A stretch of DNA of 64,000 nt, taken from Onthophagus taurus. Taxonomy: Eukaryota; Arthropoda; Insecta; Coleoptera; Scarabaeidae. The notes beneath the pieces are model-generated. The model was given only the letters and a program-made list of their open reading frames with translations. It was not told where the DNA came from and did no database searches. Made by a program: the position numbers and the translations under genes. The first letter of the stretch is position 1, and every line of letters starts with the position of its first letter. Below are positions 1-64,000 of the stretch, one piece after another. The DNA is taken from the NCBI RefSeq assembly GCF_036711975.1, contig NC_091976.1:22196001-22260000 (forward strand). The letters run 5' to 3'.

Positions 1-60
1 TCTCCGCCGCTTCTCTCGCCATGACCACGATGTCATCCGCGTATGCTAACATATGCACCT
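1..60 (-). mobile_element. LINE reverse transcriptase fragment (YADD box), cut by window edge
   Basis: Read on the minus strand, the first 60 bases translate to VHMLAYADDIVVMAREAAE, the catalytic YADD motif of a non-LTR retrotransposon reverse transcriptase with its usual hydrophobic flanks. The open frame runs off the left edge of the window, so the length and state of the element cannot be judged. On the inner side, similarity stops within a few bases of position 60, where an unrelated TTCGA-rich repeat begins. Clade is not resolvable from 19 residues; I, R1 and Jockey groups all use this wording. Confidence 0.7.
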
Positions 61-268
61 TTTTTTTGTAAATTCGACGTATAGAAGTAAAAGTTGAAGA
101 AATTCCATAGTAGTTCAGTTCGAGTTACAGAGAAATTCGAGTTATTGAAATTCGACTTAGGGAGATAAAAACATATTTGAAACCTAGTCAAGCGCTTGAG
201 CTTACGAAAATTATTCGACTTAGAGGATAATTCGAGATATAGAAGTTCAAGTTAGGGGAATTTAACTG
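60..268. mobile_element. pogo/Tigger-like terminal repeat or MITE remnant
   Basis: The stretch carries five or more degenerate copies of a TTCGAGTTA / TTCGACTTA word in both orientations. The right border reads GGGGAATTTAACTG and is followed by TA, so the reverse strand begins CAGTTAAATTCCCC next to a TA dinucleotide. Known pogo/Tigger-class elements end in CAG with TA target duplication and have termini rich in such AACTCGAA words. I cannot define the left border, and no transposase is present, so this is a family-level guess. Confidence 0.35.
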
Positions 269-1114
269 TATCTTAATCGGATCAAATTACCTTAGCAAAC
301 AAATAAGAGAGTACAAAAATGTTATTACCTAGAACCTTCACACTTTATCCAAGCTTAGAACTGGTTCGCAACTACTTTTGAGGCGTGTTTAAAATCCAAC
401 GGATCAATGAATCAACAATGATAATAAAACAAAATATACCAAAACACTTAGAATTACTTAAATGTTTGGCAAAAATAGCTCACAAATGTTCGAAATGCCT
501 TCCATAAACTTCAATGCATTTATTTAATCTAGCTTCGATGAAAAAGAAAACGCTGTTTAAGTCTCAGCCCTGGACACGATTCTAATGGCATGTAGTGTTT
601 TGTCATATTTTCCCTGGTGATTGGTTTTTCTGGAAAAGTCAGGTCGTTTAGTTTACCCCACAGATAAAGGAGTGAAAGTAATGTGGGTTTTGCTCGAACC
701 AAGAATGCATATTGTGCAAATTTACATCAGCGTGTTGAAAGATGCTTCATTGCATCCATAGCATTTGTGATAAAAGCTTTGGATATGCCCGAATCATATT
801 TAAAAGTCAATGATAATAGTTCAGTCTGTTATCATAATCGGTATCTGTTAAGGCCTGATGTAAAACAGTGTGGTGGAGATACATATTATTCTCTTGAGAA
901 ATCTTGTGGACAATTGTTTTCGGGGTTTCTAGATTATGTGGGATAGCATTGCGCACCAATGTGATTTACGAATTCATAGAGATGTCTCAATCTTAACCGT
1001 TAATTAGGCGCGTGGGGTCATTTTAACGTTGTTAATTTTTGGTTATGCTGTATCTTCGAACATAGTCGTGCGAACGCGTTGACCATTCGTGTACCATTCA
1101 GTTTTAGTAGTTTC
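269..1114. other. Unassigned spacer
   Basis: AT-rich sequence with no recognised gene or repeat. An 87-codon open frame at 683-946 has no motif I recognise, no splice context and no family resemblance, and I treat it as chance. Confidence 0.5.
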
Positions 1115-1404
1115 AGAACTAACACTAGACCGAGAACAAGAAACATTTGGATTTAGAGGCACGTCTCTCAAGACGGCTAAACCCGAATGATTCTAGTTCT
1201 AGGTCTTGTATTAGTTCTAGTGATAGTGCTAGTGTAAAACTAGAACAAATACTAGACCGAGAACTAGAATCATTCGGGTTTAGCCACACGTCTCTCAAGA
1301 CGGCTAAACCCGAATGATGCTAGTTCTAGGTCTTATGTTGGTTCTAGTGATAGTGGTAGTGTAAAACTAGTACTAACACTAGACCGAGAACTAGAAACAT
1401 TCGC
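1115..1404. repeat. Tandem foldback repeat, 127-bp period
   Basis: Two complete units (about 1115-1234 and 1235-1361) and a half unit (1362-1404). Each unit is a near-palindrome: the arm AACTAACACTAGACCGAGAA..CATTCGGGTTTAGCC is followed, after a short centre reading ACGTCTCTCAAGAC, by its inverted copy GGCTAAACCCGAATG..CTAGTTCTAGGTCT. The centre word recurs at 1161 and 1288, a 127-bp spacing. The same arm sequence occurs at 47552-47610, at the left end of the hAT relic in the ENTPD intron, so the array looks like inverted fused transposon ends. Confidence 0.75.
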
Positions 1405-1407
1405 CAA

Positions 1408-1461
1408 AAAATAGTTTTGAAAAATTACACAAATTACAGTGTAATTTTTCAAAACTATTTT
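1408..1461. repeat. Perfect inverted repeat, 23-bp arms, 8-base loop
   Basis: Arms at 1408-1430 and 1439-1461 are exact reverse complements of one another (core GTTTTGAAAAATTACAC) around an 8-base loop. It directly abuts the incomplete third foldback unit. In RNA it would form a long AT-rich stem; in DNA it could be a cruciform or the remaining ends of a deleted palindromic element. No function can be assigned. Confidence 0.85.
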
Positions 1462-4400
1462 GAGTGACTTAATTTTACTCCTCCGAATTAAAAAAATAGA
1501 CTATAGATTAAATTTATCTTATAATTTACATATAGAGGATATCTATATATGTACTGCTTAATTGCTATCCCTTTTGGGATTTAAATTAGGTTTAGCGGTA
1601 GGGGTCTCTAACAGGGTCCATTAGTGTACCGAGAACGCGAACGAAGCTTTCACGTTAAATGCTTTGATTTCGCGAAACATTTTCAATTTAAAAACTCATT
1701 AAACATTCATGGCGTCGCGCGATTTTTACACCCGGACGCGGCATGGAGAGCGTGACGTGGTGTCGCTGCGCCCACGACGACGACCGACGTCGGCATAGGC
1801 AGGCGGTCGAAATTGGGACCTCGAGGTTTTGACTAAGAAGTTTAATTAAAGTTTCCCGGGGAGCCCAACCCTGCGCACTCCTTATAGAACTTGTTTAGAC
1901 TTCGGGATAATGGTAAAATTCATTTCTGCGCGGCTACTTTCCAAATCCATCGTATTGAGAGGGTTTCCACGTACGAGGAAACGGTTTAGTACAAAATACT
2001 TTAGTCTCAATGCAAATCGTTTTTGGGTTTTACGTCGGAGTTTACTGCTCATTTAAATGTCAAAAAACGGGATGCAATTAAGCGGTATAGCGGTCGGCGT
2101 CAACCACGCCTTCTCCAAGACGCCCCGAGTTCATTAGGGCCGGTTCGTAGGAGACCAGAATAAGCAATAGGTTCCTTTACACTCTCTAATCCTCGGCGAC
2201 AAAGGCTTGTTTGTAGGTCGCCCCGACGCTAATCAACATCAATATGCGCTAAGGACTTCGGTAGAACCCTTGGCGAAACCACAGTCGACCCCACTGTCGC
2301 GGCTTCGGGTTCAAACCCGATGGACCTGACGCCTCAAGACACTTTACTCCACCTCCACATCTCCATACCATGTCTAAACCACATGACATTACTCCGAGCT
2401 TTAATATCAAATCTATTTTCATAATAAATTTAATGCGTTAAAATGTTAGAATTATAAGTATATAACGGAAGTAGTAAAATAAAAATTTTAATCCTAAAAA
2501 TAAATTTGTTCATAACTCATATTGAACAACCAATGAAAAATATAAATGGTTATAGCGACACGAAAGCTAAAATTATTCAAACAATTCAAGTACTATTTTT
2601 GATAAATCCCAAAACGTAAACAATGCCCCTGTTGTGCATTATATATATTTTAAATTATCTTTCACATTTTTGGAAACCCCAACACCTGTTGAATTGCTGA
2701 GTGTTGGAAAAATTGCGATAAAATACGTAACCAAAAATATGTGACTAAAAATGTGGGTCCAATAATGAATTGCCGACATAAAATTTTTACCACAACTAAC
2801 TGAACCGGTTAATTTATGGATGCATAGCTTTTGTAATATATTTAAAAGGATTATTGGAAATGATGGGAGAGTAGAGAAGACTATCCGTCATGATAAATGG
2901 TAGTTACGGCTACCTACACTAACAAAGATCCATTCCGGGACGAGAGAGTTTACTTCCCATACGTTATGATAGCGATCCTTTGAAAACATGGCACCAAATG
3001 GTAGCCATAAAATACACTAAACATAAACAATGAGCATAGCAACACAATATACAGCCATATTGGAGTAATTAAATTTCTGGATTTCCGAGAAGATAGGCGA
3101 GAGAGAGCAAATTTTAACGGTCCGATGCAAATGTGGCAACGTACCCCTGTAGCGATCTAAATAGCATTCTCGTTAGACTGAGAAGTAACGTAGAACGCCT
3201 CCTGTTCACCGTCTGCGTCGCTAATCCTAACGCTCTCATAATTTAGGTAGACCTCCGCTTAATCTTCGTATTTGAGACAAAGGAGCGGTTGTCCTGCGTT
3301 AAGATCCTGACCAAGATCCTATGCCGTGTCGGACGAAGGGGGGTGCCGTTCGTGGCAGCAAATAAATTAATGTTTACCCCCGGGAATTGTAGGAAAACGG
3401 AACGGCAACAATCGCGGGTACAATGTACTCTAAGTTGAAGTGATATATTTGTGATTTTCTGAAAACCAACTTTAATTCAAAAAATCTTATTTCCAGGTAT
3501 ATCTGAGTCTATTTAAAAGGTGTACGATCAGATTTCTCGTATACGGCCCCGATCGCCTCACCCCCCATTCGAAACTTTAACAATTTTCAGGCGGGCCAAG
3601 TAACGGCCAACAAATCCAACACAAAACAGACTTTAACGTATCATTGCTTCCGGCGTTGTGCGCCACATTTCTTCGCCGGTTAATAGAGTTAGCCCGGAAC
3701 CTCCTATTTACCAGGGACCCATTGCAACTCCTAATTTATAAAGCGACAAGTTAATTAAAGTTTAATTTCTTCCCACTCCGTCGGGGTCTTGACCTCTTTC
3801 TCCCGATTGCTCCCCGTTTAATGCCGAGAAATTATAACGAGCGCACGCCCATGACTAAAAATTACTAAGGAAAATTAATTATGTACTACACCCCTTTACC
3901 ATCGCTAACTAAAAGATATTTCTTTATAAATAAATTTGTACTTGTATATCAAAGAGAAAATGTAATTGATAATAAATTACATTTTTAATTACTATTCATC
4001 TGAATTAAATTAATAATACCCAAACTTTCACATAAATCGCTAAATATCAATCAATATGTATACCCAACCCAACAGAGGTTTCTCAGAAAAGTTAGACTCT
4101 AAAAAATCCACCTTAACAGTTTCAATTCATGAGGGATTGATAAAAACACTGTTCCCCTTACCTCCTATAGGTAATAGAATAGCGACTACTTCTTCACTGT
4201 TATCTACGTTAACGATCTATCTATTCTTGTCAGAGGTAAATAAGTGAAGATCTTATAGGTGCAGTTACAGATAACACTCACTATAATTAAGAACAGTAAA
4301 TCCCAAAAGTACAGACATTCCAGAATGCCATTGCTCGCTTTAAATTGATTGAGCTGGTTATAATAAATGTCAGAGTATTATTCTTAACCCCAAATTATTG

Positions 4401-4860
4401 TGGAAACTTGAAGTAGATATTAGAATTAAGAAAGCTAGTATCGGAGATACACTGGTAAATATGGGGAAAATAAGAGGGGTAGAACTCAGCACTGACCACC
4501 GATTATTGATAACTGACAGCAATTTGAAAACAAGTCAAAAATGAAACAAATCTTCATTATCTTAACTCCAATTTGCACGCGATTCGTAGTATAAGCAGAC
4601 AATATTGTAGTAATGTTAGGCAAAGTAGAACGTCCCGATAGCTTGGTACGCTTCTGTCTGTTTTGCATAATGTAATCCATCATGAACCAATTCCAGTTGT
4701 TTGTTTTCTTCCTCCAGATGGTCCGAAGAGTTTCACAATAAGTAGAGTGATATAAATAAGTAAATGTTTATTTTGTCTTGTTGATCTTGAATGATCTTGT
4801 CCTCTTTCTATTTTTGCATGTTCCATGTATTCAATGAGGAAAAAATAATCTCTGGAAACG
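1462..4860. other. Long non-coding block, partly GC-richer than the rest of the window
   Basis: No gene, RNA or repeat family recognised. Parts of 1560-2350 and 3100-3850 are visibly richer in G and C than the surrounding DNA and contain runs such as CCCGGGGAGCC and CCGTCGGGGTCTTGACC, with no long open frame. Such non-repetitive GC-richer islands could be conserved non-coding sequence, an untranslated exon or an old element end. Short open frames at 4056-4247 and 4486-4683 show no family signature. Confidence 0.4.
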
Positions 4861-4903
4861 CGACAAATTTTTCAAGGATTCTATAAAACAGACTCCTTTT
4901 TTC

Positions 4904-4945
4904 TACACCAAGCTTTCGGAATCTTTTGTATTCCTTCATCAGGGT
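4904..4945 (-). ncRNA. Hammerhead-ribozyme-like motif at Penelope element end
   Basis: On the minus strand CTGATGA (4942-4936) is followed by a 5-bp helix II (GGAAT/ATTCC, loop ACAAAAG), then GAAA (4917-4914) and GCTT. This matches the hammerhead core CUGAUGA..GAAA, with the minimal loop-less helix III (A-U and G-C pairs inside AAGCU, cleavage after the following U) reported for Penelope-like element hammerheads. Helix I has three pairs (ACC before the core with GGU after the site). One extra A precedes helix II. Its position beside a Penelope GIY-YIG gene fits the known location in pLTRs. Activity is not shown. Confidence 0.55.
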
Positions 4946-5907
4946 TACTGAACAAAAGAGAACAAAGCAATGAACAACAAAATCTAATTCATCTAAAAAT
5001 AAATTAATCTACTTACAAATGGAAAGCGATTTAATCAGCTCAAGCAGCACAAGCATTAATCACCTCTAAAAGCGTCAAAAACGGATTTTTTGTTAACAAT
5101 GAACCAACTTTAACTTATTCTCTAACGCCAAAGTAAAACCGAACACGTTAAATTCTTTATAAACCAAAATGGTAAAATTTTCAAATTTTCAAAAATGAAA
5201 TACAAAACACAAAAATTACAAAAATTATATAAAACTGTTAAAAAGTATAAAATTTCAAAACCTACGTTAAATCGATAAACAATAATATGTCTTTAGAAAA
5301 AAAGAGATGTTTCATTAACATTGGATTTATCTTGAGACTGCCAATTATTGGATAAAAGGTAACTATAAATTAAGCTTAAATTATCGATATCAGTTCTAAA
5401 GTTGACGGATTTTATTTCTTTGTTAATATAGACCATCTCCAAAAATAACCTTTTTTGGTATACCTATTCCCTATCTGTGATAGTTGTATTGTTAAAATCG
5501 AAATGATGGCCCTCATTAACATGGTGGGCCACTAACGCACTTTTTCTCTCATTTCCAGCTACGCAGTCTCTTTTATGTTGATTAATTCTATTCGAAAGAT
5601 ACTGTGTAGTGGTACCGATATATGCACCATTGCAATTATTACAAGGTATTCTGTAAATTACGTAAGACTGGCCTAGAAGGGGAACAGGATACTTAGTTTT
5701 AGAGAACAAACAAGAAAGAGGTCTAGTATCGAATTTTGCAAATTTTATAGAGTCAGTCTTCAGAACAGACATCAACTGAGGTGTTAAGTTAGGAACGAAG
5801 GAGATCTTTACATATCTAAAATTGGGAACACTTGAGAGGTTCTCTTGAGAACCGTTAGGTTTGTCTGCATTATTGACTGCATTTTTCTCGAGAAGTGTCG
5901 AAAACAT
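4904..5907 (-). mobile_element. Penelope-like element fragment, 3' part with GIY-YIG endonuclease
   Basis: The minus-strand frame 5907-5464 encodes about 147 residues ending in a GIY-YIG nuclease: VIYRIPCNNCNGAYIGTTTQ, then the arginine-containing helix LSNRINQHKRD and AHHVNEGHHFDF. This is the C-terminal nuclease joined to the reverse transcriptase in Penelope-like elements. Some 550 bp of AT-rich sequence follow down to the hammerhead-like motif near 4904. The reverse transcriptase half is missing on this strand; instead, at about 5880-5905 the sequence switches to the N-terminus of a second copy in the opposite orientation. A dead fragment. Confidence 0.8.
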
Positions 5908-7286
5908 GGTGTTTCACCATCACACATTCTGAATGGTTTCAAGAACGTTGAACTACTTATGAATGAATCAAGAGGCCCCCTCACTAGGAGGATGGATAAT
6001 TTCCAGTTAAGGTTGGGAGCGAGAATTTTGAATTTTGAAATTAAAATACTCATTTCGATATTAAAAAGATTGAAAATACCATAAAAGAGTTGAGTCGTGA
6101 GCTAACTGATATTCCTGTACACATTTTGACAGAATTTAAACTTAGACTTACAGTTTCTTATAATAAAGTTTTTCGTAGTGTTAAGTTGGCTAATATCAAT
6201 AAATTTAATAAACTTCAGAATCAATGTAAATTTGAAAAAATAGTGAGGAATAATGATGGTTGGTTTGTTAATAAGAGTGATGTGGAGGTTTCTGTTGTAG
6301 TTAAAGATTTTTTATCTTTGGATCCGAAGTTAGGGATTATTCCAGATTCGACTTCAGTCTCAGTTCCTAAATTAATAGCTGATATTAAGAATGTAATTAG
6401 AATTGCACCATGTAATGAACAGAATGTATAAAGAGCTAGATGCACGAATAATCAACTAATTTTTTAAGAAAGACAGATCAAAATAATGTAGTTAAAGCTG
6501 ATTGTGTTACAAAATTCTTTCCGAAAACTGAAAGAGAAGACCCTTTGTTAATTTTAAAAGCTGATCCGTCAGAATATATGCGGAAGTCGTTAAGTTTGTT
6601 CAATGATCAATCAACTTATGTGGTTCTCCCACGAGATCCTACTAGTACCATTCAAAACAAAAATAATAAATTTTCAAAGTTGTTACTTGAAAGGGATTAC
6701 ATTGAGAAACCTATTTACAACAGGTTAATTTGCCACAATGGTATTATTCCTAAATACTACGGCCTTCCAAAGATCCATAAACGAGATTATCCCTTGAGAC
6801 CTATTATTTCCTTCGTTGGCTCACTCACGTATGAGTTGTCTAATTTTGTGGCTCGTATTCTGACTGAAGCGTTCAGAGAGAGAACTTCGTGTAACATTAA
6901 AGACACTTTCACCTTTGTTGAAGAAATGAAAAGGAGAACCTTACCTCCTAACTTTGTGTTGATCTCTTTGGAAGTTGTCTCTTTGTTTACTAATATTCCC
7001 TTATCATTAGTAAAACAAATCATAACTGATAATTGGGACATCATACAACCAGTAACCCAAATCGACAGAGACCTTTTCATTGAGATAATAACCTTCCTCT
7101 TTGAATCTTCTATTTTTTCATTTGATGGAAAGATTTATAGTCAGAAATTTCGGCACCCCTATGTGTAGTCATTTGAGCCCCATCCTTGCCACTATTGTGA
7201 TGGATTGTTTGTTGGGTCAATGTATCCCTTCATTTGATTTTACTTTTCCTTTCATTTTTAAGTATGTTGACGATATCATTTGCTGA
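5900..7286 (+). mobile_element. Penelope-like element fragment, N-terminal part and reverse transcriptase
   Basis: Plus-strand frames give first an N-terminal segment (KHGVSPSHILNGFKNVELL near 5905-5965, then 6090-6431), then the Penelope reverse transcriptase: KYYGLPKIHKRDYPLRPIIS (about 6750-6810), a region where the first catalytic Asp-containing block is altered (LEVVSLFTNIP where families usually have D..SLYTNIP), a PMCSHLSPILA block, and KYVDDII with the YVDD box near 7260-7280. The frame is interrupted several times and stops just after the YVDD box, so the thumb and GIY-YIG nuclease are absent. It lies head-to-head with the minus-strand fragment. Confidence 0.8.
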
Positions 7287-7289
7287 GTT

Positions 7290-7870
7290 CCTTCCAATTC
7301 CGTTGACACTGTCCTCAGAGTTTTCAATAGCTGCAATAGACCACGTGGAGCAATGCATCTTTTTAGAGCAGCCCTATAAGAAAACTGAATGCTAATAGAA
7401 AACTTATATCTCGGAATCATGATTAGTATATTGGAAGAGAAATAAGCAAAAGCAAGTGGAGTATATACCAGATATGTTACAGCATGATATGTAAAAAGGT
7501 TTAAGTACTTGGACACAAACTAGGACAATGATAGACAAACATAAATCAAAAATAGGGGCAAAAGAGATGAAGTATCTGTGAAAAATTTTAGGAAATCCCA
7601 CAAGATAGGTATGTAACAAATGCGTTAGAAAAGAACTGACCTTGATCCCCTCTACTAAGAGCTAAGTAAAGGAGATAGAAGAGAAAAGTTGTAATGAGGA
7701 AAGAATATCAAAGAGAATGTTCAATATAAAACCAAAAGGAAGAAGAAGATGGGAAAGAAACCAATGGGAACAAGTGATAGGCGAGATTGCGTTGACAAGA
7801 GAGGCTTAACACCATAAAGTAGAATGGAGGCAAAAAAAGGAAGGACTAACATATTTAATTACCAATAATT
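7290..7870 (+). mobile_element. LINE 3'-terminal fragment (degenerate)
   Basis: Around 7720-7850 the plus strand reads PKGRRRWERNQWEQVIGEIA and then HHKVEWRQKK after a stop, the basic tail (RGRPRKRW...) found after the reverse transcriptase thumb in RTE-like LINEs. The sequence upstream to the Penelope fragment shows no clear frame. Only the extreme C-terminus and a short AT-rich 3' region are left; the boundary is approximate. Confidence 0.45.
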
Positions 7871-10800
7871 AAGACCTTCATGAATGGCAATTTATTCCCT
7901 TTGACTTCCCACATAAATAAAGCCTGACAAGAAGATCCGTCTCGCGACGGCGAGGAACATCTTTATATTTGAATCATCTGCTAAAAGTAAAGAGAAATAA
8001 TTAATTATAATAATTAATATTTATTTTAAGTTTTATTATTTGCTGTTATCTATTCAAATATCTTCGATACTTTTAGCTTAACCATCATTATTAAAGTTTA
8101 GTTTGAATCAATAAAATCGCCATCTATATAGGAATAGCGCTAACATCCGCGAGACCATTAAAAACACCTGTAAGTTCTTTTTCAACATTTTTTCAAACCC
8201 CAAAAAATCATATTAGAAAGTTAGGAAACGCAATTTTGTTTCAGTTCTTTCCAACTTCCTCTATTAGATAAAATCATCTCGTCGTTACGATCTATGTAAA
8301 CTATGGAAAGATAAGATCTAACCGGAAACATCTAAAATAACCGTTGTTAAAACAGAAAAACAAGAAATTATACGCATCAAAAATTTTTATATTTCAACAA
8401 TAAATAAAAACCAAGGTTTATGTCAAAAAATATTTTAATTTAAATTTGTATTGTGTATTGTGTACTATTAAAAGTAAATAGAAATTAAAATATACATACA
8501 TAAAGGTGAGAATATGAAGAAATTATTTTTTTTATTACATTCTTGGTAATAATATAGTTAAACAAAGAAAATTGTTTTAAAATTTAAATAATATGGTTTA
8601 GCTATATCCACCTCCACAAAATTTCTCGTAAAGCCCCTTTCATTTTGCACTACTTGAAAAACGTTATGGTTTGGAGCTCCGGCTGCTGCTGACCAACAGT
8701 GTACCATTCGGCCTCTTTCACTTCGGTGCTTTCTCAAGATATCAACACGCAATTTTCAATCAACTTACATTAACACGTGATGTAGTTCTCATAAGCGCAA
8801 AAAAATTTAACTTAAATAAACATTTTTTCAAAATACATATTTTTTAATTCACTTTTAGTGCTTATATGTTAAATAAAAAAATAAGAAATTGTGGTGAATT
8901 ATTAAAATTTTTTTGTGGTGTGATTTGAACCGCTTGGATTTTAGTTCAATTAAAAAGTAAGTGGTAAGAAAGAATTCTTGTTGTTAATTAATTCTTATAC
9001 AACAGTAAGTGTGTTATGAGAATTGAGGGCGATTATAAAAAAAAATCAAAACAATTATATTGCCTGTGGCGAATCGAGCGAAAACTGTGTAAACAGATCA
9101 GAAAGGAACAATTTCGTAACTTAGATAATTTGTAAATGAAACCACGTCGCTTTCAAATTCTTGTAAATCGTTTTATCTCGTTTCCTTCGCGCACTACGTA
9201 GTTCGAGTACATAATTTCGTCAAGAATGCAAAAATCCAAATTAAAAAAAATTTATCCAAGATCATTAGTTTGTTTCAAGAAGGATCTAGATTTCTTTCTT
9301 GGAAATAGCCTCTCTGTTAATTAGTACTTTATTCCAACTTTACCTATTCATTGTGAATTCAATATGAAGTAAACTTTACTGTAATTATTTAAGGAATTGC
9401 TTTCATTTAATTAGATTATAATCAACACCCGCGAACCTTGGATTAAATAAAAATCTACTTCATGTTACCAAATCTGGGTTTCGGCAATAAATTATCCCAT
9501 TTTTTAAAGTCATTTTGAATTTTATCTCGCTTTCAACGCAATTTTTTGGTCATAATAGTTATTTGTTTGCTGTTTACAGAATACCTAATAAATCATATAC
9601 AAAAGTTTGACCATCTTGTATTTAGGTAATCATGTAGGTGAAGAGCTAGCAATATAAAGTGAGATGCGTCGCTTTCTCCACAACCTCTTAATTTCAATTA
9701 TGAAGCATGATGAGCTCATCAATTTCCATAGAGTTACGTAAATATTCAGCGTTTCTTCTTTAACTCATTTAAATTCATTCGAAAAAATATTTTTTCTTCT
9801 TTCCGACTTATTCACAAACATGGCAGAGGGATGCTAACAACTCTCTCTTTGTAGAGGCGCTTTGTTATAGTGTCAAGTGTCAAATCTCAGAAATTCTTAA
9901 TCTTTGAGTGATTTGCTTGATAGGATCACTCTTTTGAAAGAAACTGTATTGGCTTCAGCAAAACAGGTTTACCATAAGCGATCTGCACTAAGCACATGAA
10001 GGTTCTTTCATTTATTGAAGTATAACACAAAAATGTATTGCTTTATTATTGGCATTCAAGTTAAGGTTTCATAATAACGCAGATAGCACTTCACTTAATA
10101 TTTACTAATTTTATTAATCCAACTAAATTCATACAGTGTAGTGTTTTACATAATGTCTAATGATAGAGGATATATCTGTTGTTGTGGTGTACAGGTTTCT
10201 CTTTCCAAATCTGAAGATGTTACGACGATTCGTAGTTTTGGCCATTTAGTTATGGACATCGAATAAAATGGAAACTGGTTTGTCGATGTAATATTTTTGT
10301 TGTCTGTAAAGTATTGAAATTATTTTGTCAAACTCTAATCCTTAACTTCTCCTGCTTCGTTGAATTTACCAATTATTAACAAATTAAACAAGAATTGAAT
10401 TTTGATGAAAAGGAAAAAGCTGGTAATCAGCCAACCAGATTATCAATGGTGAAAGAAAACTTATTGAGTTTGATTAAAAGAAATCAAAAGTCCAGAAGAA
10501 AATAAAAAAATGATACTCCAATCAAGTGATAATTACGGCATTCCGATTTTTATGGCGAATAATTGGTATTATTGTTGAATTATTTTCTCATTATTTTGAG
10601 GTTTTGCACTTTCTGAATCTTTCTCTTCGCAAAAAGTGAAATAAAACGAATTATAATACACTGCAGAAAATTAAAATGTTTTTACTAAATAAAATTTTTA
10701 ATTTATATCATTATACAGTATTTTGTTAGATACTGCTAGCAGAAGACTGGATACTGCTTATAGACTGCTATTTACTGCTATTTAAAAATTATTTACTGCT

Positions 10801-11072
10801 TGCAGAAGACTAAATACTGTGAATAGAAGAAAATAATTGTCGGAAAGATACAAGATTTTGCATGAAGAAGACTACAGTGTGTTTGATATTTGCCCAGTTT
10901 GGAACTACGGATCCTTGAATACGGTGATCTAGATCTTATCCTTCTCTAAGAATAAGTTGCTGTTTGTTCAGCATTCTTCTTGAAGTTGGTTTGGATATAA
11001 TATAAGATCTCCGTTACGAGATATGTAATATAACAGTCTTTTTGGATCAAATCAACGTTTGTATACTGATCT
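7871..11072. other. Non-coding AT-rich stretch
   Basis: Nothing recognisable over about 3.2 kb apart from a short TACTGC-rich direct repeat at about 10727-10830 (words such as ATACTGC and GCAGAAGACT repeated three to four times). A 64-codon frame at 8558-8752 on the minus strand has no family signature. No RNA gene seen. Confidence 0.45.
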
Positions 11073-11500
11073 CTAACTTCGTGATACTTTTAAATGGGAC
11101 ATCACGTTTGCAATTTGAATCAGAAAATAGTCTAATAGGCTCAAATCATAGCTCCGTGGTGGCCATTTGACATCAGAATCTCGGTTAATTATTCGTTTTT
11201 CGATTACGGTGCCCAAAAGTTTAATTGTTACATCGTCAAACATCGTCCACGACATCCACTGTAACGCCACAGTTCCAAAATCTGCATCAAACCAGTTTTG
11301 AGTGCATCGGTTGCTCAACGATGACGTTTGGATTTTCCGAACCTCAAATGTGTTTGCTTATTGACAGAGCCCTCGATGTGGAAATGGAGTTAATCTTCGG
11401 CCAAGCGATCTCCAGTCCATTGGGCGAACCGAAAACGCATCAGATTCTGCGTAAATTTCTTCCTGTTTGGATTGAGTTGAGTTGGGATGGGTTGAGTTAG
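11073..11500 (-). mobile_element. Tc1/mariner-superfamily transposase relic (C-terminal part)
   Basis: Minus-strand frame 11318-11073 contains KWPPRSYDLSLLDYFL, matching the W-PPRS-DL-PLDYFLWG block at the third catalytic acidic residue of the mariner-related DDE/D transposases found in many insects. The stretch upstream on the same strand (to about 11500) reads poorly, with several stops, and no terminal repeats are visible. A few copies of a GTTGGGTTGA-like word follow at 11465-11510. Inactive. Confidence 0.6.
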
Positions 11501-13413
11501 GTTGGTTGGGTTAGGAAGGCTCACCTGGCGCTACAAGTCGATACATAAACAGGTTGTTTTTCCATTAACGACCAAATTTTACAAACTAACTACACGAATT
11601 AAACTCGATTTTCTTGCTAGATGCACATCTTTCAATATAACGATGTAATTAAAAATCCTATAATTTTAAATCCAGTCTTAATTTAATAATTTAAAATAAT
11701 TTTAAAAGTACATTTGATGAGTTAGTTGGAAACCAATACGATGTAAGATCTATTATACAAAATAGTTTAATTCATTACCTTGAATTATAAACCAGGAAAT
11801 GATTGCACAATAATATTATGAGTGTCCATAGTGCACAACAAAACCTTAAATGGAATAATTATCAATTTGTATGGGTCGATCTCTTCATCAACAACTCATA
11901 AATGCATACGTACGAAAAAAAATCAAACAAAACATAGCTTGTTTATTAATTTGAATTAAGTGGAACATTTTCGTTAAAATGCTTTTAGGGAAATCCCTTT
12001 CACCTTGTTCTACATCGTTTCTGCCTTTTGGTAAGTAGAGAAATAAGGAGTAAGGAAGTAAGAAAGAAATGGCTTTTACAGTACCAACATCAGTTTCACT
12101 TTTCTGTTCTCGCTCTTAGAAAGTGACCTTGATCGAGAGCCTCCATCAAGTACGAAAAAGGAAAAAGAATTACGCGGAACCGTTAAATTCTTCGCCCCCT
12201 TCCTGTCAACGCAAGAAGATTTCATGGTCGAAATTTCATTTCACATTTTCACAATTACCTGACCTAAATTGATTATTTTTTTTTAATTTAATTAATTTAA
12301 GGAAACTAAATCTTACTAGAAATTAGAAAAGTAAAAAGTGAAGTTGTTAGTGTTAAAGGAACCATCTGTTCGTTATTATTTTTTTGTTTTAATAATGGAG
12401 TGAACGAAAAAATTACAGACCACAAAGTACAACTTCCCACAAAATGCAATAAATTTCGCTTTCAAGTACCACGTAGGATTACAATCTTAACAGTTTTGCC
12501 TTAGCCACTTTTAATAAATCGTCTTTTCATATCTTGATATCTCCATTATTTTTCTGCTTTATGCTTTGAACAAAACTTTCTAATTGGAATTAAACGTATT
12601 TAATCATTTTCGTCGAGTTGTATCACGTAACTTTAACGTTTGTTGACAATTGATATCTTTTTGCACGTTCCACATTTCGATGTTATATAATTTAATGTAG
12701 CATATTTTGTTTTGCTTATAAATATTGTAAAAGGGAAATTTCACTTTATAGATTATAATTTTTTTTTCTTCATTTTTATTTCTTAAGTTAGCATTGTTGT
12801 TTTCCTTGAGTTAATATTACAAGGATTAGAAAGTCATTCATTTAAGTTCACTTAAGAGTGTTACAGTTACGGATCATTTAAAGTTATTTCCTTCCTAGCT
12901 AAATTAGTTTTGTTTATTATTTTTGAAGGATTGTTTTGAGTTAAATTTAATTAAATTGCATAATATAAAATAATACATCATTACTAAGCATCGTTAAAAA
13001 AGAAGATAAATTTTATAAACAATAACAGAAAACATTCCAAGCATACGAGTTTCTCTTCGTAATTTATTAACATTTTAAATGTCGAAAGAGATCTTCGCTA
13101 TAGAGAAAAGAAAATTGAATGGCCCCGTTTTCTTTTTAAAATCTTTTGACAACTTTTACCGTTACATCATAAACAAGTTGAAAAATCCCCCATGAAAATC
13201 GTGTTTGTGCCCGCAATGTTTCGGTTTTGCAAATATACACGTTCGACTTTCCCTTTTTGGTCCAATACACGCGCTTGTAAATGCCATAAATCAACATTGA
13301 CTCAACACAACTCAAACAGATTCACCTGTGAATCTCAATATTGACCATATTGTTTCCAATATAAGAAACTTAAATAAATAAAATTAACATTAATTAATTA
13401 TTTATTTTTTCAG
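11500..13413. other. UGT upstream region, no coding sequence seen
   Basis: AT-rich sequence without an open frame or repeat I recognise. Because a clear polypyrimidine tract and AG acceptor stand at 13402-13413, just ten bases before the UGT start codon, a 5' untranslated exon and promoter should lie somewhere upstream, possibly here; I cannot place them. Confidence 0.4.
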
Positions 13414-13423
13414 TTTCGTTACG

Positions 13424-16400
13424 ATGTATAAAACTAAAAAGATTATCTTTTGGATTTTATCGATTACAAGTATTTGTAGTTGTTCGAATATTTTAATGAT
13501 CACTATGGGTGGAACAAAATCGCATAAAATACCCTTTTGGGAATTAGCAAGAGGATTAATTCCGAGGGGACATAACATCACGTTTATAAACGCTTTTCCA
13601 CCTGATTTTCATTTACAAGGTTTAGAAGAAATCACTCCGGCTAGTTTTGTTTTTTACGTAAAAAACTTTACTAATTGGGATTTGGTTGGGGCGAGAATTA
13701 AAGGAGAAGAACCCGTACATCCTTTTGATATCGTTAGGTACTCATATGAGGTAAGTTTAGAAAGTTTAAAACCAAATTTTTTACCCCACTAAAAAAAAAT
13801 GATGATCATTTAGTAAAAAAAAAGTGAAACTTTTTTTATTAAATTTCTACTTACATAATAATTTTTTGTAGTTTTCCCGAAAAAGAAAGTTATTAGATAC
13901 GATTTTAAACTTTAGTTATGATTTATGAGTTCACTGAACTTTAATATTATATTTAAATGCAACAATTATTTTAAATCATTTCATTCATATTCTCATAATT
14001 ATCATAATTATATAATTTTCTTGTTTATTTTCTAGACATGCGAATTGCTTTTAACGGACCATGAAACGAGAGGTTTTCTTTCGACGGCAAAAAATTTTGA
14101 ATTAGTCATAATGGATGGGGCTTTTCCAGAATGCACCCTTGGGTTATCGTATTTCCTGAAAATTCCTTTTATGTACATAAATACAGTGGGATTTTACACC
14201 GGATCTTTATCGTTATCCGGCAATCCAACGATGCCTTCATTTACACCGTTTTACGGAAAAGCTTTCACCGATAACATGGGATTAATCGATAGAACTTTGA
14301 ATACTTTATGGTTTGGAGCTGCTAATTTAATGCATATTTTTGCGATGAGATACGTCCATCAAGTATTAAAAAAAGAATTTGGACATGAAATTCCTCATCC
14401 TTATGAATTATCGAAAAACGTCAGTTTTATTTTACAAAATGGACATTCAACTTTAACATATCCCAGAGCTTATTTCCCTAACGTTGATGAAGTTGCTTGT
14501 ATTCACTGTAAAACTGCTAAAAAGTTACCAACGGTAAGATAACATAGCGAAATAACCTATGCGAAGTTAACACCAATTTTTCTTTATTACTCAACCGATT
14601 TTCAGTCATCAAGCTCTTACTTGCAGTGAACGCGAAGGCGGAAATGACCAATCTCAAAAGTCGCTAATTAAAACTTTCGATATTTATGCATCTGAGAGGA
14701 AAAATATAAAAGCGCAATATTATTAAGAGTAAAATTTGCGACAACTTTTATTCTAAAAGTTTCTTTCTAAATCGTTCCAAATCCAGAGCTCTACCAACAA
14801 CAAAATGTAAAATCATGATTTCATCTAATTTTCACCTATTCGAACTTTTCTCGATATTTATACAACTGAGAGCAAAAGTGTAGAAGAGCAATATTGTTAA
14901 GGATAAAATTTGCTACAACTTCTATATTAAAACTTGTTTTCTAAATCGTTCCGAATCTCGTACTCTACCAACAAGTTGTAAAATCACGATTTTACCTAAT
15001 TTTCAGCCATTCGAATATATATGCATCTGACAGCAAAAGTGTAAACCAGCAATATTGATGAGAATATAATTTGTTACAACTTTTATGCTAAAACTTTTTT
15101 TCTAAAACGTTCCAGAGGACATCTTTGGAATCGTTCCAAGACATGTCCAAGGTAAACTGTCTTCCTCGTTTTCACTAGAACTAGAATTCTTCGGTACGTC
15201 CACATTTCAAATGCTTCTATACGCTTCATACTGACAGTCTTCAGAGTCCAAGTTTCCACTCCGTACAGCAGGATTGACCATGCCTAACACTTTTGCGTCT
15301 CAGCAATATAGCGATATCCAATCGTTGATCGCACAAAACTTTCCTAAGTACAATGAAATATTGCCTCGCTTGCTTTACTCTAGATCTTACTCCAATGTCA
15401 TTGTCAAGTCTCAAGTCGATCCAACACCCCAAGTATCTGAAACGATCAACCCTGTTCAATCTCACTTCGTCCACCCTCCCAGGCATGGGGACGTTTGAGT
15501 TATCCCGCAACTCAATCAGCATTACTTTCGCTTTATCGATATTTATGGCCATATTGAACTGCTTGCATGTCCTATTTATTCTGTTTATTATATTTTGTAA
15601 TCCCACATCCATATCGGCAACCAATACGGTATTATCTGGTATTAACGCCATTTATCTTTATTCCATCGTGGCAATCCTTAAGTGCCTCAACAAACAAACA
15701 TTCTGAGTAAATATTAAATAGTGTGAGAGACAGCACCCATCCCTGCCCTACTCCCTTACAGATATCAATATTCTTTGAAGACAATTTATTCTCGCGTTGG
15801 ACTTTCGCAGATTGCTGCCAGTATAGGTTTTGCAAAAGTACTCTATCCATATCATCCAACCCGATCTACTCCAAGAATCACTTGGATCTTTTTGTTGGTC
15901 ATAACATTTTTGTGAGAGGACTTACACTTACGGAAGACAAACTGTTCAGAGGCAATGATAGACTCGCACTTGTTATATATTCTTTTGTGTATAATTTTCA
16001 ACTGGATTTTAAGGGCATGCCTCATTAGACTTATAAGTCTGTAGTCGTTACATGTCTTTGCCCTGTAGTTCTTGGGTATCGGTATAAACTTGACTCAAAC
16101 CAGTCCTGTGGAATTTTACTTGACATATATATCTCATTAAACAATATCAAGAACATATTTTCCTCGCTTATCAGTTTAATCATTTCTGAGTTTATCCAAT
16201 CAGGACCGGGACTTTTATTATTTTTCAGCTGGTTTCAGCTCTGTAGGTTCATCAATGTTGTTTGGCCCCTCCTCGCCACAAAACACTCTGCCATCCGAGT
16301 CCTCCAACACACTTGGCATTTTCTTGTGCATGTTATTCATGCATTGAAGTTTCTCGATTTCCTCACATTTGTCCATCATCTTTCCTCATTCAATCTCTTA

Positions 16401-19162
16401 CACTTCCTCCTGATGTTCTTGACTTCTCGTCTCTTGCCCATCAGATTCAGAATCTCCGAGTCATCCATTCTTTCGTCTTCCTCACTCTTGATTCTAGATT
16501 GTTGTTTGTTACTCCCACAACTATATCTTTAATACTGCTCCGGATGTTCTCTATATCAATTTTATCATTTTTATGCTTGATTTCAGTATTCCAAGCTCTC
16601 TGTTCAGTTGTATGGATGGAGCTGTTCTTGCTCTCCTTCCTCAGGATTCTTAGATTAACAAAATTCTTTCTTGTTGTTAACTTTCGGGCGTCCATACTTG
16701 TACGAGCCGAACACGATGTCATTTTAAGATCTGTATAAGATTAAGGGGTTGATTTCGATAGAAGAATATTGCGAATAGAATGACGTATAGATCTTGATAA
16801 TCGAGTACAGCGTTTACGAGTTATGGTCACCTAAATAAAGAAAGAGATTGCGCTTCAGGCATTTCCGCTGTCGTATTGACTAAGGATTAAGTTTTCAAAT
16901 GATTCTGGATTCGTAGGAAGGCAGGCTGAACCGCTCGCAGCACTTTTACCACAGCAGGTCCCTTGTACTTACTTTTGGTCAGCATTAGGGTGCTTCCAGC
17001 CATATTGTCTTGGAGGCAAAGGTTAGAATTTGTCCTGGTTGTGCTGCCCTGATTCCACTCATACGAATTTGAAGGGTCACGCAGTCGCATAGAATGTGTT
17101 CCGCCGATTCCTCGTGCTCACCGCATCCTCTGCAGATGTCGGTGTCACTTATTCCCATGTTCAGTAAATGCTTCTGTAGATGCCAGTGTTCAGTGATTAG
17201 ACCTATGACTAAACGTAGGTTCTTCCTGGACAGTCTCATAAATAAATCTGTTCGTTTAGGGTACATCAGAGCCTACTTGGCTTGGCGATATCCTAGTGTC
17301 CTGACCCAGTAAGTTAGAAACTTCTTACGTGTTTCCCTTTTTTGAAGTTCTATTAAACACCTTATTGTTGGGGTGATGAATGGTTCTGGCGATCCCGGAG
17401 GTTCGCCTGCAGCTTTTCTTGTCAGTTTGTCCATCATGTCATGAAGCTTATTTCCCTAATGACCCTTTCTCCAGCAGATCGTAATGTCATTACTAGCAGC
17501 TGCCTCACAAAGCTTGTTATGGCAGTCCTCAAGCAACGAGGATGAACAGCGATACCGCCCGAACGAGATGAGGGCTTGTCTGCAATCAGAATATATTATA
17601 ATTTTTTTGTTGAATAAACCGAAGCACCAGAGCTACTTTCCCTACGAGATCCGTCCACCCATAATTGAAGAACAGTTTCGTCGGGCATGGATTGTTCTCC
17701 TACCTTTATTTCATACGGTCGTTCGAAGATAAAACGCGTAGGAATCGTATCTACCCTGCCACTTAGGAGTGGCTGTTTGCTACATGCCTCCTCCCATAGC
17801 TGGCTAGTCGATTTTCCACATTTATAAAGCCATTTATCGTTAGCCGCTCGTAGCTGGATCATTGTTGCTATCACCTCAACGTGATAATTGAGAAAAGGAA
17901 GGCACAGTACATTCTCCATTGCTGCTGTTGGTGTGGTTATCATCAAGCCTGTAACGTAGAGACAAGCCACACGTTGTAATTTTTGTAGTTGCAACACAAT
18001 GGTTTTATTTCTAACTCTTGGCCACCAGTTTACGGCGCCGTAAGTTAATATTGGACGTATCACTGCTTTGTATATCCACATGGATATTTTGGGTGTTAAA
18101 CCCCAGGAGGTCCCAACGACTCTTCTGCACTGAGCAAAAGCAATGCGTGCCTTATTTATCTTACCTTCGATGTGCGGTCTCCTTTTATCCAGGGTTAACC
18201 CCAAATTATTCACATTATTGGCAAAGCTCAAGGGAACTTTGCAAAGCCAGAGCGCTTTAAGGGTACCCAGTCTTCTTTTCCTTGTGAAGAGGATCATCTC
18301 TGTTTTATTCGGGTTCTTTCGAATGAGATATTATTTCTCGAAATCGGTTGAGAGTGTCTCGTACTAAAAAATTTGTTGGCTAATTTCGCATAGGTCGCAA
18401 AAAAAAAATATTATTCGAATTATTTTTTAGGATCTTGAAGAATTTATCAATGAAAGTGGAGAAGCTGGATTTATATATTTCAGTATGGGTTCATCTGTAA
18501 AAGCAGCAAACATGCCTGAATATTTAAGAAGAATGCTTCTTTACGTTTTTAAACAACTCCCACAAAGAGTTCTTTGGAAATTTGAAGATGACATGATGGA
18601 TATTCCACCGAATGTAAAATTAAGTAGATGGCTTCCTCAACAAGACATTTTAGGTCACCCTAAATTAAGAGCTTTCGTAACCCATGGTGGATTATTAAGT
18701 ATGTTCGAAACAGTTTATCATGGAGTTCCCATTGTTTCTTTACCGGTTTTTTGTGACCACGACGCAAACGCGGCCAAAGCTGAATTAGATGGTTACGCTT
18801 TAAAATTAGATTTGGCCACGTTAACTCCTGATAAGCTTTTAAAATCCATTAAAAAAGTTATTCACGATCCAAAATATAAACGGCAAGTAAAGAAGATGCA
18901 GAAATTGTTTAGGGATCAAAAAGAAACTCCGCTACAAAGGGCTGTTTATTGGACTGAGTACGTTTTGAGACACAAAGGAGCCGAACATCTTCAATCGCCT
19001 GCAAGGAATTTAAACTTTTTCCAGTACTATTTAATAGACGTAATCATGTTAATAGTTGCCTCTATAATAATTATACACCGGTTGATTAAGGTTTTTGTAA
19101 AATTGATTTACAGTTACTTAACGGGAAATTTCTCGTTTCGAAAGAACGTCAAAATCGAATAA
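13424..19162 (+). CDS. UDP-glycosyltransferase (membrane-bound insect UGT)
   Basis: Transfers sugar from a UDP-sugar, usually UDP-glucose in insects, to small lipophilic compounds in the ER lumen; typical roles are detoxification, pigment or hormone conjugation. Exons 13424-13750, 14036-14533 and 18431-19162 all join in phase 0 and give 518 residues, the normal family length. Seen: signal peptide (residues 1-20), the N-terminal SH catalytic-histidine region (GGTKSHKIPFWELARG), the donor-binding signature LSRWLPQQDIL..FVTHGGLLSMFETVYHGVP, a C-terminal membrane helix (YYLIDVIMLIVASIIIIHRL) and a short basic tail. The usual DQ pair that contacts the sugar reads D-H here (PVFCDHDANA). The start follows a 3' splice site at 13413, so a 5' untranslated exon is expected. 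A polyadenylation signal lies at 19226. Intron 2 is 3.9 kb and full of transposon relics. UGT subfamily not assigned. Confidence 0.95.
14590..15115. repeat. Three-copy tandem repeat in UGT intron 2, 161-174-bp period
   Basis: The word TATTTATGCATCTGAGAG recurs in diverged form at 14681, 14855 and 15016, and the accompanying AGCAATATT, TTTGCTACAACTT and TTTCTAAATCGTTCC words keep the same order each time. Copies differ at many positions. Monomer size resembles the other arrays in the window, but I see no convincing sequence match to them. Confidence 0.75.
15120..16740 (-). mobile_element. LINE relic, RTE-like endonuclease/reverse transcriptase type
   Basis: Minus strand, reading from high to low coordinates: a linker (about 16722-16447), a reverse transcriptase start with NKSPGPDWINSEMIKLI (about 16210-16150), KGVGQGWVLSLTLFNIYSE (about 15770-15710), the active-site region near 15650-15640, where the expected YADDTVL survives as PDNTVLVADMD, and a thumb segment NRVDRFRYLGCWIDLRLDND. 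Multiple stops and frameshifts. This wording is common in RTE-like insect LINEs; the exact clade is uncertain. Lies antisense in UGT intron 2. Confidence 0.75.
16885..18370 (-). mobile_element. LINE relic with RNase H domain (I/LOA group)
   Basis: Minus strand: reverse transcriptase C-terminus from 18297 (INKARIAFAQCRRVVGTSWG, WIYKAVIRPILTYGAVNWWP), then an RNase H start with LWVDGSRRESSSGASVY (about 17640-17600), a second RNase H block (YSDCRQALISFGRYRCSSS) and a cysteine-histidine tail CRGCGEHEESAEHILCDC near 17145-17100. That order, RT-RNase H-CCHC-like tail, is typical of I-group LINEs. The 5' half (endonuclease and most of RT) is absent and the frame is broken in a few places. It is the second antisense LINE in UGT intron 2 and abuts the acceptor region of exon 3 by only about 60 bp. 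Confidence 0.8.
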
Positions 19163-19284
19163 GTTCAAAAAAGTTAATTGTGATCCTGTTTTTGTGTTTT
19201 TTAAATTTCTATTTATAAGTACTTAAATAAAAAATAATATTTTATCTATGAAATTTGTTTTATAAGCAAAAAAATTTTTAATCC

Positions 19285-19366
19285 CGCAGTCAGTAGGATT
19301 CGAACCTACGCTCCCAGAGGGAATCTGATTTCTAGTCAGACGCCTTAACCGCTCGGCCATGACTGC
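19285..19366 (-). tRNA. tRNA-Ser: tRNA-Ser (anticodon AGA)
   Basis: An 82-nt gene without intron on the minus strand. Acceptor stem GCAGTCA pairs with TGACTGC, followed by discriminator G (the serine identity base). D arm GCCGAGCGGTTAAGGC, anticodon stem-loop TCTGACTAGAAATCAGA with anticodon AGA, a long variable arm as in class II tRNAs, and T arm GTAGGTTCGAATCCTAC. The internal A and B boxes are intact, so it should be transcribed by RNA polymerase III. It reads UCU codons and by wobble UCC. Located 120 bp past the UGT stop codon on the opposite strand. Confidence 0.97.
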
Positions 19367-19494
19367 TCCTACGTACTAGATCATAAAAAACGTGGTTCAT
19401 TTCATGGTGAATTAATTTTATTGGATAAATGGGTTGCCTAAATTTCTTTTATTATGTTCTGTTTCAATAAAATAATTCAACATTTTTTACTACT

Positions 19495-19960
19495 TAGCCT
19501 TCTCTTTTTAGGCTCTTTCTAGTTTCCTTCCTCTCTTCCCAATCTATCACTTTTTTGCGAATCTCTTTTTGTCTTTTCAGTCATTATTCACCTTCTTTCT
19601 TTTGTTACCAGTCTCTTTTTAAACTTCTTCTTCTCTGCCCAGACTCCCTTTTGTCCTTCCTGTCTCTGTTCAACCACCTTCTTCTACTATCAATCCCCAG
19701 CCAGCCTTCCTTATCTCCGTCTAGTTCCTTTCTGACCTTTACATTCGCTTCTTAGCCTTATTGATTTTCTGATCTCCTTCTACACTTCACAAGTTTCTTT
19801 CTAAACTTTCTGTTCGTTAGTATTATTCTTGCCTTTAAAATGCCTCTTCTCATTCCCTTTCCAATCTCCCTCTTTTTTTGCCTATTTCTTTTTCTATTTC
19901 CAGTCCTTATTTAGACTCTCTCTTTAATTACCAGTCTCTTCACAGACAAATTTACAACAA
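19495..19960. repeat. Polypyrimidine-rich low-complexity tract
   Basis: About 460 bp of plus-strand sequence dominated by C and T (CTTTCT, CTTCCT, CCAGTCTC words), forming a degenerate minisatellite without a fixed period. The open frame inside it (19555-19755) is a composition artefact. It separates the tRNA gene from the hAT element. Confidence 0.7.
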
Positions 19961-20436
19961 GGTTCATCAAAACAAAGATGTATATATCTGACTGGTCTCT
20001 ATTTAAATTAGTTCTTCTAAATTTTTGAATCAACCTGAATTTTAACTTAATAAAGTTAGCAATTTCATTTCATAGTTTTTAAAGCATCGTGATAAATCGA
20101 ATTCTTAAGATATGTTGACGAATTACTTCTCATTTATAGAGGAAAGATTGTAGTTTTTCGTGAACAAAACCGCACTTAAAAATCTCTATTTGTTGTTGAG
20201 ATAAAAACTTTTGCATTGAAGCCTGTGATAAGATCAATAAACTATAAGGCCGAAGATCTCCTGAAATCCACGAACTTATCCCCTTAGCTCCTCAGATGGC
20301 ACATCACACACCGATCCTGAAGAAATTGTTAACATCCGCGGGGATTACCTTCAGCGTGAAATTGTAAAATACTCTCAATTTAAATAGAACATTCTTGGTC
20401 TAATCTTGTACTTTAAAAAATATCTATGGTTTTAAC

Positions 20437-22873
20437 TAGTGGTGGAACGGATATCCGGCAACTATCCGACATGCGGCCTATTTTTTTAAATCAGAACAAT
20501 TTTTTCAAATTTAGCAATTTTCGAAAAATTAATTCAGTTTTAAAAATTCGTATAAAATCCACTTCTTGGAATATGAGTATGAAAATTTCCCTATATCTTC
20601 CCAATCATCAATTATTAATTAAAGTATCCTCTTTTTAATGCAACAAGCCGTTTTGAAAAATCGCTTTTAGTTTTTGAGAAATAAATTTTTCAAATGATCG
20701 ACAATTTTTTCGAATTTTGCAATTTTCGCCGATTAAGTTTTAAAAATTTGTATAAAATCCACTTCTTGGAATATGAGTATGAAAATTTCCCAAAGTGTTA
20801 ATAAGAGTGTCCTTTTTCCAATGAACCAACATGTTTTGAAAAATAACTTTTAGTTTTTGAGAAAACAATGTTTGAAGTTTTGATAAAATTTTCGATGTTG
20901 CAATTTTCATCGATAATTTTCAAAATTCGCTATAAAATTAATTTCTTGAAAGATCCTTGTAGAAATATCACCAATTATTAATTAAAGTATCCTCTTTTTA
21001 ATGCAACAAGCCGTTTTGAAAAATCGCTTTTAGTTTTTCAGAAATAAATTTTTGAAATGATCGACAATTTTTTCGAATTTTGCAATTTTCGCCGATTAAG
21101 TTTTAAAAATTGGTATAAAATCCACTTCTTGGAATATGAGTATGAAAATTTCCCAAAGTGTTAATAAGAGTGTCCTCTTTCCAATGAACCAACACGTTTT
21201 GAAAAATAACTTTTAGTTTTTGAGAAAACAATACTTGAAGTTTTGATAAAATTAATGCAATTTTCATCGATAACTTTCAAAATTCGCTGTACAATTAATT
21301 TCTTGAAGGATCCATGTGGAAATATCACCAATTATTAATTAAAGTATCCTCTTTTTAATGTAACAAGCTGTTTTGAAATAATCGACAATTCTTTCGAATT
21401 TTGCAATTTTCGCCGATTAAGTTTTAAAAATTCGTATAAAATCTACTTCTTTGAATATGAGTATGAAAATTTTACAAAGTGTAAATAAAAGTGTCCTCTT
21501 TCCTATGAACCAACCCGTTTTGAAAAATAACATGTAATTTTTGAGAAAACAATATTTGAAGTATTGACAAATTTTCGATGTTGCAATTTTCATTGATAAT
21601 TTTCAAAATTCGCTATAAAATTAATTTCTTGAAGGATCCTTGTAGAAGTATCACCAATTATTAATTAAAGTATCCTCTTTTTCATGCAAAAAGCCGTTTT
21701 GAAAAATCACTTTTAGTTCTTTTAAAAGAAATTTTTGAAATAATCGACAATTTTTTCGAATTTTGCAATTTTCGCCGATTAAGTTTTAAAAATTCGTATA
21801 AAATCCACTTCTTGGAATATGAGTATGAAAATTTTCCAAAGTGTTAATAAGAGTGTCCTTTTTCCAACGAACCAACACGTTTTGAAAAATCACTTTTAGT
21901 TTTTGAGAAAACAATAGTTAAAGTTTTGATAAAATTTTCAATGTTGCAATTTTCATCGATAATTTTCAAAATTCGCTATAAAATTAATTTCTTGAACGAT
22001 CCTTGTAGAAATATCACCAATTATTAATTAAAGTATCCTCTTTTTCATGCAAAATGCCGTTTTGAAAAATCACTTTTAGTTCTTTTAAAAAGAATTTTTG
22101 AAATAATCGAAAATTTTTAGAATTTTGCTATTCTCGCCGATTAAGTTTTAAAAATTCGTATAAAATCCACTTCTTGGAATATGAGTATGTAAATTTCCCA
22201 AAATGTTAATAAGAGTGTCCTCTTTCCAATGAATCAACACGTTTTGAAAAGTAACTTTTAGTTTTTGAGAAAAGAATATTTGAAGTTTTGATAAAATTTT
22301 CGATGTTGGAATTTTCATCGATAATTTTCAAAATTCGCTATAAAATTAATTTCTTGAAAGATCCTTGTAGAAATATCACCAATTATTAATGAAAGTATCC
22401 TCTTTTTAATGCAAAAAGGCGTTCTGAAAAATCACTTTTAGTTCTTGACAAATAAATTTTTGAAATAATCGATAATTTTGTCGAATTTTGCAATTTTCGC
22501 CGATTAAGTTTTAAAAATTCGTATAAAATACACTTCTTGGAATATAAGTATGAAAATTTCCCAAAGTGTTAATAAGAGTGTCCTCTTTCCAATGAACCAA
22601 CACGTTTTGAAAAATAACTTTTAGTTTTTGAGAAAACAATTGCAATTTTCATCGATAATTTTCAAAATTCGCTATAAAATTAATTTCTTCAAAGATCCTT
22701 GTGGAAATATCGCCAATTATTAATTTTAGTATCCTCTTTTTAAAGTTGCTTCGTTAGTTAAATCAGCATAAAAAAGTTCATTTTGTATCTTTGATCCAAA
22801 TAAGTTGACATATCTTATCAGCTTTCTTATTAATTTAATTTTTATTCAAATATCGCTATCTGTTCCATCACTA
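20437..22873. mobile_element. Non-autonomous hAT-type element filled with satellite-like DNA
   Basis: The ends are TAGTGGTGGAACGGATA (20437-20453) and, inverted, TAGTGATGGAACAGATA (22857-22873): 17-bp terminal inverted repeats with two mismatches. Both are flanked by the identical 8-base sequence GTTTTAAC (20429-20436 and 22874-22881), the target duplication length of the hAT superfamily. There is no transposase. The interior is a tandem array (separate entry). It sits between the tRNA-Ser and SNMP genes. Evidence for mobility is direct from the borders; family assignment rests on the 8-bp duplication and TIR style. Confidence 0.85.
20500..22740. repeat. Tandem array, about 362-bp dimeric unit of two diverged ~180-bp monomers
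   Basis: The marker AAAGTATCCTCTTTTTAATG begins at 20621, 20984, 21341, 21667, 22030 and 22392 (last, changed copy near 22726), spacings of 363, 357, 326, 363, 362 and 334. Each unit has two related halves: one with AGTGTTAATAAGAGTGTCCT and CCACTTCTTGGAATATGAG, the other with the marker and TTAATTTCTTGAAAGATCC; both contain a TTTTAGTTTTTGAGAAA segment. Short units result from deletions. The array fills the hAT-type element nearly end to end. Confidence 0.88.
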
Positions 22874-22881
22874 GTTTTAAC

Positions 22882-23448
22882 ACTAGGAACTGTGTATGTA
22901 ACAAATTGTATCCTCTTCAAATCGTTTACTATAAATATACTGAACCATCAATTTTCTTAAAACACGTCATTCTTAAAGAACTGGAGACGTGAAAAAGGAG
23001 AAAGTTTCGTTCTAAATGATCGTTTATGTCTATACTAATGGACTGTCTTTCAAGGAAACGACAATTTAAAATTTAAAATTTTTATTGTTTGAGAATATTA
23101 AAAACGGTGTTCTTCTAAAAACTACTAAAACATTCCAAATAACTTATTTATAACGGAAAAATTTAATGTTGCTCTCGATCGGGATATGTTTAGTAAACAA
23201 TGTACTTCGCAAGGTTTTTTTAAATTTTTAATAGAATTAATAAATCAATAGTCTCATCACGTGTTATATTCTCATAAGAATCGACCTTACTTACGTTCCT
23301 AATTATCAAATGACTATTTTCATTTTTTCTTAACTATTTGTTTCCTTGATTTTCATATCACGCGATGTCATAATTTTAAAACTACATCTACATAGGATTG
23401 AGATTTTTTTAAATAACTTTAAACCTTATTAAAAGAAATAAATTTTCC
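22882..23448. other. Spacer and probable 3' UTR of SNMP-like gene
   Basis: AT-rich, no repeat or open frame recognised. Since the SNMP-like gene is on the minus strand and stops at 23449, its 3' untranslated region must occupy the right-hand part of this stretch. No canonical AATAAA could be assigned with confidence. Confidence 0.4.
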
Positions 23449-26400
23449 CTAAAACCTATTGTTGATTTCGTTGTCAGACATTGCATGATTCACGTGTCCT
23501 TTATCATTATTTGAAAGAACCATGCTGATGTTGTCGTTTTTTGTAGATCCGGCTTTTACTGGGGTAATTTCAACTTCATGTCCCTTTTTTATGGTGATAT
23601 AACCGGCGTAACTCAATCCTCCAATAGAAGCAACAATCGAGAGCCAGGTCAGAATTTTTACCACTGTTTTTGCGGTGTACAACATTTTTATTGGACCAGT
23701 TAGGTCACGTTGAAGATCAATACTCTAAACAAAAATTAAATTAATAATAGTCAAACAAGAAAAGTTATTTCACTTACTTCTTCAACCCAAAATAAAGGAA
23801 CTAGAACTTCCGGAACATCCTTCAGAAATTTCAATTTATCAATTTTCATTAGAGGGAAATTAAATTGGATTCGATTTCTCGCCGAAAGAGGTGACCCAGA
23901 ATTCTAAAAAAAAATAATTAATGGAAAATTGATTTATTTAAATTTTTTATCTTACAGCTTCAAAGAGGATGTGTAATTGATGTATGTCTTTATCCGGATT
24001 CATTCCAGTTACTCCATTTTGATATTCAGGATCAGCGTCCAAAAAGTGTGGTAAAGTTACAACAATCGGCCCAGCGCATTTTCTTAAATCCAAAGCCCCT
24101 TTTTTCATACATTCATCTTGAGAAGGGCAATAACATTTGTCGTCGGGATTTGAAGATTGATCACCAAAATCCGCAACGTATTTATTAACAGGGATTCCGT
24201 CGTATTTAGTTTTGCTATCGTATTTTGCATCAACAACTCTTAATTTATAACAAAAAATTGAATTAAAAAGCTTAATTTAAGTGATAATGTGTGAAATTAC
24301 CTGCAAAGTGGGTAAGCAAATGAAGGTATATCTGCTTTAGGAATTGGTAAAGCTGGAAAAATCGTTCCTTCCGTACCTCGAAATTGATTACATTCTTTTG
24401 ATCCCCAAATAGTTAACTCAGCTTGATCGTTATACTCAAGTAATCTTCCGGTTTCTTTATAATTTTGAATTCCTCTTTTAACTTTGAATTTTTCTGTCGC
24501 TGATCCATTTTTCTAGGGAATAATATCAAAAATTAATTTAATAATATTAAAAGCTTTAAGATTTACTTACAGCTCCCATTAATGAAAATTTATAAATTTT
24601 ATCAGCAACAACTTGTAATTGTTTAGCTTCCGTTTTTAATTCTGTGCAAAGAGCTTTTCCAGGAAAATCAGTAACTGTACAATTTATTATTATCCCATCA
24701 AAAAAGATTTGGTTAACCGTAGCTGTTAAAAAAGGCGTTTGAGGTTGTGAAAATATACTATTGAGAGCTTTTGTAACTAAACTTATCATTGCTGGTTTTT
24801 CGCGAATAACTGTTAAAGCAATTGCCTAAAATTTTCAAACAAGAAAATAATTAAAAACAGATTGACAATTCAGAGTTATTAAAGAACTTTTTGATTAAAA
24901 TTTACCATTATTAAAGGATGAGGAATCGTTATTATTTCATTTCCTGTTAACCCCCCAGAAAGATCTTGTCTGTAAATAAAAGTTTCTTTTGCATAAAACG
25001 TCATGGTATCATCAATTTCGTTTTCAGCAATTAATACTTTTTCCCTCCATTCCCTGAAAGAATCGAAACCTTTAATTATTTCTCATTTTTAACACAAATG
25101 CAAAAATTTTCTTACTCAAAAACATACGGTCCAACTTCTTTTAAAATCGGTTTAGCACCTTTCACGACTTCGTCAGGATTTGTTAAATTAAACGGATAAA
25201 TCTTGAACATCAACGGAAAAGGTAGCTTTAAATATATATCCCTTACGTCAGTTCCTTCTTTTAAATTAACCATCTAAAAAAAAATAATAAATAAATTCTT
25301 TATAATCAATTGGGTTTATTTTTTTTTTTTGAAATCGATTTTCACAAAATCACAAAGTGAAAGCTAAGAATCATAGAAAAAAAATTCATCCCACTAATTC
25401 ATCCATAATTCCTTTTGGCACGCCTCTTGTGAATCGACGCAATCTGAAAATAATTACAAGACTCGGATGGCGACTTCAATGACAAGTTAGGCGTGTATGA
25501 CCGCTTATTTGCATAACTAAACCCGGTCGATAACACTAAATTCATGCTTATCCAGAAAAAGGGATTTATATAATCTTTAAAAAAGGAAACTAGACATTTT
25601 CTAGATTCGACGTAAATTGATTGGCCATTAAAAAAATCTATGTTGAAGCTTTTAAGAAATTAATGAGATTCTTGGAAACGTTAAATACTTATAGATTCAT
25701 ATGTGTGTGAATATGTAAGGATGGGAACAACTTGCAAATTCGCATAAAGCAGTATATGTATTAAGCTTTTAATTAAAACCATTCAATTGTGGATAGTAAT
25801 TTATTATTTATTATAAGTGATGAGAATATTTACATCTGCAACTATAAATAGATATGATGTCTTCATACTGATTATTTCTCCTATTTCACATATTGTTCTT
25901 TCAAAACTACACTTTGTTATCTATTTTTTCGTCACTACTACACACATCAAAGTTATCTATGAAGAATATTGTAAACAGAAAAAATGTTATTGATTCAAAA
26001 TCGAATAATAATAATAGAAAATAGTAAAAATAATGAAACTTCAAAAATCTTTTAGAGATGGAAATCTAAATTAAAACTCAGGCAGAAATCTCTACAACTC
26101 CTTACAAATTCCTAGATATCGTTAGAAATCCTTGGAAACTCAAATGATTCGAACGAAGCTAGTCTTGAAAATCCGTGCAAATTCCTTGATATCATTAAAA
26201 ATCCCTTAAAATGTATTAGGTATACTCAGATTTTTTTTTGAAATTTCTTGGAAATCGTTCAAACTACCTGCATGTCTATACAAACTCCTGAAAATTATCT
26301 GGAAAGCCTTTAAGTAGTTAATAAATACTGGTAAGCATTAAAAAACTTTATATATTCTTGGAAACTGCATAAATGATTAAGAATTTCTTGGGTGTCGCTG

Positions 26401-29400
26401 GGACTTGGCATAAATCTCTACAAAATTATCAAAATTCTCCAGATATCGTTTGAAATAAAAGGATTTCCTTGAAAATTCATTGGATATCCTAGAAAGTTTT
26501 CTGAACTGCTCAGGAATCACTCGTTAAAATTTGGAATATTTGCATTCGTTACAAATTCCCGTTATAAACCACTGAGTATAATTATAATGCCAGTTATACC
26601 ATAAAGAAATTTGATGGTTTTGAAAATACCCACGAAAATGCTTTCTATTCCACAGTTTACTTTTAATTACTCTATTAATCCCCTATTTGGACGAAGACAT
26701 CTATCAAGTCACTCAGATCGTAGTTTGAGGGAAATAACAGAATTCCATTACAAACTATATCCTCCTATCATAGAGCACATCATAGAGCTTATCATTAAAT
26801 ACATTCTAAGATGTCTACATAGCTTTCCGTCAAGACCTCACCCAATCCAACTATGGCTCCAAATTGATAATGAAATAAGAATCTTTTTTTAAATTCGCCA
26901 AAAATCGAATTTTTCAGATATCGATGTAAAACTTTCAAGTTTTGTTAAGAAACCCGTATTCTTTTTAATAGTGAAAACCGTTTTTAAAAATATCTAACAG
27001 TTATTAAGCAAACAATTTTTTAGACTAACAAAAATTATTGGAGTATTATAAATTTGGTATTTTCCTAAAAAAATCGAGTTTATAAGATATTGTTATAAAA
27101 TGTTCATGATTTAATAAGAAAATTGCGCACTTTTTAGTGGTGAAACCCGTTTTTAAAAATATACAACAGTTTTTGAGATAATAATGTATTAGGCCGACAA
27201 ACATTTTTGGAGTATTTTAAGAATAAATTATTTTCCATAATTTTTTAAAAATTCGCTATAACCCGAGCTTCTCAAATATCGTTATGAAATTTTTAACATT
27301 TATTAAGAAAAGTGTGTTCTTTTTAATGGTGAAAACCGTTTTTAAAAATATCTAAGAGTTATTGAGTAAACAATTTTTTAGACTAACAAAAATTATTGGA
27401 GTATTATAAATTTGGGATTTCCCTAAAAAAATCGAGTTTATGAGATATCGTTATAAAATACTCATGATGTAATAAGAAAAGTGCGTACTTTTTAGTAGTG
27501 AAACCCGTTTTTAAAAATATATAACAGTTTTTGAGATAACAATGTTTTAGGCCGACAAACATTTTTGGAGTATTTTAAGTTATTTTTCTAAATTGTTTAA
27601 AAATTCGCCATAACCCGAGTTTCTCAGATATCGTTATGAAATTTTCAACATTTATTAAGAAAAGTGTGTTCTTTTTAATGGTGAAAACCGTGTTAAAAAA
27701 TATCTAATAGTCTTTGAAACAATCATTTTTTGGATTCACAAAAATTGTTGGAGTATTATAAATTTGGGATTTCCCTAAAAAATTCGCTATAAATCGAGAT
27801 TATAAGATATCATTATAAAATGTTCATGATTTAATAAGAAAAGTGTGTACTTTTTAGTGGTGAAACCCGTTTTTAAAAATATATAACAGTTTTTGAGATA
27901 AAAATGTTTTAGGCCGACAAACATTTTTGGAGTATTTTAAGAATAAATTATTTTCCATAATTTTTTAAAAATTCGCCATAACCCGAGTTTCTCAGATATC
28001 GTTATGAAATTTTCAACATTTAATAAGAAAAGTGTGTTCTTTTTAATGGTGAAAACCGTTTAAAAAAATATGTAATAGTCGTTGAAACAATCATTTTTTG
28101 GATTAACAAAAATTGTTAGAGTATTATAAATTTGGGATTTCCCTAAAAAATTCGCTATAAATCGAGTTTATGAGATATCACTATAAAATGTTCATGATTT
28201 AATAAGAAAATTGCGCACTTTTTAGTGGTGAAACCCGTTTTTAAAAATATACAACAGTTTTTGAGATAATAATGTATTAGGCCGACAAACATTTTTGGAG
28301 TATTTTAAGTTATTCTCCATAATTTTTTAAAAATTCGCCAAAACCCGAGTTTCTCAGACATCGTTATGAAATTTTCAACATTTATTAATAAAAGTGTGTT
28401 CTTTTTAATGGTGAAAACCGTTTTACAAAATATCTAATAGTGTTTGGGGTAACCATATTTTAGATTAACAAAAATTGTTGGAGTATTATAAATTTGGGAT
28501 TTCCCTAAAAAATTCGCTATAAATCGAGTTTATGAGATATCGTTATAAAATGCTCATGATTAATACTTCCTAATATTAAAAAACTTCCTCTTTAAAGCCT
28601 TTGAAATACCTTAAAATGTTTAAAACATTCTAAATGTTCTTAGGAACGTGTGGAAATTCCTTGATATTATTGGAAATCCCTTGAAATTGTTAAGACATTC
28701 TTTGAAAATGTGAAATTCGTTGAAAATTCTTGGATATCTCTGGAATTTAAAAAAAAAATTAAATTCTTAAAAATGTCTGTATATTCTTAGAAAATTGTGA
28801 CAATCATTAAAAAAGCTAGAATAGCGTCGGAAACTCTTTGAATTAGTAAGAAATTCTTGGATGTCCCTGCTATATGAAAAATTCTCTGTAAATCATCAAA
28901 ATTTTTCAAGAATTGTTAAAAATACTTTTATCTATTAAAATGCAGTAAAATAATTAGCAAAATCCTAGATTTTCTTAGAAATCCTTGGAATTTCCTGAAA
29001 TCTCTACACATCTTTTGCAGACGTTGGGAATTTATTACAAGATAGTTAGAAAACACAATTTGAATGGGTTTGAATATGCCCGAATAACCATGAGAATCAG
29101 TATGTACATAGAAATATTTAAAATGCTTAAAAAACCCTATGGAAGTCCTGATAAAACTGTCAATATTGGAAAAATTCAGAGAAAGATAAGTAGACGAAGA
29201 AGCTTGTGTTTCAACTGTAAACAAGAGGAGAAGGAAGAGATCATCCAAAAACCAACTTGATGATTTTGACAAGCATTTTTATTTACATAATGTAACTCGC
29301 CAATTTTATATTATCATTCTCCAATTCGAGAATTTAAATCATTTTTAAACACTAAGAGGAGAATCTAGTATTACGTGATCGTCAGCAATTATTATTTTTT

Positions 29401-31191
29401 AATCTTAACCTTCACCTTTTGTTGATTACACCTTTCTGGTCTTCTCTAATTTAGCTCTGTACTTAAAAAAAATTTTTTATTACTGATTTTTAGAGATACT
29501 GAGACGTAAGACGTCTTCGACGCGTCGAGGCTGAAAACTAAACGACGGAAAATATTGTAGCAATAAATTGATCGTTGTTCTAATTTAAAGTTATTACTTT
29601 TATTTTTAATGTAAGCTTAAACGATGTATCTCGAGTTTTACATCGCCAAATTTCTTAATACTCAAAAACTTATAATATCATCGCTAGCTCCTCTCAACAG
29701 CCCTAATGTCCCGTTTCCTAATCGTTTTCCTCACAATCGTCCCTGTCACAGCTCAGCAACGTTCTACACAATTCTTAATATGCCAATTTAAAGATAAGAC
29801 TTTTATGTTTCTCAAGACCTATTCTTTCTATCTTTACCTCCAATAAGCTTCAATTCATGATATTTTATATTGAGAAACGATAATTGTAATCAAAGAAACA
29901 TATTATACATAAATGAACTGACTGAATACAATTGCTATCAAGAGGAGTATCTGCAGTAGATAAGAAAATCATTGCTGGAGTGTAAAATACATAAATAACA
30001 AGGAGTGAGTTATAACCAAGGCATAAAGTATTACATAATTATTATTTTATACAAAAAATATTCCAAAAGCATAAATACATATTTTTGAATGAATATGATT
30101 AAAAATATATTTAAGTTAAAAAATAAATATTGTGTTCTGCTAAATCATGAGAGATGGCGAAAAATAAAGCATAAATTTAGAGTAACTAAACATAAACTGT
30201 AGAATTAGAAATACATAGAAAGAAGATGAAAAAGATTTTGAATCGTATCACTAGTTAGTAAGAAAATCGTAGGAATTACAGAAGTGTGAAAAACTGAAAC
30301 TATGCATAGCAACATCTTAAGAAATCGGAAAAGCGAGCATGCATCGAAAAACCAAGATACAATTATATATTCGTTTGCACCCTTTTTTAGCCATACTTGC
30401 CTTTTAGACAGTACATGTTGAAGATGCTTGCCATATTATCAAGGCTTAGAATTGTTATAGTCAAAATTAATTTGTGGCTTCCACTTATCATCTTTTAAAA
30501 TTTCCCCTTTATTCTGTATTGTCACGATTTTCTTGTTTCTGACAGCAAGACAAAAATATGGTCAACGATACGATTGAAAGCAAAGATGTTTTGCCATCTC
30601 ATCTTTAAAGGAAGACGTTTTGCCATAGTTGAAGAGTTTGATAAAAGAAGAAGTTCTGGTTCTTAGCGTGGGCAATATCAATGGCTAAGGATGGATTTGA
30701 ATGTGGTTATAAATACACAAAAATTGAGAAAATATAGTGAACCATTCCATAAGTTTCCAATTTTTTTGATTATGCAGTTTGAGAACTCCTAGCAATATCA
30801 ACGATCCAATCTTCATCTCCTCATCTTTTATTGTACTATCTTTTTAACAGATCTTCTCTCAGCGATAATTCTGAACGATTGCAGAAAAGTGTTACCATTA
30901 ATTCAGAAGTAATAATAAATCTCTACACTAAATCATGGACACACACAAACTCAAAAAGCATTTTTACAACTATTACCAGTTAATAAAGAATTAATTTTAA
31001 AGTGTGTGCATCAATAATTATGAGGTGAAGTCTGATTTTTATTATGAATTTATTTGACATAAATTTATTAAAGAAGTACTTACAGCTTTAATTTTTGCTT
31101 TAATCAAATTAGGAAACGCAACAAACCCAAAAATCGTCATACAAGTTAACATAATCCCACATCCCACACCAATTTTCAGCGGACGATGCAT
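23449..31191 (-). CDS. SNMP1: Sensory neuron membrane protein-like CD36-family receptor
   Basis: SNMPs are two-pass CD36-family proteins needed for lipid pheromone detection; their ectodomain forms a lipid tunnel at the plasma membrane of sensory cells. Exons (minus strand) 31191-31084, 25273-25116, 25053-24906, 24825-24571, 24512-24301, 24238-23956, 23903-23778 and 23724-23449 keep frame and give 521 residues, the family size. Seen: N-terminal helix ([19 protein letters not shown]), [66 protein letters not shown], conserved cysteines ([19 protein letters not shown]), [28 protein letters not shown] and a C-terminal helix ([20 protein letters not shown]). I start at 31191 (AAGATG): an upstream in-frame ATG at 31302 has poor context and would add 37 residues not usual in the family. 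Details favour SNMP1 over SNMP2, moderately. Intron 1 is 5.8 kb. Confidence 0.9.
25274..26089. other. SNMP intron 1, left part, nothing recognised
   Basis: AT-rich intronic sequence between exon 2 and the direct-repeat block. No open frame, RNA or transposon signature recognised. Confidence 0.4.
26090..29010. repeat. Direct repeat pair flanking a satellite-like array in SNMP intron 1
   Basis: Sequence at about 26090-26560 is matched, diverged but collinear, by about 28570-29010. For example ATTCCTTGATATCATTAAAA (26181) corresponds to ATTCCTTGATATTATTGGAA (28666), and TTCTTGGGTGTCGCTGG (about 26385) to TTCTTGGATGTCCCTGC (about 28853). The offset is about 2.47-2.49 kb throughout. Both copies are themselves rich in GGAAATCCTTGGAA-like words. 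Between them lie about 300 bp of unmatched sequence and the array at 26890-28560, so array plus one flank forms a unit repeated at least partly in tandem. The open frames 26611-26892 and 28985-29260 have no known motifs. Confidence 0.65.
26890..28560. repeat. Tandem array, about 360-bp dimeric unit in SNMP intron 1
   Basis: The marker GTGAAACCCGTTTTTAAAAA starts at 27140, 27498 (first G), 27860 and 28228, spacings of 358, 362 and 368. It alternates with a related half-unit marked GGTGAAAACCGTTTTTAAAA, so monomers are about 180 bp and the repeating unit is a dimer, as in the hAT-enclosed array. Other recurring words are GGCCGACAAACATTTTTGG and AACAAAAATTGTTGGAGTAT. Overall sequence differs from the 20.5-22.7-kb array, although both contain a TTTTTGAGATAA-like core. 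Confidence 0.88.
29011..31083. other. SNMP intron 1, right part
   Basis: Intronic AT-rich sequence. A short segment near 29495-29540 (GACGTCTTCGACGCGTCGAGG) and another near 29700-29760 are GC-richer than their surroundings but do not match anything I recognise. No gene seen. Confidence 0.4.
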
Positions 31192-32990
31192 CTTGATGTT
31201 TTCTTTCCGTGCTTGGTACCGTTGATAGAGTTTCAAAATAAACGAAAGTTTCGGACAACATACACAAAAAATTAAATTTCGAATTTTACTCTCCTTCACC
31301 ATAAACCGTTTCGCGATGCCCGGAAAATTCTTCGAGCTTTCCGCCCACCGTCAAAGCTCCGGCTGTATCGCCTCGCGATCGACGACTGCTCGCGGAAATT
31401 TCATATCCACCTTGATATTGTCTCTTCTCTCTGCATCAATCGAAATGATATGGATTTTAAGTAATCGTCGTTTCCAGTGTGTGGATGCGATGATGATGCG
31501 TCCGTCGTCCGATGGTTCTCGTTGGTTGATTCGATTGGTGGGAGAAATGTACACGTTTTCCGTATAAAAAAAATCGATTTTAAAATATAGAAAAATGTGG
31601 AAGAAACAATAATTTATGAAAAGTTTTCCAAGTAAAACAACTTGTGTTGATTTAAATTTTTATGCCATCTGCGTATTCACAGGCGGTTGAAAAAAATACT
31701 TTTATAAAAAGAAAGCAACAAAGACAATTTCTCTACTAAAGCATTAAAACGATTAAAAAATCTCATAATTTTCTTTTTCACTTTCCATTCAATGGAAAAA
31801 AATTTCTTTTTAAAACCCGTTCATTAAACGTAATCTCAAGAAAATGTAATTTCAAGAAAATTTTAACCCTCAATAATTGAGTAATGTTCTTTCTGGGTTT
31901 TCCATTCCAGTTAATGATGGTAAGTTCAGGGATGATGTGGTCATCCATTCCACATTATGTATACAAAATAGGCGGAAAAGGTAAAACTTGTATGTGTGAC
32001 TACACTGGGGCTTTCGTTTATTAATATTTAAAAAGCAACCGGTTTCATGTAATTAAGGTTCAAATATGCTCACGACGGACGCAGTTCTCATGTACAATAT
32101 TCAAAGCTCGACCTATTTGAATTATTTAGTTTTTACTAACCTTCGTTGCAAATAACGTTGTCTCTATCCATATTCTAATTGATTCCAATATCATGTTATT
32201 AATTATAACAAATCAATTATTTACGATAAAGATGTAGCATCGATATTTCTTCTCTTAATTAAAACGTCCTTCGAAATTTCCACATGCTACAAATTACCAG
32301 TTATTAATGAATTTTAATGAAAGATTGAGTTATAATTAAATGGTTATTAAAAAAATTAAGGGTTATCATTTTTTAGTTGATTCATAAGATTTTCGTTGAT
32401 TACAATATAATTTTTGGGTTTCCTGTTTTCATTGCAAGCTACTTAATTAATAAAAATTTAGGAAAATTTGCGACCTTCAAAAATGATGGAACTTTTTTTA
32501 GTTAGAATCAATTAACACAGAATAGAATTTTAATAACTTATAATCATAGATGTATTAAATTCTCGACGTGCATCAATAGCAACGAGGTGATTACCATAAT
32601 TACACCATTTAAGTCAACTCAAAACATAATAATTCTTTATTAACAAAACTTTTTAGCGCCTTTTTAACATTTTCTAATAATGAAGATGAAAAAAATCTTT
32701 AAAAGTGCATAACAACGTAACAGCTCGTAACAAAGTTAATAATCTCTAAAACAATCTCTTCCGAATTGAATTGTTTCTGCACCAAGGAACACAACTGAGG
32801 AGTGGAGATCTTTGAGGTGGGAGAGATGGCCTCTTCTCTTCTTCTGTTGGTGAACAAAAAACAACGAAGAAAAGACTTTCAAGCGTGAAACTCGAACTAA
32901 GTAAAGAAATACTCCTGTGGGGCCACTTTCCAATGGTGATCGTTAACTCCTACCTGTATGGCACGTCGAATTCACACGCCGTTGAACGTT
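31192..32990. other. SNMP 5' region and spacer
   Basis: About 31192-31560 is GC-richer and open in both directions (frames 31316-31567 and 31351-31554); I read it as the 5' untranslated and promoter region of the SNMP-like gene, not coding sequence. The rest to 32990 is AT-rich without recognised features. Confidence 0.4.
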
Positions 32991-33150
32991 TTTGTATGAC
33001 TCACTAACAGTTCGCAGAGTCTTCAATATCGACGACCTCCATCGCTGGTGCTTTGTTACCGTCGCTCTGTGATTTTCTTTCTAATTTGTGGAATTGTGGT
33101 GAAGTTTCTTGGAATAAAAACGATTTTTCGAAGAATTTTAACTAAAAGAG
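32990..33150 (+). promoter_or_regulatory. Candidate promoter and non-coding first exon of the 39.7-kb gene
   Basis: The coding exon of the four-helix gene at 39740 begins ten bases after a clear splice acceptor (TTCTTTCAG at 39721-39729), so a non-coding exon must lie upstream. A GC-richer stretch here contains an AP-1-like TGACTCA (about 32998) and ends in AACTAAAAGAG followed by a consensus donor GTAAGTAAA (33151). If this is the right exon the intron is 6.6 kb and spans the duplicated relics. Position and linkage are inferred only. Confidence 0.3.
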
Positions 33151-34261
33151 GTAAGTAAAAAAAGAAATCGATAAAAAATTAAAATGTTGAAGATTTATTG
33201 TATTCATTAACATTCAAAATTTGTTCAAATTAGTTAAGTAATTAGTTTTGATAAAAATTTGTAACAGCTAAAAAGTAGTAAAATTAAACTAATTAAGCGT
33301 TGATTGTGCAACGCAAACTTTGAAAGTTGCTAAAGTTGCCTATTTTCCCGGACTAATCACAATGTACGTAATCGTTTCAAGGTTAAAACGTGCGGCTTTG
33401 TTTTTTATTACGGACATCCACACGTAACAATAAAGCAAAAACAAAACCTTTTCCGTAAAAATTGTCCTATTATGTTGTGGCAAAATTCCGAAATCAAAAC
33501 ATACAATAAAACGAACTCAAATAGTGCTTCGAAAAGCAATTCCGGAGTTCTTATTAAAAAGTTTCCTGACGAAACACATTTTGTTACACAATCGTTGCAA
33601 TATTCACTTTCATTTATTGTTCGTTTTCTAATCGTGTAATTTTAGAACGGTTCGTTGCAGAATATAAATCATGAGGATGGTTTAATTAAATGTTAAATTG
33701 GATTATTATTTTTTATTTGTTTTGGAAAAGAAAAATAAACGGTAAAAAGTGGTACTTTTTGCTTTCTAGAAAAAGTTTTAGCATAAAGAGAAAATATTAT
33801 TGGTTTCATTTGATAGTTTTTAAAAATAAGATTAAACCCTAAACTTCCAAGATGAACGGTTAAACAGGAAATCTTAGATACTTTCCAATTCTGTTAAATG
33901 ATAAATTAACTTCAATTCAGATCAATCGTCTTAATCACTAATCTCAAGCATCAGCTGTGCTGCTATGACAATCAGCAGTAATACTAATTAATGGCCGTCC
34001 CACAACAATATCAACGTAACTAAGTATACAAATAAGTATCAACAATATTGGTGATTTTTATTGACTTTTTATCATTAATGATATACTGCTTGTAAAGATT
34101 GTGAGTACTTTGCGTTTCTGGTAAAGCTTTGTTCACTCAATTAAGTTGTAACATTGCACGCAAAAAGCTTTAAAACATAAAAGACTCCCTCAATTGTCGG
34201 ATACGCATTCAACAAATTACGGACAAGGTCATTTTGATTTCAAATTTAAAATACTTCTCCT
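33151..34261. other. Spacer or intron, nothing recognised
   Basis: AT-rich sequence with no open frame, RNA gene or repeat I recognise. Confidence 0.4.
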
Positions 34262-34832
34262 GGTTTTAAAACAAGATGGTTTGATAAGATTTAATATTCT
34301 GTATAATATCTGAAAGATGAGATTAAGTTGCAAGTTAGATTAGCCAATTTTTCTTTTGAGCCAATCAGATTAAAATAATGTACTATTCCCATTTCAATCT
34401 TTTCAATACTTTGTTTAACATTTGTTTGGCATCAAGATATTCTGACATTTAAGTATTTTCCTTTGTAACAAGACTCGATGCTATGATCTGTTGTTTCTGC
34501 TTTCCAAGCTTCTTTTTTGCATTGATACTCTTTGATCACCAGATATTCTGGAAGACACACGCGCCCAGCTTCAATTTCATAATGAAGGTTTATCCTTCTT
34601 GAGAATAAGCTAAATCCGCAATTAACATACTTCAAAATATACATCAAATTAATATGTGTACAGGATGTAATAATAATAATAATAATAATTAATATACATC
34701 AAAAATATTTCTTCATCTACAAAAAATCTTTCGTAAACTAGGTTTTTGAGATTTTATTCAGATCAAATATTCAAATACAACATTATAAAACACATTTTAT
34801 TGGAACAATGGGGTTAATGTATGTCTTATATA

Positions 34833-35863
34833 TAGTGTGTCCCCGGATAGGTGAAACGACTCTTATAAAAGGTAAAATTTTTTCGATATTAATTGTCATC
34901 TTTTGAGGTTTAGCCCTGCTTGATTAACGACTAATTTTGAACATATTATCAATTATTAAAAAATAAGTGAGCCTTGACAGTGAAAGAAAAACTCTTTTTG
35001 TGGCAGGTAAAGTACCTTTTCTGTTTACAGTACGTGAAAGTGTTACTAAGATGTTTTGTTCAGAATGAAAAACTATGGGCATATGCAAATTTTCGGATTG
35101 ATCGGCCTACTTTGAAAAAGTCCATATCAAACAATTTTATTTCTAACAAAGACTGCCATGGAAAAACAAAATTGCTTTCCTGTCACTGTTAATCTCTCAA
35201 ACTGTAATTTAGTAAACTTAAAGTGTTTTTTAAACAGAATGTTAACATTACAGGAAAAAGTTTACGTGATTCAGTATTATGGAACCGGGAAAAAACCGAT
35301 TATTGCTTTATTTTGTGAAAAATTTCCAAATACTGCAATTAAAAGAAGTACTTGTTGGCGTTTAATCAAAAGATTTCTTACAGCAGGAAGTATTCACTCT
35401 AAGAAAAAAAAATTATGATGAAACTGATTAACTATGATCAACTGTTTTCCTTTGTGGGCGAACACACACTTAATTTCTTGTGAACATTTTCAGAACGGTT
35501 TGTTTATTTCTCCCTAATAATCTGAATCTCAAAACAAAAAGTCGTAATAAGGTACTATTGACGAAAATAATAAACAATAGGTTTTATCAAAGTAGGCTGA
35601 TGAAAATTTGCATTTGGCCATAACTTTTCATTCTGAATAAAATTTCTTAGTAACATTTTACCATACTGTAAACAGAAAAGGTACTTTACCTGACACACAA
35701 GAAGTTTTAGCTTCAGTATCAACACTCACTTGTTTTTTAAAATTTGAAAATATGTTCAAAATTAGTCTTTAATCAAGCAGGCCTGAACCCCAAAAGGTGA
35801 CAGTTAATATCGAAAAAAATTTACATTTTATAAGAGTCGTTTCACCTATCCGGGGACACACTG
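34833..35863 (+). mobile_element. Tc1/mariner-type element with ~270-bp terminal inverted repeats
   Basis: Ends read TAGTGTGTCCCCGGATAGG and, inverted, CAGTGTGTCCCCGGATAGG, each next to TA; the second copy of the surrounding duplication shows the unoccupied site. Inverted similarity continues inward for about 270 bp on each side (34833-35105 and 35595-35863; for example GGTAAAGTACCTTTTCTGTT in both). The centre has a plus-strand frame, 35239-35418, that encodes LQEKVYVIQYYGTGKKPI and continues to AGSIHSKKKK, resembling the N-terminal helix-turn-helix (DUF4817-like) of insect mariner-related transposases. The DDE catalytic domain is absent, so it is a non-autonomous deletion derivative. Confidence 0.8.
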
Positions 35864-36139
35864 TATATTATTGATTCAAGAAATAGCAAAAATGAATAAT
35901 CGGCAAGTCTATGTGTGTTCAAACACAAGGTCACAAGTTGAAGCAGTGCTCTGCTCGCGTGCTAATATTATTCTATTTAAAGAACTATACGTATGTTTAA
36001 ACAAGTTCACATAGCGTTCTTTACAAATTCTTTCTTAATTTTTCTATATTAGTATAAATATTGTTTAGGTGTAATATTATTCATTTCTATACTGATGATG
36101 CTCAATAATAGCTGCGATTCGCATCTGAATATTTGCTGA

Positions 36140-36750
36140 ATCTAAATTATCACTGGTATCAAACATGTGATGATCTGTTTATGATATTTGATTATAACTT
36201 CAGAATGTGGTATAGAGAGAGTGCAGAATGTTGTAACTTATTCAGAAACACTAAGTATTTTTTGTCAATTCAGGGTGAAGAAGGCTTTATTGAGTCCCAG
36301 CCGTCTTCAATATTCACATTGTTCCTATCTCGATGGACCACTATTACCTCTCTTGTCATCCTTTGGAAGTAATTTCCAGCCCTGATTATCACCTTGGTCT
36401 TAATGAAATCTATGGTGTGCCCCTTTTGGTGGTAATGCTCTGCGAATGCAGACTGCCGGATCTTAATCAGTCAGACTTCCCACAACTGCATGATAGCCGA
36501 TAGAGTCCCGCACCCTTTAATGAGGTTAGTTTGTTTTTAGTTATCAGAAGAGCATTAAGAATTTTGCTAACTGTACCGTATCGTACCACGATATCCTTCA
36601 TCTTCAAACACTTTGCAATCAATTTGTTATGAAATTTGTATGTTGTTAAATCTAACGGAAAGTGTTGAATCTTGCTGATGATGTTAAGTTGTTGAAAATT
36701 AGCGAATATTTTGTGTCGTGCCACTTAAGATTTGTGATAATGTTTATTTG
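36140..36750 (-). mobile_element. Penelope-like GIY-YIG nuclease relic inserted in first duplicate copy
   Basis: Absent from the second copy of the duplication, where GAATATTTGCTGAATTTAATT runs straight through. Minus-strand frames give TSLKGAGLYRLSCSCGKSD followed, in another frame, by SAFAEHYHQKGHTIDFIKTK and NNVNIEDGWDSIKP, the order seen in GIY-YIG domains joined to Penelope-type and related insect retroelements. Only the C-terminal nuclease part is present and it is broken. Borders are approximate. Confidence 0.55.
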
Positions 36751-37631
36751 ACTTGATTAAGATTTCCGAATGTCCTAGGCAAGTAATGTAGAATCTTTTA
36801 CTCATAATAAAATCTTACCATGGCTTGTGTTATAAATAGCTCGAAGCTCGAATTGTTGTATTTTTCGCTATGATGCAACCCATGCAACCTAAAGTGTTGA
36901 TTTTTTCATAATTTTCTTTCTATTAATGTATTCTATACCTACCAACAGTGTTAACACAAAACCAGTCATAACTAAAAAAATCGGATAAAAATAGTTACTA
37001 TTATATGCTTCAGGAAGTGGGTTGGGTTGGGTTCAGGAGCTTCAAGTCACTTTTTGATTTTCCCAGAAACTCAGTTAATCTCTTTCGGTCAGGATAGAGC
37101 AGAGTTTTCTTTGCAAAGATACCTACTACTTCGCTATCTATCTAAGCTCGATGGGAGATGGAGTTGATCAGCTTTGATGCTGTATTGATGGTGTCCCTTA
37201 TTTCCAGTATGTCCTTTCCACCACTTTATCATGACGTTGTTATAAACATTAGCCTCCTCAAGTGATTGCCGACAGGATTGCAGTGTAGATCACATTACCT
37301 GCTATATTTATAGCAGTTATTTCCTAGACCTGAGCTACAGTTGCTCTAGGGTATCGTCTCAATGCCAGAGTGTGGCCTGTTTAACGAACTAGGTTTGATG
37401 TAATCTGTGCGAATTTCAAGGAGGAGTTGTTTATGAGCAGCCTCACTCCAGAGTTAGTTCCGGACTATTCCCGTTCGGATTATGAAGTTTTAAATTTAGT
37501 TATAACAATTCGTTATGATTTTATCATTAATCAATTTTTTTATTCAAATTCTAGTTAAATTTACTATTACACATCGAATTTACGTCAATGTTGGGTTTAT
37601 TTTAGTAGGTAATCGACAGTTTCAACGTATC

Positions 37632-39306
37632 TTTGAAAAGATTTAATATTCTGTACAAAATCTGAAAGATTTCGGTTAAGTTGCAACTTAGATTAGCCAA
37701 TTTCTTTTATGAGCCAATCAGATTAAAATAATGTACTATTCCTATTTCAATCTTTTCAATACTTTGTTTAACATTTGTTTGGCATCAAGATATTCTGACA
37801 TTTAAGTATTTTCCTTTGTAACAAGACTTGATGCTATGATCTGTTGTTTGTGCTTTTCAAGCTTCTTTTTTGCATTGATACTCTTTGATCACCAGATATT
37901 CTGGAAGACACACGCGCCTAACTTCAATTTCATAATGAAGGTTTATCCTTCTTGAGAATAAGCTAAATCCGCAATTAACATAACGTCAAAATATACATAA
38001 AATTAATATATGTACATAAATAGTCAATATACATCAAAAATATTTCTTCAGCTACAAAAAATCTTTCGTAAACTAGGTTTTTGAGATTTTATTCAGATCA
38101 AATATTCAAATACAACATTATAAAACACGTTTTATTGGAACAATGGAGTTAATGTATGTCTTATATGTATTTTTGATTCAAAAAATAGCAAAAATGAATA
38201 GTCGGCAAGTCTATACGTGCTAATATTATTCTATTTAAAGAATATACGTATGTTTAAACAAGTTCACACAGCGTTCTTTACAAATTCTTCCTTAATTTTT
38301 CTATATTAGTATAAATATTGTTTAGGTGTAATATTATTCATTTCTATACTGATGATGCTCAATAATAGCTGCGATTCGTATCTGAATATTTGCTGAATTT
38401 AATTAAGATTTCGGAATGTCCTAGGCAAGGAATGTAGAATCTTTTACTCATAATAAAATCTTGCCCTGGCTTGTGTTATAAATAGCTCGAAGCTCGAATT
38501 GTTGTATTTTTCGCTATGATACAACCCATGCAACCTAAAGTGTTGATTTTTTCATAATTTTCTTTCTATTAATGTATTCTATACCTACCAACAGTGTTAA
38601 CACGAAACCAGTCATAACTAAAAAAATCGGGTAAAAATAGTTATTATTATATGCTTCAGGAAGTGGGTTGGGTTGGGTTGGGTTCAGGAGCTTCAAGTCA
38701 CCTTTTGATTTTCCCAGAAACCTAGTTAATCGCTTTCGGTCAGGATAGAGCAGAGTTTTCTTTGCAAAGATACCTACTACTTCGCTATCTATCTAAGCTC
38801 GATGGGAGATGGAGTTGATCAGCTTTGATGCTGTATTGATGGTGTCCCTTATTTCCAGTATGTCCTTTCCACCACTTTATCATGACGTTGTTATAAACAT
38901 TAGCCTCCTCAAGTGATTGCCGACAGGATTGCATTACAACGTTTCTGCCAACTTTTTGGAGTCGATGATCACATTACCTGCTATATTTATTGCAGTTATT
39001 TCGGCCTGAGCTACAGTTGCTCTAGGGTATCGTCTCACTGCCAGAGTGTGGCCTGTTTAACGAACTAGGTTTGATGTAATCTGTGCGAATTTCAAGGAGG
39101 AGTTGTTTACGAGCAGCCTCACTCCAGAGTTAGTTCCGGACTATTCCCATTCGGATTATGAAGTTTTAAATTTAGATATAACAATTCGTTATGATTTCAT
39201 CATTAATCAATTTTTTTATTCAAATTCTAGTTAAATTTACTATTACACATCGAATTTACGTCAATGTTGGGTTTATTTTAGTAGGTAATCGACAGTTTCA
39301 ACGTAT
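37632..39306. repeat. Second copy of the 1.7-kb tandem duplication
   Basis: Direct repeat of the segment beginning at 34262, starting only a few bases after that copy ends. It lacks both insertions of the first copy but contains about 30 bp near 38935-38965 that the first copy has lost. The right half (about 38680-39150) read on the minus strand has a degraded RNase H domain of an I-group LINE (VRLLINNSSLKFAQIT, RRYPRATVAQAEITAINIAG). GGGTTGGGTTG runs at about 38665 differ in number between copies. Confidence 0.85.
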
Positions 39307-39729
39307 CTCCTACGTCAAATATAACACACCTACGTAAACGAAGTGAATCAAATATTATGTGAAAGTCGCTCGATTTAAATCACGACGATTGTAATCTAGA
39401 TTCTATCTAATTCGTGTATTTAACGTAATAAAGATCTTTGTCTTATTATACCTCAAAAAAAGAGGAAAACATGCGTTTATTGGAAATAGCGTGATTCACG
39501 CAAACAGTTTTTCTTTATTTATCAAATAATTTTTATTGAGCAATAAAAACATGTTTTCAACAAGATTTGAAGGAATATTTTTTTAATGAAGTGTATTTAT
39601 ACAAATTGTATCTTATTTCGATCACATCAATCGTTTGTAACAAGATTCCGGTGAAATTTTATACTTTCTAATTTGGAAATGACTTTTGGAATGAAATTTA
39701 ATTAACTTTTGATTTCTCTTTTCTTTCAG
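39307..39729. other. Probable 5' intron end of the 39.7-kb gene
   Basis: AT-rich sequence ending in a polypyrimidine tract and AG acceptor at 39729. No other feature seen. Confidence 0.45.
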
Positions 39730-39739
39730 TTATTCAAAA

Positions 39740-40785
39740 ATGATTGAAATAAAGAAATTTATCTGCGGTTTAAGCTTAAAACACGGAACGATTATAATCG
39801 GAGTTGTTCAAAGTATAGCTTCGTTTATGTTTTTGGCTTTAAGTGCTGCTTATGCTGAAAATCCTCATGAACTCGTCGATATGTCCGATCCATCTCTTAT
39901 TCCAGCACAAAAAGGTGATATAAAATGTTTATTTGATTTTTTGTTTTAATTTATTTTAATTTTTAAGTCGTTTTGCGTGCAATTTTAATATGTATTGCGA
40001 CTGGGAGCGCTCTTCATTGTGCTTTTTCGATTTTACTCATTTTTGGAGCTGAAACGGTAAGAAACTTTATGTTAAGGTTTATTTATTACATTTTTAATTT
40101 TTTTGTTTAAGAATCGACCATATTTGTTGCTTCCTTGGTTAATCATCAACCCAATAACCGTACTTGCCTATGTAATTTGTGCTTTTGTAGCTGTTATTTA
40201 TTACACAGGACCCAGTCAAATTATCTTCTTCATTACCCAAGTGGTGATCACATTGTTGTTGGCATGTGAGTTTAATTTTTTTTATTATAGATAATTTGGT
40301 TTCAAGAATTTATGGAAAGTTCTCATTCAAAGCAATTTTGCGATAACTGATAAGAAATTCTGTGATTATTAATCAGTATTGTATGCCTAAAACGTAGTTT
40401 CCTACAGATTTGGAAAAAAAACATCAATCAGTTATTATCAAATTTATTTACTGTATCGATCTAAAAATATTGTAATAATACATTGTTGAATTTTCGAGCT
40501 AAAATTTATTTAGATATTAAAAATTATTGTTAATTGAAACCAATTTTTAATTTGTAACAAAATAATTAGTCAATTAAAATTTATAAGTTGTTTTGTTGGC
40601 CATGTTTATTTACATTCGATTTACGTCACAAATTATTTTACCAACATAATCATTAATTTTTTAGATTATCATTTTAAGATTACGATTGTTTTTATTAACA
40701 CATTTTTTTTCTTATAGTTACTCTGGGATACAAAATACTCGTCGTGCAGAACTTTTACAAGTTCCTGAAAAGTTTAAACTTTTAA
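39740..40785 (+). CDS. Four-helix small membrane protein A (DUF4728-like)
   Basis: Exons 39740-39914, 39968-40056, 40112-40265 and 40718-40785 join in frame to 161 residues. Four hydrophobic segments are seen: about 17-38 (TIIIGVVQSIASFMFLALSA), 62-83 (ICIATGSALHCAFSILLIFG), 92-116 (LLLPWLIINPITVLAYVICA) and 122-140 (IIFFITQVVITLLLA), then a short cytosolic end KILVVQNFYKFLK. Between helices 2 and 3 is NRPYLLLPWLI, a wording shared by arthropod four-pass proteins grouped in Pfam as DUF4728; function unknown. The gene points tail-to-tail at a related gene 356 bp away and shares its intron positions. A splice acceptor ten bases before the ATG implies an upstream untranslated exon. AATAAA at 40920. 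Confidence 0.88.
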
Positions 40786-41140
40786 AACTATTAAGGTTTT
40801 CTTTCAAACTTTTAACCAGTTTATGATTTTATTTTATTATCTTATTACACACTCATTTAGATGTTTTTTTAGCTATTATGTACTTAAGAATTTTAATTAT
40901 AATGGTAGTATTTAATTTAAATAAAATAATTATAAAATCGCATTAAATTTTTTATTTAAGATAATATAATACAAATCAGATCTCTTAAAGATAATAATTA
41001 CAAAAAAATCCCTCTCATAATACAAAATCTAAAACCACTTTCTAAAACAATAAATAAATAACACCAAAAATTAAAAAATCACAATAAGTTTTTGAGATAA
41101 TCCACAAAACTTCACAAAAACTCGTTTATTTTTCGCTGTT

Positions 41141-41918
41141 TTAAGCTTCTTCATTAATGGGCGGTAAATTTTCGGGAATTTCTTTTTGGTTATCTTCTTG
41201 CGGTTTTGTTCTACTCGTGTAATAAACATTCACGAGGACGACACATTCCAACATCCATACTGCAGAAAAAAAAATAACAAATCAAAAAAAGATTTACGAT
41301 TATTTCGGTATGTCGAAAGATTAGATTTTCAAGTGGATGTTTAAACTTTGATTTACTTACTTCCGATAACAATAGGAATTGCGCAAAGAATCAATGCGAT
41401 GTACAACTCCATTTTTAAAGCGAAATAAATCGAAAAACCCAAAAGGATTAAAGTGTTTATGATGGTTTCGAAGATTTTTATTAAAATATATGCTCGAACG
41501 TACTCGTAATTTTTCTACAAAAAAAAATATTTAAAAAATACTTAAAAGAAAAAAAATTATTTACCTTCACAATAGCAAAGTGGAGAAGAATAGCTAACAG
41601 TAAAGGAAACACATTTAAAACGGCTCCTATTATCAACACACGATCAGCAACTAAAACATAATAATCATTTTAATTTACCAAAACAAAATCAAAGAACTAA
41701 CTTACTAATTGGGTTATCATCTTCATCGTTTAAATTATCTGTGTAAAACGAAGCAACAATATACAGTATTATAAAAACTGTGTAAAGTACCTACAAGAAA
41801 TAAAAAATATATTTATTAATAAATAAATTAAAATTAAAACTATCTTTACCATTTGGGATATGGCAATCCGAAATATAGTGGCAGCCTTGCTGTCACCACA
41901 ACATAAAACCCTGAACAT
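41141..41918 (-). CDS. Four-helix small membrane protein B (paralogue of A)
   Basis: Exons on the minus strand 41918-41850, 41790-41706, 41650-41565, 41514-41361 and 41259-41141 join in frame to 170 residues. Begins MFRVLCCGDSKAAT, a cysteine-rich start that could be palmitoylated (inference). Four hydrophobic segments: about 12-44, 56-80 (VLIIGAVLNVFPLLLAILLH), 88-110 (IFETIINTLILLGFSIYFAL) and 113-140 (LYIALILCAIPIVIGIWMLE), then a hydrophilic acidic/proline tail ending PPINEEA. Three splice positions correspond in place and phase to those of gene A, and the third-helix exon is 154 nt in both. I infer an old inverted duplication. Function unknown; probably the same arthropod DUF4728-like class. 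3' ends of A and B lie close and may overlap. Confidence 0.85.
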
Positions 41919-42476
41919 TTTGCTTATTCAAAACTTGAAACGACAATCACCTGAGAAATCGACATTTCTAACGTTAAAAGGACAAGCATTCTCTAATCTC
42001 ATTGACGCAAATGTTAATTAGCGCATTGATCTCGAGCGATCGATAAAATGTCTTATCTTATAGATATAAGAGCCATTGTGCATGAGATTCTTCCAATTTG
42101 TACAAAACCCTATTCTCGTATTTAGGTAGTTATTATTTTCTATGTTTTTTTCTATAATGTAAAATTTATGTACTACTCTTAAGTTGTTTTTATGGAATGT
42201 ACTTATTGATAATTATAAAACAATCGCCAAATTTTTTTTTTATTTTTGATTCTTTGTGATAAGTTAGTCTTTTTTACAGAGTATATTAAAAAAATGAAAT
42301 ATTTCATAAACATTATTTATTTTATGCCTGATAGTAACTGAAATAATATTGTATGCGCAATTACTTATTTGTTGTCATTGTACCCTCAGTGACGATATGT
42401 TGTTGTATAAAATATGTGTATCCAGATAGAGGTAATACTAAAAATGGTTAAAATAAATTAAGAGACTCTCAAACCG
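41919..42476. other. Upstream region of gene B
   Basis: AT-rich spacer; promoter of gene B expected near 41920-42060. No motif is assigned. Confidence 0.4.
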
Positions 42477-43580
42477 AAATTAACCATAACAACAAGATTT
42501 CAAAAAAGGTCGATCTATGACCGATGCAGTATTCATAATCAAAAAGATAAAAGAAAAGTCCATCGAGTTTGACAAACCTGCATTTATCTGCTTCGTAGAT
42601 CTTACCAAAGTTTTCGATAAAGTCCATTTCACGGACATCATAAACATCTTAAAAGAAAAGAATGCGCCAGCCAACATAATAAAGATAATATATGAGTTGA
42701 ATCCGAATAACACAACTAAAGTTAGAGCAGGGATTCAGGTAACGGATGCTATTGACACCCCTGGAGGAATTAGACAGGAGGTCAGTCATAGAGGAAGTAA
42801 CATCCTTAAATGTGAGGTATGTGATGAGCACCAAGAAAGTTCGATTGGTGTGCTACGCGGATGATGCAGCAATAGTCGCAGGAACAGAAGACGACCTACA
42901 ACGACAACTCTACCACTTCTTTGAAGTAAGCCGCAAGCTTAATATGGCTATATCCGTTGATAAAATCAAGTTCATGACTACTGCAAAAGATCCAATCAGA
43001 TGTAAACTCGCAATCGATGATAAATCAATAGAATAAGTCATGCAATTTAACTATTTACGCGTATACATATCTAATGGTCATGATCCTTTGAAAGATTTGA
43101 GGAACCAAATTAATAAAGCACCCGTAATATCAGGGTGCTTAAGAGACACAATCTGGTCGAACCCGTATATGCGAATAGACAGCAAAATTCGGATATACAA
43201 GACGTGTATAAGATCGATAATGACATATGGAATAGAAGTGAGGGTAGAAAGAAACAAAACCACCAAAGATCAATTGCAGGGAAAACTAGAATGGACAGAG
43301 TGAGAAATTCGGATATTATTTAACATTCTAGACATAGTGAGGCAGCGGAAAAAAACAATGGTATAATCACATGAGGCGTATGAGCAATGATAGACTTCCG
43401 AAAAGAAGAATAAACAACTTAAATAAGGTATTGTAATAATAACAACCCAACCCAATTAATGGTATACAATGAGTTTGTAGAGTTCTATACAGTTGACAAT
43501 GACTTAAAGAGCCATAAGGCAATGAAAATGAAAAGTATTCTTCCGCATACATTGTCTGATATAGTAAGAAGATTATGATC
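42477..43580 (+). mobile_element. LINE relic, reverse transcriptase to 3' end
   Basis: Plus-strand frames: SMTDAVFIIKKIKEKSIEFD and FICFVDLTKVFDKVHFTDII (first catalytic Asp, 42517-42650), an interrupted region, then VCYADDAAIVAGTEDDLQRQ (YADD box, about 42848-42905), FNYLRVYISN and SGCLRDTIWSNPYM..SKIRIYKTCIRS up to 43300, followed by a badly decayed tail to about 43580. Part of the palm between TPGGIRQ and the YADD box is missing. The 5' endonuclease is absent. Same family as the fragment at 62390-62740; an RTE-related insect LINE by wording, clade uncertain. Confidence 0.8.
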
Positions 43581-44540
43581 ATAATTCTTTCTTGTCTAAC
43601 AACGTGTTGTTCTCACTGCATATATTTTAACTAATCAATTAATTACTTTCTCCACAGAATCTTTTCCGACTTCTTAAACCACACCATATCCCCTTCTCTA
43701 TATTCTTTCAAGACATCTATGTCTACGATCGCGTTCTTAACATCATGATGCTGAAGTAATTTCAAATCAATATTGAATTCTCGCACTTTTTTTCATCATA
43801 TTCGTTACTACACCAACTCTCTTTTCAGCCAATCCGTTCCTCCTAGAATAATGAAGACTACTTATTTGGATAGTATTGCACGTTTTACAAAAAAACCTTT
43901 TAAATTCGATATATCTAAATGAAACATTATCAGCTATTATAGGTACTGCAAATTAAATCGGGCAAATATGGACTTTATTTCCTATATTATTGTATTTGCA
44001 TTCTTCATTATCATCATCAACAATAGCGGTACAATTTGTGTCCTGATCTCTAGAAATTTCTAGAGGTTTCGTAACGAGAGCAGAAATGTTCGACTGGTTC
44101 CGGGACTGACGGCTCAAATATTAGGAAACTGAAGAACGAGATAATGATGAACTAGACAGGTGGGAGTAGTACACGCAATAGCATTCGTGTATTTGGTGCA
44201 CCAGAAAAGGAGCATGAAAAGGTGTCGTTATTTAATAAAAAATTGTTTTTCTTGCTTAATCATTGTTAATTTCGTTAACTACCGAAATAGAGTTGCTGTC
44301 TATAAAGCTGACCATAATAAATGACACAACATTATTGTTTGATACACTAACTCAATATTTAGTTGACGTTTAGCACTTATGCAGTCAACATATTAAGTGA
44401 TGATTGATTCGTGAAGAACGAAGAAAGAGCGCAGGTGGATAAAATATTGTCTTAAAAAGTGGAATAAATACACTCATAAAATTTTTTTGAGCGATTTATG
44501 ACTTGTTACGTCATTCTTTTTTCACAGTGCACATGATATT
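43581..44540. other. Old repeat-derived spacer
   Basis: No intact gene. The minus strand between about 43870 and 43650 has a short open stretch (RRNGLAEKRVGVVTNMMKK) reminiscent of integrase C-terminal regions of LTR-type retroelements; too little to define an element. The remainder is unrecognised. Confidence 0.25.
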
Positions 44541-45260
44541 AGGTACTAGTCTGTTGACTAGACTTTCTACTGTCCTGATTCTTTGCGTACTTACAATGCC
44601 ATTCTACACTAAGAACTGTTTTATGCCCACTTAAACTTTCAGTCTGTGTCCTATCTGGCTATTGTCCAAGAGTTGGATTGCTCCCTCATTAATATGATGA
44701 AAAATTCTTGGTCGTACCGTTAAGCATACTTCTGAATTTCTTTTTCCATCGTAGCTACTCCAAGATTTCTGTCTGATTTCTTCATTTGCACCATCCCTTA
44801 ATACCTCGTTTTGGAACCTTTGCCTAATATTGATAATAATTTTTTTAGTGCAACCTCATAATTCTTGGCCCAAACTGGTTTAATGGCTTGTTCATAAATC
44901 ATCTATAAGCCAATACACTGTTCTATATTTCAGTTCTGGTTCTGTCTTCAATGTTTCTACGCACAGCAAGTAGTGCAGTATCATCTGCAAAGGTAGCAGT
45001 CACCGTTTAAGATATTTGGAGTAGATCTCTAGTGAACAACAGGTATAAAAATGGACCTATGACACTGCTTTGGGGAACACCGGCATTAATTTGGAATATT
45101 AATTTCAATATTCACTTTCAGAGTACTGTTTTGATGTTATATCTTTTAGCTTGGTTTCTAGCATTTGGTGCTAGACCTTATCAAATGCTTTTTCAATTCC
45201 TTCCAGAAGTTAGTACGTACAGAATTAAACTTTTTAATTATTTGCTACAGCAGCAATTAC
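44540..45260 (-). mobile_element. Jockey-like LINE relic
   Basis: Minus strand, in several frames: AGVPQSSVIGPFLYLLFTRD (about 45085-45020), TFADDTALLAVRRN (about 44990-44950; FADD active site) and a decayed thumb region ending near 44560. These blocks, G(V)PQ(G)SV-GP-LY and TFADDTA, are characteristic of Jockey-clade reverse transcriptases. Both ends are missing and the frame is broken many times. The plus-strand frame 45032-45265 is a shadow of it. Confidence 0.65.
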
Positions 45261-45264
45261 TCTA

Positions 45265-46439
45265 AGATAAAACTGAGATAATATTGCACAACACTACCTA
45301 CAGACGATAACATTTTTCCCAATATTGCACAATAAAAATCAAAACTGTTTTGATTTACTCAACATATTGCACAATCTTTCAATATGATCAATAAAAGGTT
45401 AATATAAGTGTGCAATATCAAAGAATGTGCAGTAATGTTCCTGCGTTTTGCAGTTTTTGTGTCACTTTCAAGATAATAGCATAGCAGCTAAATGAATTGG
45501 ACTTAAATGAACTGCCTTAGATTATGACGATTGTGGTAATAAAACAGAAAGGCTTTTTTCTAAATAACTAGATCTTGTTGGAACAGACGAAGAAGAGCAC
45601 CATTGCATGAATTACTTCGTTCACTTCGATTTTGATATGCAGCTAAATACATATATAGAATCATTTGGTTATGATTCACATGAAGTCGATAACTTAATAA
45701 CTTGTGTGGCATCTTTTTCAACTATTATTAGCCATCAGTATTTGACTACATCTAGTTGTAGTTAGTGTAGTGAAGGCCATTCTTAGTTTTAATGGTATAC
45801 AACCAACAACACCAATAAATAATTTTTGATTTGGAACATACTTTGGTAATTATTCTTGTCTGGTACTCCAATACATTAAATTTTACTAACTTAGTATTTT
45901 ATTTTAGTTTAAAAATTTAAAAGAGATTGATAATACATAAAAACAGTTTACTTAATGAAAAATTTAAATTATTTGCAGATACCTTGAAAAAAAAACATTT
46001 TGTTACTGTTTTATAATAATAAATTACCTTGAAATAGCAAATATTTTAATAAATTACTTTAAAAAAACACCAACAATAAAGTTAGAAAATAATTGTATTG
46101 CGTTTTAGTGAATATTACAGAAAGACATTCTTTTTATACACAATTTCAATGAAAAATGTACAAATTCGATGTTAGTTACACATTTGATAACGAAAAAATA
46201 TATGTCTAAAGTCATTTTATTGTAATCAATAATCATAGTACAAAAGGAATCAAATCGCACAGCCTAAAGACATAAACCTAGTATACAAAAAAAGTTGTGT
46301 TAAAAATAAGGCACATCTTGAATAAACTTCAATAAAAAAAATTGGAAATGTTATTTTATAATTTAAACGAATGTAGTTGTGTTATATTTAAAGTTGTGGA
46401 AATTGTTTGTCATCAGTGAAAAAGTTGTACTTGATTCAG
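45265..46439. other. Spacer and ENTPD 3' UTR
   Basis: Short clustered repeats of ATATTGCACAA occur at about 45280-45430 (at least four copies in either strand), not assigned to a family. The part nearest 46440 must include the 3' untranslated region of the nucleotidase gene; a minus-strand AATAAA is present at 46217-46222. Confidence 0.4.
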
Positions 46440-49400
46440 TTAATTTAATATGTGGTGTGCAGCACCCAAAGCCCAACTAATTTCATGTCCGTTAATTTTC
46501 TTGTAGAGCTATATTAGAATGAAAATTAATTAATAATAAATTAATAAAACAAAAAAAATCATTCTTACGTAAATAGTTGTATCTGGTCCCAATCCAAATC
46601 CTTTATGCAATAAAGCCCAAATAAACGTCAAATCTAAACACATGAAAGGTTGTTCAACATTCGCTGTATTACAAGCATTTTGAGCTGCCTTTTCAAATTC
46701 GTTCAATTTAATTCTTCCGCCAACGGCTTCATCAATTAAACCAACTTCCGAAGCACGATCAAAATAATAACTAAATGCAAATATATTTAAAGCTGGTAAC
46801 TCAGCCAAAGGTTTGGCAATCGAAGAAACATATTTAATAATATCTCCGGAACATTCTTTATAATTAATAACAGGAACATCAAGATCAACAAAGGTTTCGT
46901 CACCCTTCATATGGACTTTTTGATATTTTTCATCTGGTCCACTTACAAAATAATCTTTTCCAGCGAAATGGAATTTTTTATTTTTAACCACATGATTAAT
47001 ACAAGAACTGGTAACTTCAGTCTTTTCCGGCTGGTTCAAAGTAATGATATGTTTACGAGCTGCCATTAAACCCAACCCTAAATAACTGTGCGTGTAAACC
47101 GGTAATGTTCCAGCAGGAGTTAAAGCATCATGAATGTACTCTTTAGCAGCCAAACTTGAAGGTGTCGCAGGATAAAAAGTGACTTGAGTTGAACCCCCAC
47201 CTAAATCTAAAGCCGCAACCGTCGTTTTTGGATCATAAAATTTATCCAACAAAAAATTCACTGTAAACCATGAAAAGATTCCCTCATCAACTCCGTCCAT
47301 TATCGCTACAGATTCGTCGTTTGTAATAAATGGGGTTTCTTTGAAAAGTTTTCGAACAGCATTTAATAAACCATCCGCTTTATCTTCAGGTAGAAGTCGC
47401 AAACCAGCCGTTGCTTTAAGTATTAAAGGAGTTGATGACCAGTATTGTTGAGGAATTTCTTTTTTTGCTTTTTCTATTAACGATGCGATACTAGCAGCAC
47501 CCTTTAAAGATTAAAAAAATATTTTTCAGTAATCTAGCACTGAATAACAATTAAAACTAGAACTAACACTAGACCTAGAATTAGAAACATTCGGGTTTAG
47601 CCGTGTGTCTTCAGCCGAAATCATAAAGTAGATATCATGAAAAAATCAAAGATTTGCCATTATCTGCTAAAACAGTACAAGATAGTACTGCAAAAATGTT
47701 TTCAAATGTAACATATATGCAAGTGGAGGACATTCAACTGGCTTCTGCCTTATCACTCGCTATTAATGAGTCTTGCGAGATAAAAGACACGGCATAGCAC
47801 AAGTTACCCTTTTCGTCAGGTATCGTCCAAGGACCAAAAGAAGAACTGCTAGGATTACCACCGCTCTTCGGAGAAGATATAGCAAGACAATGGAATCGAT
47901 ATAAACAAAATGGTTTCTATAGCAACTGCATAGAGGGTAACATCAATTCTTCAGAAAAAAATAAACCACGAAATTTTATATGCATAATTCAGCAAGAAAC
48001 GTTCAGTACGCACATTTCTTCGACGTGTTGATGTTATTGCATCATTTAGAGAATATGTGGTATGAAATCTATCCACAGTTGGACGGATGGCTTGCTCAGA
48101 TGAATATATCTATAAGTTATGCGAATTGATGTTTGATTTTCAAAGTAAATCTGGATAATTTGGTAGCGTTGTTCAAGCGTCAATCTGTTCATGATGATTT
48201 GCCAGAGTATACTGATCATAAATATTAAAAAGTGAGCGCAGTATGACAGTTCGTTTGACAGTTAATCCTTTCGTAAAAACACCGTCTAGATACCACAATG
48301 AAACTAAATGAACTAAATCTAAAACTGCAAGGAAAGGACAGTATATACATAGTTCATCAAGAAGCGCTTTGTGCCCAAAACATTTCCGGCCGAAATAGTT
48401 GACGTCATGAACATGGTAATTATGATTATTAACAGCATCTTGGCAAAAGCACTCTACCATCGTCAGTATAAAGATTTCCTTGAAGAAATAGATACAGCCA
48501 GTTTTCTGACCTACTTCTGTACAATAAAGTATGATGGCTTTCCAGAGTTAACGTATTACAACGTTTTGCTTTGTGCTTGAGTGAAATAAAAACATTCCTC
48601 AATAAAAAAAAGCGTTGACCATCCCAAATTGGATGAAGACAAATGGCTGCAAAAATTCAACTTCATGGTAGATACCACAATGAAACTAAATGAACTAAAT
48701 GTGTCGAGCTGAAGATTTAACTTCATTAACTCAATTTCGCAACCACACACCAATGATCTATATGGCGCGAAAGACTTCTTGAATCCTTTCCTGAATTCGA
48801 ATACCTCTTTTAAATTTAACATAATTACGGAATCCGTGATCCACTTTAAATGAATTAAAATCTAGTGCAGTGGGCTTCGATGGAATACCGTTACAAATTC
48901 TGAAAATTTCATATCCATTTCTGTCAAAATTTATTGCACATTTGATTAATACCTCAATTGAGCAATCAACCTTTCCATCTTACTATAAAATTGCGGCGGT
49001 TCACCCTATTTCTAAAGTTAAAGATCCCAAATCCTTTAATGATCTTCAACCAATTAGCATCTTATCGTATCTTACAGTGATGATCCTCTTAGATTTCAGT
49101 AAGGCTTTCAACACTGTTTGTCATTCATTACTACTATCTATACTGCAACGATTCGGTTCGGCGGAATCTGCAATTAACTTGCTTCGAAGCTACTTATTGG
49201 ATCGCAAACAATATGTACGATTGCATAATGAATCGTCCTCATTGATGATACTAGGATCAAGAGTTGCCCAGCGATCAATATTATTACCACTCCTGTTTTC
49301 TATTTATACAGCTCATCTCATTAATGTTTTTCACATTTGTAACATTCATTTATATGCAGACGACACGCAAGTGTATCTTTCAGTTCCTCCAGATAATTTT

Positions 49401-52191
49401 GATGATAGCTTAGTTCTGATCAACAGGGAAATTGACTGCTTTTTCTCAGCTTGCAGAAAGGTTTAACCTGACGTTCAAATATACTCCGACTGCGTTAATA
49501 TAAATATAAATGGACAACTTCTCCCGGTGGTTTCTAAGGCTCGTAACCTTGAACTCCACCTTGAAACTGATTTAAGATTTCGCAAACATATTTCTTATAT
49601 TCTCCAAGCGGCTTATGCTAAATTAAAGGCTTTTTACCTCTGTCGACACAAAAGCAACGTTATGCCAATCGCTGGTTTTATCTCAATTTAATTTTGCCGA
49701 TATGGTGTATGGGCCTTGTTTGTTGAAGGTGGATCAGCTTCGTGTTCAGCGACTACAAAATGCTTGCCTGCGATTCATTTTTGGTATTAGGAAGTATAAT
49801 CATATATCACACAAATTGGCCACATTGGGGTGGTTGAACATGGATGTAGGCAGCTTCACTGTGCCGTTTTTTATCATAGAGTTTTAACCTCAAAAACACC
49901 TGAGTATTTGTTGGACAGAGTATGCTATCGAACTGATGTACATCATCTGAACTTAAGATTTAAAGGTCTTCTTACCCCTCCGGCGCATAAAACGGAAATT
50001 TTCAAGAGTTGTTTCAGTTATCAGAAGCGTGTACAATGGTATCCCTGACGATATCAAGTTGCTTCCGCTGTCCCGGTTTCGGAGGTCGATGTTCTTATCT
50101 CTACGCTCGCAACAGAACCAACAGTGATTTAAGTAATTCTCTCCAGCATGTTTCAATTCAGTTTTTATAAAAAAATAAAAAATTCATATTGTTCTATTGA
50201 ACTGTATTCTATATTTCTATATGATATTGGTCTTCGCGGGCGACATTGGATGCTTTCACTTGGGTCATGATGATGGAGTGTTCAGTTTTTATTTTTATTT
50301 TTTTAATTATTATGCAATAGAGTAGTTTTTTTGTTTTACCGCTTCCTTGCGTTGGCCTCTCATGTGGTATTATTGTTAATTAAAGTTTGAGCAGAACTTC
50401 GCCTTTTCACCTAGATGTTTTTAATTTCTCTAATGTTGGATTAATATTTTTTTATACATTACCGTTTCATTAATTCTTTATTTGGAAATGTAAATTTTTG
50501 GGTGAAATAAAGTCATTATTATTATTAAATCTAAAACTGCAAGGAAAGGGTAACCCAAACTACGCCTTGCTTGAAATAGTTTGTTTCAGAAAAAAATGAC
50601 TTCTTTTTGTTGAATCTGAAGCAATATCGCGATGAGACCAATGCAACTATTGACACGAATTACTACAGTATAGGTTTAAAAAACATGAAGGATGGATTTG
50701 CTGAGAGATTTGAGCAATTCAAAACAAACAAAAGCACTCTCGCGTTTATAGCAAATCCTCTCAACACAAATACAAATGAGATCAACATTGAGCCATTTGG
50801 AATTGATGCTGGTTCGCTTCAAATGCAATTGCTAGATTTGACCAAAGACTTGTGGAGTGGAAAGTTCACAGAACTCAAGAGCAAGTTGGAAGAGTTGGAA
50901 GTCACAAGTGGACCTCATATTCGGCCATTAAATAGTCTTCCAAAATGCTACAGTGGGGTGAAGAAGTTGGCATATGGAGTACTGACAATTTTCAGTTCGA
51001 CATATTCGAACAAGCAAGCGTTCTCTTGCATGAATATAATAAAAAGTAAAGTTAGAAGTCACTAACAAATCTAGAATCATGGTTGAAACCTTAAACAACA
51101 AATTTTAAGCAAGATTGATATATGTAACTATCTATATTTGTGTTTTCATATGAATAAATATTATTTCATATTTAAAGTAAAATGTAGTGGCTCTTTAAAA
51201 ACTGGGAAATGTGCTAGTGTTAGTTCTAGTTTTAGTTAGTAGACCTAAAACTAAATTCCCACATATCTGAATGAACTTATAGTACAAATGGGTTAAACTT
51301 ATCACCAATTTACCTATCAATTCATAACAATCACATTTTAATTTTAATTGTTATTAAATGAACACATTTTGATTAGTTATCATTCTTATCAATAATGAAA
51401 TTACACAATGTTATCTAATACTCATTTTATAATCAAGGAAAATTACCAACAACATTTGTTGCATTCTTTGTACTTACCTCTTCTGGTTTATCTGCAAAAA
51501 ATGACAACCCAGGTTTGGTAAATTCAAAAAGTTCTTTATCTAAAATTAAATGATCATCCAAATATGCTTTGTGGAATGTAAAAGCTAAAACGCGTGATCC
51601 CGTGCTTCCAGCGTCTATAACAACAGCATGAACTGGCTTGTGGTACCCCAAAGCTTTAGCCACTTTATCGATGGCTATGTGCTTTAAATGACTTGGAATG
51701 TAATCAATATACATAACTAAAAATAAAAGAAATTAACAACATAAGTATTAAAATTAAGATATCACAAATTTCTAATTAAACTTTACTTGTAAAAATTGTT
51801 AATATCATCGCACTGAGTATAAGGCAAAATAAAGACTTTTGTAATCCAGACGTTTCGGGTTTTTTTGATTTTCTATGTCGTACTTGCTTCCCATTTTGTT
51901 CTTTTCCCTATAAAAGAAAAATAAAAATGTTTAATAAAACTTGAAGGAAAGTGAGGTTATGTTATAGGACAACTCATCAAAAAAACTCATTTCCAAGGTC
52001 TTTACTTACATATAAAAGCGGTTGCATGAGTATTTTTTAATGAATTAAAATGATATTTAACAAAGAAACTTAATTAATTACACACAAAAGAATATTTGTC
52101 GTTTTATCGAAAAAATAATAAACAAAAAGTCAAATAAAATCACGTAAAGATAACTCACCTCTTTCCTGCGCCTTAATCCCGAATTATTCAT
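46440..52191 (-). CDS. Ectonucleoside triphosphate diphosphohydrolase, ENTPD5/6 type
   Basis: Hydrolyses nucleoside di- and triphosphates, mostly in the ER/Golgi lumen or outside the cell; ENTPD5/6 clear UDP and GDP produced by glycosyltransferases. Exons on the minus strand 52191-52159, 51907-51787, 51716-51478, 47501-46569 and 46508-46440 join in frame to 464 residues. All five apyrase-conserved regions are visible: [49 protein letters not shown] and [14 protein letters not shown] single N-terminal membrane anchor ([15 protein letters not shown], about residues 37-55) follows a basic cytosolic start [11 protein letters not shown]; there is no second C-terminal helix, which separates it from ENTPD1/3/4. 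The 3976-bp intron between ACR1 and ACR2 exons contains a nested hAT/LINE relic. Shares a divergent upstream region with the SNX25-like gene. Confidence 0.94.
47552..51234 (+). mobile_element. hAT-family transposon relic in ENTPD intron, split by a LINE
   Basis: Plus-strand pieces of a ZBED/FAM200-like hAT transposase: [14 protein letters not shown] and [20 protein letters not shown] (47740-47900), [20 protein letters not shown] (about 48355-48420), [11 protein letters not shown] and [16 protein letters not shown] (48575-48700), then after the [24 protein letters not shown] through [19 protein letters not shown] and the C-terminal hATC dimerisation segment [13 protein letters not shown] (to 51063). 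Outer inverted repeats of 21 bp (47552-47572 and 51214-51234; core CTAGAACTAACACTAG) bound it; the left end continues CATTCGGGTTTAGCC as in the foldback repeats at 1115-1404. Zinc finger and part of the catalytic core are missing; several frameshifts. Confidence 0.8.
48701..50525 (+). mobile_element. CR1/Rex-like LINE inserted in the hAT relic
   Basis: Begins directly after hAT codons MKLNELN and ends in an (ATT)n tail at about 50514-50525, after which hAT sequence resumes. Plus-strand reverse transcriptase: [20 protein letters not shown] (48873-48930), [20 protein letters not shown] (about 49080-49140), [20 protein letters not shown] (about 49264-49323) and [16 protein letters not shown] (49342-49390), then a decayed thumb and C-terminus to about 50060. 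5'-truncated: endonuclease missing. LYADDTQ wording and a microsatellite 3' end fit CR1/Rex/Daphne-type clades. Confidence 0.8.
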
Positions 52192-52816
52192 ATTTTATTA
52201 AAAAGAATTTATTAACGAGAACTTTTTAAACGAACAAGAAATTCCACTTTGAATCCTCTGCAATTGATTCACACGAGTGTGACAAACAGCAATTATGAAA
52301 TTACTTTGCAATTTTTCTATTATCAACTTGTGATAACTCGAATTACAATTCACGAAACCTTTTTATCATTCCTCTGCTAGTATTTCCCAACAAAACCTTA
52401 ATATTTCAGACACTTTTTTCGTTATAGAAAGTTAGTTTTTTATAAAATGAATTTACAATTTTGCTTATCGTTTTATATTACACGCGAGGAAATAATTTAA
52501 AGAATTTAAAATAAATAAGGTCGTTTAAATCGTTAGAGAAATATCGTTTATATAAACGTTAGAAATTTTAACTGTCAGTTTGACAGTGATATGTGTCAAA
52601 AATTCTAACCTAATTTTTAAATTAAGCGCCACAAGTGTCAAAAAGAAAATGTTTGTTGTCAAACAACTCGTAGATCAAAATGTTTAAATTTACCATTTTA
52701 CAGCAAATAATAATAATTAATATTGGTAATTATTGTTATCGCATATTTTTATTTTACTTTGATAATTCTGAATGAGATTGAATTGATTTTTAGGTTAGGG
52801 ATTTAAAAGCCAAAGA
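52192..52816. promoter_or_regulatory. Divergent promoter region between ENTPD and SNX25-like genes
   Basis: Only 625 bp separate the two start codons, which point away from each other, so both promoters and 5' untranslated regions must be packed here unless further 5' exons exist. A TGACAG/CTGTCA-rich patch stands at about 52570-52640 (CTGTCAGTTTGACAG, GTGTCAAAAA, AGTGTCAAAAAG). A TTTTTAG just before 52793 could be an acceptor for a 5' untranslated exon of the SNX gene. No TATA box assigned. Confidence 0.45.
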
Positions 52817-55800
52817 ATGTATTTAAAGGCGTGTGCAAGCTCTTTATTTGTAGTTTATTTAGGAATGTTATTTTATAGTCCATTATGTCTTTCTTTTACA
52901 TGGTTCAATATGCTTTTATGTTGCATTGTTATTTTTGCTGTAATTGCATCCGTTTGGGCACACATCCTTTTATCGTCTCATCATAAAACTGGGGCTGGTT
53001 TAGAGTACATACAACAGGAATTTGAAGTGTTTAGAAACAAGCTATTGGTAAGTCTTAATGTGTTTTAGTTAAGTTTTTAAAAATAATTTTTTTAGATTAA
53101 TTATGATACCATAAAAGGCAACTCTCCTCAAACTCATCTTGCAGTGGTTTTTGGAAGAACCTTGGACAGTTTATTACAGCAATTATTGGATTATATGACC
53201 AGGGACTACATTTTTTATTATTATGATAAGTATTCTTATAAAGATTTTTGTATTCGTGACAATATAAAGTAAGTTTGTCTGGTGTTATTGTTCCAAAAAT
53301 GAAACATTGATATTTGGGCTTTTAGAGAAGACTTGTGGGGGGCAGTACAAGTTTTACATGATAGATTTTCTAGGATTGACCATGCTAAATTACTCGCCTG
53401 TGATTTAATTACAAAAATTACTAGTCATTTTGAAAAAATTAGGGAAGCTAAAAGTTTAGTGTATGTTACATCAATCTTTATTTTATAAAGCAATAAACAG
53501 ATGATGTTTTAGTATTGACAGTGATCATTATCCACTTTTTAAACTTTCCCCACATCTCTTATCAAGAGAAAGAGAACTGGGATATTTAAGACTGGTCAGT
53601 GAAGTTCTTATGATGTTTTTATTGCCAAGGGGTTATTTGTTATCTCCAGCTAAATATTTTTTGAGGGAAGTTATTGCATGCAAAGTTTTATATCCAATGA
53701 TTGATAATATAACAGATCCAGATTATTTTAATCAAAACGTAATAATTTACATAGAAGCACAAAAAGTAACAGCAGCTATGCATAGAAAAACCTTCGAATA
53801 TGCAAACAGTTTCGAGGATTTTTTAAAAATGATACAAAAATCAGACGATATTGAATTATTAAAACGTTTCCGTTATGATATTGTTACAAAAATAATGCAA
53901 GCAACAACTTTACAAAACCTAAAACGTGCAAAAGGGGTTGACGCAGATATGGAAAAATCATCAAGCTCAACCGGAATAAACAAATCAGAAATAAACGCAG
54001 CCAAAAAATTAAAAAGATACATCAACCAATTAATGTTCGCTAAAAAGCAATGCGAGAAACGTTTGGCCCAATTAGGTTGGGATATTGGGTTCCAATATAT
54101 CGAAGATAAAGTGCTACCTTTATCTTCGATATTATCCAGCGTTATAGGAAGGCGATATTTAACTCATTTCCTTGAAAATGTTGCAAGCCAAGGATTAGTA
54201 GGTTATTACATTTCCGTTGAGGAGCTAAAAACAGCGCAACGAAAAAGTTGGCATCAAATCGGTGCCGAAATTTTTTACACCTTTATTCGACACCCAACGG
54301 CAGAAATAAAAGTTGAAAAAAATACCAAAAAACGAATGGAAGCCTTTTTATTAGGCGATAAAGGGCCTGAAGTTTTTTACGAAGTCCAACAACAAGTCGT
54401 GCAAATACTCGAAGAAAAATATTACCAACCATTTATTAACAGCGAATTTTATAAAAAAATGTTGAGCGAAATGGAACACGAAGTAACCGAAGTAGATAGG
54501 GCGAGTTTTAGCGAAGAAAAACCGGGTTCTGGTGACTCAATAACGAATCACGATAACACTTTGCACGTTGGTGATCATTCAAATTACGCTCGGAAAAAAT
54601 TGGATCAATTACAAGAAAAGTTAAACACAAAATCACAAGCTTTACAAGCATTAAAAACATCGCTTAAACCCGAATCTAGGGTTTTAACCATTTTAGATAA
54701 GGAAGTCCAATGGTTACAAGGTGAAAAACGACAATTGGAAGCTCATTTGGCTCGAACGGAAATTTGGGGGGAAAATTTAGGAAAATGGAGAGCAGTCGTT
54801 CAAAACGCCGAAATTCTCCCGGAAAAAGAATCATTACTTTTCGTGATCGTCGTTGATATGATTGAACAAGGAACGAATGAAGATGAAGAAGAAATTAGTT
54901 CTGGTTGGGTTGTGTCGAGAACGTTGACGCAATTTCAAGAGTTACACAAAAAATTGCGACCTTTGTGTTCAAATTTAAAAAATTTAGAGTTACCTTCGCA
55001 AAGCTTTAAATTTTTATTTGGTAAGAGTGATAAAAATAGTTTGGATAAAGCTAAAGGACAAATTCAAAAATATTTACAAGTAAGGAATTATTTTTAAAAG
55101 TTTTTTTTGTAAAATAAAACCTTTAGAAGAACATTATTTTATTTTAGAACAGATTTTTCATTGATTTTTTTTTAATATTAATCATATTTAGTGTCTGAAA
55201 TGACTTGTTCATGGTCTATAAGGTGAGGAGGAATTTGAATCAGACTCACAAACAAAGTTCTCAGTAGTTTTATGTCTGTAAGGATCTTGTTTTATTATAA
55301 ACTAAATGAAAATTTTCATCTTAACGGAAATTCTGACATAATAATAGTATTAATTCCAATCTTTGTTACAGTTGTCTCTTCAAGTTCCAACCACACTTGA
55401 AGTAATGTGGTAACCTTTAAGGTCTAAACGATGTTTTTACCTAAATTTTTATTTAAATATCAAAATTTCTATCGTATTTCACACAATGGAATTTTACATG
55501 ATCTTTAAAAAATGATTTTACTGAGGAGGAATGAGACATAATCAGTTCAGATTGTGCAAGTTCCATCAAGATCTAATCGTTTCTTTCCACACTTTTACTA
55601 GGCTTTCGATTTATTTCCTGTTTTTCATATAACACTTGTTCCTCTCATACCTATATTTGCCCATTATCATTCAGTTCCTTACTTTTCGTCAATTATCTTG
55701 TGGGGATTTATTCTTTGAACTTATAAAGCATATTTCATTTCCCATTTTCATTTCTTCATCCCCCTTGTTCCTTACTTTTTTTTAAGTAATTTTATTGCCA

Positions 55801-58800
55801 GACGATTTAGACGAGTTTCACCAGACAACACAGGCATAGGTGATGAGTGGTCGAATGAGGGTTTTATAAATTAAGATAGTGTTTTCGCATTTAAGCCTTG
55901 TTCTTCTGTTTATCAAAGGATACAGTTGTTTCAACTTTCCGTAACCTTGATTAATATATGGTACTTCTAAGTTAATCTTGTGTCAAGGAATAAGCCAAGT
56001 TATTTGACAGGTTCGTCCAAGTCGTTCCATCTAATAGTTTCTCCGTTAATTGTTAATTCCGATGGGCTTTTAATTCGTTGGTGTTCAGTCGCATCCTCGA
56101 GATCAGAGCTTTGCGCTATTAAGGCTGTATCGTCCGCATATGCTAGCATGTAAATGTTGAACAGGTTGGGTGAAAGGGCGCTGCCTTAAGGTACACCAGC
56201 GAATATTTTTCGGATAAGGATTCATGAATTTTAACAAAGCAGGATCGGTTTTTAAGAAAGGATATTAGTATTTGTTTGATATTGGTGTCAAGATCCAGGT
56301 GTAATATTTTATAAATTAATCCGAGAATTGAGAATTGCTGCATTTCAAATCGGTTTTCAATTATGTTCGATAATCGTTGTAATTGATGACCAAAATTGGA
56401 AGTGTGGAATCACATTCATTTCGTTTAATACTTCAGTTAGGCTGTAATTAATTACTTTTTCTAAGATTTTGGATAATGTAGATAATAGGCTAATCGGTCG
56501 GTAGCTGGTAGCTGTTGCTCTTGAACTTCGCTAGTTTTGGAAACATAAGTACATGTTCGTGTTTCCAGCAGCTTGGAAAATAACCTTGTTCCAGACAGGC
56601 ACTGAATAATCTCTTCAAAAACTGCACTCCTTTTTAAAGTTGATATTTCATTAGATTTTCTCGTGATTCTTGTTGTTGCTTTCCATATTTCGTGACTATT
56701 GGGTTCTATGTTTTTTAAATATTCCTTTCTTATTTGTGGTGTAGACTTGGTTGCAGGGTTTCTCGTCATTTGCCACTGACGTTGTAGGCTATTTTTCTGA
56801 TTTATAACAAATTGGACTTAAGATGGTGGGAGATAATTATCAAACTGCGGTTTACATTTAGGAAATTATGATTGTTTTATATAAATATTGATGGTTTCTG
56901 TGAGAAGTTGTAGACTTTGATCAATTGATTTTTGGGTGTAGTCGCTATTATTGAAATTATTCTCAAATTCATCTTTAGTCAACAGCCAGTTAGTTACTAG
57001 TTAGTTGTTATTTTTGGTTGGATACGATGAGGTTTTGAATCATAAAATCACAGGAAGGTGATCAGAATCCAAACAAAACCACTTGTTGATTTATTAATTT
57101 ATTGAAATTTTTGGTCAATGCGATGTCTAGAATGTCGCGTTCGCAATGCAGTTATATATAGAGGATAAATTTAGTAGTAACTACTATACATTGCGCAACG
57201 GACTAAAGGATCTACTAAATTCTTGTGTAGTAATATCCGAAATCAAAAAAGTTAAGGAAAACGATTTTCCTGTCCTGACGTTATCGACTGGACTTCTTCG
57301 TCTGGATAAATTCTCCTCAATATCTTTTAGTATAAAACAGTCTTGTTTTAGTTTTTCCGGGGTACTGTAGTATCGCCTATGGAAATGCAAAATAATTTCT
57401 TTACTGACTGTTGAGTATCTGAAGGACTTTGTATTATGCCCACATGTACACATGCCCACATTAGTTTATCACGGTTTCTTTTCCACGATGCTGATCGTAT
57501 GTGTACGTGTTTTATCAGTTTCTTCTTCAATGTTAATTTCCATATTACACAATGTAATAACCACATTGAACAAAAATTCTGCGTTTCTATAAGATACTTA
57601 AGGAGGTACCATCAACCAACGCTGCCGAACATATGATCATAAATGTTGTAACTCATGCGCAGTGGATTTGGCCGCTTTTGATGCACAAACAGCAGTAGAT
57701 TTGGCCCATTTTGCAACTCAGATCAAAATTTAGGCAAAAATTTAGGGATATGGTCTGTTTTGACACAAATGAGAGAGGGAAAACATGCAGAGAGCCATCT
57801 AGAATTGCAAAATAAAATAAAACCGAAAATGACTAATTGTGGATTTAGCTCTACATCTCCAAGCTGTGTTCTTACTGTTTATGTCACCCAACATCAGAAT
57901 TTGGCGGTTAATTTGATGTCCTCCTCAATGAAGGGTTTGTTGAATTGCTTGTAAGCACTAAAGATCTTAAGGGTAAAGTTATCAGTTAGTGTAATTTTTA
58001 TACCGATAATTTCAATATTACTGCAGTTAAGTAAAGGGAGTTTTTGATTCGTGAACTTTTTCTTAATTAATATAGCCACCCTTCCGGAAGCTATGCGATT
58101 ATTTCTGTCCTTACGATAGATTTTGTAACCAGGAATTGTAAAATTTCTCTGATTTGGAGCTAAGTGTGATTCAGTGATACATGCAACGTCAATGTTTTTC
58201 TCTGTAAAAAAGTTATTAGTCTATTGCTTTCGTTTTTAATTCCGTTAATGTTTAAGTTGAGTATTTGGAGATCGTGCAGAATTATATTTGCGTTATAAAT
58301 CATTTTTCTGGAGATTATTGGAGAGGTTTGTTATGATGAATGTTTTTATTTGGTGCAGAAGTGGTTGTAAGTATGAAAGTATGGCGGATATTATAGTATT
58401 CTCGATGGGATCAGTTGAGGAAGTTGTAGGTTGATTTAAATTTTGTGGTGGATTTGTATTTTTAATTTCATTTGCGTAGGTTTTATTGCGATTATTAGAA
58501 AGCTCTTACTAAAATATTTCTCCAAGACTTCATTTTCTACGTGCTCTCACTACACATTAGAACTTATTTACCGTCAGTGGAGAAAATTGCTTGCTCTTTT
58601 ACCATTTTCACTTGCCATTGACTCCATATATACCATTCAATCTCCTTTATCATCAACAGCCAGCACAATATATTCTTAAGATTTGTGCAAGTATCAACAT
58701 AGTCTACAATGATAAAATTCATTTCTAATCAAATCTCCACGGAAAATGTACGGAGTTCTCTCAATCCAAAATACCTCTATAATTAAAGCTGATTATTATT

Positions 58801-59830
58801 AAAACCCCATAACTTCTTAAATCCTCAAAATTTCTCGAAAAAAGATTACTGATTTTTTAGAAATTTGAAAATTTTCACAATTAAATTCACGATTCAAATT
58901 GGAGATTTCTAAAGGTTTTATTTTATTAAATACACTATATTTTTGTTAATAAATATTCTTTGTAGTTCATTCTTGAAGATGATCGTTTAAATCAAAGTGA
59001 AGCAATTTATTCATTTTTAAGTCCAAGCTCTGAGCATTTAAAACACACGACCCCTTCACCAAAAAAATCGAAATTTTCATTTTCAACGTTATTTAAAAGG
59101 TAAACAAACCCAATTTTTAATTAAACAAAATAGTAATTTATTTTTGAAATATAGTAACAACGAGCAAAATTCTCGAGATACACCATTTACACTTCGAGAG
59201 AATGAAGAGGATGATTTATCTCAATGTTTAGAGGGGTCAAGTATTGATACGGTTGATTCTCGTTTAAATGGAGGTGCAAAAATAATTGATGATGGAAAAG
59301 ATTCGATAGCAGAACCTCTTTATTCGTTATTAACTGAAATTTTTGATATGCGGGGTTTGTTCAAATATTTAAGAAAAACGTTGATTGCTTTTGTGCAAAT
59401 AACTTATGGTAGAACAATTAATAAGCAAATTTATGAGACGATTTCTTGGTGTTTTTCCGAACAAATGATGCATTATTATATAACGTTGGTTACAAAATCT
59501 TGGTGGCCAGCGGGAGTTTTAGCGGAGCAAAAGCCATCGAGATCGGAAGAGACGAAAAAGCAGACAGCTAAAGAAGCACGGGAACAGTTTATTTTAAATG
59601 TACCTGAAGTTTTAGTCACTTTAGTAGGAGCCAGCGCGGCTAAAAATGGTGCCAGGAAGATATTTGATACTTTACAAAATAAAGCAATGAACAAACAACT
59701 TTTTTATGTTAGTATTATTATTTTATTAAAAGAAATCAATTTTAACTTACCACGATTTTATCATTTTTAGGATTTATTTGAAACAACTCTTTTGGAGGCA
59801 TTTCCAGAGCTTCAATCACACTTTACATAA
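52817..59830 (+). CDS. SNX25: Sorting nexin 25-type protein (PXA-RGS-PX-nexin C; Drosophila snazarus class)
   Basis: SNX25 proteins are ER-anchored tethers that bind phosphoinositides through PX and act at ER-plasma membrane or lipid-droplet contacts and in receptor traffic. Exons 52817-53047, 53096-53268, 53326-53460, 53513-55079, 58966-59099, 59155-59707 and 59771-59830 keep frame and give 950 residues. Order seen: N-terminal membrane hairpin (about 1-55), PXA domain (about 85-265), RGS-like domain (about 382-497; VLPLSSILSSVIGRRYLTHF), coiled coil (about 538-607, KKLDQLQEKLNTKSQALQAL), PX domain (about 620-740, split by intron 4; basic patch reads SRTLTQFQELHKKL), and nexin C (about 800-945, LRKTLIAFVQITYGRTIN..). 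The NKQLFY end of exon 6 uses GTTAGT as donor. Intron 4 is 3.9 kb and contains an antisense LINE. AATAAA at 60220. Confidence 0.94.
55080..55800. other. SNX25 intron 4, left part
   Basis: AT-rich intronic sequence with no recognised feature. Confidence 0.4.
55800..58330 (-). mobile_element. Jockey-like LINE relic, antisense in SNX25 intron 4
   Basis: Minus strand from high to low coordinates: endonuclease N-terminus with NLNINGIKNES (about 58270-58240), TESHLAPNQRNFTIPG and SGRVAILIKKKF (about 58180-58060); later endonuclease end RDILDIALTKN and SDHLPVIL near 57140-57040; then linker, and a reverse transcriptase with LAYADDTALIAQSSDLED near 56150-56095. The stretch 57150-57880 between the two endonuclease parts does not read as endonuclease and may be another insertion. 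About ten or more interruptions; inactive. Confidence 0.7.
58330..58965. other. SNX25 intron 4, right part
   Basis: Intronic sequence up to the exon 5 acceptor (TTCTTTGTAG, ending 58965). The frame 58443-58679 has no family signature. Confidence 0.4.
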
Positions 59831-60474
59831 CACTCCACAACGTTACATTAACAAAGTTATTTTTCTACAAGTGACTAACACAAAATTTCTATATTAAACA
59901 AAGAAAATCTTTATCTTCCTTAGTATTTAAAACTTAGAAAAGAAAAAGTTATTCGTGTCAGTATTATCTACTTATTCCACAGAATAATTACGTACAAAAC
60001 ATACAAAAATTGTAATCTACATAGTTAAAATGTTTCGTTACACAAATAGAGTAGCTTGAGTATGGCTTTTACTAGATATTAATAGTATTCTAGCTTTTTT
60101 CTTTGTGATAAGCCTAATTATATTGATAAGATTTTAGAAATGGTATTATTTTGGCTACTTAGAATAGAGCTGTGTAAATTGTTTTTTTTATTTATTGTGT
60201 ATGTACATAATCAGTGTTTAATAAAACATATCGATAATGTTTTATTTTTAATTTCTTAATTAGATCTTGTAAAAGATGAAATCAACAAAGTGATTTTATT
60301 TGACTGAGATAAAATTTTTAAATAAAACTACATAATGTAAAATAAATAAAATTAAATTTATTTAATATAACATCTTTTAGTTATATATTTATAATAAAAA
60401 ACTTAAACAAATTGTTTTAAAACTAAATCAAACAATAACGCAACATAAACATATGTATTTTTAATAAACCTAAA
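59831..60474. other. Convergent 3' regions of SNX25-like and ZAD genes
   Basis: The two genes end tail-to-tail with 644 bp between stop codons. Plus-strand AATAAA at 60220-60225 and minus-strand AATAAA at 60357-60362 are plausible polyadenylation signals. With cleavage about 20 bases past each, transcripts would end at about 60245 (+) and 60335 (-), so the 3' ends come close without necessarily overlapping. Confidence 0.5.
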
Positions 60475-61671
60475 TTAATGCATTTTTAAATGTCTATTCA
60501 AATGAGTTTTGGATGTAAACCGTTTTTCACACAGATGACAACCATAGGGTTTCTCTCCTGTGTGAATTCTTGTATGAATTTTGAGTTGTCCAAGTTGACT
60601 AAAACCTTTATTACATATTTTACAATCATATGGCTTTTCATTAGTGTGAACGCGTTCGTGCATTTTGAGTAACAACTTGGAAACAAAGCTTTTTGAACAA
60701 TGTTCACAATTAAAAGGTTTTTCCCCTTTATGTATGCGTTCGTGGATTTGTAAATAAGACAAAGAATGTAATGCTTTTCCACAAAACTTGCATACATATC
60801 TTGTTGTTTCATCGTGTGATTTCAAATGACTTTTAAATGTAAATCCACATCTGTATACTTTAGGGCATAGAGTGCATTTATAAACAACGCCTAAATGTGC
60901 CGAATTTTTATGATTATTTAAAGCACCTATTGTTAAATATCTTTTATCACAATCATCACATTTAAAGGGATGATACGTTTTATGATGAAGCTGGGTCATA
61001 TGTTGCTTTAGACTTTTTAATGAAAAAAATATAGAATTACAATCAGTACAAGGAATAGTTTTTTGTTCAATGTTTTGATTATTGTTAGATAAAGGGTCTG
61101 TTATTGTTACATTGTTGGCAGTGGAATTTGATTTGTTTGATTCCGATGGATCTATTTTTTCATTGCAACTTGTATCAACATTAACAAAATTAGGTATAGG
61201 ATTATTTGTGGCATCTTCATCATTGTTTATATGTTCTAATTTAATTGGAATGTGATTATCCATGTTTTGATCTTCATCCTGCTTCTCATCGTTTTCATAA
61301 GATAAATTTTGTTCTAAGGAATAATCATGGTGAATCAACACTTCTTGTTTAACATTACTTTGAGAATTCTCCAATTTCACAACATTGTCTTTAGAGTCAC
61401 TCTTGTTAAATTCATCGACCCACATTTGTAATTGTTTTTCTGCACTCACACAAGTTGTTCTAAATTCATATAAAAGGTCCAATTTGTTCATGCAATGATC
61501 ACATATGTTTTTTGGTAATTGATCTTCTTTTAAAACTGTAATCGACAAACATGCTGAGATTTTTTGATTTATTTCGCTTATATTATTATGTTCCTCAAAT
61601 ATCATTATATTAGCCTCATTTTTGACCAAACATAATCGACATAAATTCATAATTTCGTTAATACTACACAT
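60475..61671 (-). CDS. ZAD-C2H2 zinc-finger transcription factor
   Basis: Intronless 398-residue frame. An N-terminal ZAD domain is shown by the zinc-binding CxxC pairs CRLC (11-14) and CDHC (57-60), in the expected order with ISACLSITV between; ZAD mediates dimerisation and is expanded in insects. A low-complexity acidic, Asn/Ser-rich linker (about 85-205) contains IKLEH and VKQE, possible sumoylation sites. Seven C2H2 fingers run from C208 to the last residue: CTDC, CDDC, CTLC, CKFC, CEHC, CKIC and CHLC, with TGEKPY/KGEKPF/TNEKPY linkers joining the last four, so these probably form the DNA-contacting block. The final finger ends at H398 directly before the stop. Such proteins act in the nucleus as sequence-specific or chromatin-architectural regulators; the target is unknown. 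Likely single-copy lineage member; orthology not assigned. Confidence 0.95.
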   Translation of the reverse strand: MCSINEIMNLCRLCLVKNEANIMIFEEHNNISEINQKISACLSITVLKEDQLPKNICDHCMNKLDLLYEFRTTCVSAEKQLQMWVDEFNKSDSKDNVVKLENSQSNVKQEVLIHHDYSLEQNLSYENDEKQDEDQNMDNHIPIKLEHINNDEDATNNPIPNFVNVDTSCNEKIDPSESNKSNSTANNVTITDPLSNNNQNIEQKTIPCTDCNSIFFSLKSLKQHMTQLHHKTYHPFKCDDCDKRYLTIGALNNHKNSAHLGVVYKCTLCPKVYRCGFTFKSHLKSHDETTRYVCKFCGKALHSLSYLQIHERIHKGEKPFNCEHCSKSFVSKLLLKMHERVHTNEKPYDCKICNKGFSQLGQLKIHTRIHTGEKPYGCHLCEKRFTSKTHLNRHLKMH

Positions 61672-62389
61672 TGTATTTGTTATTTTCCTTTAAATTCATT
61701 AATATCGTGAAAATACTGCTTTTTTGCCCAAATAAACGTCAACATATAAGTACGTAACCTCTCTATTATAAAACCATATAAAACTAAAATCCCTAAACAT
61801 TTTTTATCAAAGAAATTGTATACAATTTCTGTTTTTTAGGCAATACTTTAATATTAATTATATGTACATATGTTGTAACAATATTTCTCAGCAAAATCTA
61901 CGTCTAAGCATTTGAACTAATATGCACGCAACATAATAGAAGAATATACAATATTGAGGTGAAACTGAAAGAGAGTAGTTTGAACAATTTGAAAAACAAC
62001 TTTATATCAACAAGTCAAACTATTCAATGAACACCTTTGAAAATGTTTTCTTTGGACCATGTGTTGTAGATTACATCAGGCAGTATGCACACTGAATGCC
62101 TAAGTTGTTCAGCTAAAGATTGGAATCCAACCTGAAAACTGGGTCAAGTACCTACATAATAATAAGGTACTTAATGTAACCCCAAAGAAAGAAGTTTTAG
62201 GGCATTAATTCAGTTGGCTTGAGACACCAAGACCATCATCACCAACCCATTGTCATTATTTATAGGTACCTGCACGAATTTGTTTGTTGAAATTTACTGT
62301 TTGTATCCTTATTGTTGAATACTTAAGTATTTCTAACATTCTTATGAATAGGTATCCCAATTTTAAACTTCTTCCTCTTTCAGGACGCG
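61672..62389. other. Upstream region of ZAD gene
   Basis: Promoter expected close to 61680-61850. The rest is AT-rich unrecognised spacer. Confidence 0.4.
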
Positions 62390-62740
62390 AATCGCCTGTT
62401 TAGTTTTGCTTCCCTTTATCAATTCATACATAATTGTGTTGAATTGTTGAATAACACAGGATTGAGACTGTCACCTTGATGAATAGTTATTGTTTTCCAG
62501 GATTGTTATAACATCTTTTAGTTACACTCTGCTGAAAGTCTTGGTTAGATCCACAAAGCAGAGGTAAGCTTTGTTCATGAACAATTGGTATTATTCCTTT
62601 GGTATGTTGTCTTGATTTGGAGTTTTCCTGTTTTTTGAGCTTTCCCATTGTCTCTCTTACTTGTTCTTGCGTTATTTGCTCGTGTTTTTCTGGGGAGTTG
62701 TTTTGTGTTTGATTTCTACTGTCGTTTGTATCAACGCTGG
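62390..62740 (-). mobile_element. LINE reverse transcriptase fragment
   Basis: Minus strand: ITQEQVRETMGKLKKQENSK (typical start of the RT fingers), followed in other frames by KAYLCFVDLTKTFSRV and LKDVITILENNNYSS, matching the FICFVDLTKAFD block of the LINE at 42477-43580. Sequence between these two blocks is much shorter than normal, so an internal deletion is present. The 5' side runs into the 172-bp tandem array. Confidence 0.65.
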
Positions 62741-63743
62741 AATAAAAACGATTATGCAAAATGTATTTGGAAGCATTATAGAACATTTTGTAATAACAAA
62801 ACTTTTTTCCTCAGTTTTTAGTTTTTGAGATATAACCTAAATTGATGATTAAAACGTCAAAACAGCGATTTTTGAGATTATAATCAATTAAGTTCGAAAT
62901 AATCAACGCTGAAATAGAAACGATTAGGCAAAAAGTTTTTGGAAACATTATAGCACATTTTGTAATAACAAAACTTTTTTCCTCAGCTTCTAGTTTTTAA
63001 GATATAACCTAAATTGATGATTAAAACGTCAAAATAGAGACTTTTTAGATTATAATCAATTAGGTTCGAAATAATCAACGCTGAAATAGAAACGATTAGG
63101 CAAAAAGTTTTTGGAAACATTATAGAACATTTTCTAATAACAAAACTTTTTTCATCCGCTTTTAGTTTTTGAGATATAACCTAAATTGATGATTAAAACG
63201 TCAACATAGAGACTTTTTAGATTATAATCAAGTAGGTTCGAAATAATCAACGCTGAAATAGAAACGATTAGGCAAAAAGTTTTTGGAAACATTATAGAAC
63301 ATTTTGTAATAACAAAACATTTTTCCTCAACTTTTAGTTTTTGAGATATAACCTAAATTGATGATTAAAACGTCAAAATAGAGACTTTTTAGATTACAAT
63401 CAATTAGTTTCGAAATAATCAACGCTGAAACAAAAACGATTACCCAAAAAGTTTTTAGAAACATGATGGAACATTTTCTAATAACAAAACTTTTTTCTTC
63501 AGCTTTTAGTTTTTAAGATATAACCTAAATTGGTGATTAAAACGTCAAAATAGAGACTTTTTAGATTATAATGAATTAGGTTCGAAATAATCAACGCTGA
63601 AATAGAAACGATTACGCAAAAAGATTTTGGAAATATTATAGAGCATTTTCTAATAACAAAACTTTTTTCCTCAGCTTTTAGATTTTGAGATATAACCTAA
63701 ATTGATGATTCAAACGTCAAAACAGCGATTTTTGAGATTATAA
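62729..63743. repeat. Six-copy tandem array, exact 172-bp period
   Basis: The marker CAACGCTG starts at 62732, 62904, 63076, 63248, 63420 and 63592: five intervals of exactly 172 bp, so no net indels between copies. Each copy includes AACATTATAGAACATTTT, TTTAGTTTTTGAGATATAAC and TGATGATTAAAACGTC. The first and last copies share the variant AACAGCGATTTTTGAGATTA (62861 and 63721) where the inner four have ATAGAGACTTTTTAGATTA. The left end overlaps the LINE fragment border. Confidence 0.93.
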
Positions 63744-64000
63744 TGATATTAATGTAGTGTTATGCAACCAGTATATCACAACATTAATTTATCATATTAC
63801 TCATTTATTTTTAATGTTTAAAATTGTAAAGTTTGGTGTAATACATATAATTTTACATTCTTTATCCAAAAAAGAAATTAATTTAAATAATTAAATTCGA
63901 AATTATAAATAGCATAGCGCCCTCTATGGAATAATAGCTTACAATACTTTTTTAATGTTTACTTTAGTCTTAACCTCAAAGTTTAATCTCGTTCAACGTT
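63744..64000. other. Window end, nothing recognised
   Basis: AT-rich sequence past the 172-bp array with no feature I can support. Confidence 0.4.

What the first reader, a model, noticed from the sequence alone, without database searches (positions are those of the whole stretch)
20429..22881. Satellite-like array enclosed in a hAT-type transposon with a perfect 8-bp target duplication
Seen directly: a tandem array of ~362-bp dimeric units is bounded by 17-bp inverted repeats (TAGTGRTGGAACRGATA) and by identical GTTTTAAC octamers. Known: hAT elements make 8-bp duplications. Inference: the whole array moved as one cassette, so this element class can seed satellite DNA at new sites. A mobile element whose cargo is essentially a higher-order satellite would be a neat mechanism for satellite dispersal and may not be described in this lineage.
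Basis: partly seen in the sequence, partly recalled or inferred. Interest (0 to 1): 0.78.

Follow-up and report, generated by a model that had tools for sequence, protein, structure and literature searches.

The report
Jumping gene carrying a satellite array
The stretch is one copy of a large family of defective hAT-type jumping genes whose cargo is a tandem array of 181-bp repeats, so the element has scattered satellite-like DNA around the genome; similar carriers are known in other transposon classes.

Summary
Observation confirmed. Window 20437-22873 is bounded by 17-bp inverted repeats and identical GTTTTAAC octamers, and holds about six A/B dimers (181+181 bp). It belongs to a large dispersed family: the terminal pattern occurs 1,384 times genome-wide (reversed control 2). 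Of 23 end pairs, 13 carry perfect 8-bp duplications and 18 at least 7/8; 0 of 506 mis-pairings are perfect.

Mobility is shown on a sister copy: its joined flanks align full length at 14 repeat copies that lack the insertion; six were fetched, each with one octamer copy.

hAT identity rests on duplication length and consensus, tip similarity to two transposase-coding hAT elements, and a broken transposase relic between array and right tip. No autonomous partner was found.

Arrays mostly share fixed left and right registers and carry 1 to about 21 dimers; the longest element is 8,099 bp. Long arrays consist of locally related units, short ones less so: small arrays probably transposed, then some grew. 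Seven of 21 arrays show no element end at their visible edges.

The kind is known (Helentrons, Tetris, miDNA4); I found no hAT case in my searches. New variant, moderate interest.

The parts
20429..20436 (.). 8-bp target site duplication, left copy (GTTTTAAC)
   Evidence: identical to right copy; the 13 perfect duplications have T at position 2 (12 of 13) and A at position 7 (11 of 13)
20437..20453 (+). left terminal inverted repeat TAGTGGTGGAACGGATA (L tip), overlapping one TATCCGG subterminal motif
20498..22741 (+). tandem array of A/B dimers (181+181 bp, period 362-363); six A units; first ~105 bp diverged (73% to unit A); one dimer shortened to 321 bp
22735..22856 (+). right region that follows the usual array end (B position ~115); 94-97% identical over ~125 bp to the 39 best other matches listed
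22770..22811 (-). remnant of the hAT transposase relic (reads MSTYLDQRYKMNFF; other copies read LDPRYK opposite the LDPRFK of four hAT ORFs of this genome)
   Evidence: translation; the window copy alone gave no tblastn hit, the relic is recognised through 10 of the 13 whole elements
22857..22873 (-). right terminal inverted repeat TAGTGATGGAACAGATA (R tip)
22874..22881 (.). 8-bp target site duplication, right copy (GTTTTAAC)

Best explanation
Window 20437-22873 is a non-autonomous hAT transposon. The family arose from a hAT element that lost nearly all of its transposase gene (a broken relic remains near the right tip) and that carries, in place of the lost part, a tandem array of a dimeric 181-bp repeat. 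A hAT transposase supplied in trans is inferred to recognise the TAGTGRTGGAACRGATA tips and the TATCCGG subterminal motifs and to cut and paste the whole unit, array included, making 8-bp duplications. Copies were inserted with short arrays (about 1-6 dimers). After insertion some arrays grew locally, probably by unequal exchange or repair slippage, up to about 21 dimers, and some lost recognisable ends. Shown: tips, duplications, shared junctions, empty-site paralogs of one copy, relic, local relatedness of units in long arrays. Inferred: trans-mobilisation, subterminal binding, growth mechanism, and the order of gene loss and satellite capture.
For: Tips: 1,384 matches vs 2 reversed controls. 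Duplications: 13 of 23 pairs 8/8, 18 of 23 at least 7/8, 22 of 23 at least 6/8; mis-pairings 0, 6 and 40 of 506. The C1 sample alone (18 pairs of exact tips): 9 at 8/8, 5 at 7/8, 3 at 6/8, 1 at 2/8. Empty site: joined flanks of the L053 element align over the whole joined stretch at 14 other places (71-90% identity); six fetched (L113-L118) show a single octamer, GTTGTCGT in five and GTTGCCGT in one, with no gap in five and one 1-base gap outside the printed junction in L116. Architecture: 10 of 13 whole elements begin the array at B position 87-90 and 11 of 13 end it at B 115 before the R region; the rest deviate by deletion or divergence. Relic: 10 of 13 whole elements have a hit (E 0.08 or better) to the L107 transposase; best E on the right ends 7.8e-6 vs 0.018 best of 40 shuffled sets; 151 matches at E<=1 among 150 scored candidates, longest open frame 227 aa. 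Cousins: L107 (626-aa BED+hAT ORF, TSD TTATTTAG) and L108 (639-aa ORF, tip TAGTGATGG, TSD 7/8). Array dynamics: nearest neighbour in the same array for 0.71-1.00 of A units in the eight largest arrays, 0.00-0.83 in the six-unit arrays listed, overall 0.53 of 290 vs 0.02 shuffled.
Against: No autonomous element with these tips was found; the one hAT gene seen near a matching tip is a nested insertion of another hAT family with its own ends and AAATTTAA duplication. One of 18 exact-tip pairs (4,056 bp) lacks a duplication, and a pair with mutated tips (L057) has 3/8. 13 of 33 visible array edges, and 7 of 21 arrays, show no element sequence there. Units have no position-specific identity across copies, so multi-unit transposition is argued from divergence levels and one empty site, not from shared unit order. 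The empty site is for a sister copy, not the window copy. L106, L103 and the window copy give no usable transposase hit on their own.
Confidence: 0.88

Rival explanations
1. The array is an ordinary dispersed satellite and the ends are incidental: hAT tips inserted next to pre-existing arrays.
For: Seven of 21 arrays with a visible edge lack element ends there; TIR-less arrays of distantly similar ~180-bp units exist, one in this window at 26884-28565.
Against: Shared array-to-tip junctions in most of 13 whole elements, duplications that flank tip-array-tip, and empty-site paralogs lacking the entire tip-array-tip unit.
Confidence: 0.05
2. Only one dimer transposed each time; every multi-dimer array grew in place after insertion.
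For: The three largest arrays are internally more alike than between arrays (A 0.038-0.049 vs 0.075-0.079, B 0.025-0.059 vs 0.071-0.083); in the C1 tip-selected sample, too, within-array divergence is below between-array divergence of the same unit (A 0.078 vs 0.095, B 0.068 vs 0.089); units show no position-specific identity.
Against: In that C1 sample within-array divergence is about equal to the between-copy divergence of the single-copy R region (0.067, only 6 copies), so the units split about when the copies split or before. In the C1:2218328 element (perfect TSD) none of 6 A or 5 B units has its nearest neighbour in its own array.
Confidence: 0.2
3. A non-hAT superfamily that also makes about 8-bp duplications (P, Merlin; recalled) made these elements.
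For: No intact transposase of its own was found inside the family.
Against: Transposase relic similar to hAT ORFs of this genome; TSD consensus nTnnnnAn (that this is typical of hAT is recalled, not looked up); tip similarity to two hAT elements of this genome.
Confidence: 0.02
4. Composite transposon: two separate small hAT elements flank and co-mobilise an array.
For: Inverted tips at both sides.
Against: The two ends differ from each other and are alike between copies (L: TAGTGGTGGAACGGATATCCGGC; R: TAGTGATGGAACGGATAGTGATTTTG, with some exchange of the G/A at position 6), as for the two ends of one element. A complete small element at one end was not searched for separately.
Confidence: 0.01

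Closest known systems
miDNA4, a Tc1/mariner MITE with satellite DNA in Xenopus tropicalis (Scalvenzi and Pollet 2014; seen only as described in passages of PMC9659126 and PMC12628747)
   Same: Non-autonomous TIR element with an internal satellite of variable copy number; proposed capture of a pre-existing repeat and later loss of ends to give free arrays.
   Different: Tc1/mariner rather than hAT; here a two-type dimer unit, shared array register, hAT transposase relic and 8-bp duplications.
Tetris foldback element of Drosophila virilis (PMC4079207, abstract and outline seen)
   Different: In Tetris the repeats are inside the TIRs; here the TIRs are 17 bp and the array lies between them.
Cg_HINE Helentrons of Crassostrea gigas (PMC7492417, abstract and outline seen) and Drosophila DINE elements with central tandem repeats (row of a table in PMC9659126)
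   Same: Dispersed short satellite-like arrays carried as central cargo; some repeats related to classical satellites; that study also has an empty-site section.
   Different: Rolling-circle class without TIRs or target duplications (recalled); here cut-and-paste hAT.
pearl-family MITEs of bivalves such as DTC84 and CvA (PMC5139131, passages seen)
   Same: Short internal arrays of satellite-like repeats with conserved junctions in a modular non-autonomous element.
   Different: Arrays up to six monomers in the passage seen; a different element family.
hAT element L107 of the same genome (C8:20232900-20236600)
   Same: hAT with similar tip (TAGAGATGGACCG), TATTCGGCC-like subterminal motifs and 8-bp duplication; its transposase matches the relic best.
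   Different: Encodes a 626-aa ORF and has no match to units A or B; not shown to mobilise the AB family.

Membership tests
hAT superfamily | 8-bp target site duplication | tested here: met
   13 of 23 end pairs 8/8, 0 of 506 mis-pairings
hAT superfamily | TSD consensus nTnnnnAn (recalled) | tested here: met
   T at position 2 in 12 of 13, A at position 7 in 11 of 13 perfect pairs; window base composition A 0.335, T 0.346
hAT superfamily | short TIRs similar to those of hAT elements | tested here: met
   17-bp TIR; L108 hAT element shares the first 9 bp TAGTGATGG, L107 hAT has TAGAGATGGACCG
hAT superfamily | hAT transposase encoded, or sequence derived from one | tested here: met
   Only a relic: two collinear pieces similar to L107 aa 395-415 and 448-474, seen in 10 of 13 whole elements; E 7.8e-6 vs 0.018 best of 40 shuffled sets; no intact gene in the 13
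hAT superfamily | mobilisation by a hAT transposase | not testable with these tools
   needs an excision or transposition assay
MITE (short non-coding non-autonomous TIR element) | short, non-coding, high copy, homogeneous length (recalled) | tested here: not met
   High copy and no intact gene in 13 whole elements, but 0.65-8.1 kb and variable in length; 'non-autonomous hAT' fits better than MITE
Satellite-carrying non-autonomous transposons | internal tandem array of variable copy number between conserved ends, at many sites | tested here: met
Classical pericentromeric satellite | long uninterrupted arrays clustered in heterochromatin | tested here: inconclusive
   Copies occur on many contigs and 14 of 21 arrays with a visible edge have an element end, but centromere positions are unknown and 7 of 21 lack visible ends

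The most novel reading that the evidence does not exclude
A hAT family is the founder and main distributor of a satellite: it spread short dimer arrays of one register over the chromosomes, a subset then grew in place to 15-21 or more dimers (one array shows a 3-dimer, 1,092-bp super-period) and some shed their ends, giving free satellite arrays. The A/B dimer structure would then be fixed genome-wide by transposition rather than by exchange between arrays.
Probability: 0.4. Interest if true: 0.62.

Novelty: new variant of a known kind. Interest (0 to 1): 0.5.

Why it matters
How satellite repeats reach new chromosomal sites is an old question. Here a cut-and-paste transposon leaves a readable scar (8-bp duplication, empty-site paralogs) around arrays of different sizes, so one can separate repeats that arrived by transposition from repeats that grew afterwards, copy by copy, in one genome. 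The unit-A motif (5,823 copies at up to 2 mismatches) times the 363-bp dimer is about 2.1 Mb, 0.73% of the 290.8-Mb assembly (arithmetic).

Tried and rejected
Autonomous partner: of four long-ORF hAT loci fetched (L107-L110), none has the AB-family tips or units. L111 was chosen because a hAT domain lies 0.9 kb from a perfect R tip; it turned out to be a different hAT (3394-4880 of L111, own tips TAGTGATGGGCATAATCGA, TSD AAATTTAA) nested in an AB array. I compared by eye the 150 listed hAT domains (150 scored of 1,076 first-look candidates) with the R tips listed (both lists are capped: 661 and 214 were counted): no other hAT domain within about 6 kb. This leaves most tips and most hAT candidates uncompared. 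A 227-aa open frame of the relic at C1:6026703-6026885 lies 2.2 kb from an exact L tip at C1:6024539, a candidate longer copy that I could not read.

Position-specific unit identity, expected if one fixed array order had been copied, was not found: nearest neighbours in other arrays have the same rank for 0.167 of 114 (A) and 0.278 of 54 (B), shuffled 0.193 and 0.273.

The other window arrays (14677-15114, 26884-28565, 62730-63744) were tested for flanking exact inverted repeats of 10 bp or more with duplications: none convincing (1.2 kb of flank for the first two, only 256 bp for the third).

Six joined-flank sites were searched. Only L053 lies in a repeat with many paralogs. The window site matched only its own flanks; the others matched their own flanks plus a second copy of L041's right flank 2.6 kb away and a few short one-sided matches for L047 and the C1:2218 site; none of these spans a junction.

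Literature: seven searches of the held open-access library; no listed title or abstract start describes a hAT element with an internal satellite array, and one search returned none. Only five papers were opened (three by passages, two by abstract and outline). The sequence search for the tips listed six papers unrelated by title. In two reviews searched for 'hAT' the term occurs 0 times (PMC12628747) and twice, both in the reference list (PMC9659126). Most subscription papers, Repbase and Dfam were not searchable. PMC3879986 (Donax MITEs) was not held.

Full report
OBSERVATION. The feature is real and precisely placed. The window holds exactly two matches (up to 2 mismatches) to TAGTGRTGGAACRGATA, at 20437 (+) and 22857 (-), flanked outside by GTTTTAAC on both sides. 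Between them lies a dimeric tandem repeat of period 362-363 bp: units A and B of 181 bp, about 71% alike to each other, and 88-96% alike to the reference unit of their type. The window is C11:22196001-22260000 of a 290.8-Mb, 33-contig assembly. A zf-AD zinc-finger gene at 60475-61689 suggests an insect (that zf-AD is typical of insects is recalled); the species is unknown.

A LARGE FAMILY. The terminal pattern with up to one mismatch occurs 723 times forward and 661 reverse; the reversed control occurs once each way. A 23-bp R-tip pattern occurs 661 times (control 0) and a 27-bp unit-A motif 5,823 times (control 0). The capped place list (exact matches, all on C1 between 1.6 and 37.3 Mb) contains 18 convergent pairs less than 5 kb apart (paired by eye). 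I read the ends of all 18. Nine have perfect 8-bp duplications, five 7/8, three 6/8 and one, 4,056 bp long, 2/8. With five further pairs (window, L041, L047, L053, L056) the total is 13 of 23 at 8/8 and 18 of 23 at 7/8 or better. Two pairs are not in that count: L057 (both tips carry 2 mismatches; 3/8), and the 8,099-bp C2 element (7/8), which was put together from two loci. Mis-pairing octamers of different elements gives 0 of 506 at 8/8 and 6 of 506 at 7/8 or better. The C1 sample favours intact copies because exact tips were required.

ARCHITECTURE. Thirteen whole elements (window included) were dissected. The plan is: L tip (TAGTGGTGGAACGGATATCCGGC), a spacer with TATCCGG motifs, an array that begins near B position 90, n dimers, an array end near B position 115, the R region, and the R tip (TAGTGATGGAACGGATAGTGATTTTGCG). 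Ten of 13 start the array at B 87-90 after a 228-380-bp left part (not the window, L047 and L056), and 11 of 13 end it at B 115 (not L099, at 104, and L103, which has lost the array end). By A units, 3 elements have one (L103's is partial), 4 have two, 4 have three and 2 (window, L106) have six. TATCCGG/CCGGATA motifs occur in the terminal 300-400 bp and not in the middle of any of them (L056 and L103 are too short to have a middle), which fits, but does not prove, transposase-binding subterminal repeats. The largest element with two perfect tips that I saw spans C2:2484487-2492585, 8,099 bp, TSD 7/8, 21 A units.

PROOF OF MOVEMENT. Flanks of six elements were joined with one TSD copy and searched. 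For five no match spans the junction. The L053 element (C7, 1,642 bp, three A units) sits in a repeat that I read as LINE-like: its joined flanks align over the whole joined stretch at 14 other places (71-90%). Six of these were fetched; in each the sequence continues through a single octamer (GTTGTCGT in five, GTTGCCGT in one) with identities of 169-178 of 199. Five alignments have no gap; L116 has one 1-base gap outside the printed junction. So a tip-array-tip unit with three A units was inserted into a pre-existing repeat between the two octamers.

WHY hAT. Four lines agree. (1) 8-bp duplications with T at position 2 (12 of 13) and A at position 7 (11 of 13). (2) Tips like those of hAT elements of the same genome: L108 (639-aa ORF with BED and hAT dimerisation domains; tip TAGTGATGG at both ends, TSD 7/8) and L107 (626-aa ORF, same domains; TAGAGATGGACCG and TAGGGATGTTCCG, TSD TTATTTAG). 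(3) A nested hAT in L111 with TAGTGATGGGCA tips has a perfect AAATTTAA duplication and encodes a hAT dimerisation domain. (4) The R region carries, on the minus strand, two collinear pieces similar to L107 transposase residues 395-415 and 448-474, including LDPRYK opposite the LDPRFK of L107-L110. Ten of 13 whole elements hit L107 at E 0.08 or better; L106 is weak and L103 and the window copy give none. On the right ends the best E is 7.8e-6; the best over 40 shuffled sets is 0.018. A search with the 57-residue relic finds 151 matches at E<=1 among 150 scored of 1,449 candidates, several in one uninterrupted frame, the longest open frame 227 aa; several lie about 20-120 bp from R tips listed (for example C1:38608175 beside 38608057, C2:23722952 beside 23722855). 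The window copy keeps MSTYLDQRYKMNFF at 22770-22811 (translation). The family is therefore made of internally deleted hAT elements.

HOW ARRAYS EVOLVE. From 298 A and 258 B nearly full-length units in 73 array clusters (loci brought in by array, tip and R-region searches, so a mixed sample), within-array divergence is 0.056 (A) and 0.050 (B) and between-array 0.084 and 0.081. The nearest neighbour lies in the same array for 0.53 of 290 A and 0.62 of 245 B units, against 0.02 in shuffles. Large arrays carry the effect: 0.71-1.00 of A units in the eight largest; among the six-unit arrays listed it ranges from 0.00 to 0.83. Not every large array is homogeneous (one 9-unit array: within 0.088, between 0.100). 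One element with six A units and a perfect TSD (C1:2218328) has no unit nearest to an array-mate. In the C1 tip-selected loci, within-array divergence (A 0.078, B 0.068) is below between-array divergence of the same units (0.095, 0.089) and close to the between-copy divergence of the single-copy R region (0.067, six copies only; over all 41 R copies, mostly picked for similarity, it is 0.033). I read this as: short arrays were mostly multi-unit when inserted and have since decayed by point mutation, with some later exchange, whereas the longest arrays gained units in place. One array (C6:15803111-15807294, L033/L034) shows a 1,092-bp, three-dimer super-period (read from the repeating identity pattern). 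Against a strict cassette model, units show no position-specific identity from copy to copy.

ARRAYS WITHOUT ENDS. I examined 29 loci that were brought in through the array (L002-L008, best matches to the whole element; L016-L018 and L020-L038, matches that begin at query position 51 or later, past the tip; L010-L015 and L019, which matched through the tip, were left out). They show 33 array edges: 20 continue into element sequence, 13 do not. By array, 14 of 21 have at least one element edge and 7 have none at the visible edge(s); some of the latter may be truncations, nested insertions or ends beyond the locus. The whole-element query may favour arrays with ends somewhat.

ORIGIN OF THE REPEAT. 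The array at 26884-28565 of the same window has no flanking TIR found, the same 362-bp dimer design, and units 68-70% identical to A and B (z 9.1 and 11.5 against shuffles). Its wider relatives, mostly 64-68% identical, form arrays on many contigs. AB therefore belongs to a wider group of ~180-bp repeats. Capture of such a repeat by a deleted hAT, or birth inside the hAT and escape, are both open.

KNOWN OR NEW. Transposons that carry and spread satellites are established: Helentrons and DINEs, Tetris, miDNA4, pearl MITEs. In seven searches of the held open-access library I found no hAT case; Repbase, Dfam and most subscription papers could not be searched. I rate it a new variant of a known kind: hAT chassis, two-type dimer, shared register, transposase relic, hundreds of copies, and a readable split between arrival and growth.

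Noticed in passing
window 26884-28565: A second 362-bp-dimer array without flanking TIRs found, 68-70% similar to units A and B; close copies (84-86%) at C11:33.71 Mb in both orientations and many 64-68% relatives on other contigs.
   Followed up: partly
window 62730-63744 and 14677-15114: Two more tandem arrays with 172- and 174-bp periods; the first carries a CTTTTAGTTTTTGAGATAT box that resembles a box of units A and B, but whole-unit similarity is little or not above shuffles (z -0.5 to 2.6).
   Followed up: partly
L111 3394-4880 (C3:6049300-6055300): A different hAT with TAGTGATGGGCATAATCGA tips and AAATTTAA duplication, nested inside an AB array; it keeps transposase pieces including the dimerisation domain.
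   Followed up: yes
L107 (C8:20232900-20236600); also C11:3121323, C11:6164136, C11:10093155: Four copies (100% protein identity as rounded, open frames of 627) of a hAT transposase gene; in L107 a perfect TTATTTAG duplication flanks the element, suggesting recent activity.
   Followed up: partly
C1:6026703-6026885: Longest open frame (227 aa) over the AB-family transposase relic, 2.2 kb from an exact L tip at C1:6024539; candidate longer or less deleted copy.
   Followed up: no
window 18431-19162: Exon with a UDP-glucuronosyltransferase C-terminal part (Pfam UDPGT); the AB element starts about 1.3 kb downstream of it.
   Followed up: no
L053 flanks (C7:32193293): The insertion target is a repeat that reads like a CCHC zinc-knuckle coding region of a LINE (my reading of the letters, not run through a tool).
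   Followed up: no
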